Shown here: positions 1 to 64,000 of the stretch, piece by piece
Layout of the letters: the number at the start of each line of letters is the position of its first letter
Numbering within the stretch: position 1 is the first letter of the stretch
Notes under the pieces: model-generated
Seen by the model: the letters and a program-made list of their open reading frames with translations, nothing else
What the model was told of the DNA's origin: nothing
Databases searched by the model: none
Origin: an uncultured Alphaproteobacteria bacterium
Lineage (GTDB): Bacteria > Pseudomonadota > Alphaproteobacteria > Rhodobacterales > Rhodobacteraceae
Length of the DNA: 64,000 nt
Reading direction: 5' to 3'
Assembly (NCBI GenBank): GCA_902596605.1
Contig: CACJUU010000005.1
Span: forward strand, 1-64,000
Position numbers and translations under genes: made by a program

Positions 1-26
1 TAAAACCGACATTTAGGAAGGCTTTG

Positions 27-215
27 ATGCATATAGCAGTAGTTATTGGCATAATCGCTTTTTTGGGTGGGCTCGATTTTTTTAGAGGCATGTTTAATAA
101 TTATTATGCTGGATTATCAAAGCTTATGCTTTTGATCACAGGATTTGTTTATGTATATTTTTGCGTCCAAAGTTTCATATTTGTGCGACGAAAAAGAAAA
201 CTGCAGTCTAATTAA
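27..215 (+). CDS. Small hypothetical membrane protein
   Basis: A 62-residue protein with two hydrophobic stretches (about residues 3-17 and 34-52) separated by a short loop and ending in a basic tail rich in Arg and Lys, so probably a two-pass inner-membrane protein with its C-terminus in the cytoplasm. The ATG at 27 has an AGGAAGG-like ribosome binding site at 15-21; a TTG codon immediately before it is a less likely start. I do not recognise the family. It precedes the pseudoazurin gene by about 95 bases on the same strand, but that gap holds its own ribosome binding site and probable promoter, so co-transcription is not evident. Confidence 0.5.
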   Translation: MHIAVVIGIIAFLGGLDFFRGMFNNYYAGLSKLMLLITGFVYVYFCVQSFIFVRRKRKLQSN

Positions 216-310
216 AAATAATCTCCTTGGGTTTTTATATTTTTGGTTGACACCACTTAAATTTACTCCATGTTACAGCTTGTGGGTTACGTATTGTATA
301 GGAGGATAAT

Positions 311-751
311 ATGAGACTTTTTTCACTAACGGTAACATTGTTGGCTAGTTTTTTAGTATCTGCTGCTGCTATCGCAGCTGACATTGAAGTAAAAATGCTA
401 AATAAGGGCGAAGAAGGAAAAATGATATTCGAGCCTTCGTTTATAAAGGCCCAAGTAGGCGACAACATAGTTTTTTTACCGACGGATAAGGGGCATATGG
501 CTGCGTCCATTAAAGGACTAATCCCCGACGGGGCAAAAAAGTTCAAGAGTAAAATTAACAAGAAATTTAGTTATACAGTGGAAGTTGAAGGACTTTATGG
601 AATCCGTTGTACACCGCATTATGCGAATGGCATGGTGGCTTTAATACAAGTTGGAGACTCTGCAAATCCTACTGATTTTCTCAAAGGACAAAAAGTTCCA
701 AAAAAATCTAAAGAACGGCTCGAAAAATATTTGAGCCAAGTCGGTTCTTAA
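311..751 (+). CDS. Pseudoazurin (type 1 copper protein)
   Basis: Periplasmic blue-copper electron carrier. Residues 1-23 are a Sec signal peptide ending in AIAA; the mature part is a single cupredoxin domain of about 120 residues, the usual pseudoazurin size. All four type 1 copper ligands are visible: His62 (in KGHMA), then Cys100, His103 and Met108 in the C-terminal CTPHYANGM loop. Family members donate electrons to copper nitrite reductase, nitrous-oxide reductase or other periplasmic oxidoreductases; none of these is in the window, so the partner is unknown. A strong GGAGG ribosome binding site lies at 301-305. A TTGACA hexamer at 247-252 with a poor -10 about 16 bases later is a possible promoter. 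The gene converges on pcs with no gap. Confidence 0.92.
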   Translation: MRLFSLTVTLLASFLVSAAAIAADIEVKMLNKGEEGKMIFEPSFIKAQVGDNIVFLPTDKGHMAASIKGLIPDGAKKFKSKINKKFSYTVEVEGLYGIRCTPHYANGMVALIQVGDSANPTDFLKGQKVPKKSKERLEKYLSQVGS

Positions 752-1489
752 TTAAGTATTTTGTTTAAAGGATCTCCTTAGGGAGATCCATACAAAATAA
801 GCTGTGCTCAATAGCCATAGTCCAAAAATCATAGCGTGAAATTGGGGTAATAAGAAACTGTGTTTATGCAGTATCAGAAAAACTGCGCTCATGGACCATA
901 CTGCTACCATTATTATTGAAGAATTGCGTAGCTCTTTAACTCTGAATGGATGAATTATTTTTATCGGAATGAACGTCAATATTAAACATAAGCATATAGC
1001 AGCGAAATTAAACCACAGTGCGAAGTCTAAAATAAAAAGAAAGAACACCAGTAAATTCCAAAGCGCAGAAAAGCCTTTGAAATAATAATCTGTTGTTTTC
1101 ATATTCTTATCAGAAAACGTGTAACAACTAGCCAGCAAAATAGAAATGCAGGTTAAATGAACGAGATTATATGGTACCATTGAAAACCAATAAATCATCA
1201 ATACAGGAAGTATTGAGTAGTTAAACATATCTATAACATTGTCTAAAGTACTTCCATCTACTTCTGGAAGTGCCTCTTCCACGTTTACGTATCTGGCTAG
1301 AGTACCATCTACGCCGTCGATAACTAAAGCAAAACCCATAAATAAAAATGCAAAAGTTTGTTCACCATTTAATATCGCTAAAAGGCCTAGAAACCCAAAA
1401 ATTAGTCCTGACGCAGTAAAAATGTGAGCCGCCCATGCGAACGCTTTATTTATTTTTTTTGATTTAAAAACAATATCTTTTAATTTCAT
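752..1489 (-). CDS. pcs: Phosphatidylcholine synthase
   Basis: Integral-membrane enzyme that condenses CDP-diacylglycerol with choline to give phosphatidylcholine (the bacterial Pcs route, EC 2.7.8.24). The 245-residue length is typical. The CDP-alcohol phosphotransferase signature is clear near residues 58-88: DGVDGTLAR, followed after a spacer by DGSTLDNVID, supplying the conserved metal-binding aspartates. The rest is a series of hydrophobic helices. The N-terminal AWAAHIFTASG stretch is also characteristic of Pcs rather than of phosphatidylglycerolphosphate synthase. Presence of Pcs implies choline uptake elsewhere and phosphatidylcholine-containing membranes, common in Alphaproteobacteria. 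The last codons form part of a perfect hairpin (770-789). The gene is convergent with pseudoazurin. Confidence 0.9.
   Translation of the reverse strand: MKLKDIVFKSKKINKAFAWAAHIFTASGLIFGFLGLLAILNGEQTFAFLFMGFALVIDGVDGTLARYVNVEEALPEVDGSTLDNVIDMFNYSILPVLMIYWFSMVPYNLVHLTCISILLASCYTFSDKNMKTTDYYFKGFSALWNLLVFFLFILDFALWFNFAAICLCLILTFIPIKIIHPFRVKELRNSSIIMVAVWSMSAVFLILHKHSFLLPQFHAMIFGLWLLSTAYFVWISLRRSFKQNT
770..789 (+). terminator. Perfect hairpin between pseudoazurin and pcs
   Basis: GGATCTCC (770-777), loop TTAG, GGAGATCC (782-789): an uninterrupted 8-bp stem 19 bases after the pseudoazurin stop codon. It lies inside the final codons of the convergent pcs gene, so it can also form in that transcript. 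There is no strong T tract on the plus side (ATACAAAA follows), so intrinsic termination is plausible but not certain; it could instead protect the 3' end. Confidence 0.4.
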
Positions 1490-1536
1490 TCCTTAAAAAA
1501 TAAGTAAAAGTGGATATATGTCAAATAATTAGAAAG

Positions 1537-2790
1537 TTAGGATCTTTCCATTATTTCTGAAACCTGAAACCCGTCTTCCCTTAGAGCCTTAATGATAGAG
1601 GCAATATGTTCTACGCTTAACGCTTCGATAATAGCATCAATTTTTGCATTCTTAACTGGAACGTCATTAAACATTCTTTGGTGATAGATTTCGATAATGT
1701 TGCCCCCATACTTAGCAATTAAATTTGAAATTCTTGCTAACATTCCAGGCTCGTCAATTATATCGATCCGCACTTTTGTCATCCTTCCATCCATCAAGAG
1801 CTTTCGGTTTAATATGCTGGCAAATAGCCTAGCATCAATGTTACCTCCACAAATAACTGTTCCTACTTTTTTACTAGAAAATTTGTCTTTATTGTTCATT
1901 ATTGCCGCCACACCTGCAGCACCTGCTCCTTCAGCAATCACTCTCTCGTTTTCAAATAAAGAGCTAATTGCTTTTTCGAGCTCAAATTCGTTAATGAGCA
2001 AAATATCATCAACATGATCTTTTATTATCTCCGAAGTAATTTCCCCAGGCCTTTTTACAGCTATACCATCAGCCAAGGTGTCCCCCAAAATTGCAAGATC
2101 CTTTTTGTGAAGCACATTATACATAGAGGGAAATTTTTCAGTTTGCACTCCATATATTTTTATGTTGGGGTTTAAAGCCTTGGCCACGATTGATACGCCT
2201 GATATCAATCCACCCCCTCCAATAGGAATGACTAATAGGTCTAAATCTTTAATATCCTCCATAAACTCTAGTCCGAGGGTGCCCTGTCCAATTACAACGT
2301 TAGAATCGTCATATGGATGTATAAGGGTCAATTTTTTATCATTTGCCAATTCGGAAACATAAGCTTGAGACTCATTTAAAGTACGTCCTCTCAGGATAAC
2401 ATCTGCACCTAAACTTTTTGTTTTCATTACTTTGAATAAAGGAGCATGCTCTGGCATAACAATTGTCGCGTTAACACGTTCTTTTTTTGCCCACCATGCT
2501 ACAGCTTGGGCATGATTACCCGCAGACATAGCAATCACGCCCCTTTTTTTTTGTTCCTCTTTTAAACGTGTTATGGAAGTGTAAGCTCCTCTAACTTTGA
2601 AAGAAGATGTATATTGAAGGTTTTCTAGTTTAAGAAAAACCTCTCCATTTATTTCACTACTTAAATGCTGAGATCGAATAGTAGGTGTTCTAATTATATT
2701 ACCTATCAGTTCCATGCTAGCGCGCGTTATTGTGTCTATATTGATCTTCATTTTTCTCGTCAGAGCGTTTTCAAATTCTTTATTTACCAT
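1537..2790 (-). CDS. ilvA: Threonine dehydratase with C-terminal ACT domain
   Basis: PLP enzyme that deaminates threonine to 2-oxobutyrate and ammonia, the entry step to isoleucine. The PLP lysine is Lys65 in SFKVRGA, and the phosphate-binding glycine loop (PIGGGGLISG) is near residue 190. Residues about 340-417 form one ACT domain (RIDIIDEPGMLARIS...), the ligand-sensing module for feedback control. Length (417) matches the roughly 400-residue single-ACT form common in Alphaproteobacteria rather than the 510-residue E. coli IlvA with a double ACT-like domain. The first 13 residues are not conserved in the family as I know it, and Met14 (start at 2751) may be the real start; neither has a strong ribosome binding site. 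A catabolic TdcB-type role cannot be excluded. Confidence 0.88.
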   Translation of the reverse strand: MVNKEFENALTRKMKINIDTITRASMELIGNIIRTPTIRSQHLSSEINGEVFLKLENLQYTSSFKVRGAYTSITRLKEEQKKRGVIAMSAGNHAQAVAWWAKKERVNATIVMPEHAPLFKVMKTKSLGADVILRGRTLNESQAYVSELANDKKLTLIHPYDDSNVVIGQGTLGLEFMEDIKDLDLLVIPIGGGGLISGVSIVAKALNPNIKIYGVQTEKFPSMYNVLHKKDLAILGDTLADGIAVKRPGEITSEIIKDHVDDILLINEFELEKAISSLFENERVIAEGAGAAGVAAIMNNKDKFSSKKVGTVICGGNIDARLFASILNRKLLMDGRMTKVRIDIIDEPGMLARISNLIAKYGGNIIEIYHQRMFNDVPVKNAKIDAIIEALSVEHIASIIKALREDGFQVSEIMERS

Positions 2791-2814
2791 TTCAATCAGA
2801 AAATAAAGAAAAAT

Positions 2815-2849
2815 TATCTACGAAGATCATAATTATAATAGCGTAGATA
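2815..2849. promoter_or_regulatory. Inverted repeat in the ilvA-hpf divergent gap
   Basis: TATCTACG (2815-2822) and its exact complement CGTAGATA (2842-2849) flank a 19-base AT-rich spacer in the roughly 145-base gap between two divergent genes. It could be an operator shared by both or a hairpin in the hpf leader. No known site matches by eye. Confidence 0.3.
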
Positions 2850-2935
2850 TGGTGTAAGCCACCGTTTGATCATTAACAAAGGCTATTTTTTTTTATGAAT
2901 TGATATATAATAATATTAGGGAGTACGAATTAAAT

Positions 2936-3559
2936 TTGAATATAAAAATAGTTGGCAAAAATATTGAACTGGGAGAATCGTTTCAAGCGTACAGTAGTGT
3001 TAGGATTGGCGAAGTTCTAAATAAATATTCATATGACGCCGTTAGCACTCAAATAACTTTAGAAAAAAGAATTGGGAACTTTAAGGCTAAGTTAAAAGTA
3101 TATCTCAAAAACAAGATTGAATTAGATGCAACCGGTAGAGGAAAGGATGCAAATGCCAGTTATGAGGATGCCTTAGATCATATAGAAAAAAAACTGAGGC
3201 GTTATCATAGACGGATGAAAAGTCACAGGAATTTCGAAAGTAAACATATTTCATCAACTGATGAACCGTTAAGGATTTATCAAAGTGTTTTGAATTTAGA
3301 TGAAGATGAGATAGATGGTAATGATGGAGATAGTATGCCTGTGATTGCAGAATTATCTTATAAGATAGACGAAATGACAGTCGAACAAGCTGTTATTCGC
3401 CTAGAATTAGAAAATGAAAACTGCATATTTTTCAGAAATGCTTCGCATTCAGGATTAAACTTAGTTTACTATAGGAAGGATGGTAACATTGGTTGGATTG
3501 ATCCAAGGGGAAGTCGAGAGAAAACCATAACCAAAAACCACAACTCCTCGGACAGGTAG
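2936..3559 (+). CDS. hpf: Ribosome hibernation promoting factor, long form
   Basis: Binds the small ribosomal subunit in starved cells and drives formation of inactive 70S/100S ribosomes. The N-terminal S30AE domain (residues about 1-105) starts with the family pattern NIKIVGKNIELGESF and contains the basic helix IEKKLRRYHRRMKSH. After an acidic linker comes the second domain typical of long HPF (about 135-190), which dimerises ribosomes. I chose the TTG at 2936 because it has AGGGAG at 2918-2923 and reproduces the usual N-terminus; an upstream TTG at 2900 would add 12 residues that do not fit the family. In many Alphaproteobacteria hpf sits beside rpoN and ptsN; here it is followed by a small Sel1-type gene instead. 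Confidence 0.88.
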   Translation: MNIKIVGKNIELGESFQAYSSVRIGEVLNKYSYDAVSTQITLEKRIGNFKAKLKVYLKNKIELDATGRGKDANASYEDALDHIEKKLRRYHRRMKSHRNFESKHISSTDEPLRIYQSVLNLDEDEIDGNDGDSMPVIAELSYKIDEMTVEQAVIRLELENENCIFFRNASHSGLNLVYYRKDGNIGWIDPRGSREKTITKNHNSSDR

Positions 3560-3575
3560 TAAAAAAGAGTGCATC

Positions 3576-4022
3576 ATGAATGAGGAGGACATCATATCCC
3601 TTTTTTACGCAAAGAGTCATTTGGAAACTTATGAAGTATTATTTCCCCTAGCACAAAGAGGCAATAAATTTGCTACATATTTTATCGGTAATATGCTCAT
3701 TTCACCTATAGATCAGACTGTTGAGACAGACATTCTTGGAGGAGTAAGTTATTTAAAAATGTCTGCAAAAGCCGGTTATTTACCAGCACTTGAGTTTTTA
3801 GGGAATCTATATGCTTACAACGAAAAGGTAAAAAATGACTTAGTTGCTGCACATACTTTTTTTTATCTTGCAGCTTTGATCGATAATAAAGTTGATATAG
3901 GTTATCATTTAATGATTGAAGATGAGTTTGGCATTTCTGAGGCTAATATTAATAAATCTAAGGAACTGGCTGAAGCTTGTATGGCAGTTGGTCTAGAAAA
4001 CTGTGAATTACTTAAAGAATGA
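3576..4022 (+). CDS. Sel1-like repeat protein, small, cytoplasmic
   Basis: A 148-residue helical protein without a signal peptide. The segment about residues 53-78 (GGVSYLKMSAKAGYLPALEFLGNLY) is a recognisable Sel1/TPR-like repeat, and the flanking sequence (LFPLAQRGNKFATYFIGNML; AAHTFFYLAALID) reads as degenerate repeats on either side. Such proteins usually act as protein-protein scaffolds. It begins 16 bases after hpf with GAGTGCATC before the ATG, so it is probably in the same transcript. No specific function can be assigned. Confidence 0.65.
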   Translation: MNEEDIISLFYAKSHLETYEVLFPLAQRGNKFATYFIGNMLISPIDQTVETDILGGVSYLKMSAKAGYLPALEFLGNLYAYNEKVKNDLVAAHTFFYLAALIDNKVDIGYHLMIEDEFGISEANINKSKELAEACMAVGLENCELLKE

Positions 4023-4076
4023 GCAGATTACATTATATATTATGGCAAAACTGAAAGTTTTTAATAATCAACGAAT

Positions 4077-5231
4077 ATGAAAAGTTCAAAGAGAAGTATA
4101 ATAAACCCGTTCATTGTGATGGATATCATGGAAAGAGCTAATTCAATTGAGAAAAAAGGTAAAACAGTGGTTCATATGGAAGTTGGGCAGCCAGGAACCT
4201 CAGCGCCAGAAGCTGCCAAGGATTTCTTAAAGAAAGCTATGGAAGATAATACAATGGGTTATACAGTAGCTCTAGGCCTCCCTGATTTACGAAAAAAAAT
4301 TGCTAAATTATATGGTAATTGGTATGGACTGGACATCGATTGGAACAGGATTGTAATAACTAGTGGTTCATCGGCAGGTTTTATCCTTGCTTTTACCGCA
4401 CTCTTTGACAAGCTTGACAGAGTGGGGTTAGCTAATCCAGGCTATCCCAGTTATCGGCAAATTATGAAAACTCTCAATTTAGATCCGGTACTTATAAATA
4501 CTACTAAAAAAAATAAATTTCAACCAACTCCCAGTGATCTATGCCGTTACAATATTAATGGCCTATTAATTGCCTCACCAGGAAATCCTACCGGCTCTAT
4601 GATTGAGAGAGAGCCTTTAGAAGCTTTAGTGAATTATTGTGCAGATAGAAAGATCTCACTAATAAGTGATGAAATATACCACGGCATACAATATGATATG
4701 CAACCTTCAACTGTACTAGAGTTTAGTGATAACTGCTATATCATAAACTCATTTTCAAAATATTTTTCGATGACAGGCTGGAGAATAGGTTGGATTATTG
4801 TTCCTAAAGAACACATAAGGATAGTTGAAAGGATACAGCAAAATATGTTTATATGTGCTTCTCATGCAAGTCAAATTTTAGCAATTGGAGCGTTTGAGAG
4901 TAAAAAGGAATTAGAAAAAAACCTCATGACCTACAGAAAGAATAGAGAGAATTTATTAAACGCGTTACCTGAATTTGGTTTTAAAAATATAGCGCCGCCA
5001 GACGGCGCATTTTATTTATACATAGATATCAGTGAATTTTCGTCTGATAGCTATGATTTTGTAAAAAAAATGTTAGATGTTGGAGGGGTAGCTATAACAC
5101 CTGGGATAGATTTTGATCCAATAAATGGAAAGTCAAAGATTAGGTTATCTTATGCTAGGAGCACGCCCGAGATATTAAATGGTATAGAGAGAATTAAAAT
5201 ATTTATGAAAGAAAAGAAATATCTTCAATAA
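4077..5231 (+). CDS. Class I/II PLP-dependent aminotransferase
   Basis: Fold-type I aminotransferase of 384 residues. Visible hallmarks: SPGNPTGS near 168-174 (substrate and PLP contact), SDEIYHG at about 197-203 (Asp for the pyridine nitrogen, Tyr for O3'), the PLP lysine Lys228 in NSFSKYFSMTGWRIGW, and the carboxylate-binding Arg in RLSYARS near the C-terminus. It resembles the AspC-like group often annotated as aspartate or aromatic aminotransferase, but the substrate cannot be read from sequence. The SDR gene starts 28 bases downstream on the same strand, so the pair may be co-transcribed. Nothing unusual in length or motifs. Confidence 0.85.
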   Translation: MKSSKRSIINPFIVMDIMERANSIEKKGKTVVHMEVGQPGTSAPEAAKDFLKKAMEDNTMGYTVALGLPDLRKKIAKLYGNWYGLDIDWNRIVITSGSSAGFILAFTALFDKLDRVGLANPGYPSYRQIMKTLNLDPVLINTTKKNKFQPTPSDLCRYNINGLLIASPGNPTGSMIEREPLEALVNYCADRKISLISDEIYHGIQYDMQPSTVLEFSDNCYIINSFSKYFSMTGWRIGWIIVPKEHIRIVERIQQNMFICASHASQILAIGAFESKKELEKNLMTYRKNRENLLNALPEFGFKNIAPPDGAFYLYIDISEFSSDSYDFVKKMLDVGGVAITPGIDFDPINGKSKIRLSYARSTPEILNGIERIKIFMKEKKYLQ

Positions 5232-5258
5232 AAAAAAATGTAAATGATAGGATTGGTT

Positions 5259-6101
5259 ATGGTAAAAAGATTACTTGATAAAGTGGTTGTTATTACAGGA
5301 GCAACTAGCGGCATAGGGCTTGAAATAGCAAAATATTCAATTTCTCAGGGAGCTGAAGTGGTGATTTCTGGAAGGAGAGAAGATGAAGGAAAAAAAATAG
5401 TAATGGAGCTAGGAGAGAGGTGCCGATTTATCAAGTGTGATGTATTATATGAAGATCAGATCTGCGCACTTGTTGAAGAAGTATTTAGGCAATACGGAAA
5501 AATTGATGCTATGTTCAATAATGCGGGCGCACCAGATTTTGTAAGAAATATTGAAGATATTTCTTATGATAAAATAAAGCATAGTTTGGACCTTCTTCTT
5601 ACTAGTGTCATTATTGGGACAAGAGAAGTGACAAGAATTATGAGTAAGCAGAACAACGGCAGCATAGTGAACACAGCGAGTATTGCGGGCCATTGGGGAG
5701 GCTGTGGTGGTTCCGTTTATTCGGCAGCCAAAGCAGGGGTTATACATTTCAGCAAGGTTACCTCTCTTGAATTAGCGAAATATAATATAAGAGTTAACTC
5801 AATTTCTCCTGGAGCAATAATAACCGAAATATTTGGTGTTGGGCAAAAACTATCGGGTGAAAAGCTCTCTTTGAGTGATGATCATCTTAAATCAAGCGAA
5901 GCCTTTAATGATTTTCAACCAATATCCCGAGCAGGGTTACCAGAAGATATTGCTAACTTGGCTATATATCTTGCCAGTGATGAAAGTACATTTGTAACTG
6001 GCCAAGATTTTGTTGTAGATGGAGGCTTATTGGCTGGTAGGCCTCTCAATGTAGCAAGTGAGTCCTTTAAAAAGATTAATAGGTCTTTGAAATCGATTTA
6101 A
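5259..6101 (+). CDS. SDR family NAD(P)-dependent oxidoreductase
   Basis: Classical short-chain dehydrogenase of 280 residues. The cofactor motif TGATSGIG is at residues 13-20, the structural NNAG at 87-90, and the catalytic Ser141, Tyr154 and Lys158 (YSAAK) are all present; the C-terminal region has the usual FVTGQDFVVDGG. The ATG at 5259 is preferred over one at 5244 because AGGA lies at 5249-5252 and the N-terminus then starts directly at the first beta strand. It follows the aminotransferase by 28 bases and is likely in the same operon. An alcohol or 3-oxo substrate is expected, but which one is unknown. Confidence 0.85.
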   Translation: MVKRLLDKVVVITGATSGIGLEIAKYSISQGAEVVISGRREDEGKKIVMELGERCRFIKCDVLYEDQICALVEEVFRQYGKIDAMFNNAGAPDFVRNIEDISYDKIKHSLDLLLTSVIIGTREVTRIMSKQNNGSIVNTASIAGHWGGCGGSVYSAAKAGVIHFSKVTSLELAKYNIRVNSISPGAIITEIFGVGQKLSGEKLSLSDDHLKSSEAFNDFQPISRAGLPEDIANLAIYLASDESTFVTGQDFVVDGGLLAGRPLNVASESFKKINRSLKSI

Positions 6102-6126
6102 GTTTCATAGTAAGCCCGTTAGTTTT

Positions 6127-6549
6127 TTAACCAATAAGTTGGCTAAAGAGCAAAGGATTTTCTATTAAAAACATTGCGACCGCAGTAGCGCTTATCGCAG
6201 AACCAATCATAATGGCTCGATCGCCCCATTGCATACCTACATAAATCCATCCTATCGCGCTTATCAAGTAAGCTAACTGTCCAAAAAGGTATACTTCGGC
6301 AGAGATAAGAAATACACCCATAACTCCTAAAATCATAGAGCTCCACTTCACATACCAATCTCTTGTTCCTGTTGGAGTCAGGGGTTTAATATCATCGTAT
6401 TCTCCCTGTAATTCTTCAAGTTCTTGTGCAAGACGCTTTTTTTCTGCTGCTAATTCCATAGCCAGTCTTCCAGCCTTTGAGGTAATATTGTGCATCTTGC
6501 CAGATTCGGCTGCTTCACTCATTTCATCGTGCTTTATTTCTTTGACCAT
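6127..6549 (-). CDS. Hypothetical membrane protein with N-terminal coiled coil
   Basis: About 140 residues. The first third is hydrophilic and strongly helical with a heptad-like run (AMELAAEKKRLAQELEELQ), probably a short coiled coil; then GTRDWYVKW leads into two or three hydrophobic helices (about residues 70-135). The WYVKW...GW.Y.G..W.DRA pattern reminds me of small DUF6552-type membrane proteins of marine Alphaproteobacteria, but I am not sure of that match. A TTG at 6603 would extend the protein by 18 residues but has no ribosome binding site; the ATG at 6549 is my choice. It converges on the SDR gene. No function is assigned. Confidence 0.55.
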   Translation of the reverse strand: MVKEIKHDEMSEAAESGKMHNITSKAGRLAMELAAEKKRLAQELEELQGEYDDIKPLTPTGTRDWYVKWSSMILGVMGVFLISAEVYLFGQLAYLISAIGWIYVGMQWGDRAIMIGSAISATAVAMFLIENPLLFSQLIG

Positions 6550-6697
6550 ACTTCCAATCCAATCTAAATAGTGAATAACTACAAAAATTTTTCTCTTTTT
6601 CAAGTATTTATTTCAATGGTGCCTAAGTTTTAGGCATATAGGTTGAAGTTATTATTGAACAATGGTCTGGTAAAATATTTTCTTACTAATTCACAGG

Positions 6698-6722
6698 GTT
6701 TTCCACAGATTATATGGAAAAC
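6698..6722. promoter_or_regulatory. Inverted repeat in a divergent promoter region
   Basis: GTTTTCCA (6698-6705) and TGGAAAAC (6715-6722) are perfect complements separated by nine bases, in the gap between the minus-strand membrane-protein gene and the plus-strand Sel1 gene. Symmetry and spacing suit a dimeric regulator. The left arm overlaps TTTTCCACA, close to a DnaA-box consensus. No regulator is encoded nearby. Confidence 0.35.
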
Positions 6723-6808
6723 ATTCAATAAAAGACAAAATGAATACAATATGATTTAAATATATTTATCTATATAGCTGAAGGACCTCGCTACAGAGTA
6801 ATAAATTC

Positions 6809-7576
6809 ATGTCAACAATATTTGCTAAAATTGCCTTTTTAAAAATAACCAAGATCTTTTTATTCTTATGGCTTTATATGTACAGCGGGCTTACTCTAGC
6901 AGACTCTCCTAAAAGCTTAATAAGGGAAGGACTGACATTTTATGATAAAGGAAACTACGCTGATGCGTTGCATAGTTGGAAATCTGCCTCCGAAGTCGGC
7001 AGTAGAGAGGCTGATTTTCTTTTGGGCTTTTTGTATGATGGAGTTTTGCAGAATGATAAAGAAGCATTATCCTTTTTCCAAAAAGCAGCTTCTTCTGGTC
7101 ACATACAGGCTCAAATCAATGTTGGACTGAAGTACGAAAAGGGAGAGGGAACAAAGATTGATAAAGAAAAAGCTCTATATTGGTATTCACAAGCGGCATT
7201 TAATCAACACGATATTGCTCAATTTAGGCTCGCATCTTTATTACAAGAAGAATTTGGAAATTTTAAAGAAAGTCACTTCTGGTTTTCAAAATCAGCTCAA
7301 CTAGGAAATCCAGAGGCACACTTAGCGCTAGCTACAAATTTTATTTTAGGACGTGGCGTAGACAAAAACTTAATTCTTGCACACGTCAGTTGCAATTTGG
7401 CAACTTTACTTTCAAGAGATATTGGAAGTATTAGTAGAAGTATTCAGTTAAGAACTGAGCTAGAAACTAAGATGTCAGCAGATCAAATAAAGAGAGCTGA
7501 AAAGCTGTCGAGAAAATGTATTGAAAAAAAGTTTAAAGAGTGTATGAATTATTCGGAGTTGAAGATAAGGCAGTAG
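6809..7576 (+). CDS. Secreted Sel1-like repeat protein
   Basis: A 255-residue protein with an N-terminal hydrophobic segment (about residues 8-31, ending GLTLADS) that looks like a signal peptide. It is followed by at least four Sel1 repeats: ADALHSWKSASEVGSREADFLLGFLYD, EALSFFQKAASSG..AQINVGLKYEKGEG, and two further copies with the conserved A-x-x-W-Y and G-x-x-x-A spacings, up to about residue 185. The C-terminal part holds Cys pairs and a helical tail. Sel1 proteins in the periplasm usually act as adaptors. A putative lipoprotein gene starts 2 bases after its stop, so the two are almost certainly co-transcribed. Confidence 0.75.
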   Translation: MSTIFAKIAFLKITKIFLFLWLYMYSGLTLADSPKSLIREGLTFYDKGNYADALHSWKSASEVGSREADFLLGFLYDGVLQNDKEALSFFQKAASSGHIQAQINVGLKYEKGEGTKIDKEKALYWYSQAAFNQHDIAQFRLASLLQEEFGNFKESHFWFSKSAQLGNPEAHLALATNFILGRGVDKNLILAHVSCNLATLLSRDIGSISRSIQLRTELETKMSADQIKRAEKLSRKCIEKKFKECMNYSELKIRQ

Positions 7577-7577
7577 A

Positions 7578-7784
7578 ATGAAAAATATATTTTTTGGTTT
7601 GATCACATTAAGCTTAATAACATGTTGTTCTGGACCAAGTAAATTCAGTAGTCCCGCCGACTATTTTGGTGGAAATAGGGCAGCTGCTGTAGAAACGCAC
7701 TGCGCTAGAAAGGCTGGAGAGGGTAAGGATAACTTGATCTACAAACTATGCGAACAGTCATTTAAGACCCACTATGGAAACTAG
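7578..7784 (+). CDS. Small putative lipoprotein
   Basis: A 68-residue protein with a short basic N-terminus, a hydrophobic core and a lipobox-like LITC at residues 13-16, so Cys16 would be lipidated; a second Cys follows at once. The mature part is about 50 residues, starts with SGPSKFSSPADYFGG and holds two further cysteines that could form a disulfide. It begins 2 bases after the stop of the secreted Sel1-repeat gene, which suggests a joint envelope role. I do not recognise the family. It converges on the AEC transporter gene with 1 base between the stops. Confidence 0.55.
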   Translation: MKNIFFGLITLSLITCCSGPSKFSSPADYFGGNRAAAVETHCARKAGEGKDNLIYKLCEQSFKTHYGN

Positions 7785-7785
7785 T

Positions 7786-8727
7786 CTAGGATAAGAAGTA
7801 GATCCAGAAAGACGAAGTAAAGATAGTAAGTACAGTTGAAACTAAAATAGTAGTGGCTACTATATCTTTGCATTGCCCGTAAATGTTAGCAAAAAAATAT
7901 GCATTTAATCCAGGAGCCATTGCAGCCATTATTACCGCATTTCTTATTAATTCTATTTCAATATTCCAAGAATATACTCCGAGTAGATAAACAACTGCAG
8001 GCTGAATAAATAGAGAAGTTAATATTATTGTAAAAGGTATTTTGAAAGAGTTGGTTATTCTATAATAATATAAAACGCCTCCCATCGTAAAAAGTGAAAT
8101 AGGTATGATCCATACTGTTCCTCTTTTTAATAAATCCTCAGTAGGTGTTGTAAATTCTAATTTTAATAAGTTGAAACTTATACCCAATAAAATTCCAATA
8201 GCTAGGTTATTTAAAACAATTGCTTTGAAGGCACTTTTTAGGGAAAGTAGAAATGTGTTTTTTTTATTATTAGCATTGGCGACCTCTATAAATGCTATGC
8301 CAACTAAATAGCATAGTGGCGCATGTCCAATTATAATAGTATAATTTATGAAGAGACTGTCGGTTCCATAGGCGAGCTCACTAATTGGTAGGCCCAATAA
8401 AACTCCATTAGAAAACATCGCGCAAAATCCGAGTATTATTGAACTTTTGTAAGTTTGTTCAAATATGAAATAGCTAGCACAGCTTATTATAAAAAATGAA
8501 ATTACCATTGAGGAGTAGAAACAAATTAAGATTCTGAAATCAAAGGCTTTATCTAGGTCAAGTATTGCTAGGTTGAAAAATAAAAGAAAAGGTATGCCAA
8601 AATCCTGACAAAATTTTGTCAGGCCATCAACTGAGTGCCTTTTCAATAGCTGAATATATGAGGAAATGAAGCCTATCATTACTAATATGAAAACCGGCAG
8701 AACTACAAGAGCTATCTCGAGAAGCAT
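7786..8727 (-). CDS. AEC family transporter (auxin-efflux-carrier type permease)
   Basis: A 313-residue polytopic protein with about ten hydrophobic helices arranged as two five-helix halves, matching bacterial AEC permeases. The N-terminal pattern (VLPVFILVMIGFISSYI...D...LTKFCQDFGIPFLLFFNLA) and the mid-protein NGVLLGLPI fit the family. Members export or import small organic anions such as malate or malonate; the substrate here is unknown. Its start overlaps the last base of the upstream metallo-beta-lactamase gene (8727), so it is the last gene of the dac-tmk-holB-tatD operon. Confidence 0.82.
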   Translation of the reverse strand: MLLEIALVVLPVFILVMIGFISSYIQLLKRHSVDGLTKFCQDFGIPFLLFFNLAILDLDKAFDFRILICFYSSMVISFFIISCASYFIFEQTYKSSIILGFCAMFSNGVLLGLPISELAYGTDSLFINYTIIIGHAPLCYLVGIAFIEVANANNKKNTFLLSLKSAFKAIVLNNLAIGILLGISFNLLKLEFTTPTEDLLKRGTVWIIPISLFTMGGVLYYYRITNSFKIPFTIILTSLFIQPAVVYLLGVYSWNIEIELIRNAVIMAAMAPGLNAYFFANIYGQCKDIVATTILVSTVLTIFTSSFWIYFLS

Positions 8728-9521
8728 TATTTCAGTTTTACTTCAAGCCCATCAAATGCTGGTTCAACGTTTTTTGGTAGCTCTTTTTTCAGTTCAGAAT
8801 AATCTAGATCATTATGTAAGTTAGTTAAAATAGCTCGTTTTGGGTCCAACTTTTTTAGCCAGTGAAGTGTTTTTTCTAGGTGAGTATGAGATGGATGAGG
8901 ATCTCTACGAAGCGCATCAATTATTAAAATGTCAAGATTTTCTAGTTCCCTCCAACTGGCAAGCGGAATATTTAGAACATCAGGAATATATGCCAACTTA
9001 TCTATTTTAAAACCCAAGGAGTCTATATCGCCATGATTAACTGATAAAGGTCGAAAGGTGATTTCGCCTCCAGCACCCTCAACTTTTACATCTTTTGCCT
9101 TAATAAGATTCAATTTACAAATAGGTGGATACTTACTTTTTATTGGAGTTTGAAAAATATATGAGAAACCTTGTAATAATCTTTCCTGGGTTAATTTATC
9201 TGCCCATACAGGAATTTTTTCTTTTTTTCTGTAGGCTAGTGTCCTTAAATCATCTATACCATGAACATGATCGGCATGTGAGTGGGTGTATAATACGGCA
9301 TCTAAATTAGTAACTTTTGCTTGTAAAAGTTGTTCTCTCATATCTGGACCAGTATCTATAAGCACGGTTGTTTTTTTTGATCTTATAGTTCTTTCTACAA
9401 GCAAAGAGCACCTTAACCGCCTGTTTTTTCTATTCATTGGATCACAATTGCCCCAACCAAAACCGACTCTTGGAACTCCACCAGATGACCCGCAACCCAA
9501 AATTCTAAATTGATATGACAC
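8727..9521 (-). CDS. MBL-fold metallohydrolase, PhnP-like
   Basis: A 264-residue metallo-beta-lactamase-fold protein. The N-terminal GCGSSGGVPRVG motif and a GNCDP Cys-containing loop are typical of the PhnP/RNase Z-related branch; the metal site is HSHADH at residues 80-85, with a further His in the VNHGD segment (about 173) and in HTHLEK. PhnP itself is a cyclic phosphodiesterase, but members linked to tatD and holB, as here, have no proven substrate. It lies 2 bases downstream of tatD and overlaps the AEC gene by 1 base. The arrangement tatD-MBL is widely conserved in Alphaproteobacteria, which supports a housekeeping role. Confidence 0.85.
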   Translation of the reverse strand: MSYQFRILGCGSSGGVPRVGFGWGNCDPMNRKNRRLRCSLLVERTIRSKKTTVLIDTGPDMREQLLQAKVTNLDAVLYTHSHADHVHGIDDLRTLAYRKKEKIPVWADKLTQERLLQGFSYIFQTPIKSKYPPICKLNLIKAKDVKVEGAGGEITFRPLSVNHGDIDSLGFKIDKLAYIPDVLNIPLASWRELENLDILIIDALRRDPHPSHTHLEKTLHWLKKLDPKRAILTNLHNDLDYSELKKELPKNVEPAFDGLEVKLK

Positions 9522-9523
9522 AG

Positions 9524-10324
9524 CTAAAACGCTTTCTTAAACAAAGTGAAAAAATTTTTTGTAGTTTGAGTTCTAAAAAAGTCTTCGTCAACATCAAGAA
9601 CTTCTGCCCCCTTTTTAGCAATAAAGGAAACAAAAGCTGGTTCGTTAGATTTACCACGATGTGGAACAGGGGCTAAATATGGACTGTCAGTTTCAACTAA
9701 GACTTTATCTATCGGCACCTTTGCAAATATTTCTCTAAGATTTTGAGAATTTTTAAAAGTAATAATGCCAGACATTGAAAGATAAAAACCTAAGTCAATT
9801 ACCTCCTCTGCTAGATAGGAACCGGAAGAAAAGCAGTGCATAACACATTTAAAAGAACTTTTATGATATTGCTCAGATAAAATTTGCCCAATCTCTTTAT
9901 CTGCATTTCTTGCATGAATAATAACTGGTAGATCTGCTTCTTTAGCTACTTCAATATGTTGTATCAATGATTTTATTTGATCTTTTTTACTATCTCGAGA
10001 ATAGTGAAAATCTAAACCGGTTTCTCCCACTCCAATCATTTTTTTATGTGCACAAATCGATAGTAAATCGTCGCTGTTAAATTTTAGATCATCTGATGGT
10101 TGGTTAGGATGTACCCCCGTCGCAAAAAATATTTCTTCGAACCTTTCGCTTAAAGAAATGGTTTCACTTATTTCTCTATAGTTTGTCCCAATAGTTAACA
10201 TCTTATGTACGCCCTCAGACTTCGCCCTGCTCAGAACACCAGACATATCGTTGTTTAAAGTCCTGAAATCTAAATGACAATGGCTGTCAACTATAACTGA
10301 TGTATTATTTTTTGTATTTTCCAA
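9524..10324 (-). CDS. tatD: TatD family hydrolase
   Basis: TIM-barrel metal-dependent hydrolase of 266 residues; family members act as 3'-5' deoxyribonucleases or D-aminoacyl-tRNA deacylases. The metal ligands can be seen in order: DSHCHLD (His15, His17), GETGLDFHY (Glu near 98), IIHARNA (His near 134), MHCFSSG (His near 160) and ETDSPYLAP (Asp near 210). It overlaps the end of holB by about 20 bases and is followed 2 bases later by the MBL-fold gene, within the dac-tmk-holB string. In many relatives metG lies between holB and tatD; it is absent here. Confidence 0.9.
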   Translation of the reverse strand: MENTKNNTSVIVDSHCHLDFRTLNNDMSGVLSRAKSEGVHKMLTIGTNYREISETISLSERFEEIFFATGVHPNQPSDDLKFNSDDLLSICAHKKMIGVGETGLDFHYSRDSKKDQIKSLIQHIEVAKEADLPVIIHARNADKEIGQILSEQYHKSSFKCVMHCFSSGSYLAEEVIDLGFYLSMSGIITFKNSQNLREIFAKVPIDKVLVETDSPYLAPVPHRGKSNEPAFVSFIAKKGAEVLDVDEDFFRTQTTKNFFTLFKKAF

Positions 10325-11366
10325 AGGCCAAATCTATCATGTTTAGGGCTAGAAAGAGAACTTTTTTAGCTTCAACATTGTACTCCATTGCTTGATGTCT
10401 CAAAAGTGAAATTTGTGGATACAAATGAGCCGCTATAAGTTTGATCTCTTCCCTAACTGATTTATTTTCGACTAATAAATCGATTTCATTTTTTGCGAGA
10501 GATGCAAGTAACTTTAAGAGAACACCAAAAGCGGATTTATCAGGATCGTCGTTACCGAGGTATTCTTTGTTACCTGTTATCAATTTAATAGCTTTTCTTT
10601 TATTAAGGTCTGGTAGATCCAATAATAACTCCTTCATCCCATTAAAAAATTTTATATAATCTTTGTCTAGAAAGTTAAGAAGCTTTTTTATAGATCCATC
10701 GCAAGATTTCAGAGCACCAGTCCTCTTAAGCAGATCAAAGTAATTTTCTTCAAATAAGCCCACAGTTATATTCCGAAGGTCATCTTCACTCAATCTTTGA
10801 AAGCTAATTTTTTGACATCTGGAAAGAATGGTTGGCAGGATAGATTGCTTGTTGTTTGACACTAAAATGAATAGAGTATTTTTTGGTGGTTCTTCAAGCA
10901 TTTTTAATAGGGAATTTGATGCAGAAATGTTTAGATCTTCTGTCGTATCAACTATGCAGACTTTGTATGAGTAGTCAGCCGATGATAGATAGAATTTTCT
11001 TCCGAGTTCTCGTATATCCTCAATAGAAATATTTTTTTGAAAAAATTTCTTTTTGTCATCCCATTTTCTCTTGCAGAAGAAAATATTGGTTACTTGTAAG
11101 GAAGCATTTGGATTTCTTATATCTTTTTCAGAAAGATAACTCAGACTGTCTTTTTTGAACACGTTATTATTAGATAACACTTTTGCCACATTTAATGCAA
11201 GAGAAGCTTTACCAATCCCCACTGGTCCGTGAAAAAGCCACGCGTTAGGAATTTGGTTAGCCCTAATGCAATTAAGCAGAAAAGCTATCTGTTCTTTATG
11301 CCCAAAAAGAAAGGAATTTTTGTCATGTGACGGTACTGAAAACTTATGATTTTCTTTTTCTATCAT
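10305..11366 (-). CDS. holB: DNA polymerase III subunit delta prime
   Basis: Clamp-loader AAA+ subunit of 353 residues. The P-loop region GPVGIGKA is at 47-54; the helix with SNSLLKMLEEPP (about 150-161) is the hallmark of delta prime and tau subunits, and the SRC motif (LSRCQKISF) is near 186. The P-loop lysine is kept although delta prime usually does not hydrolyse ATP. The zinc-binding cysteines of E. coli HolB are absent, as in other Alphaproteobacteria. It sits 1 base downstream of tmk and overlaps tatD, in a typical alphaproteobacterial tmk-holB pair. Confidence 0.9.
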   Translation of the reverse strand: MIEKENHKFSVPSHDKNSFLFGHKEQIAFLLNCIRANQIPNAWLFHGPVGIGKASLALNVAKVLSNNNVFKKDSLSYLSEKDIRNPNASLQVTNIFFCKRKWDDKKKFFQKNISIEDIRELGRKFYLSSADYSYKVCIVDTTEDLNISASNSLLKMLEEPPKNTLFILVSNNKQSILPTILSRCQKISFQRLSEDDLRNITVGLFEENYFDLLKRTGALKSCDGSIKKLLNFLDKDYIKFFNGMKELLLDLPDLNKRKAIKLITGNKEYLGNDDPDKSAFGVLLKLLASLAKNEIDLLVENKSVREEIKLIAAHLYPQISLLRHQAMEYNVEAKKVLFLALNMIDLAFGKYKK

Positions 11367-11367
11367 A

Positions 11368-11985
11368 TCACTTAATTAGGATCTCTATGCGCTCGATTAT
11401 TTGAGCTGCTACTTGCTGTGGCGATCGATTTCCATCAATTACCTTTATTCTGTCACGATGTGTCTTTGCAATATCTAAGAAGTTTTGTCGCAGTTGGCGT
11501 TGAAAGTTAATTCCATAGTTTTCAAATCGATCTTCGTCAGTTGCCCGTTTCAACGCACGGTCTAAAGCGATTTTAGGGTCCATATCAATCAGAAATGTGA
11601 TGTCTGGATTAATGCCTATAAGTTCAAATAATATTAGGCTCAATTTTTTAGCCTGGGGGCTTCGCATTCCTTGATAAACTATCGTGCTATCCATAAATCT
11701 ATCACATATAACAATTTTATTGTCTTCAATGGCTGGTTTAATAACTTTTTCGACATGATCATTTCTGGCAGCCATGAAAAGTAATGCTTCTGTCTCTACT
11801 GACCACTGAAAATTATTCTCTCTCAGAAGGATTTTTCTTATTTCATTTGCTCCTTCAGTCCCTCCCGGTTCCTCGGTTTTAACAAAAGATTTTTTTTGCT
11901 CAGCAAAGTGTTTTGCAAGAAGATTTATTTGAGTAGATTTTCCACAACCATCAATTCCTTCAAAACTAATAAATCTACCTTTCAT
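11368..11985 (-). CDS. tmk: Thymidylate kinase
   Basis: Phosphorylates dTMP to dTDP in dTTP synthesis. The 205-residue length is standard. P-loop EGIDGCGKST is at residues 9-18, the DR(F/Y) substrate motif appears in VICDRFMDST (near 95), and a LID-like region (RALKRATDEDRFE) follows at about 145-157. Its start codon overlaps the last base of the D,D-carboxypeptidase gene, so the two are translationally linked. Nothing is unusual. Confidence 0.95.
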   Translation of the reverse strand: MKGRFISFEGIDGCGKSTQINLLAKHFAEQKKSFVKTEEPGGTEGANEIRKILLRENNFQWSVETEALLFMAARNDHVEKVIKPAIEDNKIVICDRFMDSTIVYQGMRSPQAKKLSLILFELIGINPDITFLIDMDPKIALDRALKRATDEDRFENYGINFQRQLRQNFLDIAKTHRDRIKVIDGNRSPQQVAAQIIERIEILIK

Positions 11986-13151
11986 TATTTAGATCCAAGA
12001 AGGGAGAAAAGTTTAATTTTCAAAGTATCCAGATTAGTTGATAGTTTATTCGCCAAACCTCCTCTTTCTAGATCTTCACCAACCTCTATTGGAAAAATCA
12101 ATTGTCTTTTCTCGACACCTGTTTCAGCAAGGGGGTGTGTTTTTATTACCAAGTGACCATTTATTTTTTGCCCTTTATTTAAAGGCGCTACTAGCGGTTC
12201 TTTTAAAACAATTTGGATCTCAGTACCTTCTTTAGCATCAGAAGCAAGAAGTGTCTGAACATCATTTGTCGCAGATATCTTCACCCTTTCCTTTTTACCT
12301 CTCCAAACCGGTGCTTCCAAAATGACAGAGTTCTTTTTAAAATATGTTTTCAATTTAAATTTCTTGAAAGCCCATGTTGTTATGCCTTTGGCTTCGCGTG
12401 CTCTTTGCTCAACCGAGTTAAGACCGGTAATAACAAAAGTTACTCGTCTTTTATTTTGTTTTACTGAAGCAATTAATCCATAACCAGACTCCTTCGTATA
12501 TCCGGTCTTCAATCCATCGGCACCTAGGTTCATGAAAAGTAGAGGATTTCTATTTTTTTGAGAAATATTATCCCAGGTAAACTCTATATCATCAAATATT
12601 CTGTAATAGGAAGGATATTCTTCCCTTATTTTGTTTGCCAAGGTAACGAGATCTTTCGAAGACATTTTGTGTTCAGGGTCAGGCCAACCTGTTGAATTTG
12701 TAAAGTTTGAGCTTCTCAACCCAATTTCCTTTGCTCTTATGGTCATTAGTTCCGCGAAATTCGCTTCTGTTCCAGCCATTCCCTCGGCTAATACGATGCA
12801 TGCATCATTTCCTGATTGGATAATAACGCCCTTAATCAGGTTTTTAATTGTGACGTATTCCCCTTCTCTGAGAAACATCTTAGAGCCACCCTTTTTCCAC
12901 GCTTTTTTTGATACTCTGAAAGTGTCATCCAATTCTATTTTGCCTTCCTCCAAACCTTCAAAAACCATCCACAGTGTCATCAATTTTGACATTGAAGCTG
13001 GGGGGATTGGTCGATCAATATCTTTAGAGAGTAAAACTTCGCCAGTCGTATTATCAATAACCAACGCTGTCTTAGCAGTCGTGGAAAACCCAAGAGCTAT
13101 AGTGCTCCAGACGCAAATAAGAAAAGCAGTAAAAATAAATAATTTCGCCAT
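11985..13151 (-). CDS. D-alanyl-D-alanine carboxypeptidase (PBP5/6 class)
   Basis: Periplasmic low-molecular-mass penicillin-binding protein that trims the terminal D-Ala of peptidoglycan pentapeptides. Residues 1-22 form a signal peptide. The three serine-peptidase motifs of family S11 are present: SMSK (Ser53, Lys56), SGN (113-115) and KTG (215-217). After the catalytic domain (to about 260) comes the beta-rich PBP5 C-terminal domain, and the final residues (LSTNLDTLKIKLFSLLGSK) form an amphipathic helix for membrane anchoring. First gene of the minus-strand operon dac-tmk-holB-tatD-MBL-AEC, a common alphaproteobacterial order. The promoter should lie in the gap before 13245. Confidence 0.92.
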   Translation of the reverse strand: MAKLFIFTAFLICVWSTIALGFSTTAKTALVIDNTTGEVLLSKDIDRPIPPASMSKLMTLWMVFEGLEEGKIELDDTFRVSKKAWKKGGSKMFLREGEYVTIKNLIKGVIIQSGNDACIVLAEGMAGTEANFAELMTIRAKEIGLRSSNFTNSTGWPDPEHKMSSKDLVTLANKIREEYPSYYRIFDDIEFTWDNISQKNRNPLLFMNLGADGLKTGYTKESGYGLIASVKQNKRRVTFVITGLNSVEQRAREAKGITTWAFKKFKLKTYFKKNSVILEAPVWRGKKERVKISATNDVQTLLASDAKEGTEIQIVLKEPLVAPLNKGQKINGHLVIKTHPLAETGVEKRQLIFPIEVGEDLERGGLANKLSTNLDTLKIKLFSLLGSK

Positions 13152-13244
13152 AAATTGATTTCTTAAATTTTAAATTCACTATTATTATAAAGCCTAATAT
13201 AAATTATAAATATTGCTTTTAATATTAAAATCGGAGTCTTGAAC

Positions 13245-14783
13245 ATGATTGATAATACCCATTTCGATATTTTAAATGTAATTGAGACACACGGTATCTA
13301 TCAACCTGAGAAGCCAGCTATATGTTGTGGTGAAATAACGAGACTTTGGAAAGATTTTAGACAAAATATCAACAAGGTAGCAAATTTTTTTAAGAAAATG
13401 GGTGTTCATAAGGGAGATAACGTCGCGCTCTTAATAGGTAATCGGCCTGAAATACTAGAGCTTATTTTTGGTATAGTAAAAATGGGAGCGTGTGTTGTAC
13501 CTCTTTCTGGCCTTTTAACTAAAGAACAAATAACTGTTTTAGTAAATAATAGTGATGCAAAATTATTTATTATAGACAATAAACTTATAGATTTAGTCAC
13601 TTCAGATTTATCACAATTTAAAATCATTGACGAAGGTAAGTTACTATTTTTAGGCGGCGAGTTAGATTGTTGGGAAAAAATTTCTTCTGAAGAGAAAGAT
13701 TATGGTTTCGACTATAATTGTAAGCCGGAAGATAATTTTAATATTATTTATTCATCAGGAACAACTGGTGTCCCAAAAGGCATAGTTCAAACGCATAGGG
13801 CAAGAAGTCATTGGGCAACATCTAATGCGATCGAAATGTCATTCAATTCAGAATGTAAGTCTCTCACGACAACAGCACTTTATTCAAATGGCACATGGCT
13901 AATGATGCTTCCCACATTATTTGTCGGAGGCACCCTTCATGTTATGAATAGTTTTGATCCGAAAGCTTTTGTAGATTTGGTCCGGAGAGAAAGAATTACA
14001 CATACATTTCTTGTTCCACCACAATTTAGCGCGATCTTATCTCTACAAGACTTAGAAAAAGATAGTTTTAGTTCTTTAAAGACTATCTTATCAGCAGGGT
14101 CTCCGCTAAGGCTTGATGTAAAGGAAAATATTTTAACGAGTATGAGTAAAAACCTATTTGAGCTTTACGGATTTTCTGAAGGATTCGCTACAATGTTAAA
14201 ACCTCATGATCAGAGGAAAAAATTTGCCTCAGTTGGCACTCCCGTTTTAGGGTTTGAAATTAAAATTATTGATGAAAAAGGCAATGAGTGTCCTCCAAAT
14301 GTCGCTGGAGAGATAGCGGGTTATGGAGCCGGAATGATGAAGGAATACTATAGGGAAGTCGAACTAACAAATAGCCTTATCTGGAGTGATACTAGGGGCA
14401 GAAGTTTTATAAAATCTGGGGATATTGGTAGCTTGGATGAAGATGGATTTTTGACCATCCTGGATAGAAAAAAAGATATGATAATATCGGGAGGCCTAAA
14501 CGTATTTCCTGTAGACATTGAAGAGGTGGTTGGCAAGCACCCAGATATTATTGACGTTACAATTATTGGCGTTCCTCATGAAAAATGGGGGGAAACGTGC
14601 GTAGCGCTCATTATTCCAAAGAAGGGGGTAGAGATAGATTGCGATGAAATTAAAAATTGGTCAAACGAAAGGTTGGCCAAACATCAAAGATTATATAACG
14701 TTGAAACTAGGGAGGAGTTTCCTAGAAATGCCCTGGGAAAAGTCTTGAAAAGAGTTCTAAGAGAGTCCTACTGGTCTCAGTGA
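13245..14783 (+). CDS. Acyl-CoA synthetase (AMP-forming)
   Basis: Adenylate-forming ligase of 512 residues that activates a carboxylic acid with ATP and CoA. The P-loop-like motif YSSGTTGVPKG is at about 169-179, the A5 region ELYGFSEG near 308, the GDIGSLDEDGF hinge region near 390, and the C-terminal catalytic lysine in RNALGKVLKR near 502. The ATG at 13245 has GGAG at 13233-13236 at good distance; a TTG six bases earlier is too close to it. The substrate is unknown. It converges with a thiolase gene (7-base overlap) and faces a P450 and an OYE gene, suggesting catabolism of an isoprenoid, steroid side chain or fatty acid (inference). Confidence 0.87.
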   Translation: MIDNTHFDILNVIETHGIYQPEKPAICCGEITRLWKDFRQNINKVANFFKKMGVHKGDNVALLIGNRPEILELIFGIVKMGACVVPLSGLLTKEQITVLVNNSDAKLFIIDNKLIDLVTSDLSQFKIIDEGKLLFLGGELDCWEKISSEEKDYGFDYNCKPEDNFNIIYSSGTTGVPKGIVQTHRARSHWATSNAIEMSFNSECKSLTTTALYSNGTWLMMLPTLFVGGTLHVMNSFDPKAFVDLVRRERITHTFLVPPQFSAILSLQDLEKDSFSSLKTILSAGSPLRLDVKENILTSMSKNLFELYGFSEGFATMLKPHDQRKKFASVGTPVLGFEIKIIDEKGNECPPNVAGEIAGYGAGMMKEYYREVELTNSLIWSDTRGRSFIKSGDIGSLDEDGFLTILDRKKDMIISGGLNVFPVDIEEVVGKHPDIIDVTIIGVPHEKWGETCVALIIPKKGVEIDCDEIKNWSNERLAKHQRLYNVETREEFPRNALGKVLKRVLRESYWSQ

Positions 14784-16030
14784 GATCCTTCTAAAATTAT
14801 TACAGAACACGCAGCCTCTTCAAAGCCAATTACGCCACCACCATTTTCAGCAAGCCCAATCTTATTTCTTTCGCTTTGCCTTTTTCCTGCTTCTCCCTTT
14901 AGCTGCACAGCTAGTTCATGTATCATAGACAATCCAGTTGCACCTACAGGATGACCCTTCGACACCAATCCTCCCGATAAATTAATGGGTAATTTGCCAC
15001 CAAGTTGAGTATGACCTTCCTCAACAAATTTTCCTCCTGAACCAATCTCACAAAAACCAAGCATTTCCAGCTGATATATTTCACAAAACGACGTTGCGTC
15101 ATGGACTTCGACAAAATTAATATCTTTTGGTTCTAGATCAGCTTGCCTATAGGCCTTTTTTGCAGCCACTCTGGATAATCCCGTTTCTTGAGGGGTTCGG
15201 TACTTTCCACCAGATAGTACACTTGCCTTAATTTTTATCGCTGATTGTTGAATCTCTGTTGGAAAGTGTTTTAGACCTTTTTCAGAACAAATAAGAGCTG
15301 CCGCTGCTCCATCTCCAATAGGCGCACACATTGCCCTTGTTAGTGGATATGAAATTTCTCTATCTTTTAATACATCCTCTACGCTCACTTTAAATTGATA
15401 TTGAGCTTTTTCATTTAATGAACCATGAAAATGATTTTTCGAAGCAGCAAAAGCAATTTGCCTTTGTGTGGTTCCATAGGCCTTCATATGCCAGAGTGCC
15501 TGAAGACCATAAGTATCCATAAAAATTGTCCCTTTTTTATTTTCAGGGTCAAATGGTTTCCCAAGTTCATTACCAATTGACTCATAAAATTCGAGCCACT
15601 CATTCCTATCGAATTGATCAATGCCTCCGTCGTATATTTCTTGAATTTTCTCCGGTTGATTTGGCTGGTAAATTTTCTCAACACCTATCGCTAAAGATAC
15701 ATCCTCTGTTCCAGAAATAACATCTTTCCATGCTCCATGGAATGCCATTGACCCGGTAGCACAACCTCCTTCTACATTGATAATGCCAACTCTTTCAGGG
15801 AATAGTTTTTTTTGTACCAGAGGAGTAAAGCAAACTTGACCTCTGATATTATTTTGTCCGAAGGTACCCATCCCACAATTACCAAACCATGCTTGTCCAA
15901 TCATATTACCATTCTCTACTTTAGCTGATTTTAGTAAGTCGCAATAAACCTCCTCTGTAAGGCTTTTAAATGTCTGATCTGCTTTTTTCTCAAACTTGGT
16001 GCACGCGGTGGCAATGAGATAGGCTTCCAA
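14777..16030 (-). CDS. Thiolase family protein (SCP-x-like)
   Basis: A 417-residue thiolase-superfamily enzyme. The nucleophilic cysteine is Cys90 in NVEGGCATGSMAF, and the C-terminal catalytic region SKGHPVGATG (near 360) supplies the His. The second typical Cys motif of biosynthetic thiolases (CxG near the C-terminus) is not evident, as in the SCP-x/thiolase-like group that often acts on branched or sterol-derived acyl-CoAs. The sequence VEVHDATSFCE (near 305) is also characteristic of that group. It lies 14 bases downstream of the P450 gene and ends in a 7-base overlap with the acyl-CoA synthetase. Confidence 0.85.
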   Translation of the reverse strand: MEAYLIATACTKFEKKADQTFKSLTEEVYCDLLKSAKVENGNMIGQAWFGNCGMGTFGQNNIRGQVCFTPLVQKKLFPERVGIINVEGGCATGSMAFHGAWKDVISGTEDVSLAIGVEKIYQPNQPEKIQEIYDGGIDQFDRNEWLEFYESIGNELGKPFDPENKKGTIFMDTYGLQALWHMKAYGTTQRQIAFAASKNHFHGSLNEKAQYQFKVSVEDVLKDREISYPLTRAMCAPIGDGAAAALICSEKGLKHFPTEIQQSAIKIKASVLSGGKYRTPQETGLSRVAAKKAYRQADLEPKDINFVEVHDATSFCEIYQLEMLGFCEIGSGGKFVEEGHTQLGGKLPINLSGGLVSKGHPVGATGLSMIHELAVQLKGEAGKRQSERNKIGLAENGGGVIGFEEAACSVIILEGSH

Positions 16031-16044
16031 TTTATCCTCCTTTT

Positions 16045-17250
16045 TTAGGTCAAATTAACGTCCAACTTTTTTAGGCCACGGGGTACCATTGCATCAATCC
16101 AATCATAGGAATTCTTCGTTTTCAGCCTAGTTGTTGGAAATTGCTTAAAGAAATTTAATATAGCGATACGTCCTTCCTCTCTGGCGAGAGCAGCACCAAC
16201 GCAAAGATGAGGACCATACCCAAATGTTAAATGCCTGTTCGGTGAACGATCAATTTTAAAAACATCTGGTTTGTCAAAGATATTTTCGTCTCTGTTTGCA
16301 CTAGAAATCATGGCAAACACCCTATCACCTTTTTTGAGTTTTTTATTATGAAGCTCATGTTCTTTTTCCACATTTCTGACAAGTGAGTTTGTTGGCCCGT
16401 CATATCTCATTATTTCCTCTATAGTAAGATCAAGTAGATCAGGGTTTTTAAGAAGTTTTGATAGTTCTGATGGATTTTTAATAAGAGTGAGAATCCCGTT
16501 TGATATAAGATTGGTAGTGGTTTCATGACCCGCAAATAAAATTAACATACAAGTCGCAATCAACTCATCATCAGAAAACTTATCGTTTTCAACAGATGCA
16601 TTTATCAAATCCATTAGAAAACCCTCAGAAGGATTTGCTCTGCGCTCTTCAATAATTTCCCTAAAGAAAGAAACCATTTTTCTACATCCACGAGACGCTT
16701 TCTCATACTTATGCTTATCATTTCTAGCACCGCCAATAAATTTTGACATATCATCTGACCACAATTTAAATTCGTCTAGCATGTCTATTGGAACGCCTAG
16801 AAGGTGCATTATAGTAAGTGCAGGAATGGGAGAAGCATAATGATTAACTAAATCAATTTCCGTCATATTTTTTAGTTTAGATAATGTGGCATCCGTTATA
16901 GCACTTATCTTTGGCTGCATTTCGTTAATGGATTTTCTTGTGAATGCAACCATCATTATCTTTCTCATTCTGGTATGATCGGGGGGATTTCTGAATGCAG
17001 CCCATAGATTTAAATATTTTACAATTTCTGCCAATAGTTTTGCTTCCTTGGTAGGGAGTTTACTATAAAAGTTGTTTAACCTGTCAACAGTAATATTATC
17101 ACTGGAAAGTATATATCTAACGTCGTCGTATCTCGTAATTATCCATGATTTCAATTTCGTGTTCCAGTGTATAGGATCTTCATTTCTAAGTGCCGAGAAA
17201 TAGGGATATGGATTAGCCAAAGTATTTGGATCAGATGGGTCGTAGTTCAT
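16045..17250 (-). CDS. Cytochrome P450
   Basis: Soluble bacterial P450 of 401 residues. The I-helix oxygen-activation motif AGHETT is at 240-245, the K-helix ExxR is Glu279-Arg282 (EIMR), and the heme loop FGYGPHLC places the axial thiolate at Cys350, followed by VGAALARE. Such enzymes hydroxylate fatty acids, terpenes or sterols using electrons from a ferredoxin and reductase, neither of which is encoded here. Its start overlaps the end of the OYE gene by 4 bases and a thiolase follows at 14 bases, so the three form an operon. The substrate is unknown. Confidence 0.92.
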   Translation of the reverse strand: MNYDPSDPNTLANPYPYFSALRNEDPIHWNTKLKSWIITRYDDVRYILSSDNITVDRLNNFYSKLPTKEAKLLAEIVKYLNLWAAFRNPPDHTRMRKIMMVAFTRKSINEMQPKISAITDATLSKLKNMTEIDLVNHYASPIPALTIMHLLGVPIDMLDEFKLWSDDMSKFIGGARNDKHKYEKASRGCRKMVSFFREIIEERRANPSEGFLMDLINASVENDKFSDDELIATCMLILFAGHETTTNLISNGILTLIKNPSELSKLLKNPDLLDLTIEEIMRYDGPTNSLVRNVEKEHELHNKKLKKGDRVFAMISSANRDENIFDKPDVFKIDRSPNRHLTFGYGPHLCVGAALAREEGRIAILNFFKQFPTTRLKTKNSYDWIDAMVPRGLKKLDVNLT

Positions 17251-18329
17251 GCTGGATCACTTACAAAATTTTTCCAGGTAGCCATATAGTTAACAAATGT
17301 TTCTGACAAACCTTCTTTAAAAAGATGATCCCTTGTAATAGGAGCAGAGTAGGGCTGAAAGTTTGATCCTTCAACCTTGAGGCGGTTTGGAAATTGATGA
17401 TCTAAAATTGCAGCTCTCCCTAAACAGAAAAAATCAACATTATTATTTTGTAAAATTTCTATATCTTCATAAGAAAAAATCTTTCCCGCCACGGTTAGTA
17501 ACTTTGAACCTCTGTCGATAGTCGTAAATAGTTTTAACAAGCTCTCACCTGTGAAAGGTCCTTCATCAACCAATTTAAACGAATCCCAGAGTGAAATATC
17601 GATAAAATGAATATTATTATTTTTACAAAGCGTTTTATACAGTGTTATCATTTCGTTTGTATCTAAACCAAACCTTTCTGGAGAAATCCTCACACCAATC
17701 AGAAAGTTCGAGGAAGTCTTTTCTTTGATTTCCTCGATAATATCTATTAGAAACTTGGCTCTGTTTTTGAAGGAACCTCCATAATCGTCTTCTCTTTTAT
17801 TGAACTTTTTAGAAAGGAATTGACCAATGAGATAGCCATGAGCAGCATGCAGTTCTATGCCATCATAGTTACATTGGTGTGCTCTAATGGCACATTCTAC
17901 AAACGCCACTTTCATTTCTTCAATTTCTGATATCGACATCTCTCTCGCAGACTTTTCTGAATTCATACTCGGACCTATTTTATCTCCTGAATAATTGATG
18001 TCTGCCCTTATCCCTGCATGGAAAATTTGCGCTATAGAAAGTGCCTCTAAATTGTGTAATCTCTCATTTAAACGATAGTGGCCATCTTCTTGTTTAGGAT
18101 CATATATGCCAAGTTGTCCTTTCCAACCAATTCCAGATTTTAACACTGGCATGGCGCATGTCATTATTATCCCAAAACCTCCTTCTGCCCTTTTTGTAAG
18201 CCAAATAAACTCATCATTAGAAATTCTCCCTTGATCAGGACTTTGCATATTGGTGAGTGGCGCAAGCAGAAATTTATTTTTTGCTTTTACCCCATTTGAA
18301 AACGTGAGTTCTTTAAATAATTGCTCCAT
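17247..18329 (-). CDS. NADH:flavin oxidoreductase, old yellow enzyme family
   Basis: FMN-dependent TIM-barrel oxidoreductase of 360 residues. Typical landmarks are the N-terminal FLLAPLTNMQS, AQIFHAGIRA (near 110), the substrate-binding HAAHGYLIGQFLSKKFNKR (about 160-178) and the FMN-phosphate region VAGKIFS with FFCLGRAAILD near 310-325. It lacks the C-terminal FeS and NAD domains of dienoyl-CoA reductase, so it is a single-domain ene-reductase or related enzyme. First gene of the OYE-P450-thiolase operon. Likely role: reduction of an activated double bond in the same pathway (inference). Confidence 0.87.
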   Translation of the reverse strand: MEQLFKELTFSNGVKAKNKFLLAPLTNMQSPDQGRISNDEFIWLTKRAEGGFGIIMTCAMPVLKSGIGWKGQLGIYDPKQEDGHYRLNERLHNLEALSIAQIFHAGIRADINYSGDKIGPSMNSEKSAREMSISEIEEMKVAFVECAIRAHQCNYDGIELHAAHGYLIGQFLSKKFNKREDDYGGSFKNRAKFLIDIIEEIKEKTSSNFLIGVRISPERFGLDTNEMITLYKTLCKNNNIHFIDISLWDSFKLVDEGPFTGESLLKLFTTIDRGSKLLTVAGKIFSYEDIEILQNNNVDFFCLGRAAILDHQFPNRLKVEGSNFQPYSAPITRDHLFKEGLSETFVNYMATWKNFVSDPA

Positions 18330-18373
18330 AGTTATATATTAAAACATACTTTCTTCTGATCAAAGGTCTATTA

Positions 18374-18949
18374 ATGCATTTAAAAAATTTATTGCTGTTT
18401 GAAATTATATTAATTTTTTTTGCATTTTCTTTATTTGTAAATAACGTTTTTGCAAGTGAAAGATATACAATTGCAAATTCAAAAGCACTTAAATTTACCT
18501 ACTTTGTGAGTGGCATTCCTTTATATGGTGAGTTTCATGTAGAAACATCTCATTTTACTATCGATTTTACTGAAGAACAGCAATCTAAGTTTTACATTAA
18601 AGTAGATATCAGAAAAAGTACCGCAGGTTTTCCTTTGGCTACCAGCGCCATGTTAGGAAAAAGTGTCTTAAATGCAAACAAATATCCATTTATGGAGTTT
18701 AAAAGCACTACTATTTCTAAAAAAGATAAGGGATATCGAGTAAGCGGCCTACTCGAACTGAATGGAGTACAGAAAAATATTGTTATTATGGTTTTTACCA
18801 AAGACAAATACAGAAAAAATGCAAAAACTCTTTTGTTTGAAATAATGTCTTCTATTAACAGATATGATTTTGGCGCCAATGGATTTCCTTTTCTTGTTGG
18901 CAAGGAAATTAAATTAAATTCTAGTATCGAATTAATAAGAGGGGATTAA
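18374..18949 (+). CDS. YceI family periplasmic protein
   Basis: A 191-residue protein with a signal peptide (about residues 1-28, ending NNVFAS) and one YceI lipocalin-like domain that in relatives binds polyisoprenoid lipids. Visible family features are KSTAGFPLATSAMLGKSVLNANKYPFMEFKST and the later INRYDFG segment. Function in the family is poorly defined; transport or storage of isoprenoid quinone precursors is usual speculation. The RecB-like nuclease gene starts 1 base after its stop codon, so both are in one transcript, though no functional link is obvious. Divergent from the OYE operon. Confidence 0.82.
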   Translation: MHLKNLLLFEIILIFFAFSLFVNNVFASERYTIANSKALKFTYFVSGIPLYGEFHVETSHFTIDFTEEQQSKFYIKVDIRKSTAGFPLATSAMLGKSVLNANKYPFMEFKSTTISKKDKGYRVSGLLELNGVQKNIVIMVFTKDKYRKNAKTLLFEIMSSINRYDFGANGFPFLVGKEIKLNSSIELIRGD

Positions 18950-18950
18950 T

Positions 18951-19724
18951 ATGGCAAGGCATCGAGGAAAATTTGATAAAAATAAGGTTGAGCCCTATGA
19001 ACTAAGTAGAAGCAGAATTGAAAACTTTGTTAAATGTAGAGCTTGTTTTTATATGGAACAAGTGGAGGGCATAAAGTTCCCTTCTATTCCGGGGTTTAAT
19101 ATAAATGAGGCTACAGATATATTGCTTAAAAGAGATTTTGATAAATACAGAGAAATTAGAGAGCCTCATCCATTTTTGGTCGCCAAAGAACGAGACTTTC
19201 TCATTCCCTTCTCTCATGAACACTTTGAATTATGGACGCAAAGCTTGCATTTTGGAGCAAAAGATAGGCTTAATTTTGTGGATCCTAAAACAAATCTTAA
19301 AGTTGGTGGTGGTCTCGATGACGTTTGGTTAAATATTAACACTAATTGTTTGCATGTAGTTGATTATAAAAGTACGTCGCAAAAATCAGATAAAGGGCCT
19401 ATTACATTGGATGATCCCTGGAAAGCTTCTTATAAAAGGCAAATGGACCTCTATGTCTGGGTTTTAAGAAAAAAAGGCTTTCATGTTGATGATGTGGGTT
19501 ACTTCCTATATTGCGATGGGGATAGGTTTAGTGATTATGATTTTTTATCAAGTACTGCCGCATCTATGAACTTTAAGATAACTTTAATTGACTACAAAAC
19601 TAACGACACCTGGATAGAGCCGACCTTGCAAGATATTAGCGAGTGTTTGAACGAGAGCAAAAGACCGCTGCATTCAGACTATTGTGAATATGGAAAATTT
19701 CTTAATCAAAGTTTAAATCAATGA
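18951..19724 (+). CDS. PD-(D/E)XK nuclease-fold protein, RecB/Cas4-like
   Basis: A 257-residue stand-alone protein resembling the RecB/Cas4 nuclease domain. The N-terminal SRSRIENFVKCRACFY (20-34) is the typical entry helix with Cys29 and Cys32. The catalytic core follows: GGGLDDVW (metal Asp at 123 or 124), VVDYKST (Asp138, Lys140) and the QMDLYVW helix with Gln164. Further cysteines (188, 232, 245) lie near the C-terminus, and CEYGKF looks like the end of an iron-sulfur Cys motif, but the classical Cas4 arrangement of three grouped cysteines is not complete. No helicase or cas gene is near. Probably a DNA exonuclease or repair factor; substrate unknown. It overlaps the convergent FAD monooxygenase gene by 12 bases. 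Confidence 0.7.
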   Translation: MARHRGKFDKNKVEPYELSRSRIENFVKCRACFYMEQVEGIKFPSIPGFNINEATDILLKRDFDKYREIREPHPFLVAKERDFLIPFSHEHFELWTQSLHFGAKDRLNFVDPKTNLKVGGGLDDVWLNINTNCLHVVDYKSTSQKSDKGPITLDDPWKASYKRQMDLYVWVLRKKGFHVDDVGYFLYCDGDRFSDYDFLSSTAASMNFKITLIDYKTNDTWIEPTLQDISECLNESKRPLHSDYCEYGKFLNQSLNQ

Positions 19725-20972
19725 ACTCAAAATACTATCTGTGTTATTTAGTCTCTCAATGTTAAGACCGGCAATAGATTTATATTTTTCTGAGTGATTT
19801 ATAAGTTCGCTTTGGCTAATGATTTCCTGGATATTATTAAAAGTTCCCCCACAACGGTCTTCAACTACTTGTAGAAGAGCATCGGGACCAGAACTTCTAT
19901 TTGCTAATGTTATTTTGGCAGTTAGGGGAAGCATCTCTTCTTCATAGCTCAATAAAGCTGTTTCATTAAGTCCATTTACTTTTAAATGAAACGCAAGTTT
20001 TCTAGCATCAATAATAGCTTGGCTGGCACCATTTGATCCAACTGGATATGTTGGGTGGGCAGCATCACCTAACAATGTTGTTCTTCCAAAAGTCCATTTT
20101 TCTAATGGATCTCTGTCAACCATTGGATATTCATAGATTGAGCTTGTTTCTGAAATAAGGCTTAGAGGATTTATCCATTCAAAGGACCATTCTGTAAAGC
20201 TACCTATAAATTTTGATTTATCTACCTTTTTACTCCAGTCACTTTTCATATATATTTTTTCAGGATTAAATTTTAGTTCCGCTATCCAGTTTATTTTTGC
20301 ATTCCCGTGACTGTCTTTGTGACTTATAGGGTATGAAACAAATCTTTGCGTATCATGTCCAATCATCACCATAGAAGCACCAGTCCTAAAAGGAGAAGCA
20401 GCTGTAAGCCCACGCCATAAAATTGCTCCGTTCCATAGTGGGTCCCCTTCATCTGGGAATAACTGTTTTCGAATATTTGAATTTATCCCATCACAAGCAA
20501 CAAGAATAGCGCCGTAAAAGGTTTCATTTTTTTTTGTATTCTTATTCAAGTATTGCAATTCTACTGAAGAGGATAAATTTTTGAAGCCAGTAGCTCTAGC
20601 ACCTAAATTAACAGAGCTTTTCTTCGAACGTCCAATAAGAGTATCATAAAGTAACTTTTGGAGTTCTCCTCTATGGACAGAAAATTGTGGTACATTATAC
20701 CCTGCTTTTAAGCCCCGTGCTTCAATCCAAATTTCCAAACCTTTTTTGGAAAATAATCCAAATTCTTCGGTTTGCACCCCAATTCTTGTCAGACTATCTT
20801 TTAATCCTAATGCAAAAAGTTCCCTTACGGCATTAGGTTGAAGGTTGACTCCAACTCCTAGGGGTTCAATAGATACTGAGGTCTCAAATATTTGAAATGG
20901 TATTTTTAATTGTTGTAGAGATAGCCCTAAACATAAACCACCTATTCCTGCTCCACTAATCAGAACTGTCAT
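19713..20972 (-). CDS. FAD-dependent monooxygenase (aromatic hydroxylase type)
   Basis: Group A flavoprotein monooxygenase of 419 residues. The N-terminal dinucleotide fold SGAGIGGLCLG (residues 6-16), the DG motif (VACDGINSNIRK near 165) and the second FAD motif GDAAHPTYPVGSNGASQAI (near 300) match salicylate / 3-hydroxybenzoate 6-hydroxylase-like enzymes. It uses NAD(P)H and oxygen to hydroxylate an aromatic ring, usually activated by a hydroxyl. It is the last of four minus-strand genes (hydratase, ATC-hydrolase-like, alpha-beta hydrolase, this gene), which may be one catabolic unit. The substrate is not determined. Confidence 0.87.
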   Translation of the reverse strand: MTVLISGAGIGGLCLGLSLQQLKIPFQIFETSVSIEPLGVGVNLQPNAVRELFALGLKDSLTRIGVQTEEFGLFSKKGLEIWIEARGLKAGYNVPQFSVHRGELQKLLYDTLIGRSKKSSVNLGARATGFKNLSSSVELQYLNKNTKKNETFYGAILVACDGINSNIRKQLFPDEGDPLWNGAILWRGLTAASPFRTGASMVMIGHDTQRFVSYPISHKDSHGNAKINWIAELKFNPEKIYMKSDWSKKVDKSKFIGSFTEWSFEWINPLSLISETSSIYEYPMVDRDPLEKWTFGRTTLLGDAAHPTYPVGSNGASQAIIDARKLAFHLKVNGLNETALLSYEEEMLPLTAKITLANRSSGPDALLQVVEDRCGGTFNNIQEIISQSELINHSEKYKSIAGLNIERLNNTDSILSSLI

Positions 20973-21025
20973 TTTAAATTAATTCTATTTGAGTGACGTA
21001 TGTGTGGACCATAATAAGCCTTCAT

Positions 21026-22531
21026 TCAATTGACGTACATCGGTAGTGCTGTGGAAAATGTCCAAGCCAAAGCTATTCCATTGGCTAACCCTACCGAAAG
21101 AGTGTTATTGTACTTTCTACTTATCATATTTGCTAAAAATCCAAATATTAAAGCGAAGGCAAGAAATAAAATTATTGCATAGCCCATAATAAACAACTGA
21201 GAGATATCTAAAAGTATTGAAGCTGATATGGAGATTATCAGAAACAATTTAAATATATTTCCCACTATCCAACCATTCGCATAATTGTCATAATACATTT
21301 GCATCAACACCATCAAAGGAATAGACCCAATTAAGCAAGAGAAAAACACAGGTACTCTGGTCCCACTCAAAAGAAACGAGCTCACGTAGTTATCCAAAAT
21401 GGACCCAAACACAATACAAAACAAAATAAATAAAAAGGCAAGTAATGGAAAATTAAATGATTTTGATAACTCCTTAAACTGAGTAGATGGAATACTGAAA
21501 AAAAGGATTATTGATATTAGGATCATTTGATTAATGAGATGATTATGGGCGGGGAAAATAACAAACTTAAAGGTAAAGCTATACAAAATAATTGGCGGGA
21601 GTGCACAAGCGATAATATTTATGGAAAAGAACCGTGTATAGCTAAGCCGATATTTCCTCAAGGTTTTTTTTGGAAGGAACTTGGTCAGTAATATAGTGAG
21701 GAAAAAAATACTAAAAAATAAAACACCTGTCCATATTCCAATGTTGTTGCCAATTAATATTTGGTTGTCCTTTTCAAGGAAATTAATCCAACCTACCAGC
21801 TCTCTCTGAGTGTGAACAGAATATAAAACGCCTACATGATCGGCGTTCTCTATAAAATCCACTTTTCTTATGGCATTATCATTAAGGGTTCCATATAATT
21901 TTCCCTCTTTTGGATTATCAACTCCAATATTTTGTAAAATTTCTAAAGATTTCGATCTCAATTGAGGTTCCCACTGACCATTAAGAATGAGGACATTTTT
22001 AGGTTCTTTTGCTTTTAAAGCGTCAGTATAAGCGGAAATAGCAACTGCGCTATTAAGACTAGGGTTCAAAGAGGCTGACCTGATTATTATATCGGATGCC
22101 ATTGAATGGCCAATTATCATTGAAAAGCTGGGGCTATATTTTAATAAGTAATTAGATATTATCTCATTTGTTTGATTAACAAATTTCTGCGTCGCTCCCT
22201 CAATCGTGGTAATATCTCCTGAGTATGGTAGAGGATGACGTCCATGCCCTAAAAAATCAAAACGAACTGTTAAATAGCCAGCCTCTGCAAGAGCTACAGC
22301 TATTGGTCTCATGAAACTAGTAGATCCAGCAAATCCATGTGCTAAAAATACTATGCCCTTAGTTTTTATATTGTCCTTGAAAGTTAGAGTAACGGGAGTT
22401 TTATTGACGAACTCTCTAACACTGGTCAAATTTCTTTCAGAAAAATCGAGTTTCCAAAACGCAAATAGGGCTGTGGAAATCAATAAAAGGCAAGAGACTT
22501 TATATATAGAGTTCTTAGAGCTTTTAAACAA
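21026..22531 (-). CDS. Alpha/beta hydrolase fused to a multi-pass membrane domain
   Basis: About 501 residues. An N-terminal hydrophobic helix (about 10-27) precedes an alpha/beta hydrolase domain (about 45-255): oxyanion-type HGFAG, GHGRHPLP, the nucleophile elbow GHSMAS, and a late ADHVGVLYS that should hold the catalytic His. From about residue 258 to the end come some six to eight hydrophobic helices. An ATG at 22597 would lengthen the protein by 22 residues but overlaps the upstream gene by 59 bases; TTG at 22531 has AAGGA about 9 bases upstream and starts just past that gene's stop, so I prefer it. The hydrolase domain probably faces the periplasm. Substrate unknown. Confidence 0.75.
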   Translation of the reverse strand: MFKSSKNSIYKVSCLLLISTALFAFWKLDFSERNLTSVREFVNKTPVTLTFKDNIKTKGIVFLAHGFAGSTSFMRPIAVALAEAGYLTVRFDFLGHGRHPLPYSGDITTIEGATQKFVNQTNEIISNYLLKYSPSFSMIIGHSMASDIIIRSASLNPSLNSAVAISAYTDALKAKEPKNVLILNGQWEPQLRSKSLEILQNIGVDNPKEGKLYGTLNDNAIRKVDFIENADHVGVLYSVHTQRELVGWINFLEKDNQILIGNNIGIWTGVLFFSIFFLTILLTKFLPKKTLRKYRLSYTRFFSINIIACALPPIILYSFTFKFVIFPAHNHLINQMILISIILFFSIPSTQFKELSKSFNFPLLAFLFILFCIVFGSILDNYVSSFLLSGTRVPVFFSCLIGSIPLMVLMQMYYDNYANGWIVGNIFKLFLIISISASILLDISQLFIMGYAIILFLAFALIFGFLANMISRKYNNTLSVGLANGIALAWTFSTALPMYVN

Positions 22532-22538
22532 ATACGAC

Positions 22539-23045
22539 TTATCCTTGCGCGCTGGGATTCTCAAACGTGTATCTAAAAGTACAGCATTTCCCACCACTCA
22601 TGATAGTGGTTTCTCGATTAAGTCTTGCATCTTGGTTGAATCCTTCAATCATTGCGGCATCTCTATTGCAAGACAAAACAGCCCCAAGGTCTTGTATTCC
22701 TAACGCCTTATACATTTCGGCGTATCTACACCTTGTTACATTGAAATCTAGTTTTGTATCATTCTTCTCGAGCAAGTCTATTTCCAGAGCTCCATCTTGA
22801 GTCCAGAACTTTAGCGTTTCTAAAAAAGCAGAAACATCATTGCCATATTCTTTTGCCAGAGATGAGCCTTGATTGCGAGCTAGCTCCATAACTGTTTTTT
22901 CTAAAATCGGTATTATTTTTTCTTTGCCAAAGATTTTTACAAGGGCATCTACAAAAGGTGCGATGATCCTAGCTTCTGTTTCGCGCCGTGTTAAAACCCC
23001 AATCTTTTGCGTTAGCTCATCTTTTAACTTTGTGTTGCTTTCCAT
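22539..23045 (-). CDS. L-2-amino-thiazoline-4-carboxylic acid hydrolase family protein
   Basis: A 168-residue protein matching the ATC-hydrolase family (named for ring opening of 2-amino-thiazoline-4-carboxylate on the way to cysteine). The C-terminal half carries the family signature: FNVTRCRYAEMYKALG, DLGAVLSCNRD, EGFN and a final TIMSGGKCCTFRY, with several conserved cysteines. In most genomes such proteins accompany oxidoreductases, and their true substrates are untested, so the name is only a family label. The start is supported by GGAG 8 bases before the ATG. It lies 29 bases downstream of the keto-acid hydratase gene and just upstream of the membrane hydrolase. Confidence 0.8.
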   Translation of the reverse strand: MESNTKLKDELTQKIGVLTRRETEARIIAPFVDALVKIFGKEKIIPILEKTVMELARNQGSSLAKEYGNDVSAFLETLKFWTQDGALEIDLLEKNDTKLDFNVTRCRYAEMYKALGIQDLGAVLSCNRDAAMIEGFNQDARLNRETTIMSGGKCCTFRYTFENPSAQG

Positions 23046-23074
23046 TTATTATCTCCAAATTAAACAGTTAATTC

Positions 23075-23851
23075 CTAAATTACTGCAATGCTAACTTTCC
23101 CATGATCAGAAAGAATATGGTTTATTTTATCCCCCACTTTTGCTTGTCTCACTTTAAAGACACTTCCCGTTATTATAATCATCCCAGATTTTAGTTCACT
23201 TTTACGCGAGTGTAGCTCATTGATCAACCAGCACAGATTTTCAAAAGGCTTCGCGTCAAGCACGCCAGTTGTTAACCTTGGTTCATTATTCCATTCACAG
23301 GTCGATTGTATGTCCAGAAAATCTTTTTGCTGCCAATTATTTATTGGATCTCCTAAAACTAGGCCACCGGACCACGCATTATCACAGGCTAGAGAAAGTG
23401 GATCTAGACCTTCATAATTTGCGCCCCTATCATCTACAAGCTCGATAGCGGGTAAAACATTTAGAATATCATGAACAATATTTTCTGGGTTTCGTTGGAT
23501 AGAGGGATCTATAATGCGTTCAGATAGTTCAAAGGCTAATTCAAACTCAACACTCATTCTATGGTAGTTCTTTAAAAGTATTGTCTTAGGACTATTGAAA
23601 ATTTCATTCTTAAAGAGACCACCATAAACTGGGTGACTGATTTTGTGATAGCTTTGTTGTATTTTAGAAGATAGGGCAATTTTGTATCCTCCAAGTGCTC
23701 CTCGGGGTAACTTTTGCCGCAATTGCGTCTGAACTTCGTAAGCTTCATCGAAATCTTTCGGTTTCATATCTTTTTCAAGATTTACAAATCTATCACCGGC
23801 TTCGTGCGCCTTAAAAAGAAAGTTACTTATTTTTTCGACATTTGACTTCAT
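23075..23851 (-). CDS. 2-keto-4-pentenoate hydratase-like protein
   Basis: A 258-residue member of the fumarylacetoacetate hydrolase / MhpD superfamily. Features include GGYKIALSSKIQQ (near 55-67), the metal-binding acidic region EFELAFELSERI (about 102-113), VLPAIELVDDRG (near 133) and a late DHGKVSIAVI. Members hydrate 2-hydroxy-2,4-dienoates or decarboxylate related compounds in meta-cleavage of aromatics. With the FAD monooxygenase in the same gene run this suggests an aromatic degradation route, but no ring-cleavage dioxygenase is visible. First gene of the run; a second paralog lies at 47861-48664. Confidence 0.82.
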   Translation of the reverse strand: MKSNVEKISNFLFKAHEAGDRFVNLEKDMKPKDFDEAYEVQTQLRQKLPRGALGGYKIALSSKIQQSYHKISHPVYGGLFKNEIFNSPKTILLKNYHRMSVEFELAFELSERIIDPSIQRNPENIVHDILNVLPAIELVDDRGANYEGLDPLSLACDNAWSGGLVLGDPINNWQQKDFLDIQSTCEWNNEPRLTTGVLDAKPFENLCWLINELHSRKSELKSGMIIITGSVFKVRQAKVGDKINHILSDHGKVSIAVI

Positions 23852-23872
23852 GTACTTTATGTAACATTTTTT

Positions 23873-24686
23873 TTATTTTTCCAAAAGCTTTAGTATCCAA
23901 TGCGTTCTAGTATTCGCCTGAGCGATCATTGCTATTGCAACCTGTTTCAATATTTTCGCTTTTGCCAATTTCATACTCTCCGCAGCAAAATCTGCATCTT
24001 CAATACTACTTCTGAATTTGATCAGGTTTACTTTAGTATTATCTAGGTTGGACATTATGAAATCCAGTCTATTTGATAATGCTCCGGCAGCACCTCTTTT
24101 TTTCATTAATATCTTCTATCGCCGTATCAATTATGCCCAAATAGTTCTCCGCGTTGCTTCTCATCGTTTAATCTTGTGTTAATCCCAGTGTAGAGGAGCT
24201 CAGAGTATAGGCTTGAAATTCTAGCGTGTTACCGGAACGAGGTCCAATCTGAATATAGTTCAGGTTTCCATCAAATACTGGTTTGCCTCCAAAAGAGGTA
24301 TTGCTACCGATGCGAGTAATTTCCAGCTCTAGTTGCGATAACTTGGAGTCTAACGCCAATCTATCAGCAGCAGAATTCGTATCACTTATAGCTTGGATAG
24401 TCAGCTCGCGCATTCTTAGCAAGATAGATTGCACTTCAGATAAACTTGTTTCCAAAGTGTCTATTAAAGTTTGTCCGTCTGCTGCATTTTTCGATGCGGT
24501 CTCTATTCCTTGGTTTTCTGCATTTAGTCTCATTACTTAATGAATTCCGGCAGGATCATCAGATGCCTTGTCTATTCTTTTTCCAGTAGACAAACGTTCC
24601 ATAGCTTCATTCATCGAACTTGATAAACGATTCAACGCAATCAATGCAAATCCAATTGCACTGTCATTATGTATAGTTAACGACAT
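23873..24686 (-). pseudogene. Flagellin pseudogene (two stops, one frameshift)
   Basis: A decayed short flagellin of about 271 codons, full length end to end. The ATG at 24686 begins MSLTIHNDSA and runs through NRLSSSMNEAMERLSTGKRI and SDDPAGI, the flagellin N-terminal D0/D1 signature. An in-frame TAA follows at codon 50 (24537-24539), reading resumes in the same frame (RLNAENQGIETA...), a second in-frame TAA occurs at codon 173 (24168-24170), and the frame changes in an A7 tract near 24100. The last part (NRLDFIMSNLDN, SSIEDADFAAES, AKILKQVAIAMIAQAN) is the conserved C-terminal D0/D1 region. No other flagellar gene is in the window. It is most likely a relic of lost motility or of a spare flagellin copy. 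Confidence 0.85.
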
Positions 24687-24802
24687 TCCAAACCTATTAT
24701 CCCAATCCTATAAACGGCAAAAATTACTGAATTTATATTTTTATATTTTATTTAATTCATATAATGAACTAAGCTTGCTTTCGAAAAAAAGGGAAAAAAT
24801 TC

Positions 24803-25435
24803 ATGAAACTTTATCAATTTGATATGGCTCCAGCCTCAAAGAGAGTTTATTTCTTTCTCAAAGAAACAGGAATTGAGGTACCAATGGTGCAAATTAATGT
24901 TAGAGATGGAGATCAATTTCAAGAACCTTTTAACTCACTTAACCCATTTAATTGCATTCCCTTTCTTGAGTTAGAGGATGGGACTACAATTTCCGAAAGT
25001 GTGGCAATTTGTCGATTTTTAGAAGAGACTAATAACACTTCAAAAAAGTTATTTGGAAAGATTTCTAAAGAAAGAGCAATCATTGAAATGTGGAATAGAC
25101 GACTTGAAATAGATGGTTATATTCCACTTATTAATGGCATCAGAAATAAATTTGAGAGATACAAAGGAAAAGTTTTACCGGGAACGCGTAACGATTTACC
25201 ACAAGTCCCGGCGATTGCAAAAAGAGCGATAGAGTCGTGCCGAATATTGTTCGAGAGACTGAACGCTCATTTAAATACAACCTCATATGTAGCGGGTGAA
25301 GCGTTTAGTATCGCTGATATTACGGGCTACGAGGTAGTACAGCTAGCCATTGCTATTGAAATGGATTTTGATGAATTTGAAGAAGTCAAAGCGTGGCATA
25401 AAAAACTGGATAAAAGGTTCAAGTCATATGAATAA
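24803..25435 (+). CDS. Glutathione S-transferase family protein
   Basis: A 210-residue GST. The N-terminal thioredoxin-like domain (about 1-80) begins YQFDMAPASKRVYFFLKETG, with Ser in the active-site position instead of Cys, and contains the glutathione-binding cis-Pro/ES pattern (NPFNCIPFLELEDGTTISESVAICRFLEE). The C-terminal helical domain has the N-capping box motif SIADITGYE (near 173). It overlaps the SDR gene by 8 bases, so the two are translationally coupled and probably act together, perhaps in detoxification or thioether cleavage of an organic substrate (inference). The upstream gap to the flagellin relic should hold the promoter. Confidence 0.85.
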   Translation: MKLYQFDMAPASKRVYFFLKETGIEVPMVQINVRDGDQFQEPFNSLNPFNCIPFLELEDGTTISESVAICRFLEETNNTSKKLFGKISKERAIIEMWNRRLEIDGYIPLINGIRNKFERYKGKVLPGTRNDLPQVPAIAKRAIESCRILFERLNAHLNTTSYVAGEAFSIADITGYEVVQLAIAIEMDFDEFEEVKAWHKKLDKRFKSYE

Positions 25436-26138
25436 AAAAGTATGTATATTAACAGGGGTCGGACCGGAAACTGGTACAGGTGCCGAAATTGCGCGTTACT
25501 TTTCGGAGAATGGCTACCATGTTGCCATGATTGCTCGAACTGAAGAAAATCTTAAGTATTTAGAAAGAAAGTATGGCAATACCTCGGCCTATCCTTGCGA
25601 TGTCGGGAAAATAGAGGATTTTCAAAAAACAATTAAAAAAATACAAACCGACCTTGGGCCAGCTGAGGTTGTGATACATAATGCTCCTTTGGGAACGCGA
25701 GGACCCATCCTTGATTTGAGCTACGAAGATTTGGAAAAAAATTTAAGAGTTAACACAACCGCGTTACTTATTTTATCACAGATGACCCTTCCAAAAATGT
25801 TAGAAAGAGAGAGCGGAACAATAATTGTAACTGGCAACACAGCTGCGGAAAGAGGAAAAGATGGATGGGGTTTTTTCGCTGCATCTAAATCTGCTCAGAA
25901 GATCCTAGCAGAATCCATAGCTAGGGAATTTGGACCAAAAGGAATTCACGTAGCTTACATAATTATAGACGCGTTAATTGATACACCAAGAACGAGGCCT
26001 AGGCTTGCTCCAGATAAGCCAGATAAATTTTTTGCCTCTCCAACAAACATTGCAAAAGAAATCTTTAATGTCGTAAAGCAGGACAAATCGGCGTGGTCAT
26101 TTCGTGTCGAATTAAGACCCTTTGGTGAGTATTGGTAG
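25428..26138 (+). CDS. SDR family oxidoreductase, non-classical
   Basis: A 236-residue short-chain dehydrogenase-like protein. The cofactor loop is unusual (TGVGPETGTGAEIA, residues 9-22, instead of TGxxxGIG), and the catalytic YxxxK is replaced by Phe150-Ala-Ala-Ser-Lys154; the Ser region (VTGNTAAERG) is also altered. The NAG motif is NAP. Such SDRs are frequent next to GST genes and may be weakly active or work by another mechanism. The ATG at 25428 overlaps the GST stop by 8 bases and gives a normal N-terminus; a longer reading from 25350 would lie inside the GST gene and is not credible. Confidence 0.8.
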   Translation: MNKKVCILTGVGPETGTGAEIARYFSENGYHVAMIARTEENLKYLERKYGNTSAYPCDVGKIEDFQKTIKKIQTDLGPAEVVIHNAPLGTRGPILDLSYEDLEKNLRVNTTALLILSQMTLPKMLERESGTIIVTGNTAAERGKDGWGFFAASKSAQKILAESIAREFGPKGIHVAYIIIDALIDTPRTRPRLAPDKPDKFFASPTNIAKEIFNVVKQDKSAWSFRVELRPFGEYW

Positions 26139-26166
26139 AACAACTATGAAAGTTGCAAACTAAATA

Positions 26167-26436
26167 TTAGTTCACGCCAACCAAATCAAGTGCTTCTTTG
26201 CACTTATCAGTTTCATATGTTGATAAACCCAAATTTACATTGTAATGACATTCAGTAGTTAACTGATCAACCTTTCGTAGGGTTGCGCTATCAAGAGATG
26301 CTACCTCTAGAGCTTTACTTATTTTGTGAGTGAATAACGCTGTTTTTGCACCACAATTTGCATTCCATCCTTCCCCAGCAAAGGACGCAGTGCCCAGACA
26401 AAAAACACTAGCGGTGAATAATAATTTTAGTTTCAT
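26167..26436 (-). CDS. Small secreted protein, unknown
   Basis: An 89-residue protein with a clear signal peptide (residues 1-20, ending GTASFA) and a mature part of about 69 residues holding three cysteines (in NANCGAK, TECHYN and DKCKEAL). It has a perfect GGAGG ribosome binding site six bases before the ATG, stronger than most genes in the window, suggesting high expression. I do not recognise the family. It converges on the SDR gene with about 28 bases between the stops and is followed upstream by an unrelated minus-strand ORF. Confidence 0.6.
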   Translation of the reverse strand: MKLKLLFTASVFCLGTASFAGEGWNANCGAKTALFTHKISKALEVASLDSATLRKVDQLTTECHYNVNLGLSTYETDKCKEALDLVGVN

Positions 26437-26516
26437 AATAAGCCTCCAATCGTTCGAATTTCATAAATAACATAAAAGCTGTGAAGCGTAAAGGTTTATA
26501 TTTTGAACTTTCTGAT

Positions 26517-27092
26517 TTACTTCAGAATACTTCGAAAGATCAACTTATCGCTATTCCAATCAATTATTGCTTTTTTCTCCGGTAATTGGTCGAAACGATC
26601 AATTAGCTTTTTAAATGTTTTTTTATTACTTTTTACCAATAATCTAACTGATTTTCTTGCATTATAACCTTGAATTAACGCTCTTATTTCTTTAAGAAAA
26701 AATTTCTTGAGTTTAAGACTTTTTACCTTTGTAACAAAAAAAATTCCAAGGGACAGCATAACAAAAAATTGCTCTACATCTCCAAAGCCTCGGATATTTT
26801 TCCCAGAAAAAATTTTTTCAATCATAATTTCTGTATTTTTTAGTTCCAAATTGCCTTGATTTAAATTTTTTAAAAATTTTCTTTTCTCGAAAGTTTTACG
26901 CGTTGCAGATTTTTCTTTATTCACCGGTGCTAAGACTGAGTTAAAGAAATGCGACTTATCGTTCAGTGGTATTTCGATCGAGTTTTCTAGCTTTACATAC
27001 AATAGGATCATGTCCACATTAGTGCTCACCAACCATGACTTGATGCCACTTAGTGATAATTTATTTTTCCGTTCATTAAAAGTAGTCTTCAT
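26517..27092 (-). CDS. Hypothetical protein, possibly truncated acyl-CoA-dehydrogenase-like
   Basis: A 191-codon reading frame from an ATG at 27092. The first part (KLSLSGIKSWLVSTNVDMILLYV) resembles the middle beta domain of acyl-CoA dehydrogenases, where L-x-G-x-K-x-W/F precedes an S/T-rich strand; the rest is lysine-rich and helical, compatible with the C-terminal helical domain. Typical FAD or catalytic motifs are not visible. The ATG has no good ribosome binding site, and the frame stays open for another 92 codons upstream with protein-like content. I therefore suspect a gene that lost its 5' end or a very diverged one. The family call is weak. Confidence 0.4.
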   Translation of the reverse strand: MKTTFNERKNKLSLSGIKSWLVSTNVDMILLYVKLENSIEIPLNDKSHFFNSVLAPVNKEKSATRKTFEKRKFLKNLNQGNLELKNTEIMIEKIFSGKNIRGFGDVEQFFVMLSLGIFFVTKVKSLKLKKFFLKEIRALIQGYNARKSVRLLVKSNKKTFKKLIDRFDQLPEKKAIIDWNSDKLIFRSILK

Positions 27093-27368
27093 AGGAGCAT
27101 CGGAAATTTCTCTGACCGCTAGCGAAATAGTTGCTCTTATTCTTTGCTTGAAATGATATCTAATTGCACATTGATAAGCAGAGAAAAAGATCCATGAAAG
27201 ATTATTTGAAACAGACGCAACGGTAACGAGTGTCCTTATATAATCGACTTTTGATAAATCTTTTTCATTCCAAAAAAGTAGAAAACGCTCCTCTTTTTGG
27301 AGCCTGGAAGCAAGGATTTTTTTGTCAACGAGCTTATCAATTGAAGGTATTTTTAAATGGCCAGTGAT
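27093..27368 (-). other. In-frame open extension without a start codon
   Basis: Directly upstream of the ATG at 27092 the same frame is open for 92 codons, from just after a TAA at 27369-27371. It contains no ATG, GTG or TTG. The composition is protein-like, with hydrophobic helices such as TLVTVASVSNNLSWIFFSAYQ and RIRATISLAVREI, which would suit the helical N-terminal domain of an acyl-CoA dehydrogenase. Most likely the 5' part of a decayed gene. The remainder up to the SulP start (27372-27487) is AT-rich with no gene. Confidence 0.4.
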
Positions 27369-27487
27369 TTAATTAGTCCTAACAAAGTTTTTATATTCTA
27401 TCTAAATAGAGAAAACAGGCTTTACATGTTTCTCTAAAGTCCATATTAAGTGGTACGAATTTTTTTTAAACATCAAAGAGGCCGCCA

Positions 27488-29086
27488 GTGATAAAAACAG
27501 CAATTTCGGTATTAGCTGAAAGCTATCAAAATAATTCTCTTAGTAACAAGCTTTCTATCTCACTATTGAGAGTTGAATTACTTGCTGGACTAACGGTAGC
27601 TATAGCATTAGTTCCTGAAGCAGTTGCGTTTGCTTTTGTAGCCGGAGTAGAGCCTCTCGTTGGATTATATGCCGCTTTTACCGTTGGCTTGATTACTGCT
27701 CTTTTTGGAGGAAGGCCGGGGATGATCTCGGGTGCGACAGGTGCCTTGGCTGTAGTTATGATTTCCCTTGTATCGGAGCACGGTGTTCAATACCTATTTG
27801 CGACTGTTATCCTTATGGGAATACTTCAGATACTTGCTGGTGTTTTTAAGTTGGGAAAATTTATTAGAATGGTTCCACAACCAGTGATGCTGGGGTTCGT
27901 TAATGGGCTCGCAATAGTAATTGGCCTCGCCCAAATAAGGCAATTTCAATATGAAACTGCAGATGGCAATTTGGAATGGATGAGTGGCATGCTACTAAGT
28001 ACTTCGGTCTTGATAGTCTGTATTACAATGGTTTTAATTTGGCTTACCCCAAAAATGACACGACTATTGCCTGGACCCTTAGCAGCAATAATTATTGTCA
28101 GCCTAGTTGTTATTTATTTTGACATTCCTGTTCCATCTGTGGGAGATCTCGCTCCGGTTGCTGGTGGCTTGCCACTTTTTTCTATTCCGATGGTTCCTCT
28201 TAACTTAGAAACTTTATATATTATTTTCCCTTATGCGATAGTGCTGTCTGCTATTGGATTAATTGAAAGTCTTTTAACCCTAAACCTTGTTGGGGAAATA
28301 ACAAATAAAAGAGGTGGAACAAGACAAGAGTGCATGGCACAAGGTGCTGCAAATACGATTACGGGGTTTTTTGGTGGTATGGGCGGATGTGCAATGATTG
28401 GGCAGTCTATGATTAATGTAAAATCAGGCGGTAGAACAAGAATTGCTGCTACGGCCGCCTCTCTTTTTCTACTTTTCTTTATTTTGTATGGCAGTGCGCT
28501 TATTGAAGCCATACCGATAGCTGCTTTGGTAGGCGTTATGTTCATGGTAGTAATTGGTACCTTTGCTTGGAATTCTATTAGCTTAATTACAAAAATCCCA
28601 AAATCTGATGCACTTGTTATCGTCTTAGTAACTGTTGTCACAGTTCTCGAAGACTTAGCTGTCGCCGTTTTAGTGGGTGTTATCGTTTCTGCTTTAGTAT
28701 TTGCCTGGAACTCCGCTATAAGGATACGAGCCGTTGAACGCCCCTCTATAAGAACAAAGGGAGCTAAGGTTTATGATATAGAAGGACCTCTTTTTTTTGG
28801 ATCCGTCGAGAGTTTTGTTGAAATTTTTAAACCAGATGATGACCCTAAAACAGTTATTTTAGATTTCGCTAAGTCAAAGGTGGTTGATCAATCGGCGTTG
28901 AAAGCCATTGAAGATATTGCTGAAAAATATCAAAGTTCGGGAAGAGAGGTTAAATTACGTCACTTAAGCCGTGATTGTCATGACCTCTTGACAAAAACAG
29001 GCCAGCTTATGGTTGATAGCGATGACGATCCAACTTACCAAATTGCCGTTGATTATAATGTAAAGACAGGCGTCCTAGCTAAATAA
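27488..29086 (+). CDS. SulP family inorganic anion transporter
   Basis: A 532-residue inner-membrane transporter. Residues about 22-415 hold the sulfate-transporter core with 11-14 hydrophobic helices and the family-typical EAVAFAFVAGVEPLVGLYAAF near the start; residues about 430-525 form a cytoplasmic STAS domain (VYDIEGPLFFGSVESFVE, VILDFAKSKVVDQSA). Family members carry sulfate, bicarbonate or dicarboxylates; in marine bacteria both bicarbonate and sulfate uptake are known for this group. The start is GTG at 27488 with AAAGAGG just upstream. It stands alone, convergent with the M20 gene. Confidence 0.88.
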   Translation: MIKTAISVLAESYQNNSLSNKLSISLLRVELLAGLTVAIALVPEAVAFAFVAGVEPLVGLYAAFTVGLITALFGGRPGMISGATGALAVVMISLVSEHGVQYLFATVILMGILQILAGVFKLGKFIRMVPQPVMLGFVNGLAIVIGLAQIRQFQYETADGNLEWMSGMLLSTSVLIVCITMVLIWLTPKMTRLLPGPLAAIIIVSLVVIYFDIPVPSVGDLAPVAGGLPLFSIPMVPLNLETLYIIFPYAIVLSAIGLIESLLTLNLVGEITNKRGGTRQECMAQGAANTITGFFGGMGGCAMIGQSMINVKSGGRTRIAATAASLFLLFFILYGSALIEAIPIAALVGVMFMVVIGTFAWNSISLITKIPKSDALVIVLVTVVTVLEDLAVAVLVGVIVSALVFAWNSAIRIRAVERPSIRTKGAKVYDIEGPLFFGSVESFVEIFKPDDDPKTVILDFAKSKVVDQSALKAIEDIAEKYQSSGREVKLRHLSRDCHDLLTKTGQLMVDSDDDPTYQIAVDYNVKTGVLAK

Positions 29087-29100
29087 TTTAATCTTATAAA

Positions 29101-30267
29101 TCAATTGGTGGGCAATTGCTTTTCTACTAGCCTTGCTAAAACAGATGCTCCAACCGGAATTATTTCTGGGTCTAGCATAAAGTTAGGGCTATGTAGTGGT
29201 TGAGTTCCATTATGGCCTATCCTGCAGTATGCTCCTCTAACATGCTGTAACATATCCGCAAAGTCTTCAGAGCCGGTAGCAGGATTTGCAGTTCTAATAA
29301 TATTATCTTTTCCAACTATCTCTTCTGCTGCATCCATATAACAATCACTTAGATCAGCATCATTATGTAGAACGTCGAAAGTATTTCTTAGATCAGGAAT
29401 TACCTGAACATGATAAGCTGTCTCAAGCCCCTTGCATATCGCCTTTATACGTTCTTCAACTAAAGTAAAAACTTCTTCGGAAAAATATCGTATTGTCCCG
29501 CATAGTCTAGCCTCTTCAGGAATAACATTATAGGCGGAACCAGAATGTATCTGAGTTATTGATAAAACAACACTTTCTAGGGGGGGTGTATTTCTTGAAA
29601 CTATGGCCTGCATTTGATCAATCAAGTTTGAGCAAATAATTATCGGATCTATTGATTGATGCGGCATAGCAGCATGACTTCCTCTCGCATTGATTGTTAT
29701 ATCAAAAAAAGAAGCACCCGCCATGGCTTTACCTTTACATATAGAAATCTCGCTATGTTTACCATTTGGAGAATTATGTATTCCATAAATTTCTGAGCAC
29801 GGAAATTTTTCAAATAAACCCTCTCGCAGCATGAGTCGCGCTCCTCCTAGGCCTTCCTCAGCTGGTTGAAAAATTAAGACAACTTTGCCCTTAAAGTTTC
29901 GAGTTTCACATAGATGCTTTGCTGCTCCTAGCAACATTGTCGTATGCCCGTCGTGGCCACAAGCATGCATTTTGCCAGGATTTTTTGATGCGTAGTTGAG
30001 TTTAGTAGTTTCTTCTATTGGAAGGGCATCCATGTCAGCTCTAAGCCCGATTTGCCTTGTTCCTCGTTGTTTGCCATTTATGACCGCCACAACACCTGTT
30101 TTGCCTAGCTCACTAGTTATCTCGTCAACGCCATACTCCGATAATTTTTGTTTTACTAGTTCGGCAGTTTCAAACTCTTCGAAGCCAAGTTCTGGATTCT
30201 GATGAAGTTTTTTAAATAATGAAATAAGTTCATCTTTAGAATACGCAATAACCGGTAGAATTTGCAT
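29101..30267 (-). CDS. M20 family metallopeptidase / amidohydrolase (hippurate-hydrolase type)
   Basis: A 388-residue M20D amidohydrolase that cleaves N-acyl amino acids or similar amides. Zinc-site motifs are visible: GLRADMDALPI, MHACGHDGHT, QPAEEGLGGA (catalytic Glu) and the later GSEDFADM. A dimerisation lid domain lies between about 185 and 295. The ATG at 30267 is preferred because GGAG lies six bases before it; an ATG four codons upstream (30279) has none. It is divergent from the amide/urea transporter operon with about 270 bases between them, so it may share its control region and role in nitrogen recovery (inference). Confidence 0.87.
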   Translation of the reverse strand: MQILPVIAYSKDELISLFKKLHQNPELGFEEFETAELVKQKLSEYGVDEITSELGKTGVVAVINGKQRGTRQIGLRADMDALPIEETTKLNYASKNPGKMHACGHDGHTTMLLGAAKHLCETRNFKGKVVLIFQPAEEGLGGARLMLREGLFEKFPCSEIYGIHNSPNGKHSEISICKGKAMAGASFFDITINARGSHAAMPHQSIDPIIICSNLIDQMQAIVSRNTPPLESVVLSITQIHSGSAYNVIPEEARLCGTIRYFSEEVFTLVEERIKAICKGLETAYHVQVIPDLRNTFDVLHNDADLSDCYMDAAEEIVGKDNIIRTANPATGSEDFADMLQHVRGAYCRIGHNGTQPLHSPNFMLDPEIIPVGASVLARLVEKQLPTN

Positions 30268-30483
30268 AAGTTGCTCCATTTTTAGTGATACGACTCAGCT
30301 AATGAAGACTTAGATAACAGTTTCTTTGAATTAAAAAAAGTCTTTAAAAAATAAAATTGAATAATTTTTATGCCTAACATTTAGACAAAAAAGAAAATTT
30401 GCCTATGTATTGTGCAAAAAAATATAAAAATTTCAACAAATAACAGCTTTTTACAAAAATTTAAAAAAACTATTTTTATCTAG

Positions 30484-30535
30484 CGGGTGAGTCGGTATAG
30501 CCTATAAATGGCGACCCGTCCCCAATTTGTGTCGC
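30484..30535 (+). promoter_or_regulatory. Possible H-type pseudoknot in the leader of the amide/urea operon
   Basis: Two short helices can interleave: CGGG (30484-30487) with CCCG (30515-30518), and GCGA (30511-30514) with TCGC (30532-30535). The inner strands abut, as in compact pseudoknot riboswitches. The second helix ends directly before AAAGGA (30536-30541), the ribosome binding site of the first gene, so folding could hide or expose it. A TTTACA hexamer at 30450-30455 and T-rich bases at 30471-30479 would start a transcript close to 30484. I could not match a known riboswitch class by eye. Short helices can arise by chance. Confidence 0.35.
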
Positions 30536-30545
30536 AAAGGATGTA

Positions 30546-31430
30546 ATGGAAGAGATCTTAAAAATTGTCTTCGACGTAGTGTCGTTTTCTTGCATAATGG
30601 TGTTAATTGTATCCGGTTTAGCAATCATAGCTAGCCTTATGGGAATATTTAACTTTGCTCACGGCGAATTTGTTCTTTTAGGTGCCTACGTAACTTTCCT
30701 TTTTCAAGCAATGGGACTACCGGTAGGTTTAGGTATGGTGTGTGCTCCCCTCTTTGTTGGAATGTTCGGCTTTTTGCTTGAAGTTTCTATAATAAGACGA
30801 TTTTATAACGCTACCATCGTAGCGATGCTTGCAACCTACGCGATCGGCTTGATCATTAGAGAGTTGACCAGAGGTGCCTTATCAGGGCGATTCTGGAAAG
30901 TTTCAGAGCCAATTCCGGGTCTTTTTCAAATAGGTGATATGAGTTTTTCCATATGGAGAGGTGTTATAATAATAATCACAATAATTGTAATGTATGGTTG
31001 TTACTATTTCCTCACAAAAACACTTTTTGGATTAAAAATAAGGGGAGCAATGGAAAACCCTTCCCTAGCCAGAGCAAGTGGAATTTCAACAACAAGATTG
31101 TATGCCTTTACTTTTGCGTTCGGAGCCGCTCTCGCAGGATTAGCAGGTGCTTTGATGGTACCCCTCTACACTCTATTTGCAGATCTTGGGTTACGCTTCC
31201 TTGTAATGGCATTTTTGTCGGTGATGCTGGGAGGCGTTGGTACCTTCGAGGGTCCCCTTCTTGGTAGTGCAATGATAGGTGCTATGGTTCCAGGCTTTCA
31301 ATGGATACGAGAGGCTCCTGTCATTGTCGATATTTTAAGCCCAATTTTTTCTGAGGTGCTTGTATTTATAGTGGCCATCATAATTGTTAAATTTAGACCT
31401 CAGGGATTAATAAAAAGAGGCAGAATATAA
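30546..31430 (+). CDS. urtB: Urea/short-chain amide ABC transporter permease (UrtB-like)
   Basis: Inner-membrane permease of 294 residues with about eight hydrophobic helices, of the branched-chain-amino-acid/urea (LivH/UrtB) type. It begins SGLAIIASLMGIFNFAHGEFVLLGAYV, a hallmark of the family, and has the late MLGGVGTFEGPLLGSAMIG region that contacts the ATPases. It lacks the extra N-terminal domain of some cyanobacterial UrtB. First gene of a co-directional series of twelve: permease, binding protein, permease, two ATPases, two amidases and six urease genes. The ATPase UrtD-like features downstream favour urea or a related amide over amino acids as cargo. Confidence 0.83.
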   Translation: MEEILKIVFDVVSFSCIMVLIVSGLAIIASLMGIFNFAHGEFVLLGAYVTFLFQAMGLPVGLGMVCAPLFVGMFGFLLEVSIIRRFYNATIVAMLATYAIGLIIRELTRGALSGRFWKVSEPIPGLFQIGDMSFSIWRGVIIIITIIVMYGCYYFLTKTLFGLKIRGAMENPSLARASGISTTRLYAFTFAFGAALAGLAGALMVPLYTLFADLGLRFLVMAFLSVMLGGVGTFEGPLLGSAMIGAMVPGFQWIREAPVIVDILSPIFSEVLVFIVAIIIVKFRPQGLIKRGRI

Positions 31431-31466
31431 AACGAGCACTTTTTTAATAATTAGAAAGGATAGAAA

Positions 31467-32699
31467 ATGAAACATAAAACTAGATTAACTAGTCGTTCAA
31501 CCGACAGACGGTCGTTTCTGTTTGGCTCGAGCGCTTTAGCAGCGGCAGGATGGGTTGCTGCTGGTACAGGTACTTTTGTGCTAAAACCCGAGTGGGGGTT
31601 AGCTGCAGATCCAATTAAGATGGGCATTGCAACAGATATCACTGGTGCTATTGCTGCCGGAGGGAACTCCTGCTGGCGAACAGCTCAATTTGCAGTTAAG
31701 CAGATAAACGATGCCGGTGGAATTTTGGGTAGACCCATTGAGCTCATACTAGAAGATACCGCATCAGATCCAGGTGTTGCCGTCGGTAATGTAAGACGTC
31801 TTATTCAACAAGCGAAAGTAGACGTTGTGTTTGGAGGTATTACTAGCGCGATGAGAGAGGCAATAAAAAATCCAATCGTAAAGAGAGGTAAAACATTGTA
31901 TCTCTACCCACAATTATATGAGGGCCAAGAGTGTACACAACACCTTTATTGTACCGGACCAACGCCTTTTCAACAGGTGTCAGAACTAATTCCCTATTTG
32001 ATTAAACAAGGTAATAAACGCTTTGCTATGCCATCTGCGAATTATCTCTGGCCACAGCTGCTCAATAAAGCAACAAAAAAAGTCATTGAAGCTAATGGCG
32101 GAGAAGTTGTTCTTGAAGAGTATTTTCCATTGGATCAAGTGGAGTATTCTGCAACCATAGGAAAGATTAAAAGTGAAAAAGTTGACCATGTGTTTCTTAC
32201 CATTATTCCACCTGGATTAGGGCCATTTGGTAAACAGCTTTTTGAATCAGGCTGGCAGAATGATGGTGGCACTATTTCTTGTGTATATTATGATGAAAAC
32301 TCTCCTTTCTACGTGGAACCTTATGCCTTGGAAGGTACATACAGTTGTCTTGACTATTTCCACACTGTAGACGATCCATTTAGTAATAAGCTTTTGGCGG
32401 ACTATAACGCTATGTGGGATGATAAGTTCCTTTTCACTGCTGGAGCCGCTGCTACTGGGATGTATCGGGCAATCAAGCTTTATGAACAAGGCGTTATAAA
32501 AACAAACGGAGACCTGAAACGAGAAGCTGTCTCTGAGGCTCTTGACGACATATCAGTGGCAAATGGACCAGGAGGTGGTTATAAAACTGTGCCGGGTACT
32601 GGGCATTGTGCGATGAACATGTACATAGCTCAGAATAACGGCGGGAAATGGGATATTATTTCCAGCTCAGATATGGTTCCTCCCAAAGAGTGCGGTTAA
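31467..32699 (+). CDS. urtA: Periplasmic substrate-binding protein, urea/amide type (UrtA-like)
   Basis: A 410-residue type I periplasmic binding protein. The N-terminus has a Tat signal (TDRRSFLFGSSALAAAG, about residues 12-28, with the twin arginine), so it is exported folded. The mature domain (from about 47) starts IKMGIATDITGAIAAGG and contains LYLYPQLYEGQECTQHLYCTG, which parallels the conserved Y-P-x-Q-Y-E-G-x-E-C segment of urea and short-amide receptors (UrtA/FmdD/AmiC family) rather than that of leucine-binding proteins. Position between two permease genes and before amidases and urease supports that assignment. A stem-loop follows its stop codon. Confidence 0.83.
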   Translation: MKHKTRLTSRSTDRRSFLFGSSALAAAGWVAAGTGTFVLKPEWGLAADPIKMGIATDITGAIAAGGNSCWRTAQFAVKQINDAGGILGRPIELILEDTASDPGVAVGNVRRLIQQAKVDVVFGGITSAMREAIKNPIVKRGKTLYLYPQLYEGQECTQHLYCTGPTPFQQVSELIPYLIKQGNKRFAMPSANYLWPQLLNKATKKVIEANGGEVVLEEYFPLDQVEYSATIGKIKSEKVDHVFLTIIPPGLGPFGKQLFESGWQNDGGTISCVYYDENSPFYVEPYALEGTYSCLDYFHTVDDPFSNKLLADYNAMWDDKFLFTAGAAATGMYRAIKLYEQGVIKTNGDLKREAVSEALDDISVANGPGGGYKTVPGTGHCAMNMYIAQNNGGKWDIISSSDMVPPKECG

Positions 32700-32707
32700 A
32701 TTAGTTT

Positions 32708-32735
32708 GGGATGATCCTTTAAAGAGGGTCATCCC
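32708..32735 (+). other. Stem-loop after the binding-protein gene
   Basis: GGGATGATCC (32708-32717) pairs with GGGTCATCCC (32726-32735) with one T-G wobble and an eight-base loop, starting 8 bases after the stop codon. No T tract follows, so it is more likely a 3' stabiliser or partial terminator that raises binding-protein expression over the downstream membrane genes, as is usual in binding-protein-dependent operons. Confidence 0.6.
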
Positions 32736-32763
32736 ACTCACCGATTAAACTTAGGAATTATTT

Positions 32764-33789
32764 ATGAAAGATAAAAAGGCAAATTTCAAAAGGCTACCGC
32801 TCCTTGAAGCAATAATTTTGGGTTTTCTTGTAGTTGCACCTCTGTTCCTTAGTGACTTTTACACTGTAATATTGACTCGGATGTTGATACTTTGCCTTCT
32901 CGCTATAAGTTTTGAACTCTGTTGGGGTTATTCTGGTATAATGACTTTTGGCCAAGGTTTATTCTTTGGAATGGCTGGATATGCGGTTGCATTGTTGGCA
33001 AACAAAGTTGGCTTTGTCCAAATATGGGGTGTGATTCCTATAGGGATATTCGTCGGAACTATAGTTTCATTTTTGCTGGCATGGTTGCTTTTGCTGGGGA
33101 AAAAAGCCCCAGAGATAATTTTTGTAGCCCTAGGAACATTAACCTTTTCATATGCAGCCGAGCGATTAGTTTCTGGTTGGTATTATGTCGGTGGAGGTAA
33201 CGGACTCTCAATATTTGAATTTCTTAGCTTTGGTAGTTATGAAATTGAACCAGGTGTGTTGTTCTATTATATAGCTGGCATTGCTCTCTTAGTTTCATAT
33301 CTCTTAAGTAGATACTTGGTTCGATCCCAGCTTGGTTTGGTGCTAGCAGCAATGAGGCAGGATGAAAAAAGATTATTATTTTTGGGATATAGAGTGCGAG
33401 GTTTTAAAGCACTTGTTTTTACTTTTGCAGGAGCTGTTGCTGGTCTTGGAGGTGCACTGTATGCTCATCATGAAGGATTTATCGGACCGAATAACATGGG
33501 AATTGGTATTTCTACCATGGCGGTTCTCTATACTCTTTTCGGTGGAGTTGGATCACTTATAGGACCTCTGATAGGTGTGTTTGCACTAGAGACAATATCT
33601 TTTACACTTTCAGGCGTCGATGCATTTAAAAGTTTTTGGCCAGTGATTCTTGGTGCAATATTGCTAGTCGTAGTAACATTTAAGCCTGACGGGCTGACAG
33701 GGTTTATCGTTTCGAGAAGAGAACGAATTGGGACTTTTGGGAGGATAGACAAAAAGGAAAAAAATGGTCGTAAAGAAACTAAGGACTGA
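32764..33789 (+). CDS. urtC: Urea/short-chain amide ABC transporter permease (UrtC-like)
   Basis: Second permease of the transporter, 341 residues, LivM/UrtC type with about nine to ten hydrophobic helices. Characteristic segments are SFELCWGYSGIMTFGQGLFFGMAGYAV (about 45-71) and, near the C-terminus, LYTLFGGVGSLIGPLIGVFALE, the ATPase-contact loop. The last 30 residues are basic and hydrophilic. It lies 6 bases upstream of the first ATPase gene. Together with the UrtB-like subunit it should form the transmembrane channel. Confidence 0.83.
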   Translation: MKDKKANFKRLPLLEAIILGFLVVAPLFLSDFYTVILTRMLILCLLAISFELCWGYSGIMTFGQGLFFGMAGYAVALLANKVGFVQIWGVIPIGIFVGTIVSFLLAWLLLLGKKAPEIIFVALGTLTFSYAAERLVSGWYYVGGGNGLSIFEFLSFGSYEIEPGVLFYYIAGIALLVSYLLSRYLVRSQLGLVLAAMRQDEKRLLFLGYRVRGFKALVFTFAGAVAGLGGALYAHHEGFIGPNNMGIGISTMAVLYTLFGGVGSLIGPLIGVFALETISFTLSGVDAFKSFWPVILGAILLVVVTFKPDGLTGFIVSRRERIGTFGRIDKKEKNGRKETKD

Positions 33790-33795
33790 TAAAAG

Positions 33796-34530
33796 ATGAC
33801 TATTTTAGCTATTGAAAATATTGGAAAACAATTTGGTTCTCTAAAAGCCCTAGATGGCATCGATATTAACGTAGAAAAAAACACGTTTCACGGATTAATT
33901 GGACCAAACGGATCCGGTAAAAGCACCTTATTAAAAGCGTTAGCAGGCGACCATTTCGCAGATCAAGGAACAATAACTTTCGACGGTATAGATATTACCC
34001 ACCAACCCCCTGAATATAGGGCATCCATCGGATTAAATTTTAAGTTTCAAATAACAGCTATTTTCCCAGAATTATCCGTTTATGATAATATTCTACTGTC
34101 AGTCCAATCAACCGCTTCAATTTGGGAATTAATTCGATCACGCTCTAGAGCATCTTTAAATGATAAAATTTTAGAGACCCTAGAACAGTTTCAACTTCTA
34201 GACAAGGCAGAAAGTCTAGCTGGAGAGTTAAGTCATGGGCAACAGCAGTGGTTAGAAATATCGATGTCCGTAATCCGTAAACCCAAACTACTGTTATTGG
34301 ATGAGCCAACCGGTGGTATGAGTCCCGAGGAGAGGAGGGCTACCGGGGAACTACTCTTACCTATCAGAAAAGAAACGACCCTAGTGATTGTTGAACATGA
34401 TTTAGAATGGATTAAAGACATTTGTGATAATTTGACGGTGCTAGACCAGGGTAAAGTTTTGGACTCTGGAACCGTAGATAAGATAGAAAAATCTAATAAA
34501 GTTAAAGAGGTATATACAACCCGTGTCTAA
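33796..34530 (+). CDS. urtD: ABC transporter ATP-binding protein (UrtD-like)
   Basis: A 244-residue ABC ATPase. Walker A is GPNGSGKST (about 36-44); the signature region reads LSHGQQQWLEI, the variant with SHGQ-x-QWLEI that marks UrtD rather than LivG; Walker B is LLLLDEPTGGM and the H-loop His is in VIVEHDLEWIK. Of the transporter genes this one gives the best sequence argument for a urea/amide system. It overlaps the second ATPase gene by 8 bases, implying coupled translation. Confidence 0.87.
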   Translation: MTILAIENIGKQFGSLKALDGIDINVEKNTFHGLIGPNGSGKSTLLKALAGDHFADQGTITFDGIDITHQPPEYRASIGLNFKFQITAIFPELSVYDNILLSVQSTASIWELIRSRSRASLNDKILETLEQFQLLDKAESLAGELSHGQQQWLEISMSVIRKPKLLLLDEPTGGMSPEERRATGELLLPIRKETTLVIVEHDLEWIKDICDNLTVLDQGKVLDSGTVDKIEKSNKVKEVYTTRV

Positions 34531-35230
34531 AAAAAACGTTAATTTGTTTCTCGAAAATATTGATGCTGGATATGGAATAAGCCAGGTTTTGTTCGATGTT
34601 TCGCTGGATAACTATGGAGGATCAATAGCCATTCTAGGTAGAAACGGCGCGGGTAAAAGTACACTGCTTAAAACGATTGCTGGTGAGATCACGCCCAACA
34701 ATGGGAAAATTATTTTTGACGGTAAAAACATAGCGAGCGTGACTACGGACGCTAGAGCACGTAGTGGGATGGCTTACGTGCCACAAGAGGACTCTGTTTT
34801 TCTAAAATTGTCTGTTGAAGAGAATCTACTGCTTGGAACTTCTTCAAGCAGCGATTATTCACCCTCAGATATGGAGATGGTACTTGATTTTTTCCCTAAA
34901 CTATCTCAAAGGCTGGATCAGCAAGCAGGCACATTATCCGGGGGAGAACGAAAAATGCTTGCCATCAGTAGAGCGCTCATTGCCAGACCAAAATTGATAA
35001 TGTTGGATGAACCAACTGAGGGAGTATGGATTGGTGTTATTGAAGAAATAGCGGATCGACTAAAACAGTTGTCAGAAGAGATTTCTATTGTATTAGTAGA
35101 GCAGCATATAGAGTTAGCGTTTGAGGTTTGTGATTATGTTTTTGTGATGGATAGAGGGAAAATACCTCTGAAAGGCAAATCAAAAGATGTAAAAAAGAGT
35201 TCTGAACTGATGCGGCATTTAGCACCGTAA
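34523..35230 (+). CDS. urtE: ABC transporter ATP-binding protein (UrtE-like)
   Basis: Second ATPase, 235 residues, LivF/UrtE type. Walker A GRNGAGKST is at about 37-45, the signature LSGGERKML near 140 and Walker B LIMLDEPTEG near 158, with the H-loop in IVLVEQHIELA. After DEPTEG it reads VWIGVI where UrtE proteins usually have IQPSI, a small deviation in a segment near the dimer interface. It completes a permease2/ATPase2/binding-protein set. The first amidase gene starts 18 bases downstream. Confidence 0.85.
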   Translation: MSKKNVNLFLENIDAGYGISQVLFDVSLDNYGGSIAILGRNGAGKSTLLKTIAGEITPNNGKIIFDGKNIASVTTDARARSGMAYVPQEDSVFLKLSVEENLLLGTSSSSDYSPSDMEMVLDFFPKLSQRLDQQAGTLSGGERKMLAISRALIARPKLIMLDEPTEGVWIGVIEEIADRLKQLSEEISIVLVEQHIELAFEVCDYVFVMDRGKIPLKGKSKDVKKSSELMRHLAP

Positions 35231-35248
35231 AATTTAAAGGAGGAAAAA

Positions 35249-36769
35249 ATGGCTGTACAATTACCAACAAAAGCACAAATTTTAGAGATTGCTGCAGAAG
35301 TCGGTCTTGACTTGAGTGAAGAGGATGTGAGTTCGTTTCAAGGTTTATTTCAGGGCAGTGTAGATGCTTATAATGCAGTTGATGAGATGCCCGATAATCT
35401 CCCAGAAGTTAAATATCCTAGAACACCTGGGTATAAGCCAAGAGGCGAGGAGAATAAATATAATGCGTGGCACGTAAAAACTACTGTTAATGGGAATTCG
35501 AGAGGAAAACTGAAGGGAAAGACAGTAGTTTTAAAGGATAACATAATGCTTGCTGGTGTGCCTATGATGAATGGCGCTTCTACCCTTGAAGGATATGTCC
35601 CGGATATAGATGCAACTGTGACCAATAGGCTTCTTGATGCTGGTGCAACAATAGTAGGCAAGGCGCACTGCGAGTTTTATTGTTTGTCAGGGGGAAGCCA
35701 TACGAGTGCCTCGGGTCCAGTTCATAATCCGCATAAAATGGGTTACATGGCCGGCGGTTCGTCCTCTGGAAGTGCAGCACTGGTTGCTGCTGAAGAGGTA
35801 GATATGGCTATGGGCGGAGACCAAGGCGGTTCTATAAGGATGCCCGCATCATATTGTGGTATCTATGGAATGAAACCAACACACGGATTAGTTCCTTATA
35901 CAGGAATTATGCCGATTGAAATTTATATCGATCATACTGGTCCTATGACAAACAATGTTGAGGATAACGCATTAATGTTAGAAGCTATAGCTGGCAGCGA
36001 TGGCTATGATCCTAGGCAATACAATGTAAAAACGCAAAAATACACGGATGCTTTGAAGGGTGTAGATGGCTTGAAAGGTATGAGAATTGCAGTGGTTAAA
36101 GAAGGGTTTGGACACGAAAATACAGAAAAAGATGTAGACCAAAAAGTTAAAGCAGCCTTAGACAAAATTAAGTCAATGGGTGCTATTGTGGAAGAAGTTT
36201 CGATACCCATGCATGCGTTAGGGCCGGCACTCTGGACGCCCATTGGAACAGAGGGTTTAACCCAAACTATGATGTGGGGTGACGGTTACGGCGTAAGTCG
36301 CCCCGATCTTTATGTTACCAGCCTAATGGATTTTCATAGGAACTGGAGGTCAAGAGCAAATGAGTTATCTGAAACTACGAAACTATTGACAATGTTTGGT
36401 ACCTACATAAGGAATTACTATGGAAGTAGGTACTATGGAAAAGCGATGAATCTTACGAGAATGCTAACAGCAGCCTATGATAAGGTGTTAGATAGCTACG
36501 ATTTGCTTGCCATGCCAACAACTGTTGTAAAATCTCAGCCTATACCAGCTCCGGATGCTAGTCGGGAAGAATATGTGCAAAGGGGGTTTGAAATGTTGGC
36601 TAACACTCAGGGCTTTGATATTACACATCATCCAGCTATGGCTCTACCTTGCGGTATGTCAGATGGGCTTCCTGTTAGTCTTCAGTTGGTAGGAAAACAT
36701 TTTAATGAGAGTACGATATACCAAGCAGCTCATGGATTTCAAGAAGGCACAGACTGGAAAAATATGTAA
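35249..36769 (+). CDS. Amidase, signature family (first of tandem pair)
   Basis: A 506-residue amidase-signature enzyme that hydrolyses R-CONH2 to acid and ammonia. The Ser-cisSer-Lys triad is complete: Lys96 (VVLKDN), Ser171 (GGSSSGS) and Ser195 (DQGGSIRMP), with the spacing of FAAH and malonamidase. The alpha-helical N-terminal extension of about 75 residues and the overall layout resemble the broad-range amidases found with nitrile hydratase in Rhodococcus; no nitrile hydratase is present here. A strong AAAGGAGG ribosome binding site precedes the ATG. It is followed 18 bases later by a close paralog and preceded by the transporter, so an imported amide is the probable substrate. Confidence 0.88.
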   Translation: MAVQLPTKAQILEIAAEVGLDLSEEDVSSFQGLFQGSVDAYNAVDEMPDNLPEVKYPRTPGYKPRGEENKYNAWHVKTTVNGNSRGKLKGKTVVLKDNIMLAGVPMMNGASTLEGYVPDIDATVTNRLLDAGATIVGKAHCEFYCLSGGSHTSASGPVHNPHKMGYMAGGSSSGSAALVAAEEVDMAMGGDQGGSIRMPASYCGIYGMKPTHGLVPYTGIMPIEIYIDHTGPMTNNVEDNALMLEAIAGSDGYDPRQYNVKTQKYTDALKGVDGLKGMRIAVVKEGFGHENTEKDVDQKVKAALDKIKSMGAIVEEVSIPMHALGPALWTPIGTEGLTQTMMWGDGYGVSRPDLYVTSLMDFHRNWRSRANELSETTKLLTMFGTYIRNYYGSRYYGKAMNLTRMLTAAYDKVLDSYDLLAMPTTVVKSQPIPAPDASREEYVQRGFEMLANTQGFDITHHPAMALPCGMSDGLPVSLQLVGKHFNESTIYQAAHGFQEGTDWKNM

Positions 36770-36787
36770 GTGTAATAGGGCAACGTT

Positions 36788-38314
36788 ATGGTGATTAAGT
36801 TACCAAATACTTGGGATATAAAAGCTATCTCAGAGGAAATTGGTTTGGACCTAGAAGAAGAGGAAATTCTCGAATATATAGAGCTTATGGGTCCCACTAT
36901 CGAGTCCTACAATTTCATTGATACAGTCCCTGATAATATACCGTCAGTGAAATACAGCAGAACACCTGGTTATAAACCTAGAGGAGAAGAAAATAAATAC
37001 AATGCGTGGCACGTAAAAACTACGGTGAATGGTAATTCTAGAGGAAAACTTGTTGGCAAAAAAGTTGTTTTAAAAGATAATGTAATGCTGGCAGGAGTTC
37101 CCTTTATGAATGGATCAGCCACTCTTGAAGGCTACCAGCCCGATATGGATGCTACGATTGTGACGAGATTGCTTGATGCGGGTGCTACCATAGTTGGTAA
37201 AGCACATTGTGAAAATTTTTGCTTCTCATGCGGTAGCCATACCAATTCAACAGGACCTTGCCATAATCCACATAAAATGGGTTATATGGCAGGGGGATCT
37301 TCTTCAGGAAGCGCTGTATTAGTGGCTGCTGGTGAAGCTGATATGGCTATTGGAGGAGATCAGGGTGGATCAATTAGAATGCCAGCTTCTTGGTGCGGTA
37401 TCTATGGTATGAAACCTACTCATGGATTGGTTCCTTATACTGGAATTATGCCTATCGAAATTACGGTAGATCATGCTGGCCCAATGACAAGTAATGTTGA
37501 AGACAATGCGCTAATGCTTGAAGTTATTGCAGGGTCGGACGGACTTGATCCAAGACAAATTGATATAAAAACCCACAAATATACAAAGTCGTTATTAGGA
37601 AAAAATGGGTTAGAGAATTTAAGAATTGGAGTTGTAAAAGAAGGCTTTCAGCAAGAAGGGTATGAAGATGATGTGAACTTTAAGGTACGAAGTGCTCTTA
37701 ATCATTTTAAAGAAGCTGGTGCCGTCGTAGAAGAGGTATCTATTCCACTTCATTTAAAGGCTCCAGCACTTCTTGCCCCCATATATTTTGAAGGGGGGAC
37801 TCAGACTATGATGTATGGTGATGGTTATGGTGTAAGCAGGTCTGACCTCTATTCTACTAGCCTGATGGACTTTCATAGAAATTGGAGAACTAGGGCAAAT
37901 GAGCTCCCAGCAACAGTCAAATTGGTTACCCTTTTGGGAACTTATATTAGGAAAAAACACGGAAGTAGATATTTTGGGAAATCTATAAATTTAATTCGAA
38001 TGTTGCGTTCAGCATATGATGAAAAACTTTCAAGTTATAATTTACTAGTAATGCCCACAACTGCTGCGAAGGCACAAGCTATTCCCAATGCTGGAGCGAG
38101 TATCACGGAAGTTATTCAGTCAGCTTTGCCCTTATATTTAAATGGAAACACCCAGCCATTTAATGCGACTCACCATCCAGCAATGGCAGTGCCGTGCGGA
38201 ATGTCCGCGGGATTACCTGTAAGCCTTATGCTTATTGGCAAGCATTTTGATGAACCAACGATCTACAGAGCAGCACACGCTTTTCAAGAGACAATTGATT
38301 GGAGGTCAATTTAA
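36788..38314 (+). CDS. Amidase, signature family (second of tandem pair)
   Basis: A 508-residue paralog of the preceding amidase; long blocks are identical (for example KPRGEENKYNAWHVK) while the N-terminal helices and the region after about 230 differ more. The catalytic Lys96, Ser171 and Ser195 are all kept. Substrate-pocket neighbours vary: ENFCFSCGSHTNSTG here against EFYCLSGGSHTSASG in the first copy. The pair most likely arose by tandem duplication and may have split substrate range. ureE begins 22 bases downstream, linking amide hydrolysis and the urease genes in one transcript. Confidence 0.88.
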   Translation: MVIKLPNTWDIKAISEEIGLDLEEEEILEYIELMGPTIESYNFIDTVPDNIPSVKYSRTPGYKPRGEENKYNAWHVKTTVNGNSRGKLVGKKVVLKDNVMLAGVPFMNGSATLEGYQPDMDATIVTRLLDAGATIVGKAHCENFCFSCGSHTNSTGPCHNPHKMGYMAGGSSSGSAVLVAAGEADMAIGGDQGGSIRMPASWCGIYGMKPTHGLVPYTGIMPIEITVDHAGPMTSNVEDNALMLEVIAGSDGLDPRQIDIKTHKYTKSLLGKNGLENLRIGVVKEGFQQEGYEDDVNFKVRSALNHFKEAGAVVEEVSIPLHLKAPALLAPIYFEGGTQTMMYGDGYGVSRSDLYSTSLMDFHRNWRTRANELPATVKLVTLLGTYIRKKHGSRYFGKSINLIRMLRSAYDEKLSSYNLLVMPTTAAKAQAIPNAGASITEVIQSALPLYLNGNTQPFNATHHPAMAVPCGMSAGLPVSLMLIGKHFDEPTIYRAAHAFQETIDWRSI

Positions 38315-38336
38315 TCGCTAAATGGTTTAAAGTTAT

Positions 38337-38792
38337 ATGATTTTCGAAAAAATATTGGGAAACGAGAGCGACGAATTATTCTCCGAAAAGCTTCATCAAC
38401 TTTCTCATAGGTCATTGGTAGATTACATTGAAATAAAGGCAGAAGATTCCTTTAGACGAAGGATGAGGATGGTTTCAATTGATGGAAGAGAATACAAGCT
38501 TGCTATCCCAAGATCGCAGAAGATTGAAAATGGATCTATTCTATGGTTATCAGAAGATTTCGCAGTTGTTATCAGAATACTTAATGGTCCAAAACTTCGG
38601 GTAATACCCAAGAATATGACATCGGCAGTAAGGTTAGGGTATCATTGCGGAAATTTACATTGGAAAACAAACTTTATCCAAGGAGGTATAGAGATCATTC
38701 TCACCGGTGAGAGTCAAAACTACTATGATAGGCTAAAGACATTAGAAGAATTTGCTGATTTTGAAGTGGAATATTTAGAAAATGACAATTGA
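38337..38792 (+). CDS. ureE: Urease accessory protein UreE (nickel carrier)
   Basis: A 151-residue UreE that delivers nickel during urease assembly. The N-terminal peptide-binding domain contains RRRMRMVSIDGREYKLAIPR, and the C-terminal metal domain has GYHCGNLHW, matching the conserved YHLGNRH segment whose His binds nickel at the dimer interface; the Arg is replaced by Leu. The C-terminus is acidic and lacks the His-rich tail of enterobacterial UreE. It overlaps ureF by 11 bases. First of six urease genes in the order E-F-AB-C-G-D, which differs from the common D-A-B-C-E-F-G order. Confidence 0.8.
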   Translation: MIFEKILGNESDELFSEKLHQLSHRSLVDYIEIKAEDSFRRRMRMVSIDGREYKLAIPRSQKIENGSILWLSEDFAVVIRILNGPKLRVIPKNMTSAVRLGYHCGNLHWKTNFIQGGIEIILTGESQNYYDRLKTLEEFADFEVEYLENDN

Positions 38793-39438
38793 TTTTTTAA
38801 GGTCACTTCAACTTGCAGATAGTGGGTTCCCAACAGGAAATTTTGGTTATTCCTGGGGTTTAGAAACCGCAGTTTACAAAGGGTTGCTAACAAAAAGTAA
38901 TTTTTCACTATGGTTAGAAAGTGAAATGTTAGATAGATGGGCCTTCTTTGATCGCATAATATTGTCTGAATCTTGGAGTAAAAATATTCACAATTTCCTG
39001 TTATGGGAGAAAAAAATAGATAAATTTTTTTGGTCAAAAAAACAAAAAAAGGACTCTATCGGTGCTGGTCGCGTCTATTTAGAGAGTCTTAATCGGTTTG
39101 ACTCAAAAAAGTCATCGGACTTATTGAAAATGTTAAACGGAAATAAGATTTATGGACATTTATCTGCGTTACAAGGAATTATATATAAAAGGATGGGTTT
39201 TTCAAGATATGAAACTACGCTAATAGGTGCCCATGTTAATTCACAATCTTTAATATCTGCAGCGGTAAGATTAAATATTGTTTCATCTATGAGCGGACAA
39301 ATTTACTATTCTGAGTTGATACCGAAATTAGCAGATCTTTGTTCAAGAAACTGTTGTGAAGATGATATCGGCGGCTTTTTCCCAAGTGGAGAAATAGCGT
39401 TGCTAAATTTTAAACCTAATTCTTTGTTTGTTAATTAA
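38782..39438 (+). CDS. ureF: Urease accessory protein UreF
   Basis: A 218-residue all-helical assembly factor that joins UreD and UreG on the apo-urease and helps gate GTP hydrolysis. The N-terminal SLQLADSGFPTGNFGYSWGLETAV corresponds to the family signature LLQL-x-S-x-x-x-P-x-G-x-F-x-Y-S-x-G-L-E. The rest is shorter and more diverged than in classical UreF but keeps the GAGRVYLES and AAVRLNIVSSM segments. It overlaps ureE by 11 bases and is followed by ureAB after 9 bases. Confidence 0.8.
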   Translation: MTIDFLRSLQLADSGFPTGNFGYSWGLETAVYKGLLTKSNFSLWLESEMLDRWAFFDRIILSESWSKNIHNFLLWEKKIDKFFWSKKQKKDSIGAGRVYLESLNRFDSKKSSDLLKMLNGNKIYGHLSALQGIIYKRMGFSRYETTLIGAHVNSQSLISAAVRLNIVSSMSGQIYYSELIPKLADLCSRNCCEDDIGGFFPSGEIALLNFKPNSLFVN

Positions 39439-39447
39439 GGAGTAATT

Positions 39448-40137
39448 ATGAATTTAACACCTACTGAAATGGAACGGCTGACAATATTTACGGTTGCTGA
39501 GTTAGCACGGCGGTATAAAAAGCATGGTGTAAAGCTCAGCATGCCAGAGGCACAAGCGCTTATTGCGGATGAAATATTATTAGGTGCAAGACAGGGAATG
39601 TCTCACTCGGAGCTTGTAACCTATGGTAGTAACATCTTGACTGCTGAAAATGTTGAGGAAGGAGTAGCAAACCTAATAAGGTCAATCTCAATTGAAGTAT
39701 CACTTAAAGAGGGTACAAAATTAGTAACAATATTTGATCCTATTGAACCAGATAATGCAGAAAAGATTCCAGGTCAAATTTACTGTGCGAAGGGAGATGT
39801 TGAGTTAAACAAAAATAGAAAAATTATAAAATTAAAAGTGATTAATGCTGGAGATCGATCTATTCAAGTAAGATCTCATGCCCACTTTTTCGAGGTTAAT
39901 AGAGTGCTGTTATTTGACAGAGAAAAGGCTTTCGGTATGAGATTAGATAGGCCTTCTGGGGGAGGGGAACGCTTTGATCCAGGTATAGAAAAAGAGGTAT
40001 CCTTGGTCGCTTATGGAGGAAATAAGTTTGTAGAAGGCTTTTCGGGTTTGACACGAGGACATTTGAGTAAGACTGATGTGAAAAAAAAGGCGCTACAGAG
40101 AGCAAAGGAAAACCATTTTATCGCCGAGAAGAAATAA
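39448..40137 (+). CDS. ureAB: Fused urease gamma and beta subunits
   Basis: A 229-residue fusion. Residues 1-100 are a UreA-type gamma subunit (MNLTPTEMERLTIFTVAELA..., MPEAQALIADEILLGARQG, ending GTKLVTIFDPI). Residues about 106-229 are a UreB-type beta subunit (KIPGQIYCAKGDVEL, GDRSIQVRSHAHFFEVN, FDPGIEKEVSLVAYGG), plus a lysine-rich tail of about 20 residues. A fused gamma-beta chain is known from Helicobacter; Alphaproteobacteria usually have separate ureA and ureB. The ATG has a good GGAG-type site in TTAAGGAGTAATT. Its stop overlaps the ureC start by 1 base. Confidence 0.88.
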   Translation: MNLTPTEMERLTIFTVAELARRYKKHGVKLSMPEAQALIADEILLGARQGMSHSELVTYGSNILTAENVEEGVANLIRSISIEVSLKEGTKLVTIFDPIEPDNAEKIPGQIYCAKGDVELNKNRKIIKLKVINAGDRSIQVRSHAHFFEVNRVLLFDREKAFGMRLDRPSGGGERFDPGIEKEVSLVAYGGNKFVEGFSGLTRGHLSKTDVKKKALQRAKENHFIAEKK

Positions 40138-41840
40138 TGAAGATATCAAGAGAACAATATGCCTCCTTTTATGGCCCCACCACAGGTGATGTTTTTCGTC
40201 TAGGGGATACCTCACTGCTTGCAGAAGTTGAAAAAGATTTTGCATACTATGGTGACGAATTGACAACGGGTGCTGGTAAAAACATGAGAGACGGTGAAGG
40301 ATTTCGTCCAAGTGGAACAGATAAATCAGGCGCTTTAGATTTAGTTGTTCAAAACGCTGTAATAATTGATCCAATATTAGGCATTATAAAGGGAGATATA
40401 GGAGTAAGAAGAGGTAAGATTGTCGATATCGGGAAGGCAGGTAATCCCGACATTATGGATTCTGTTAACAAAAATTTGGTCACTGGTCCAAATACTACAG
40501 TTATCCATGGTGACAATATGATAATAACACCAGGAATAGTAGAAGCACATTCACATTTTCTTTCTCCACAACAAACATGGCATGCACTTGCTGGTGGTTG
40601 TACCACAATGATAGGTATGAGCCCTGGTCCACATTTTGATGTCAGTTGCTCCGGTCCGTTTACATTAGGAAAACTAATTCAAGCGGCAGACGAGTTTCCT
40701 ATTAATTTTGGTTTCTTGGGTAGAGGTTCATCTAATCCGTCAGCTGTTGAAGAGAGTGTTGGAGGTGGCGCTCTTGGAGTGAAAATTCATGAAGATTTTG
40801 GTGCATCAGGAGCAGTGATTGATGGGTGTTTGATTGCAGCTGATAACAATGATTTTTCCGTACATATCCATACTGACACAATAAATGAATTTGGGTTTTA
40901 TCAAGACACGATGAAGGCAATTAAAGATCGAACAATTCATATGTACCATACTGAAGGAGCAGGTGGGGGACACGCACCTGATATCTTAGCAGTCAACGGT
41001 TGGGAAAATGTAATTCCATCTTCAACAAACCCAACCAACCCCTTTACGGCGGCGGCTCTTGAAGAAGGAGTGCCCATGACGATGCTCGCGCATATGATGA
41101 GTTATGAGTTACCAGAAGACGTCTCTTTTGCAGAGTGTAGAATACGTCCCCAGACTATGGCAGCAGAAGATATCCTGCATGATATGGGAGCCATTTCCAT
41201 ATTTGCAACGGATACTCAGGGAATGGGACGACTTGCAGAAAATGGAACAAAAGCCTTTCAATTGGCTTCCGTTATGAAAGATCATTTTGGAAGGTTTAAA
41301 GAAGAAAAAACTGCTAATGCTGATAATGAAAGGATCTTACGTTACATCGCAAAGCTTACAATAAATCCGTCTATTGCAGCAGGTATTTCTGATTATGTTG
41401 GTTCTATTAGTCCAGGAAAATATGCAGACTTTGTGATTTGGCGAAGAGATCATTTTATGGCAAAACCTGAACAAGTAGTTAAGTGTGGAGAAATAGTATG
41501 GTCAAAAATGGGTGACGGAAACGGAAGCTTTATAGGGACAGAACCATTGATCCAGAGACCTATGTGGGGCGCCATTGGGCGTTCAAAATCGGAAAACGGT
41601 TTTACCTTCGTAAGTAAGTTAGCAATCGAAAATGCAGTATTTGACAAGTTGGATGTAAAAAAGAAGTTTTTACCGATCAAATCGGTTCGCACGCTGAGAA
41701 AAACAGATATGATTCGTAATAATGCAACGCCATCAATAGAAATTGATAGCAATACATTTGAGGTGAGAGCTGATGGCCGTTTATTGAATTCTCCACCAGC
41801 GAAGAGAGTCCCCTTAAATAGAAGTTATTTTGTCAGATGA
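40137..41840 (+). CDS. ureC: Urease alpha subunit (catalytic), with altered pocket residues
   Basis: A 567-residue nickel amidohydrolase matching urease alpha along its whole length. Nickel ligands are intact: His138 and His140 (EAHSH), carbamylated Lys216 and His218 (GVKIHED), His245 (HIHTDT), His271 ([13 protein letters not shown]) and Asp359 (ATDTQ). The mobile flap, normally MVCHHL, reads MLAHMM: the catalytic His319 stays but the flap Cys is Ala318 and the next His is Met320. The pocket loop GTGPA is SPGPH (Ala to His166) and SQAMGR is TQGMGR (Ala to Gly362). By-eye alignment with K. aerogenes UreC from memory. It is an active urease or an enzyme for a related compound. Confidence 0.87.
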
Positions 41841-42442
41841 CAGCGGCTAGAATAGGAATAGGTGGTCCTGTTGGATCCGGAAAGACTGCTTTAATAGAGC
41901 AACTATTAGATAATTTTAAAAAAAAATCAATTAGCGTTGCGGTAATAACAAACGATTTAGTAACAGATGAGGATGCGCTGAGGATAAAAAAAAGTGGAAA
42001 ATTAACAGAAGATAGAGTGGTTGCTGTTCAAGCGGGAGCTTGTCCACATACCGTTATAAGAGAGGATCCGAGCTTGAACATTAGCGCTGCTGATAAACTG
42101 GAAAAAAAATTCCCAGATTTAAAAGCTATTATAATTGAAAGTGGTGGTGATAACCTTGCGTCAACATTTTCCCTAGATCTAGTAGACTGGTGGATGTTTG
42201 TGATTGACGTTGCAGGGGGTGATGATATTCCAAGAAAAAATGGACCCGGTGTTTTAAATTGTGATTTATTAGTGATAAATAAAATTGATCTTGCCCCACA
42301 CGTTGGGGTTAATCTTAAAGATATGCTTTTAGACGCAAAGTCAGTAAGGCAGGGTAAGAAAGTTATTAGCTCAAATTGCAAAACTGGTAAAGGAGTTGAT
42401 GACTTGTTTTCTATAATTGAAAAAGAGGTAATTTTTGAGTAA
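41837..42442 (+). CDS. ureG: Urease accessory GTPase UreG
   Basis: A 201-residue SIMIBI-class GTPase that couples GTP hydrolysis to nickel insertion. P-loop GPVGSGKT is at residues 9-16; the nickel-binding Cys-Pro-His motif is in [13 protein letters not shown] (near 70), and the guanine-specificity motif NKID is near 150. [12 protein letters not shown] is the usual Mg/switch region. It overlaps ureC by 4 bases and ureD by 8 bases. It is the best-conserved accessory protein in this operon. Confidence 0.93.
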
Positions 42443-43253
42443 ACATACTGACCAAATTAAACAAGAAAGTAAATTTGTCTTCAATATTGAGATTGAGAAA
42501 AACAATCACAACAAGTTCAAGCTAATAAAAAAGAAAGTTACCTTCCCTTGGTCTTTGGGACGAGGTTATGAGCAAAAAAGTGGTATAAATTGTGTTCGGA
42601 TATTGCCTCAGGTAGCTGGAGCCGGATTAATGTCTGGGGATAACTTTTTTCAAAGAGTTTATTTAGGAAAAGATGCGAGAGCCAAGGTACAGGACTCGGG
42701 TTCCATGATTGTTCTTTCAGGACAGAAGGGTCCCGCGTCAACCCATTGGGAATATACGGTTGATGAAGGCGGTGTATTAATTCTTGATTCTGAGCCTTAT
42801 TGCCTTTTAGACAATGCGAGGTGCGAAGTTTATAATACCTTTTATCTATCTGATAGTGCGACAGTAATAGCTCTTGATGGTTTCTGTCATTCAAAAAATT
42901 TAGTGGAAAAATTTGGATTCTATAAAAACGAAACCAAGGTTAAGTCTTTAGATGGGAAATTAATTTTAATAGATCGACAAAAAGCGTTAGCTGACTCTCT
43001 ACATCGTCTTTCAAAATATGTTGAAAAGGGGTCAGGAGCAGTCGGAACAATAAATATTTTTGCCGTGAAAAAGATAAGTGAAAACCTGATGGTAGTTGTT
43101 GATGACCTAGATATTCCTCATGCAAGAGCAGCGTTCAATGGCATATCTGGATTTTCTATACGGCTGCTGGCTCCATCTGGAGGACAACTTCGTAATGTCA
43201 CAAAACACGTTTTATACCAGTTCGAAAAAAAACTGAAAGAGCTAGTAGCTTGA
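42435..43253 (+). CDS. ureD: Urease accessory protein UreD
   Basis: A 272-residue assembly scaffold that binds apo-urease and channels nickel with UreF and UreG. The [17 protein letters not shown] segment matches the family GGLVGGD pattern, followed by a beta-rich core ([41 protein letters not shown]) and a C-terminal YLRARAAF-like region ([12 protein letters not shown]). It is more divergent than UreG and UreC. Placing ureD last is unusual, since it is often first. The gene is convergent with the copper amine oxidase, 16 bases apart. Confidence 0.8.
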
Positions 43254-43269
43254 TCCAACAAAAAGAAAA

Positions 43270-45195
43270 TTAACTATCTTTAACAGAGCAACTAGCTTTA
43301 TTTTTTTGCGCTGCAAGATCTATTGAGGGGTTTCTATCAAAAAAACCAACTGGCATAAGTTTAAAGCCTGTCTTCACTACAGGTTGAACAGGATAATCCT
43401 CCAATCGTGGTAAATGATGAAGCCCAAAAACATGCCAGGCAACTAGATCTTCATCTTTGATACTTCTCTTCTGTTTAACAAATGAAGGTAATCCATCATC
43501 AGATTTTGATCCATTAACAAATTCTCCCGCCGGATATCTTTCTTCCCTATCAAATACAGTTACCCATAATGAGTTAAAAATAAACTTCATACGCGATCCA
43601 GAAGGCCCGTTTGGATCATGAAATGATGCTATACTGCCTGTTGGTTCAAGCTTGTAAGAGGTATTGTTTCCCATTTTGTTTTTTTTTGTCTCACTTACAA
43701 ACTTCCAGTATCTTTGCTTTTCTGGATTGCGTTTGAAACCTCCCTCAACCTTGAGTGCTTTCTCTTGGACATAGAAAGCGTTGCCAAAAGGGTTTAATTC
43801 TGATGAGGTCTCTTGTTCCGTGTCACATTGATAAAGTGAATTTTTTTTGCCATCGACTGCCATATCTAATCTAGCACAGAAAATATGTTGATGGATCTGA
43901 CCAACAACTCCCGGGGCTACTTCTGTTCCATATTTATCACCAGAGTGGGGTATGCAGCCAACTGTATTAATTACTCCAGTAGCTTTCATTTCAAATTCAA
44001 TTTCTCCATCAAGATAAAGATACCAGTATGAAGCATAATCATAATTTCCTACTGTTGAAATAGACGAAATCACAAGACGCCTTCCTCTTCTGATTTCAGT
44101 GCTATCAAGTCTAAAATCATAGTGCTTCCACAACAAGCCATGGTCTTCTTCATGAATGCATATTCCATTCTTTATTTTCATTGGATTTCCATTTGTGTCT
44201 GCTATCCAACAATCCATGTAGTAAATCGATCCCAAACAGTCACAACCTAGCTCTAGAGAATTTGCTAGTTTTCCAATTCCGTATTCACCGATATCAAAAA
44301 CATTTTTTCTTGCATGAGTTTTATTAGGGCTTCCATAGGGTACTACCATTTCTGCAATCGATGCTCTGTAACATATTGATCTATTATCGTAACAGACATT
44401 GTGAAGGGTTAATCCTTCTCTGGAATTGAAACCGACTACTAGGGACCACTTATCCCATAGAAGTTTCCCATCTATAAACTCAAAAGATACACCGGAAGGC
44501 TGATTAATATTTATTTGTTTCAGATTATCTCGTGGATTTTTTTCAAATTCAGGAATGTAGTTTCCTGGGGTTTTGGGAATAGGAATATCGCCCACATCAA
44601 TAACTTCAATAACCTTTAAAGTTTTTATGTCGACTGTAGCATTTAAACCCTCAATTGGATGTGCATATTGATGATCTGTTGGACTATTTCGTACCCAAGC
44701 AAATATATGGCTTATATGTCTACCTTTCTCATCTTCAGAGGCAACAAAACCTGCTGACCAGGCATCCACGCACACCAAGTCCAAATCAACAATACCCCTT
44801 CTTTTACATCCTTTAATGAAGCGGGGGTCGGTCTTTACAGCGTTTTCAATATCTAAAAACTCCTCCAGCTGGATCATTGGTTGTGCATCAGAATATTTCT
44901 CTTCTGAGATAACTCTTTCTTCAGAAATAGATACCTTGATAACATGAACTCCGATTTTGCCTTCTTTGAAAATATTTACTCTTGCAGCTCGCGATATTTG
45001 CATGCCTTTCTTAAAATTCAGTACAAAAGATTTCTCCGGTTCCTCGAGTTGAATTGTTTCAAAAAATATTTTTTCACGCGATTCCGCAAAATAATTTTTT
45101 ACAATCTTAGAGGCAGTATAAATTTCTTCCTCTGTCAAAGGATTAAGAGGATGCTCAATTGACTTTATTTTGTCTGGTTCTACTAGCTGATCCAT
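43270..45195 (-). CDS. Copper amine oxidase (TPQ-dependent)
   Basis: A 641-residue copper amine oxidase that converts primary amines to aldehydes, ammonia and hydrogen peroxide. The topaquinone precursor is Tyr385 in STVGNYDY, the catalytic base is Asp301 in FDIGEYG, and the copper histidines are in QIHQHIFCARLD and the later WHVFGLHHLPR. The small N2/N3 domains occupy about residues 20-220. No signal peptide is visible, so it is probably cytoplasmic, like Arthrobacter enzymes. It ends 16 bases from ureD in opposite orientation; it could add amine nitrogen to the same ammonia pool (inference). Confidence 0.92.
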   Translation of the reverse strand: MDQLVEPDKIKSIEHPLNPLTEEEIYTASKIVKNYFAESREKIFFETIQLEEPEKSFVLNFKKGMQISRAARVNIFKEGKIGVHVIKVSISEERVISEEKYSDAQPMIQLEEFLDIENAVKTDPRFIKGCKRRGIVDLDLVCVDAWSAGFVASEDEKGRHISHIFAWVRNSPTDHQYAHPIEGLNATVDIKTLKVIEVIDVGDIPIPKTPGNYIPEFEKNPRDNLKQININQPSGVSFEFIDGKLLWDKWSLVVGFNSREGLTLHNVCYDNRSICYRASIAEMVVPYGSPNKTHARKNVFDIGEYGIGKLANSLELGCDCLGSIYYMDCWIADTNGNPMKIKNGICIHEEDHGLLWKHYDFRLDSTEIRRGRRLVISSISTVGNYDYASYWYLYLDGEIEFEMKATGVINTVGCIPHSGDKYGTEVAPGVVGQIHQHIFCARLDMAVDGKKNSLYQCDTEQETSSELNPFGNAFYVQEKALKVEGGFKRNPEKQRYWKFVSETKKNKMGNNTSYKLEPTGSIASFHDPNGPSGSRMKFIFNSLWVTVFDREERYPAGEFVNGSKSDDGLPSFVKQKRSIKDEDLVAWHVFGLHHLPRLEDYPVQPVVKTGFKLMPVGFFDRNPSIDLAAQKNKASCSVKDS

Positions 45196-45320
45196 TTAAG
45201 TGTTCCCCTTTATAGGTGGCATAATTTTTATGTTCTTTACTTTTAGTCAATCCTAATAGTATTCTCTAATTATAGCATACATCAAACCGTTAAAGTTTAA
45301 AACATTCTACTTGCAATAAA

Positions 45321-46295
45321 ATGGCTTCAATAATTGAAATAGAAGAATATGGCTCCTCGTCGGTTCTAACCCATAAGACGCGGAGTATTGTGTCGCCAAA
45401 AGTAGGTGAAGTTCAGATTAGAAACTTGGCAATTGGGGTTAACTATCACGATGTTTATGTCAGATCTGGTCTCTATAAAACCTTAAAACTTCCTGGCACA
45501 CCAGGTTGCGAAGCAAGTGGCATCATAGAAAAAATTGGTAAAAATGTAGTTGGCTTTGAAGAAGGAGAAAGAGTTACTTACTTGACAAGAGAATATGGCG
45601 CATATGCTTCCCATATAAATATTGTCTCTGAAAAAGTATTAAAGCTTCCATCTACTTTAAAAGATGAATTAGTGGCAACAAATTTTTTGAGAGCCATGAC
45701 AGTTGAAATGCTTCTAAATCGTATAACATCAGTTGATTCGTCAAAAACGATTTTGGTAACAGCAGCATCTGGTGGTGTTGGTCGCTTACTTTGCCAATGG
45801 GCAAGCTCTAGGGGCGTCAAGGTAATTGGTAGTGTGGGCTCTCAAGAAAAAATTCTAGAAACAAAATTGAATGGATGTCTTGAAACCTTTGTTTCAAGTG
45901 ACGAAAAATTTAGTAACAAAGTATTAGACGTTACTAATGGAAAAGGTGTTGATATCGTTTTCGATTCTGTCGGGAATGACACCTTCGAGTCTTCTTTATT
46001 ATCACTAGCGCATTGTGGATATTTGATTAATTTTGGTCAATCATCAGGTCCCGTTCAACCTGTATTAATGAGTACATTGGCTGAGAAATCACTATCTATT
46101 TCTCGCCCTATACTTTTTCATTATTTTGGTAATCGGAAAAACTATGAAAATATGGCAGCTTCAGTATTTAAAGCTTTTGAAGATGAAATCATCAAGGTTT
46201 CGGAATTTTTGCCATTTGATTTGAAAGATGCATCCAATGCGCATGACACTCTAGAATCTAGAAAGGGCGGGGGAAGTATATATTTAGTCCCTTGA
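45321..46295 (+). CDS. NADPH:quinone oxidoreductase, zinc-free MDR family
   Basis: A 324-residue medium-chain reductase. The N-terminal GroES-like domain contains VNYHDVYVRSGLYK (18-residue quinone-reductase signature region) and GTPGCEASGIIEKIG; the Rossmann fold has VTAASGGVGRLLCQWASSRG (near 153) for NADPH. The zinc ligands of alcohol dehydrogenases are missing, as expected for the quinone-reductase group. It reduces quinones or conjugated carbonyls. The next gene, a sulfurtransferase, follows after 9 bases; this starts a run of four plus-strand genes ending at 48664. Confidence 0.85.
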   Translation: MASIIEIEEYGSSSVLTHKTRSIVSPKVGEVQIRNLAIGVNYHDVYVRSGLYKTLKLPGTPGCEASGIIEKIGKNVVGFEEGERVTYLTREYGAYASHINIVSEKVLKLPSTLKDELVATNFLRAMTVEMLLNRITSVDSSKTILVTAASGGVGRLLCQWASSRGVKVIGSVGSQEKILETKLNGCLETFVSSDEKFSNKVLDVTNGKGVDIVFDSVGNDTFESSLLSLAHCGYLINFGQSSGPVQPVLMSTLAEKSLSISRPILFHYFGNRKNYENMAASVFKAFEDEIIKVSEFLPFDLKDASNAHDTLESRKGGGSIYLVP

Positions 46296-46304
46296 TTCAA
46301 TAAA

Positions 46305-47195
46305 ATGGAAAAAATAGAAATAGGCTGGAAGTATCCTGAAGCTATAATATCATGTGAATGGCTCCAAAAAAATTTAGGAAATAAGAATTTACGTATTTAT
46401 GATTGTACAACATTTTTGCACTACACAGATGATCATCCTTCTAAACCCTATGACGTTGAGAGCGGCCACCTGGATTATTTAAGGGAACATATTCCTGGGG
46501 CATCATTTCTAGATCTTCAAATCCAGATTTCAGATCCAGAAAGTCAATATAAATTTACTTTGCCTGACATTGAGCGCTTAAGTAAAAGTTTTGGTAAGTT
46601 AGGAATTGGTGGCTCATACCATACTATTTTGTATTCAACAAATGGACTTCAGTGGGCCACAAGGGTTTGGTGGATGATTTACATGCTTGGATATAAAAAT
46701 GTTAGCGTATTAAACGGTGGTTTAAGAGAGTGGAAACGAAATAATTATGATCTTGAGTCTGGAGAAAATTTTTATTCTAAATCAGAATTCTCAAGTTCCA
46801 AAAATCAAGGCTTTTTTGTGGGTAAGGAACAAACACTAGATGCCATGGAAGATAATAGGTGTATTTTAATTAATGCACTGACAAGTGATATTCACAATGG
46901 AGAAAGTACGCGTTATGGGAGACCAGGTAGGATCCCAGGTAGTATTAATATTCCATTTAGTGATCTGATGGATATGAGTACGCATATGTTAAAATCACCT
47001 AAAGAAGCATTGTCGGTTTTTGCAAAATATAATATCACAAAAGATAATGAGATACTTAACTACTGTGGAGGTGGTATTGCAGCCACATTGAATGCTTTTG
47101 TTTTGTACCAACTTGGTTTTCAAAAATTAAAAGTTTACGATAATTCTCTTAGTGAATGGGCTATGGATAAGTGTCTTCCTATGGAAATGGATTAG
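46305..47195 (+). CDS. Sulfurtransferase, tandem rhodanese domains
   Basis: A 296-residue protein with two rhodanese domains (about 13-140 and 160-290), like thiosulfate / 3-mercaptopyruvate sulfurtransferases. The active cysteine is in the second domain, NYCGGGIAAT; the loop CGGGIAA differs from the CRKGVT or CGSGVTA loops of well-studied enzymes, so the sulfur donor is uncertain. RYGRPGRIPGSINIP is a further marker shared with the second copy at 54390-55256. It lies between a quinone reductase and a GST. Cytoplasmic; no signal peptide. Confidence 0.82.
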   Translation: MEKIEIGWKYPEAIISCEWLQKNLGNKNLRIYDCTTFLHYTDDHPSKPYDVESGHLDYLREHIPGASFLDLQIQISDPESQYKFTLPDIERLSKSFGKLGIGGSYHTILYSTNGLQWATRVWWMIYMLGYKNVSVLNGGLREWKRNNYDLESGENFYSKSEFSSSKNQGFFVGKEQTLDAMEDNRCILINALTSDIHNGESTRYGRPGRIPGSINIPFSDLMDMSTHMLKSPKEALSVFAKYNITKDNEILNYCGGGIAATLNAFVLYQLGFQKLKVYDNSLSEWAMDKCLPMEMD

Positions 47196-47231
47196 GTATT
47201 GATTAAATAATGAAAAATTAAAGAGGTTTTT

Positions 47232-47864
47232 TTGGGTAAAGACGTTCCAATACTATATAGTTTTCGTAGATGTCCATATGCCATAAGAGCTAGGTGGGCC
47301 CTTCTTTCATCAAATATTGAAGTGGAATTAAGAGAAGTTGTTTTGAAGGATAAGCCACATGAATTCTTGAAGGCTTCAAGCACTGGCACCGTTCCATGCC
47401 TAAAATTAAAGGATAAAATAATTGATGAGAGTATTGATATAATGATTTGGGCTTTAAGAAAAAATGATCCAGAGGGCTGGTTAGATATGCCTGCTGAAGG
47501 GTACCGTTTAATTGAAGAGGTTGAGAAAAAATTTAAACCTAACTTAGACAAAACAAAATACGCTACTCGGTATTCCCAAAATGATAGTAAAGTCAGCAAG
47601 AATTTGGCCATAGAGTATTTGATTAATCTAGACAAAAAAATAAAGGGGGAATTCCTTTATGGCGAGCAACCAAAGTTAGCTGATATAGCTATATTTCCAT
47701 TCGTCAAGCAATTTGCAAACATTGACATAAATTGGTTTAATGAATTTGGCTGGCAAAAGCTTCAAAATTGGCTGACAGCTTTTGTTGGATCCAATATGTT
47801 TGATAAATCGCAAAAAAAATTTGTTAAATGGAGGCCGGCTGCAGCCCCGGTGTTTTTCCCTTGA
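47232..47864 (+). CDS. Glutathione S-transferase
   Basis: A 210-residue GST with a thioredoxin-like N-terminal domain (PILYSFRRCPYAIRARWAL), where CPYA gives an active-site Cys, as in omega or beta-like classes able to use glutathione for reduction or thiol transfer. GTVPCLKLKDKIIDESIDIM supplies the cis-Pro and glutathione-binding ES region. The start is TTG at 47232, preceded by AGAGG. Its stop overlaps the TTG start of the following hydratase gene in TTGA, suggesting coupled translation. Different class from the GST at 24803. Confidence 0.82.
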   Translation: MGKDVPILYSFRRCPYAIRARWALLSSNIEVELREVVLKDKPHEFLKASSTGTVPCLKLKDKIIDESIDIMIWALRKNDPEGWLDMPAEGYRLIEEVEKKFKPNLDKTKYATRYSQNDSKVSKNLAIEYLINLDKKIKGEFLYGEQPKLADIAIFPFVKQFANIDINWFNEFGWQKLQNWLTAFVGSNMFDKSQKKFVKWRPAAAPVFFP

Positions 47865-48664
47865 GCACCAGACAAAATCTTTCAAATTACTTAATTGAAT
47901 GTTTAGAAAATATGTCTCAAGCACAATTACCAAGTAAAACTATTCCCAACTTCTCTTTGTCAGATGCCTATAGAACCGCGTTAGAGATTAAAGAAATTCG
48001 TGAAAACAAAAAGGAAAAAGCTTCTGGTATAAAAGTAGGTTTTACTAACAAAACAATTTGGGATAAATATTCTGTAAACGCACCAATCTATGGATTTATG
48101 TATTCCTCAACGATTTTGAATACCAAGCAATCATTTTCACCAGAAAAATTTCTTGAACCAAAGTTTGAGCCTGAGATCTTTTTCAGACTGAGGAAAATTC
48201 CACATAGTGAAATGAGTGATATAGACTTAATCGCTTGCTGTGAGAGCTTTGGGATTGGCGTCGAGTTAGTGCAGAGTATCTATAAGGGATGGACTTTTAA
48301 GTTACCGGACACAGTTGCCGGATTTGGTTTGCATGGCCAGTATAAAATTTTAGAAGAAATGGCAATCCCATCTGATGAAAACAATAGAGGTGATCTAATC
48401 GACAAATTAAAAAACTTTAATCTTACTCTGAAAAAAAACTCCAAAATTTTTGAGCACGGAAAGTCGAAGAATATATTAGAAGAAAGCCCATTAGCTGCCT
48501 TGAGATCTTACATAGAATTTTGTGAAAAAAATTTAGATTGGTTAGTCATCAATGGGCCAATAACAACTGGTACTATCACAGACGCATACGATATTAATAA
48601 GGCTGATGTTTTTTCCTGTGAAGTTGATCGCTTATTTGAAAAGAAGTTTGTTGTTAAGTTTTAA
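47861..48664 (+). CDS. 2-keto-4-pentenoate hydratase-like protein (second copy)
   Basis: A 267-residue member of the MhpD/fumarylacetoacetate hydrolase superfamily, homologous to the protein at 23075-23851. Markers are SGIKVGFTNKTIWDKY, the acidic metal site KFEPEIFFRL and INGPITTGTITDAY near the C-terminus. An upstream ATG at 47828 lies inside the GST gene; the TTG at 47861, overlapping the GST stop as TTGA, is a better start. The pairing with a GST and a quinone reductase suggests use in degradation of an aromatic or dienoate compound, but no other pathway enzyme is next to it. Confidence 0.78.
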   Translation: MSTRQNLSNYLIECLENMSQAQLPSKTIPNFSLSDAYRTALEIKEIRENKKEKASGIKVGFTNKTIWDKYSVNAPIYGFMYSSTILNTKQSFSPEKFLEPKFEPEIFFRLRKIPHSEMSDIDLIACCESFGIGVELVQSIYKGWTFKLPDTVAGFGLHGQYKILEEMAIPSDENNRGDLIDKLKNFNLTLKKNSKIFEHGKSKNILEESPLAALRSYIEFCEKNLDWLVINGPITTGTITDAYDINKADVFSCEVDRLFEKKFVVKF

Positions 48665-48666
48665 AG

Positions 48667-49728
48667 TCACCATACTGTACCTCTTGCGACAACTTTAACT
48701 TTTTTAAATTTTTTCTCTTCAGTGATAAGATTTACTTCATTAAGCATGTTCGTTACTACGCATGCATGATTAGGGATAATTTGGATTTTTTGTCCAATTT
48801 CTAAATTTGTGTTTTGTTCACTCACAATCGTGCCATGCTCTTCCGTTAATTGTGCAATTCTAAGTTCAGGGAAGTTTACTATAGAACCATGATCATTCAT
48901 TCCAAAGAGGTCAGACGTTAATACTTTTGACCCAGCATCGATTATGGCTCTGTTTTTTGTTGGAGTTGACACTACAGTTGCTAAAACGGTCAAAGCGACC
49001 TTTTTTTCCGAACAAATCTTGTTTTTAACAAGAGATCTATCATTAAATATGTAAGTTCCAATTCTATACTCTGTCGCAACTGGAATATCTTTGACTTTCC
49101 ACATGTCAGGCGAGCCACCGATAGAAACTGTATTTACAGCAATATTTTTTGCTTCAATTAGTTTCTTTGCGTCAGTTAAAAAGCTGTTAATTTTCTGAGC
49201 TTGAGAAGTAGGAGGGTAGGTCATTAACCCACTGAAAATTAGTCCAGGGCTTAGATTTATCAATTCTGCCAATTCACATGCCTCTTGAGGACTTGTGACC
49301 CCGCAACGGTTGGCTCCAGTATCACACTCAACTAATACAGGTAAAGCTTCCTTAGCCCCTTCAAATGTCTTAGATAAGCCTTTTATGCAAAAAGAGCTAT
49401 CAGCTACTACAGAAGTCTTCACTTTATTAGCTAAATTTCGAAGAGCCTTTAATTTTTGTTCTCCTATTATATTGTAGGTGATAAGAACATCATTAATACC
49501 ACCCTCGGAAATTATCGCCTCGGCCTCACTTATTTTTTGAGCCGTAATTCCAACCGCTCCAGCTTCAATTTGTAATTTAGCTAAGGCCGGGATTTTATGT
49601 GTCTTAATATGAGGTCTTAATTTAATACCAATCTCGTCACAATATCTTTGATATGTATGTATGTTATCTTTGACAATATTTAAATCCACAATAATGGCGG
49701 GGGTATCAATCTCTTTGATCAGACTCAT
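48667..49728 (-). CDS. D-threonine aldolase / D-serine dehydratase-like PLP enzyme
   Basis: A 353-residue fold-type III (alanine racemase-like) PLP enzyme. The N-terminal IDTPAIIVDLNIVKDNI and RPHIKTHK (38-45), which carries the PLP lysine, are typical of the D-threonine aldolase/DSD1 family. The C-terminal domain has the metal-binding His-x-Cys (PNHACVV, near 324). It should cleave or dehydrate a D-3-hydroxy amino acid; which one cannot be told. It is convergent with the hydratase gene and followed upstream by an alpha-beta hydrolase gene on the same strand, 32 bases away. Confidence 0.85.
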   Translation of the reverse strand: MSLIKEIDTPAIIVDLNIVKDNIHTYQRYCDEIGIKLRPHIKTHKIPALAKLQIEAGAVGITAQKISEAEAIISEGGINDVLITYNIIGEQKLKALRNLANKVKTSVVADSSFCIKGLSKTFEGAKEALPVLVECDTGANRCGVTSPQEACELAELINLSPGLIFSGLMTYPPTSQAQKINSFLTDAKKLIEAKNIAVNTVSIGGSPDMWKVKDIPVATEYRIGTYIFNDRSLVKNKICSEKKVALTVLATVVSTPTKNRAIIDAGSKVLTSDLFGMNDHGSIVNFPELRIAQLTEEHGTIVSEQNTNLEIGQKIQIIPNHACVVTNMLNEVNLITEEKKFKKVKVVARGTVW

Positions 49729-49760
49729 TTATTTATTCAGTTTAGTAACTCTAATTTCAA

Positions 49761-50744
49761 TTATAGTCTCGAAAGAAAGTTTAAGATGAACTTATTTACT
49801 TCTGTAGGTTTTTCCTGCTGAACCCAGTGCCCTGAGTCGTCGAGGAGACATACTGATAAAAGATTTTCATAATTTCTGCCAATTTTATCCTCAAGGTCCT
49901 TACTGCTATCGTAGTTGGGACCTATAAAAGAATTTACAGGATCATATTTACCAGTTAAAAAAGCGGAGGGTTGTTTTACTTTTGCGTTTTTTAGTTCAAG
50001 TAAATCCTCGAAATCAATTTGTTGCGCTCTGTATCTATTTAGCGGACCACGCATCCCACTTAATTCAAATTCACCGACTAAATAATCCATATCACCAGCG
50101 GTAATCCAGGATGGGTAGGTATCAAATGTTGGTAATGCTTCTAAATATTTTCCATTTACACCTTTTGAACTTCCTGTAATAGCATTTTCCTTTTGTACTT
50201 TCATACCTCGCGCATCGATGGAAAAATAGGTCTGCTCCAAATACTTGCGTACATTCTCTTCAAACTCTGCTTCAGCAACTCCTTCTTCTTGAAAATAGAG
50301 TTGATAGAAAAACTTACCCTCATATATCTTTCTCCAGAGATCAATTGATGAGAGATCTCTTCTTGGAAAAAATGGTACTGAAAGGCCTAAAACGGCAGAT
50401 ATTCTCTTTTCATTTAAAACAGCTGTATTCCATACAATTGGACCTCCCCAATCGTGACCAATCAAGATAGCCTTTTCAAAGTCAAGAGCATCTATAACAC
50501 CAATTACATCTTTAGTGAGTTCTCTCATACTATAGGCTTCAATTTCATATGGCTTTGATGAACCTCCATATCCCCTTACGTCAATGGCGGCAACGGTGTG
50601 GCCCTTCTCTGCTAGTAAGGGGATTTGATGTCTCCAACTATACCAGCTTTCAGGACATCCATGGACTAAAACGATTAGTGGCCCTGATCCTTCTATTTTT
50701 GCTCGTATATTTATGTTGTTTGATTTTAAAATTTTGAAAGTCAT
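49761..50744 (-). CDS. Alpha/beta hydrolase, epoxide-hydrolase-like
   Basis: A 327-residue hydrolase. Oxyanion motif HGCPESWYSWRHQ (29-40), nucleophile Asp98 in GHDWGG, and late His in DDSGHWVQQEKP match soluble epoxide hydrolases; Asp rather than Ser as nucleophile argues for epoxide or haloalkane substrates. The lid (about 130-240) contains tyrosines that could polarise the epoxide oxygen. It is the last of three minus-strand genes; two small proteins precede it (51003-51353 and 50752-51006), with 7 bases to the nearest. Confidence 0.83.
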   Translation of the reverse strand: MTFKILKSNNINIRAKIEGSGPLIVLVHGCPESWYSWRHQIPLLAEKGHTVAAIDVRGYGGSSKPYEIEAYSMRELTKDVIGVIDALDFEKAILIGHDWGGPIVWNTAVLNEKRISAVLGLSVPFFPRRDLSSIDLWRKIYEGKFFYQLYFQEEGVAEAEFEENVRKYLEQTYFSIDARGMKVQKENAITGSSKGVNGKYLEALPTFDTYPSWITAGDMDYLVGEFELSGMRGPLNRYRAQQIDFEDLLELKNAKVKQPSAFLTGKYDPVNSFIGPNYDSSKDLEDKIGRNYENLLSVCLLDDSGHWVQQEKPTEVNKFILNFLSRL

Positions 50745-50751
50745 TTCTGCT

Positions 50752-51006
50752 TCACCTACTTCCTTCTAAAACCGACACTTTTGCCATTGCCTGCTCTTTT
50801 AAACTTTGCATGGCTTTTAATACGTCAAGATTAGAGCCCGCAACTTGTTTTGAGGGAAATATTTCAATTATAAAACCCGTATTATCACTTGATTTAAATA
50901 GGTTCCTTTTTAACTCTTCATTATCAATAGGTTGAGCTACTGCTTCGACTACAGACCATAAGGATGGTGCCAATAGGGTGAAATTAATTGCTCTACCATA
51001 CATCAA
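50752..51006 (-). CDS. Small conserved-looking hypothetical protein
   Basis: An 84-residue soluble protein (contains AINFTLLAPSLWSVVEAVAQPIDNEELK and a final helical KAMQSLKEQAMAKVS). No family recognised with confidence; size and context could suit a dimeric alpha-beta barrel half. Its start overlaps the stop of the upstream small gene by 4 bases (51003-51006) and the hydrolase gene follows after 7 bases, so the three are one operon. Two adjacent ATG codons are present at the start. Confidence 0.5.
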   Translation of the reverse strand: MMYGRAINFTLLAPSLWSVVEAVAQPIDNEELKRNLFKSSDNTGFIIEIFPSKQVAGSNLDVLKAMQSLKEQAMAKVSVLEGSR

Positions 51007-51353
51007 GAAGTCTCGGCGGCTTGCATAGTTGTTACATAAGAGGCCATGCCGTCTTTAGCTTTTTCATAGATCTTCATATGTTCCAATGAGTCAAATGCTC
51101 TAGACCAATATAAGTTAGTCCAAGTTCCTGAGGCTCTTGCGATATTCATTCCCGCCTCCATATCTTCATCGCTCTTAGCATCTACTACACAAAAAAAGGT
51201 AAAACTTTCAGTATGTGTAAAAAGAAACTCTCTTATATTCATGCTAAATTGATCTGTTAGATTTCTAACAATTGGTAGCCTATCTTGGGGTTTGTTAAGC
51301 ATACCGCTGGCATATTCTGAATTTGTTTTTCCGTAAATTATGTAAGTTTTCAT
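51003..51353 (-). CDS. Small protein, possible dimeric alpha-beta barrel (GYD-like)
   Basis: A 116-residue protein. The order of strands and helices (MKTYIIYGKT; RLPIVRNLTDQFSMNIREFLF; FTFFCVVDAKSDEDMEAGMNIARASGTWTNLYWSRAF) resembles GYD/DUF3303-type dimeric alpha-beta barrel proteins, where the middle strand plus DEDMEAGMNIA helix is typical. Function in that family is mostly unknown. First gene of the operon with the 84-residue protein and the epoxide-hydrolase-like enzyme. Divergent from the methyltransferase gene. Confidence 0.5.
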   Translation of the reverse strand: MKTYIIYGKTNSEYASGMLNKPQDRLPIVRNLTDQFSMNIREFLFTHTESFTFFCVVDAKSDEDMEAGMNIARASGTWTNLYWSRAFDSLEHMKIYEKAKDGMASYVTTMQAAETS

Positions 51354-51483
51354 ATTTAACCTTTATCTTAGAGCGTTTAAAGTATCAGCAATATCATTTT
51401 AAAATTCTTAAAAACTTATTACTATATTATATGACCACGATACATCAAACCTATGCAAAGTTAAATAATGTTGAGTATATTTA

Positions 51484-52137
51484 ATGAACTTTAAGCTTAT
51501 TGTAGCTCGATGGATCCATAAGCTTCTTATTCATACTGAATTGATGACAGAAAATATGAGGGCTCCAAAGACAATCGGGCTCGCTTGGGTAGCAAGAACA
51601 TTAATGAATTATTCAAATGCGCAAGTAAGCATTGATATTGTAAATAGAATGAAAGTGAAAAAAACTGATCATGTCCTGGAGTTGGGTGTAGGTAACGGAT
51701 TGGCGATAAAGGAAATTGCAAAGATTAGTGGAAATAACATAATTGGAGTAGAAATAAGCGCAGAGTTTAGAAGAAATCTGCTCAAAATGAATCTGCCTAA
51801 AAACATAGTTATTTTAGATAATGACGCGAAAGATTTGAGCAATAAAGTTTCAGATGAGTCTATAGATAAACTTTTAGCGATAAATGTAATATATTTCTTA
51901 AAACCAATAGAACAATATATCCTGGAGTTCAAAAGAATATTAAAAAAGGGGGGTATTGGTTATTTGGGATGTAAATTTGAAAGTATAAAGAATTTTGACA
52001 TTGAAGTTGCCCCAAATAAAGATGAAAGAGCAATTATAAGTACGCTATCAAACCTTGGGTTTAATGTCTCAAGTGAGTTTGTAGATTTAGGTGAGGATAG
52101 ATCACGCTATACTTTTATTCGATTTGAAAAAAAATAG
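51484..52137 (+). CDS. Class I SAM-dependent methyltransferase
   Basis: A 217-residue methyltransferase. The SAM-binding motif I is VLELGVGNG (near 61-69), motif II acidic residue in GVEIS (near 86), and DNDAKDLSN / LLAINVIYFL cover motifs III-IV; the fold ends with the usual beta hairpin. The substrate is unknown; the first 40 residues resemble neither ubiquinone nor cobalamin enzymes enough to decide. The MaoC-type gene starts 12 bases downstream with AGAGAGGAAAAAAG before its ATG, so both are likely co-transcribed. Confidence 0.8.
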   Translation: MNFKLIVARWIHKLLIHTELMTENMRAPKTIGLAWVARTLMNYSNAQVSIDIVNRMKVKKTDHVLELGVGNGLAIKEIAKISGNNIIGVEISAEFRRNLLKMNLPKNIVILDNDAKDLSNKVSDESIDKLLAINVIYFLKPIEQYILEFKRILKKGGIGYLGCKFESIKNFDIEVAPNKDERAIISTLSNLGFNVSSEFVDLGEDRSRYTFIRFEKK

Positions 52138-52149
52138 AGAGGAAAAAAG

Positions 52150-52596
52150 ATGGAAAAGAGATATGCAGAGGATTTTAAAAAGGGGGACATTTTTAATCTT
52201 GGGGAGTATGCTTTTTCAGAGGATGAAATAATAGATTTTGCAAACAAGTATGATCCTTTTCCTTTTCATATTAACAAAAGTGCGGCTGAAAAAACTGTAT
52301 TTGGCGGTATTATATCAAGTGGGTGGCTAACAGCTCTTATTTGGCTTGGAATGATGCATAAAAGCTTTTTATCCTACGATACGGTAATGGGATCACCGGG
52401 GCATGAGGAAATGACCTGGCCAAAACCAGTAAGACCTGATGACAAAGTGACCGGTCAATTAGAAATATTGGAGAGTAGAAAATCAAAAAGCAAACCTGGA
52501 CTTGGTTTTGTTAGATATGAGGCGAAGTTAGTCAATCAAGACAATGAAATAGTTTTTCTCACTAAAAGCACCTTGATGATTAAGACTCGAATTTAA
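52150..52596 (+). CDS. MaoC family (R)-hydratase-like protein
   Basis: A 148-residue single hot-dog domain protein of the MaoC/enoyl-CoA hydratase 2 type. The hydratase motif region reads FANKYDPFPFHINKSAAEKTVFGGIISSGW: the catalytic Asp (D-P-x-P-x-H) and His pair is present. The next block (GSPGHEEMTWPKPVRPDDKVTG) matches the family. It may hydrate an enoyl-CoA, or serve another acyl-CoA pathway. It is downstream of a methyltransferase and convergent with the ABC1-kinase gene (1 base between stops). Confidence 0.85.
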   Translation: MEKRYAEDFKKGDIFNLGEYAFSEDEIIDFANKYDPFPFHINKSAAEKTVFGGIISSGWLTALIWLGMMHKSFLSYDTVMGSPGHEEMTWPKPVRPDDKVTGQLEILESRKSKSKPGLGFVRYEAKLVNQDNEIVFLTKSTLMIKTRI

Positions 52597-52597
52597 T

Positions 52598-53917
52598 TTA
52601 GATATATTTTGTGACTAATTTGGAAAAGTTTTTTCTTGCGCCGAATTTTCGACCTAGAAGAAAAATACCTCCTAATTTTCTTTGAATAAAGAGGATTTGA
52701 GGATCAGGTAGCTGAAATTTATCTTTTTGGTTTATCAGTGTTGATGAAAGCAAGTTCAAATCCTCTGTAGAAATGCAATGTAAAAAATCAAATTCCCTAT
52801 TTTTCCGTAAAGGCAAAGATAAGTTCCAAATTATGTCTAGAAGATAATTCTTTACAGAATTACTAGCGTTAGGACTGAAGATCTTCAAAGTTATAAGAGC
52901 TTTTTCAACCATCTCCTTTCTATTAAGTGCTAAGCCTTTAAGAATATCTTTAAAAACTCGGATATTTTTTTTAGAGATTTTACTTGTTGCACCAAAGTCC
53001 AGTAATACAATTTTGTTCGATGTATCATCAAATAGAAAGTTAGCAAAATTTGGGTCTGTTTGAATTAAATTAAATTCAAATATTTCTTTAAAGGCAAGTT
53101 CTACTAAATTATTTATTATTGAATTTTTTGTCATTTGATCATGATGTGCGACCTGATCAATTGTTACCCCTTTATGATATTCCATTGCCAAAATTTTTGT
53201 AGTGGTAAGTCTTTCATTAATCTTTGGCACGACAAATTTTTTATCCGTTTTAAGTAGACGATGAAAATTTTTCTGGTGCGCTGCTTCGAGCAAGTAATCG
53301 GTTTCGTTTAGTAACTGTGTTTTACCAGCTTCAAGCAGTTTATTGAAATCAAAAGATTTTGGTAAGATTCCAAGGTTTTTAGTGACTAGTCTAATATTAT
53401 TAATATCACTTTCTATGCTCTCTCTAATTTTTGGGTATTGAACTTTTAATATTAACTCCTTATTGCCGTATTTACACTTGTGAACTTGACCAATTGAAGC
53501 AGTAGCGATTGGCGTTTCTCTAAATTCGGAGAAGTTATCTAAAAAATTATCGCCATAATTTTCTCTTAAGACCTCACCAAGTTGATAATTCGGCATATGA
53601 AAGCTCTTATTTCTTAAGTCACCAAGCATTTTACTAATTTGCTCTGGCAAAAAGTCATTTGCTTCAAGAGATAATAATTGTCCAATTTTTAATGCCGCAC
53701 CTCTTAATTTTGCGAGTTCTTCTATAAATGTGAGGATATTTTTTTCCTGAATTAGTAGGTTTTTTAACGTTGGAGATCGCCCACCAACTAATTCTTTTGT
53801 GCCGTCCACTACGATTGAGCTGGCAAATTTTATTGCTATTTTGCCAAAACTTGATGCCCTACTAATTCTACCTTTGGGCACTGGTAACGATTTAGATACA
53901 CTATTTTTCTGATCCAT
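52598..53917 (-). CDS. ABC1/UbiB-family atypical kinase
   Basis: A 439-residue ABC1/AarF/COQ8-type protein. The family-specific KxGQ motif appears in GAALKIGQLLSLE (near 93-105) and the Ala-rich nucleotide loop in TPIATASIGQVHKCKYG; LKVQYPKI carries the Lys of subdomain II, and QTDPNFANFLFDD with VLLDFGATSK provides the catalytic and metal Asp. Without C-terminal membrane helices it resembles the soluble ABC1 members rather than UbiB itself. Role in the family is ubiquinone-related ATPase or kinase activity; the actual target here is unknown. Confidence 0.85.
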   Translation of the reverse strand: MDQKNSVSKSLPVPKGRISRASSFGKIAIKFASSIVVDGTKELVGGRSPTLKNLLIQEKNILTFIEELAKLRGAALKIGQLLSLEANDFLPEQISKMLGDLRNKSFHMPNYQLGEVLRENYGDNFLDNFSEFRETPIATASIGQVHKCKYGNKELILKVQYPKIRESIESDINNIRLVTKNLGILPKSFDFNKLLEAGKTQLLNETDYLLEAAHQKNFHRLLKTDKKFVVPKINERLTTTKILAMEYHKGVTIDQVAHHDQMTKNSIINNLVELAFKEIFEFNLIQTDPNFANFLFDDTSNKIVLLDFGATSKISKKNIRVFKDILKGLALNRKEMVEKALITLKIFSPNASNSVKNYLLDIIWNLSLPLRKNREFDFLHCISTEDLNLLSSTLINQKDKFQLPDPQILFIQRKLGGIFLLGRKFGARKNFSKLVTKYI

Positions 53918-53956
53918 TAATGATCTAGTTTAAAGATGAAAATTGTTTCCCTATTA

Positions 53957-54316
53957 CTATTTAGAGTTGCTATACATGAAGCATACCAGTTTCAGAAAGT
54001 AACCATAGAGTACCGTTAAAAAAGCAACGCCAAAAGCTGGTCCAATAGCGTCATTGGCCAAAAGATTTTTAAGATCACCTGCCATTAAAACTAAGCCAAT
54101 AAGAAAACCCAGCCAACCTACTATAACGGCTGCATCTCCAGTTAGTGAAATTGTTCTTTCATCAAATTTCCCCTTGCTCATAGCCAGTGCAGCGAAGAAT
54201 GATGCAACAACAACTACTATAAGAGAAGGAAGGTCTATAAATGCACCAGGGTTTCCACCTGTGACTGCGGCATACATCATTACGCCAAATACCCCAATTA
54301 GTCCTAAAAAAAACAT
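53957..54316 (-). CDS. Small membrane protein, MotA N-terminus-like
   Basis: A 119-residue protein with four hydrophobic segments. The N-terminal half (FFLGLIGVFGVMMYAAVTGGNPGAFIDLPSL... in two parts) resembles the first two helices of MotA-type proton channel subunits, including the G-x-x-x-G-x-x-x-x-Y pattern and a glycine-rich loop, but the cytoplasmic domain and helices 3-4 with the proton path are missing. The ATG at 54316 is chosen because AGGAG lies 8 bases before it; a start at 54352 has no such site. It stands between the ABC1 kinase and sulfurtransferase genes. No function is assigned. Confidence 0.6.
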   Translation of the reverse strand: MFFLGLIGVFGVMMYAAVTGGNPGAFIDLPSLIVVVVASFFAALAMSKGKFDERTISLTGDAAVIVGWLGFLIGLVLMAGDLKNLLANDAIGPAFGVAFLTVLYGYFLKLVCFMYSNSK

Positions 54317-54389
54317 GAAATATCTCCTAAAAATTGTTATCAAGGGTAGCACTCAAAAAATAATAGGCAAGCATAAAGATTTTAAACTT

Positions 54390-55256
54390 TTATTTCTGGT
54401 CCAGCTCCATTGGGCAGGTGGGATCATTGGACCATTCGAGAAGCGAGTTATCATATAGAAAGAGTTTTTCAATGTCGAAAATCTTGGCAACAAAAAAAAC
54501 AGTCGTGGCCGCTATACCACCTCCACAATAGCTTACTATTGACTTATCAGTATCAATTAGGGGTTTTATCATAGCATGCATTTCGGATGGAGGAAGGAAT
54601 TTACCGGTATCATGATTAAGTAAATTTAGTGCAGGAATATTTATGCTTTTTGGTATTCTTCCAGGCCTGCCGTAATGTGTTCCCCCACCACAAAATTGCT
54701 TATATGTTAGGGCATTTACAAAAATAAATTCGTCATCTTTAAGAACTTCTTTCATTTTATTTTTATCAAAAATTGTTTCTTGACTGCGAGCTCCTTGAAA
54801 ATTTCCTTTCGTAAACACCTCTTCTCCTGTTGATAGAGGAAAATTCTGTTTTTGCCATGAGGCCAACCCGCCATTCATAATTTTTACATTCTTGGCCCCA
54901 GACATTGTTAACACCCACCACGCTCTTGTAATAGCCATGTGAAACCCAGACCCATAAAGAATAATTTCATCTTCATTATTTATCCCAATGCTCGACAGTT
55001 TTTCATTTAATTTTTCTTGCGAGACAATTGAAAAAGGTATGGGATTATCCTTTTCGGATAGATCATCAACCATATGTAAATAAGCCGAACCAGGGATATG
55101 CCGTTTTAAATAATCTTCATATCCACTGTGTATCGTTGAGGCGCCTACTTTTTTAAGTTCAAAGTAGACGGTGCAATCAATCACTTTGCAATTTTTAGCG
55201 TCCAGTTTCTCATAAACATACTTGGGGTCTACAATATTTTTTTCATAATTCTCCAT
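54390..55256 (-). CDS. Sulfurtransferase, tandem rhodanese domains (second copy)
   Basis: A 288-residue tandem-rhodanese protein clearly paralogous to the one at 46305-47195: both share HIPG(S/A), HYGRPGRIP or RYGRPGRIP, and the active loop YCGGGIAAT with the catalytic Cys near residue 243. The first domain starts about residue 8 with PKYVYEKLDAKNCKVIDCTVYF. CGGGIAA is not one of the classical TST or MST loops, so the true sulfur donor and acceptor are open. The upstream amidohydrolase gene is divergent, 49 bases away. Confidence 0.82.
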   Translation of the reverse strand: MENYEKNIVDPKYVYEKLDAKNCKVIDCTVYFELKKVGASTIHSGYEDYLKRHIPGSAYLHMVDDLSEKDNPIPFSIVSQEKLNEKLSSIGINNEDEIILYGSGFHMAITRAWWVLTMSGAKNVKIMNGGLASWQKQNFPLSTGEEVFTKGNFQGARSQETIFDKNKMKEVLKDDEFIFVNALTYKQFCGGGTHYGRPGRIPKSINIPALNLLNHDTGKFLPPSEMHAMIKPLIDTDKSIVSYCGGGIAATTVFFVAKIFDIEKLFLYDNSLLEWSNDPTCPMELDQK

Positions 55257-55305
55257 TACTTTATTTTATCCTTTATTATTTTTCTGTCACTCATAGAATG
55301 ATTTT

Positions 55306-56346
55306 ATGAGTGCGTATACTGTAAATCTGGATTGGCTTAAAAGGGTAAGGGAAGATATAATCGACCCCGGTCAGAGGATAATTGATCCTCACCATCACTT
55401 GTGGCCAAAGACCGTTGCAGGTTCCTCAAATGTAAGGCGGCATCGCCTTTATAACTATATGCTTGAAGATTTTTGGGAAGATACAAGTTCAGGACATAAT
55501 GTTACAGATAGTGTTTACATTGAATGTTCAGAGTTTTTTTGGAATTCTGAAAATGAGCATTTTAATCCAGTTGGAGAAACCGAATACATAAAAGGCTTAG
55601 CGCAACTTTCTCTGGAAAATAGAAAAAAGACAACAATTTCAGGAATAATTGGCCACGCTAACATGTTACTAGGAAAAGATGTGCATGAGGTTCTAGAGAG
55701 GCATCTCGAGATGGGAGGAAACCTATTTAAAGGTATCCGGCATGCGGGGAGCTGGGATTCTAGTGACGCGATAAATAATTCACATCACAATCCACCGAAA
55801 GACATGTATCTAATGAAAGAATTTGGGGAAGGGCTAAAAATTTTATCTGGAAAAGAACTTGTTTTTGAGGCGTGGCAATATCATCATCAACTACCTCAAG
55901 TTGCCCATTTGGCAAGGAATAACCCCGATCTTACAATTGTTTTAGATCATTTTAGTGGTCCGTTGGGGATCGGCTCTTATGCCACGATAAAAGAACAGGT
56001 TTATGAAAATTGGAAGAAAGATCTAAAGGAATTATCCCAGTATAAGAATGTCTTTGCTAAATTAGGGGGCTTAGCTATGCCAATAAATGGTCTTGGTTTT
56101 GAAGCAAACCCAAATCCTCCAACTTCTGACCAGTTTATGGCACTTCAGAGACAGTTTTATTTAACGACTATAGATTTTTTTGGATCAGAACGATGCATGT
56201 TTGAAAGCAATTTTCCCGTAGATAAGTATTCGGTTTCCTATCAAGTTTTATGGAATGCCTTTAAAAATCTGGTAAAGGATTTTAGTGAAACAGATAAGAA
56301 TAATCTTTTCTTTAAGACAGCAAGTGATGTTTATAGTATTCCATAG
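55306..56346 (+). CDS. Amidohydrolase family protein (TIM barrel, PDC-hydrolase-like)
   Basis: A 346-residue metal-dependent hydrolase of the amidohydrolase-2 group. The metal motif DPHHHLW is at residues 28-34; further ligands are expected from IIGHANM, WQYHHQLPQVA, IVLDHFSGP and the late MFESNFPVDK, where the Asp is catalytic. Relatives include 2-pyrone-4,6-dicarboxylate hydrolase and 4-sulfomuconolactonase, which open lactone rings in aromatic catabolism; the substrate here is not determined. The gene stands between divergent and convergent neighbours, so it is probably transcribed alone. Confidence 0.83.
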   Translation: MSAYTVNLDWLKRVREDIIDPGQRIIDPHHHLWPKTVAGSSNVRRHRLYNYMLEDFWEDTSSGHNVTDSVYIECSEFFWNSENEHFNPVGETEYIKGLAQLSLENRKKTTISGIIGHANMLLGKDVHEVLERHLEMGGNLFKGIRHAGSWDSSDAINNSHHNPPKDMYLMKEFGEGLKILSGKELVFEAWQYHHQLPQVAHLARNNPDLTIVLDHFSGPLGIGSYATIKEQVYENWKKDLKELSQYKNVFAKLGGLAMPINGLGFEANPNPPTSDQFMALQRQFYLTTIDFFGSERCMFESNFPVDKYSVSYQVLWNAFKNLVKDFSETDKNNLFFKTASDVYSIP

Positions 56347-56352
56347 AGGCAT

Positions 56353-57246
56353 TTAAACTTTTTCAAAATCAATGCTTTCACTAGTTTGTTTGGGTTGCAC
56401 AAGGAATATCCCCATCATTATCATAGCTAAAGATATCCACACAAAGACAGAGTGGCTTTCACCTAGAATAATTATTCCCCATACGACGCCAAAAAACGTC
56501 ACAAGATATCCTACTTGAGATGAAAAGACCGATCCTGCTCTTCCAATGAGATAAATAAAGATTGAGTATGCAGTAGCGCTGATAAACCCTAGACCTAAAG
56601 TTGAGATAAACAAATATAAATTTGTTGGCTGCAGTATGAAAAATTGATCCATTACTAAAGAAAGCAAAAAGGTAATTATTGCGGAGACAAAGGAAACCGC
56701 GCAAACTAAGCGGATAGGCCCAAAATTTTGTAAGGCTAGCCTATCAATGTAGATATTTTCTAGGGCATAACAAAGAGCGCAATTAAGAGCGAGTAAGACC
56801 CAGGGAATATCTCTTTTATCTGGCAAACTGTTTTCTGGAAGTATTAAAATTAGAAGAGCACAGAAACCAGTGATAAGGCCTATCACTCTTCTTACCTTAA
56901 ACTTATCCATTCTTAGCCCCATGGCAATTAAATAGGTAAAGAGGGGAATTACTGAGACCGAAATCGATAACACACCAGCGTCAAGGTGTTCAATACAAGC
57001 GTAAAAGATAATATTGGGGATAACAACAGATAGAAAAGTAATTATAACTATAGGAAGAAACATTATTTTTGGTATAATAATTTTTCCGTGCCTAAAAAAT
57101 ACATAAGCTAATAGAATGAGGCCACTAAAAAGACTTTGCCAGAAGGTCAAACCAATGGGAGTTCCACCAGCTGTTATAGCAATTTTACCAAGTGTAAAGC
57201 TTAGGCCCCATCCGAGTCCGAGGATAATTAAAATTAAAAAGTTCAC
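56353..57246 (-). CDS. EamA/DMT family transporter
   Basis: A 297-residue inner-membrane protein of ten hydrophobic helices in two EamA repeats (about 1-135 and 150-290). N-terminal GLGWGLSFTLGKIAI and GTPIGLTFWQ, and the C-terminal GYLVTFFGVVWGIIILGE, are typical of drug/metabolite exporters. The cargo cannot be inferred. It lies downstream of a 143-residue unknown gene (10 bases) and of the LysE gene, all on the minus strand, so an export-related operon is possible. Confidence 0.85.
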   Translation of the reverse strand: MNFLILIILGLGWGLSFTLGKIAITAGGTPIGLTFWQSLFSGLILLAYVFFRHGKIIIPKIMFLPIVIITFLSVVIPNIIFYACIEHLDAGVLSISVSVIPLFTYLIAMGLRMDKFKVRRVIGLITGFCALLILILPENSLPDKRDIPWVLLALNCALCYALENIYIDRLALQNFGPIRLVCAVSFVSAIITFLLSLVMDQFFILQPTNLYLFISTLGLGFISATAYSIFIYLIGRAGSVFSSQVGYLVTFFGVVWGIIILGESHSVFVWISLAMIMMGIFLVQPKQTSESIDFEKV

Positions 57247-57256
57247 TGCCGATATT

Positions 57257-57688
57257 TCATAAGTTAGTTTTTATTCTTGGAGGCTGGGGATTATTTCTTG
57301 GGTTTGAGTCAATCATCTTAATCTCCTCAATTTTATTTTCATCATTAAATTCTACTAAATCATTGTATAGAGAAACAGCAAGTTCCTTTTCATATATCTG
57401 TTCATCCCCAAAGTAAAAAGCGAATGATTTTGAGTGTTTGATCTGTTTATCCGGATCTTGAACTACTGACTTAGTCCAATGGTATAGTGGGTAATCTTTA
57501 ATAGTATTTCTTTCAGCCTCTTTCACATAATCTAAAAATCCATCGAGTGTACACACGGGTCTAGTCTGATGTTTTCTAGCAATGTTATTTATTTTCTTAG
57601 ATATATCCAAATTGCACTCACTCCTTAAATCATCCGCTAAGTCTTGTGAAAGCTTTATTCTTACTTGGTACAACCATTCATTATTCAT
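57257..57688 (-). CDS. Hypothetical protein
   Basis: A 143-residue soluble, mixed helix-strand protein with no signal peptide or membrane segment. Notable parts: a basic-acidic N-terminal helix (VRIKLSQDLADDLRSEC), a central TLDGFLDYVKEAERN, SFAFYFGDEQIYEKELAVSLYNDLVEF, and an Asn/Pro-rich tail (NPRNNPQPPRIK). I do not recognise the family. It sits 11 bases downstream of the LysE gene and 10 bases upstream of the EamA gene, which supports it as a real, co-transcribed gene. Confidence 0.55.
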   Translation of the reverse strand: MNNEWLYQVRIKLSQDLADDLRSECNLDISKKINNIARKHQTRPVCTLDGFLDYVKEAERNTIKDYPLYHWTKSVVQDPDKQIKHSKSFAFYFGDEQIYEKELAVSLYNDLVEFNDENKIEEIKMIDSNPRNNPQPPRIKTNL

Positions 57689-57699
57689 GCTTTATAAAC

Positions 57700-58296
57700 T
57701 CAAATTTTTGTCATGGAAAGAAAGCTGAGAACAGCAACTACTAATAATGAAGAACCCATTACTATGTTGATATATTTTTGTGTGCTAGGTTTTAAATTTA
57801 CTTTTTCTATTGTTGAACCCAAAGCTAACCAAGCCACATGTAGAGGGATCCAGATTAAGTTCATAACGATAAATTTCCACGTTGTTTCTAAAACAAAATT
57901 ATCTGGAAAGACCGCAAAACCAGTCAAAAGGATCGAGTGAAAGGCATACGCTTTAGGATTTACCAACTGGAGAAAAATGCCTTCGACCAGTGTAGGTTCT
58001 TTTTGAGGGCTAACGAAAGCAATTTCAGAGCCTCTAAGCATAATTTTAAGTGAGAGATAGACTAGGTATCCTGATGCAATAAAAAGAAAAATAGTTCTCA
58101 TTACTGGAATAGAAAAAATCACTGAAGCAAACCCGGTAATAACGAGAGCCCAAACTGACAGATAACCTATCGTTAATCCAATAAGAAACTTTAAACCAAC
58201 TTTAAAAGAGTACGCTGCACCCACTCCTGCCAGCGCTAATACTGCTGGGCCAGGGGTAGCAATCATAAAAAAAACGGCAAAAGCAAAGGCTATCAT
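57700..58296 (-). CDS. LysE family translocator
   Basis: A 198-residue exporter of the LysE/RhtB type with about six hydrophobic helices. The family motif ATPGPAVLALAGVGAAYSFKVGLKFLIGLTIG is at residues 13-44 and NPKAYAFHSILLTGF near 112-126. Members export amino acids or derivatives. It lies 22 bases downstream of kynureninase on the same strand; export of a tryptophan/kynurenine-derived product such as anthranilate or alanine would be a reasonable guess but is only inference from position. Confidence 0.87.
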   Translation of the reverse strand: MIAFAFAVFFMIATPGPAVLALAGVGAAYSFKVGLKFLIGLTIGYLSVWALVITGFASVIFSIPVMRTIFLFIASGYLVYLSLKIMLRGSEIAFVSPQKEPTLVEGIFLQLVNPKAYAFHSILLTGFAVFPDNFVLETTWKFIVMNLIWIPLHVAWLALGSTIEKVNLKPSTQKYINIVMGSSLLVVAVLSFLSMTKI

Positions 58297-58318
58297 TTTA
58301 GGTACGTGTTTCTCAAAG

Positions 58319-59509
58319 TTAGGTTACTTTTTTTCTATTTAAATATGCTGGGTTATCCCACAGTCTATTAGACAGTATATTCTCCAAGACCATAACCGTT
58401 TGGATTATATCTTCTTCATTGATATAGAGTGGAGTTATGCCAAATCTAATAATATTAGGAGCTCTAAAATCTCCAACTATATTCCTGTCTATTAATGCCT
58501 GCATTATCGCATAACCAGACGGATGAGAAAAAGACACTTGTGACCCTCTTTCAGAGGACTTTATAGGACTCTCTAACTGAAGATCTGAACATGTTTGTTC
58601 AACCATATTGATGAATAAATCTGACAGTTTTATGCTTTCTTCTCTTAGTTTATGGAGGTCGAGGTCCCGAAAAATATCTAAAGATTTTTCTAAGATTGAC
58701 ATTTGAATAACAGGAGGTGTACCAACGCGCATCATTTCAATTGAAGCTGATTTCTCAAATGTATTATTGAAATCAAATGGTGCCTTATGACCAAGCCAGC
58801 CTCTGATTATTGGGTAACATTTTTCTATCAAGTCGGGTCTTACATATATGAAGGCAGGTGCACCTGGCCCACCATTTAAAAACTTGTATGTACACCCGAC
58901 AGCAAAATCGCAATTAATCTCTTTAAGATTTAAAGGAACAGCGCCAGCGCTATGTGCTAAGTCCCAGATTATGGTTGATCCATTTTCATGAACTTTATTA
59001 GTGATATTTTCTATTTCAAACATCGCCCCAGTCCGATAATCGACATGGGTAAGCAATACTGTGTTAACCTGCTCATTTAGCGAGGATATAAGCTCATTTT
59101 TTTTTACCTTCTTAAGCTCAAAATTTGAGTTCACACTATCAACGATGCCTTCAGCTATATAAATGTCTGAAGGAAAATTATCAATATCAGTAAGTATTAT
59201 ATTTCTTTGGGGATTAAGTTTTATTGCTGCTGCCAAAGCTTGGTAAGTCTTTATGGAAAGAGTGTCCCCAGCTACGATCGAACCTTTATCCACACCGATT
59301 ATATTAGCAATTTTATTACCAACAGTTATTGGCTGTTCCATCCAATTAGATTCATTCCAACCTTTTATCAGCTTTCCACCCCATTCTTTAGCAATTACGT
59401 TTTGTGATATAGACTCTATGCCTTTAAGTGGAGGGCCTAGGGAGTTACCGTCCAGATAGATCATACCTGATGGGATATTAAATAGTGATTTTCTATATAT
59501 TGAGTTCAT
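58319..59509 (-). CDS. kynU: Kynureninase
   Basis: A 396-residue PLP enzyme that cleaves kynurenine (or 3-hydroxykynurenine) to anthranilate (or 3-hydroxyanthranilate) and alanine. Diagnostic features: IYLDGNSLGPP near the N-terminus, THVDYRTGAMFEI and WDLAHSAGAVPL (Asp for the pyridine ring), and CTYKFLNGGPGAPAF carrying the PLP lysine; GWLGHKAPFDF follows. Tryptophan dioxygenase and formamidase are not in the window. First gene of a minus-strand group with LysE, an unknown protein and EamA. Divergent from phzF. Confidence 0.93.
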   Translation of the reverse strand: MNSIYRKSLFNIPSGMIYLDGNSLGPPLKGIESISQNVIAKEWGGKLIKGWNESNWMEQPITVGNKIANIIGVDKGSIVAGDTLSIKTYQALAAAIKLNPQRNIILTDIDNFPSDIYIAEGIVDSVNSNFELKKVKKNELISSLNEQVNTVLLTHVDYRTGAMFEIENITNKVHENGSTIIWDLAHSAGAVPLNLKEINCDFAVGCTYKFLNGGPGAPAFIYVRPDLIEKCYPIIRGWLGHKAPFDFNNTFEKSASIEMMRVGTPPVIQMSILEKSLDIFRDLDLHKLREESIKLSDLFINMVEQTCSDLQLESPIKSSERGSQVSFSHPSGYAIMQALIDRNIVGDFRAPNIIRFGITPLYINEEDIIQTVMVLENILSNRLWDNPAYLNRKKVT

Positions 59510-59634
59510 GTTAGTTGGGGCTAAAATTATGATCTACTTGTTATATAAAATTTAACTATTCTTGGATAGAGAAATCTATTTGAAACAGTAAACTTATGGA
59601 TTTATAATTTTTCAATGAGAAAGATCCTATTATC

Positions 59635-60435
59635 GTGAAATCTATTCCAATATACCAGGTAGATGCATTTTCTAAGAAAGTATTCTCGGGTAATCCTGCA
59701 GCGGTTTGTATCCTTGATAATTGGTTATCCGACAGAGTAATGCAGGATATAGCATCTGAAAATAATTTATCTGAGACTGCATTTATAAACATTAACACTA
59801 AACCTTTTGGTATTAGGTGGTTTACGCCCGAATGTGAAATGGGGTTGTGCGGCCACGCAACATTAGCAAGTGCTCGGGTTTTGTTCGATGAATATATGGA
59901 TAGAGATCAAAAAGAGATTACTTTTTCTGCACAAAGAGGTCTTCTAAAAACAATTAAAAAAAGCGAGCAAATCTTTTTAGATTTCCCCGCTGATAAACCA
60001 ACCGAACAAGAAATTAATAATGTTATAAGAGAGAGTGTAGGGGCTAATATCCAGCAATTGTTAAAGGGCCGTGATGATTACTTAGCAATTTTAGATAATG
60101 AAGCTAGTATTAGAAATATATCCGTAAATATGAGCAAAGTATCTGAGCTCGACGCAAGAGGATTGATTGTCAGTGCTCAGGGTGATGAGTATGATTTTGT
60201 TTCACGATGTTTTTACCCAAAATCCAAAATAGATGAGGACCCAGTAACCGGCTCGGCTCATACTCTGCTCATTCCTTATTGGGCAGATATTTTAAAAAAA
60301 AATAATTTAAAGGCCTATCAATGTTCTGAAAGAGGAGGCGCTCTCATGTGCGAGCTTAAAGGGGAGAGGGTATTTATTGGAGGCTATACGGCGCGCTACT
60401 TAGATGGGAACATATACTTAAATAGTGAAGGTTGA
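59635..60435 (+). CDS. PhzF family isomerase-like protein
   Basis: A 266-residue protein of the PhzF/diaminopimelate epimerase fold. Markers: YQVDAFSKKVFSGNPAAVC at the N-terminus, ENNLSETAF with the catalytic-type Glu (about residue 46), RWFTPECEMGLCGHATLASA, and the C-terminal DEDPVTGSAH. Phenazine biosynthesis is not implied; most family members are of unknown function. The start codon is GTG at 59635. An arginase-family gene starts 12 bases after it and peptidase T after that, so the three form a plus-strand group with amino-acid-related enzymes. Confidence 0.87.
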   Translation: MKSIPIYQVDAFSKKVFSGNPAAVCILDNWLSDRVMQDIASENNLSETAFININTKPFGIRWFTPECEMGLCGHATLASARVLFDEYMDRDQKEITFSAQRGLLKTIKKSEQIFLDFPADKPTEQEINNVIRESVGANIQQLLKGRDDYLAILDNEASIRNISVNMSKVSELDARGLIVSAQGDEYDFVSRCFYPKSKIDEDPVTGSAHTLLIPYWADILKKNNLKAYQCSERGGALMCELKGERVFIGGYTARYLDGNIYLNSEG

Positions 60436-60447
60436 TAAGGCAATTCA

Positions 60448-61260
60448 ATGAAGCCAGCCATAAAAGTACTTGGGGTTCCTGACGATATAAACTCCTCTTT
60501 TATGAGAGGGTCAAGTGCTGCTCCACCTTTAATAAGAGAGGCACTGTATTCTGCTTCTTCTAATTTGTTTTCTGAATCAGGTTTGAACTTGGATCAAAAA
60601 GGTATCTGGGAGGACTTGGGCGATATCGAATTCGAAGGTGAGGTGGCAGTAGAAAACTTTAAAAAGATTAAAACTTTTGTAAAAGATGTTTTAGTTTCAA
60701 ATCAAAAACTTGTTTCCTTAGGAGGAGATCATTCGGTTTCGTGGCCCATTCTAGACGCTCATTTGGATATATGGGATGCCCTAGATATTCTCCATATTGA
60801 TGCACATCCAGATCTTTATGACAGTTTATTGGGTAATAAACTCAGTCATGCATCACCTTTTGCTAGAATAATGGAAACGGGCAGAGCGAGTAGACTAGTT
60901 CAAGTAGGCATTAGAACGTTAAATAAACATCAGCGTGAACAGGCAGAAAAATTTGGAGTCGAGATATATCAAATGAAAGACCTTTCTAAACTTAGTTCAT
61001 TAAGCTTTTCAAAACCTGTTTACTGCAGTATTGATATCGATGCTTTAGATCCAGCATATGCTCCAGGAGTTTCTCATTTTGAACCGGGTGGCCTATCTAC
61101 GCGACAGTTAATAGATTGTCTTAATGGTTTTAAGGGACGGCTGATTGGCGCCGATATTGTGGAGTATAATCCAAAAAGAGATTTTCATAATTTGACGGCA
61201 ATGGTTGCCGCAAAATTATTGAAGGAAGTAATTGCGCGTATTTATCGTGATAATAGCTAA
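60448..61260 (+). CDS. Arginase/agmatinase family ureohydrolase
   Basis: A 270-residue manganese ureohydrolase. All metal ligands are found: His95 (GGDHSVSW), Asp118, His120 and Asp122 (HIDAHPDLYD), Asp196 and Asp198 (SIDIDALDP). Enzymes of the family release urea from arginine, agmatine, guanidinobutyrate or similar compounds, or act on formiminoglutamate or guanidine; substrate loops do not allow a choice by eye. Urea made here could be used by the urease operon about 20 kb away if that enzyme accepts urea. It lies between phzF and pepT with short gaps. Confidence 0.87.
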   Translation: MKPAIKVLGVPDDINSSFMRGSSAAPPLIREALYSASSNLFSESGLNLDQKGIWEDLGDIEFEGEVAVENFKKIKTFVKDVLVSNQKLVSLGGDHSVSWPILDAHLDIWDALDILHIDAHPDLYDSLLGNKLSHASPFARIMETGRASRLVQVGIRTLNKHQREQAEKFGVEIYQMKDLSKLSSLSFSKPVYCSIDIDALDPAYAPGVSHFEPGGLSTRQLIDCLNGFKGRLIGADIVEYNPKRDFHNLTAMVAAKLLKEVIARIYRDNS

Positions 61261-61277
61261 AAAGATTAGGAGTACTA

Positions 61278-62519
61278 ATGGAAAATGGACTTAAAGACGA
61301 GCTAACAAAAAGGTTGATGCGGTATACTGCTATAGACAGCCAGAGTGATGAGCTTTCCAATAAATCGCCGAGCACGGATCAACAGCTTGATATGCTGAAC
61401 TTATTGAAGGAAGAGCTTCTTGCTTTAGGAGTTGAAGACGTTAGGCTCACGGACTATGGAGTAGTATTAGCGACTGTGCCCGGAAATATATCAGCACCAT
61501 CTGTTGGATTTTTAGCGCATGTGGATACAGCACCACAATTCAATGCTTCAGGTGTTAAGCCGAGGTTAATTAAAGGCTATAATGGGGGAGACATCTCATT
61601 TCCCGATGATCCTGGATTGACCCTTTCGCCAAATGAGTTTGAATACCTAAAGGATAAAAAGGGTGATGATATCATTACCGCATCCGGAACTACATTACTT
61701 GGAGCTGATGATAAAGCTGGTGTCTCGATAATAATGACAGCCATTAATCACCTGTTACAAAATTCCGAACTAAAGCATGGTCCCATCAGGGTCGCATTTA
61801 CCCCAGATGAAGAAATAGGTCGTGGTGTAAAAAAACAACTGGCCACTGATCTTGGCGTAGAAACGGCATACACCTTTGATGGAGGTAAAATCGGAGACTT
61901 AGAATATGAAACCTTTTCTGCGGATAAAGCGGAGGTCAAAATTAAAGGTGTATCAATACACCCAGGTTTAGCTAAAGATAAGTTGGTAAATGCTATCCAC
62001 ATTGCAGCAAAGCTTATTAGTACTTTGCCTCAAACCACTCTTACCCCAGAAACTACGGAAGATAACGAAGGTTTCATTCATGCTACTGATATGGTTGGAG
62101 GGTCCTCTGAAATGAAGCTTCGCTTTATTTTGCGTGATTTTGAGCTTGCGGGCTTAAAAGAGAAAGGTGATCTTTTGAAGCAGGTATGTGAGGTGATAAA
62201 CACGTCAGAGCCCAGAGCAGAAATTACCTGCGAAATTACACCACAATACAGAAACATGCGTTATTGGCTTGAGAAGAATATGAGGCCTGTTGAGATAGCT
62301 AAGAAAGCTATGGAAAACTTAGATATTGTTCCTTTCTCAAAAGCTATTAGAGGTGGCACAGACGGATCATTGTTAACTGAGTTGGGTATACCTACGCCAA
62401 ACCTATTCACGGGCATGCAAAACATTCATGGCCCTTTAGAGTGGATTTCCGCTCAAGATATGGAAAAAGCTACACATTTATGTTTGGAAATCATAAAGGA
62501 GTTTTCAAAAGAAAATTAG
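61278..62519 (+). CDS. pepT: Peptidase T (tripeptide aminopeptidase)
   Basis: A 413-residue M20B zinc aminopeptidase that removes N-terminal residues from tripeptides. Metal and catalytic motifs: GFLAHVDTAP (first His, Asp), LLGADDKAG (bridging Asp), FTPDEEIGRG (catalytic Glu and ligand), TFDGG, and GGTDGSLLTELGIPTPNLFTGMQNIHG with the last His. An AGGAGT ribosome binding site precedes the ATG by a few bases. It follows the ureohydrolase by 17 bases and converges with the Rieske oxygenase gene. Length and motifs are all standard. Confidence 0.94.
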   Translation: MENGLKDELTKRLMRYTAIDSQSDELSNKSPSTDQQLDMLNLLKEELLALGVEDVRLTDYGVVLATVPGNISAPSVGFLAHVDTAPQFNASGVKPRLIKGYNGGDISFPDDPGLTLSPNEFEYLKDKKGDDIITASGTTLLGADDKAGVSIIMTAINHLLQNSELKHGPIRVAFTPDEEIGRGVKKQLATDLGVETAYTFDGGKIGDLEYETFSADKAEVKIKGVSIHPGLAKDKLVNAIHIAAKLISTLPQTTLTPETTEDNEGFIHATDMVGGSSEMKLRFILRDFELAGLKEKGDLLKQVCEVINTSEPRAEITCEITPQYRNMRYWLEKNMRPVEIAKKAMENLDIVPFSKAIRGGTDGSLLTELGIPTPNLFTGMQNIHGPLEWISAQDMEKATHLCLEIIKEFSKEN

Positions 62520-62544
62520 CTGTTTTTAAAAAATGAAGGAGTAC

Positions 62545-63699
62545 TTAGCTTGCTTTTAATCGTCCCTCTAGAGCATCATCTATAGCTTGTTGTCCCCAAT
62601 GCAATCCACATTCATATTTGCCAAAAATAAAGTTATCATTTGCATTAGTTGACAAGCCTGCCTGAATGGCCTCGCCAATCTCAAAATCCTCATTAAACAC
62701 TTCTTTGACAACATTGTAATTTTTTTCCCAATATTGTTTAGCCTTATCTGTATTTGCTGGTTCAGATATAAGCATCATACATTTAAATACACAAGTGCCT
62801 GGTCCCGTTGGAATTATTGAATGCACATAGACATGATCTGTCATAATTTGGACAAAGTTACAGGGAAATAAATAATTTTGTGTCATAAAATATTTTCTAT
62901 AATTCCATTCTTCTTGTGGTTTGTCTTTAAGCTCCCTTATATTCCATAATGGAACTGAGTGACGCACGTGAGGATAGTGATTGGTAAAAACGCTTTGATT
63001 ATCTAGGTACCCAGAACACGCAGTATGTTCGTGTGCTGAGCAAAAATGATAATTTTCTTGAAAGCCCTCCAAAGCTAATCTCCAGCTCATGTTTCTTGGC
63101 AGTGTCCATTTTTTGTAAATTATATGATTATCTAAGTTCAAAGCATTAAATTGACTCTCCATTGGAGCCAACCATTTTGCCATATCTACCCGCTTTGCGT
63201 CTGCAGATGGTCTAACCCACACCATTCCAAAATGCTCGTATACTGGCAATTCCTTGAGTCCATACTTGCTTTTATCTAAGTTATCAAATCCAAATGGTTG
63301 TGGCATTCCTCTTAATTTTCCATTAAGGTCATAGGTCCAGCTATGATATGGACATGAAAAAGTCTTAGCTTTTCCACACTCACGCCCTTCGACTTTTGCG
63401 CCCCTATGTCGGCAAACATTCATGAAAGCTTTTAACTCATTGTCATTATTTCTTGTAACTAATATTGGTACACCGGTATCATTGTGGGTGATGAACTGTC
63501 CGGGTTCCGATAATTCGCTTACATGCGCAACAATAATTGGAAACTCGCGAAAAAGCGTATTGATTTCAGCATTTAATTTTTTTGGATCATTATAATTAGA
63601 AACCGGATTATGCATTATTTCATCAGTCATAGAAGTTTTACCGGTTTCACAAAACTCAAGTATTTGCTCAATAATTTGTTTTTCTTCTTTTGTTACCAT
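62545..63699 (-). CDS. Rieske-type aromatic ring-hydroxylating oxygenase, alpha subunit
   Basis: A 384-residue Rieske non-heme iron oxygenase. The 2Fe-2S site is Cys96-x-His98 (VCRHRGA) and Cys116-x-x-His119 (SCPYHSW). The mononuclear iron site follows in the catalytic domain: ENYHFCSAHEH with His218 and His223. No beta-subunit or reductase gene is adjacent, so it may belong to the homotrimeric type acting on quaternary amines or carboxylates (carnitine, choline or betaine demethylases look alike) as well as on aromatics. It stands alone on the minus strand, convergent with pepT. Confidence 0.87.
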   Translation of the reverse strand: MVTKEEKQIIEQILEFCETGKTSMTDEIMHNPVSNYNDPKKLNAEINTLFREFPIIVAHVSELSEPGQFITHNDTGVPILVTRNNDNELKAFMNVCRHRGAKVEGRECGKAKTFSCPYHSWTYDLNGKLRGMPQPFGFDNLDKSKYGLKELPVYEHFGMVWVRPSADAKRVDMAKWLAPMESQFNALNLDNHIIYKKWTLPRNMSWRLALEGFQENYHFCSAHEHTACSGYLDNQSVFTNHYPHVRHSVPLWNIRELKDKPQEEWNYRKYFMTQNYLFPCNFVQIMTDHVYVHSIIPTGPGTCVFKCMMLISEPANTDKAKQYWEKNYNVVKEVFNEDFEIGEAIQAGLSTNANDNFIFGKYECGLHWGQQAIDDALEGRLKAS

Positions 63700-63796
63700 T
63701 TTTTTTCTTTAAGACTTGTCCTCAACTCAGATAATATCATAAATTACATTTTATTTGAAACTACAAATCATAAGCTTCAAGCATCAAATAAATACT

Positions 63797-64000
63797 CTAT
63801 AAATATTGACTTCCTTTAGATTGAATCTCAACTGCTGCTTCATACTCTTTTTTCAAAATGTCTATAATTTCTTTAATTGTTTCTGGTTTTCTAACGTTTC
63901 CAACGCCTTGCCCAGCACTCCAGACTGTTTTCCATGCTTTTGATCCCGCATGCATATCTCCTGAAAAATCAATTTTTGCTATTTTCTTTGTATCGTCAAG
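63797..64000 (-). CDS. C-terminal end of a probable nitronate monooxygenase (partial)
   Basis: The last 67 codons of a minus-strand gene cut by the window edge, ending with TAG at 63797-63799. The sequence DMHAGSKAWKTVWSAGQGVGNVRKPETIKEII matches the C-terminal part of FMN-dependent nitronate monooxygenases / 2-nitropropane dioxygenases, where a W/S-AGQ-x-x-G-x-(I/V)-(R/H) segment precedes a final helix. The remainder of the gene, including the FMN site and the catalytic His, lies outside. About 100 AT-rich bases separate it from the Rieske gene. Confidence 0.65.
   Translation of the reverse strand, partial: LDDTKKIAKIDFSGDMHAGSKAWKTVWSAGQGVGNVRKPETIKEIIDILKKEYEAAVEIQSKGSQYL

Follow-up and report, generated by a model that had tools for sequence, protein, structure and literature searches.

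The operon at positions 38337–43253 of the window (the whole 64,000-nucleotide stretch of DNA that was analyzed) may encode a urease-fold nickel enzyme that has been re-tooled away from plain urea, for which the likeliest substrate would be an N-substituted urea or a related carbamoyl or amide compound; judging from sequence, we give this reading a probability of about 0.45. With the same reserve, the clade of variant UreC proteins to which its catalytic subunit belongs could represent the first urease-fold nickel enzyme with a non-urea physiological substrate, acting in an unrecognised pathway from a ureido or amide compound to ammonia and a primary amine, and further UreC clades (SLGP and others) would then suggest a substrate-diverse urease-fold superfamily. 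To our knowledge, urease is generally taken to have a single physiological substrate. If the substrate of the clade differs, metagenome ureC counts overstate urea use, a hidden organic-nitrogen route exists in sea and soil, and the urease fold is able to evolve a new specificity whose basis is testable by comparison. Among open-licence papers on non-canonical, divergent and paralogous ureases and on alkylurea hydrolases, no description of the clade was found.

An earlier, sequence-only reading of this DNA had described a complete urease operon, and both the open reading frames with their coordinates and the Pfam matches for all six genes bear this out. The order is ureE-F-AB(fused)-C-G-D, all on the forward strand, with neighbouring genes either overlapping or separated by no more than 9 bp. 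The nickel chaperone gene ureE (38337..38792; PF02814) is followed by ureF (38782..39438; PF01730), by ureAB for the fused gamma and beta subunits (39448..40137; PF00547 and PF00699; NF009671 at 285 bits, above the cut-off of 243), by ureC for the remodelled catalytic subunit (40137..41840; PF00449 and PF01979), by the GTPase gene ureG (41837..42442), which has a P-loop, and by ureD (42435..43253; PF01774). The four maturation proteins UreD, UreE, UreF and UreG are thus all present by Pfam. It had also been noticed that UreE, UreF and UreD are more diverged than UreG, and the curated models agree, since of these four UreG alone passes an NCBIfam cut-off (TIGR00101, 233 bits against 204), UreE falls below every one of them (NF009752, 115 bits against 162), and no NCBIfam model matches UreF or UreD.

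UreC shares its fold and chemistry with urease (EC 3.5.1.5; Klebsiella 1FWH/2KAU, S. pasteurii and jack bean), as well as the subunit plan and the UreEFGD maturation set. The structure model (pLDDT 87.2) superposes on 7kns with Z 52.9 and rmsd 1.7 over 561 residues, which corresponds to the urease alpha fold. The sequence-only reading held that every nickel ligand and the catalytic flap histidine are kept, and the alignment agrees: in Klebsiella numbering, the six metal ligands H134, H136, K217, H246, H272 and D360, the catalytic residues H219, D221, H320 and R336, and G277 are invariant in 140/140 compared rows. The residues it quoted as altered are correct as well, with an 11-residue stretch replacing GTGPAxGTxATTCT, MLAHMM for MVCHHL and TQGMGR for SQAMGR, and three further pocket or flap changes can be added, S253F/Y, H312G and D314P. 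Variant UreC does not match the pocket and flap set of ordinary ureases (18-residue loop, H312, D314, H321 and A363).

The pocket loop (UreC residues 162-175; 40620..40661, forward) measures 14 residues in 70/70 clade members against 18 in 46/46 ordinary ureases, counted between Klebsiella positions 158 and 175, and it carries F[DE] in every clade member; its exact match to Ala167 is ambiguous, with two alignments giving different placements, and it is a low-confidence region of the model (block mean 57). Ser253 is replaced by Phe or Tyr within NEFGF (40884..40898, forward). The 13-residue flap segment (41061..41099, forward) retains the catalytic His, whereas H321 is replaced and C319 is mostly Ala. 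A change of Cys319 to Ala is by itself compatible with urea hydrolysis. Ala363 becomes Gly in TDTQGMGR (41208..41231, forward), and this position is Gly in 70/70 clade members and Ala in 46/46 ordinary ureases. In the S. pasteurii enzyme Ala170 and Ala366, which are equivalent to 167 and 363, hydrogen-bond the urea nitrogens (PMC7433671). The changes lie in the mobile flap and in the Ala167/Ala363 region, which hold both urea nitrogens in ordinary urease, and this is where a pocket would be expected to change if it had to make room for a group attached to one of the nitrogens.

The 70 UreC proteins with the same altered pocket form one clade (SH-aLRT 99), apart from the characterised ureases of Klebsiella and jack bean and also from the ordinary urease of the same genome. 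The sequence-only reading had named placement inside a characterised urease clade as one outcome that would speak against it, and in the tree UreC falls outside such clades. That the pattern is more than chance follows from the 70 sequences that share it, the support of the clade and a ureC dN/dS of about 0.04, which indicates strong purifying selection. Members, among them those of Pleomorphomonas SM30 and Bradyrhizobium BTAi1, are spread over many genera of Rhodobacterales, Hyphomicrobiales and other orders; two carriers with unexpected names, a Frankia (L079) and a Klebsiella MAG (L100), may reflect wrong labels or contamination of the records, and in our judgement they have zero weight for taxonomy. 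No relative of the variant was present in the viral contigs searched. Against the urease equivalog TIGR01792 the variant UreC scores 701 bits, with a cut-off of 680, whereas ordinary ureases reach about 970; the clade bears the database label "urease" because its score lies just above this cut-off, and on no other ground.

A second, ordinary urease is encoded in the same genome, that of a marine bacterium, beyond the part seen in the sequence-only reading. Another UreC is also present in 46 of the 49 carrier genomes, and where these extra copies were typed, an ordinary-type copy was found in every such genome except one. In a class-wide sample, all four clear carriers have a second UreC, whereas any UreC at all occurs in just 114/385 genomes.

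Upstream of ureE, on the same strand, lie a transporter and two amidases. The transporter shares the five-gene layout and homology of the urea and short-chain amide ABC transporters (Urt and Fmd type) and consists of an UrtB/LivH-type permease (30546..31430; PF02653; best NCBIfam model TIGR03409 UrtB, 171 bits against a cut-off of 250), an UrtA/AmiC-type substrate-binding protein (31467..32699; PF13458; TIGR03407 UrtA, 211 against 493), an UrtC/LivM-type permease (32764..33789; TIGR03408 UrtC, 158 against 296), and two ATPases called as open reading frames and syntenic in genomes G013, G012 and G009, of UrtD/LivG type (33796..34530) and UrtE/LivF type (34523..35230). The curated cut-offs for UrtA, UrtB and UrtC, which were all the Urt cut-offs tested, are thus missed. 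The PDB relatives of the binding protein include urea-binding proteins and AmiC, with 8TG1 as best match, and UrtBC-like permeases adjoining amidases have earlier been read as carriers of amides and not of urea (PMC3098086). Among the points against re-tooling are the TIGR01792 score, which still clears its cut-off, the compatibility of the Cys319 to Ala change with urea hydrolysis, and the kinship of the transporter with urea transporters as well. Amidase 1 (35249..36769) belongs to the amidase-signature family PRK07235 (NF005565, 789 bits, above the cut-off of 545), has the motifs VLKDN, GGSSSGS and GGDQGGS, and finds its nearest solved relative in 3a1k, entered as 'Amidase'; amidase 2 (36788..38314; PF01425) is its paralogue with the same motifs. 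Amidase-type genes occur within 8 kb in 44/55 clade members against 0/24 ordinary ureases, across many genera and in several differing gene arrangements, and the remaining 11/55 clade loci are without an amidase inside this distance.

Downstream and convergent with the operon is a copper (primary-)amine oxidase gene (43270..45195, reverse strand; NF008559, 815 bits, above the cut-off of 651), whose product contains the NYDY (TPQ site) and copper HxH motifs and has phenylethylamine oxidase as its best PDB match. Within the genus the variant operon is found in 3/22 genomes, and the amine oxidase in 3/3 genomes with the variant and 0/19 without it. The sister genome G009 has the locus with the transporter and two amidases, minus exactly ureEFABCGD and the amine oxidase, so neither the transporter nor the amidases depend on this block, which has been gained or lost as a unit. 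An amine oxidase homologue is present in 25/49 other carriers and never adjoins ureC, the linkage being limited to this genus. We propose that the compound would be imported by the adjoining amide/urea-type transporter, that the two amidases would free nitrogen from its amide groups, and that the nickel enzyme would release ammonia and carbon dioxide from the ureido group and leave a primary amine, from which, in this lineage, the amine oxidase could remove the last nitrogen. The earlier suggestion of another ureido or amide substrate finds partial support in the placement of UreC, the co-resident urease, the widespread amidase linkage and the gain or loss in one block with the amine oxidase, and is best regarded as a well-supported hypothesis built on sequence data.

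The most serious alternative, which we consider rather unlikely, is a true urease with altered kinetics, pH range or regulation that clears intracellular urea released by the amidases or by co-located carbamoyl hydrolases, with the pocket changes adjusting affinity and not the choice of substrate. The retention of all catalytic residues, the equivalog score and a transporter of urea/amide type are what such an enzyme would display, but nearly all carriers already possess another urease, pocket and flap sites fixed in 46 ordinary ureases are altered across all 70 members, and urea hydrolysis gives the linked amine oxidase nothing to do. Judging from sequence, the variant UreC may still hydrolyse urea, weakly or even at a normal rate. 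Decay into an inactive copy is very improbable and was rejected on selection and residue conservation: the operon does occur in few genomes of the genus and its accessory proteins diverge fast, yet the frames are open, dN/dS is low, and the catalytic residues are invariant in 70 members from many genera.

Two other substrates have been weighed against an N-substituted urea. A nickel amidase that acts on formamide, acetamide or similar small aliphatic amides, working in parallel to the amidases, seems improbable; it would accord with the linkage to amidases and FmdA-like genes, and jack bean urease was reportedly examined with formamide, acetamide and N-methylurea (Dixon in 1980, by title, as cited in PMC7433671), work that counts for the substituted-urea reading as well, but the same operon already has two dedicated amidases, a seven-gene nickel system would be wasteful for a reaction that an amidase can perform, and the amine oxidase would be left unexplained. 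A guanidino or other cationic carbamoyl compound, its positive charge bound by the Asp or Glu of the shortened loop, is more doubtful still, for although F[DE] is found throughout the clade, the uncertain position of the loop relative to Ala167 weakens the argument and guanidine genes were not noted nearby.

Helicobacter mustelae is likewise known to have, in addition to its ordinary urease, a second one of non-standard type, UreA2B2 (3QGA), which is iron-containing by its entry title. The SLGP-type UreC proteins of Aminobacter pMET1 and an Acinetobacter plasmid, also annotated as urease, share with the variant A363G, a shortened loop, the fused AB subunit and the ureEFABCGD order. Unlike the variant, they retain the flap MVCHHL, H312 and D314 and form their own clade, and their loci come with UrtA-like transporters and ANTAR regulators, with an amidase near only 1/10.

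The six genes ureE, ureF, fused ureAB, ureC, ureG and ureD lie on one strand of the window at 38337-43253, each with a Pfam match and with overlaps or gaps of at most 9 bp between them. The region just upstream (30546-38314) reads in the same direction with short spacers and encodes an UrtA/AmiC-type ABC transporter of five genes and a pair of paralogous amidases (amidase 1 at 35249-36769 and amidase 2 at 36788-38314). Directly downstream, the opposite strand encodes a copper amine oxidase at 43270-45195 whose cofactor and copper motifs are intact. A search of the whole source genome (1.97 Mb, 84% complete) revealed a second UreC at C1:34516-36210 with 53% identity to the window UreC, carrying the motifs GTGPAHGTLATTCTPGPW, MVCHHL and SQAMGR and accompanied by a separate set of UreD, UreA, UreB, UreF and UreG. 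Since an ordinary urease set is present there, the window copy is an extra system and not the housekeeping one.

Variant UreC, that is the window protein (40137-41840) and its relatives with a rebuilt pocket, keeps H134, H136, K217, H219, D221, H246, H272, G277, H320, R336 and D360 (Klebsiella numbering). When 70 variant relatives were compared with 46 ordinary ureases, the loop 158-175 was found to have 14 residues as against 18, A363 was uniformly Gly, and H312, D314 and S253 were replaced by Gly, Pro and Phe/Tyr, respectively, each in 69 of the 70. At position 319 (Cys in Klebsiella), 43 of them have Ala and 22 have Cys, and H321 has mostly become Gln, Met, Val, Ile or Ala. In Sporosarcina pasteurii urease the carbonyls of the A167 and A363 equivalents hydrogen-bond both urea nitrogens, and C322 and H323 sit on the flap (PMC7433671); the rebuilt parts are thus those that hold and cover the nitrogens. 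The metal site is retained, and so is the flap lock formed by D221, H320 and R336. The complete urease operon with an altered UreC pocket described in the sequence-only reading is confirmed. The AlphaFold model of the window UreC (mean pLDDT 87.2) has the urease fold (Z 52.9 against jack bean urease), but its confidence reaches its minimum in the rebuilt loop (block mean 57) and is intermediate at the flap (71-74), so we claim no geometry for either. The position of the loop Asp/Glu relative to A167 differs between two alignments.

We built a tree with IQ-TREE (mixture model, quick search) from 117 UreCs that had been gathered with patterns taken from the variant clade itself; in it, the 56 sequences with an F[DE] loop form one branch (SH-aLRT 99), separate from the ordinary clade that contains Klebsiella and jack bean; the phylogeny proposed earlier as a check thus places UreC outside the characterised ureases. 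A third clade, the SLGP type, which includes sequences from an Acinetobacter plasmid and from Aminobacter pMET1, has A363G and a shortened loop in common with the variant clade, yet its flap is of the ordinary kind. When 385 genomes were drawn evenly from the class, 114 had a UreC-like match of any sort, and the scores separated four clear carriers (at least 140 bits) from one intermediate (113) and the rest (at most 101). The variant is a new subfamily within a known enzyme family, and we found no description of it in the open-licence papers searched.

All four clear carriers of the class draw have a second UreC, and at least one further UreC was found in 46 of 49 carrier genomes, the other three being two MAGs and Herbiconiux. 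For 22 or so of the 46, we retrieved the additional copies and assigned their type; an ordinary-type copy was present in every genome except Mesorhizobium Root552, which has three other UreCs, all of unusual types. The carrier Paracoccus ravus has an in-frame TAG within ureC.

We counted loci whose flanks extend 6 kb or more in both directions. A gene for an amidase or for an FmdA-like or asparaginase-like protein lies within 8 kb in 44 of 55 loci of the variant clade, whereas 0 of 24 ordinary ureases have one, as does 1 of 10 SLGP loci (clade versus ordinary, Fisher p 4e-12, a value inflated by kinship among loci). This linkage reappears in several gene layouts: a Liv-type transporter with a PRK07235 amidase and often an ABM-domain gene; an Opp-type transporter with FmdA-like and asparaginase-like genes; and other amidases downstream of the variant locus or flanking it on both sides. 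RutB/biuret-hydrolase-like genes lie near some clade loci. UrtBC-like permeases next to amidases have been argued to transport amides, not urea (Selengut et al., PMC3098086).

Within the genus of the window, the locus of genome G009 runs from the neighbour gene through the transporter, amidase 1 and amidase 2 to a homologue of the 45321-46295 gene, which follows after 102 bp. It lacks precisely the ure genes plus the amine oxidase, a natural deletion or insertion. Of the 22 genomes of the genus, many of them incomplete, the three with variant UreC all have the amine oxidase and the other 19 do not (Fisher p 6e-4). G012 is arranged differently, with about 12 kb between the amine oxidase and ureC. 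Given the G009 gap and this co-occurrence, the ure genes behave together with the amine oxidase as one functional block within the genus. Among carriers from elsewhere, 25 of 49 have a homologue of the amine oxidase, none adjacent to ureC.

We favor, at a probability of 0.45, a nickel hydrolase of substituted ureas (ureido/carbamoyl compounds): the putative enzyme would hydrolyse an N-substituted urea, and the freed primary amine would be consumed by the amine oxidase. An amine-consuming last block member fits an amine-releasing nickel enzyme, as we infer here. The main rival, a true but tuned urease, seems to us somewhat less likely; NCBIfam does assign the window UreC to urease, narrowly (701 versus 680 bits), where ordinary UreCs score about 970 bits. 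The earlier suggestion of a ureido or amide substrate other than urea is supported by pocket, clade and context as far as sequence goes, and stays a hypothesis.

Between the window genome (G000) and G012, ordinary ureC has a dS of 0.28 and 98% identity, whereas variant ureC is saturated at synonymous sites with 81% identity; between G000 and G013, dS is 0.3-0.4 for the ure genes and parts of the transporter are saturated. These contrasts suggest that the cassette is mobile and mosaic, and was gained more than once. At 32764-35230 (second permease and both ATPases) divergence from G013 is far above that of the ure genes, pointing to recombination inside the cassette.

Downstream of its variant ure operon, G012 has two more amidase copies (L187:4157-5665 and 9625-11136; about 76% identity to amidase 1), with a stop codon in one whole-genome match, and Acuticoccus has a hydantoinase/caprolactamase-alpha-like gene (L092:2834-4918) near its variant operon. 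In the congeners G016 (L188:3936-6314) and G015 (L189:8122-10500) an ABC ATPase is apparently fused to a PRK07235-type amidase in a 792-residue frame, which adjoins the other transporter genes and an acyl-CoA-ligase-like gene; the fusion may directly couple the uptake of amides to their hydrolysis in physical terms.

The SLGP members (L033, L034, L126-L133, L165), annotated as urease, have the loop SLGPITVGID, flap MVCHHL, SQGMGR and fused AB. On Aminobacter pMET1 and the Acinetobacter plasmid their linked genes encode UrtA-like transporters and regulators of the ANTAR-domain/binding-protein kind, and in Acinetobacter glxC/glutamate-synthase-like genes adjoin. Further UreC paralogues (L110, L112, L119, L138, L139, L144, L145, L147) have unusual loops and flaps with all metal ligands kept, a Kineococcus example combines the loop EFGPVWGVGVNSPW with the flap MSVHGL, and four UreC types occur together in some single genomes.
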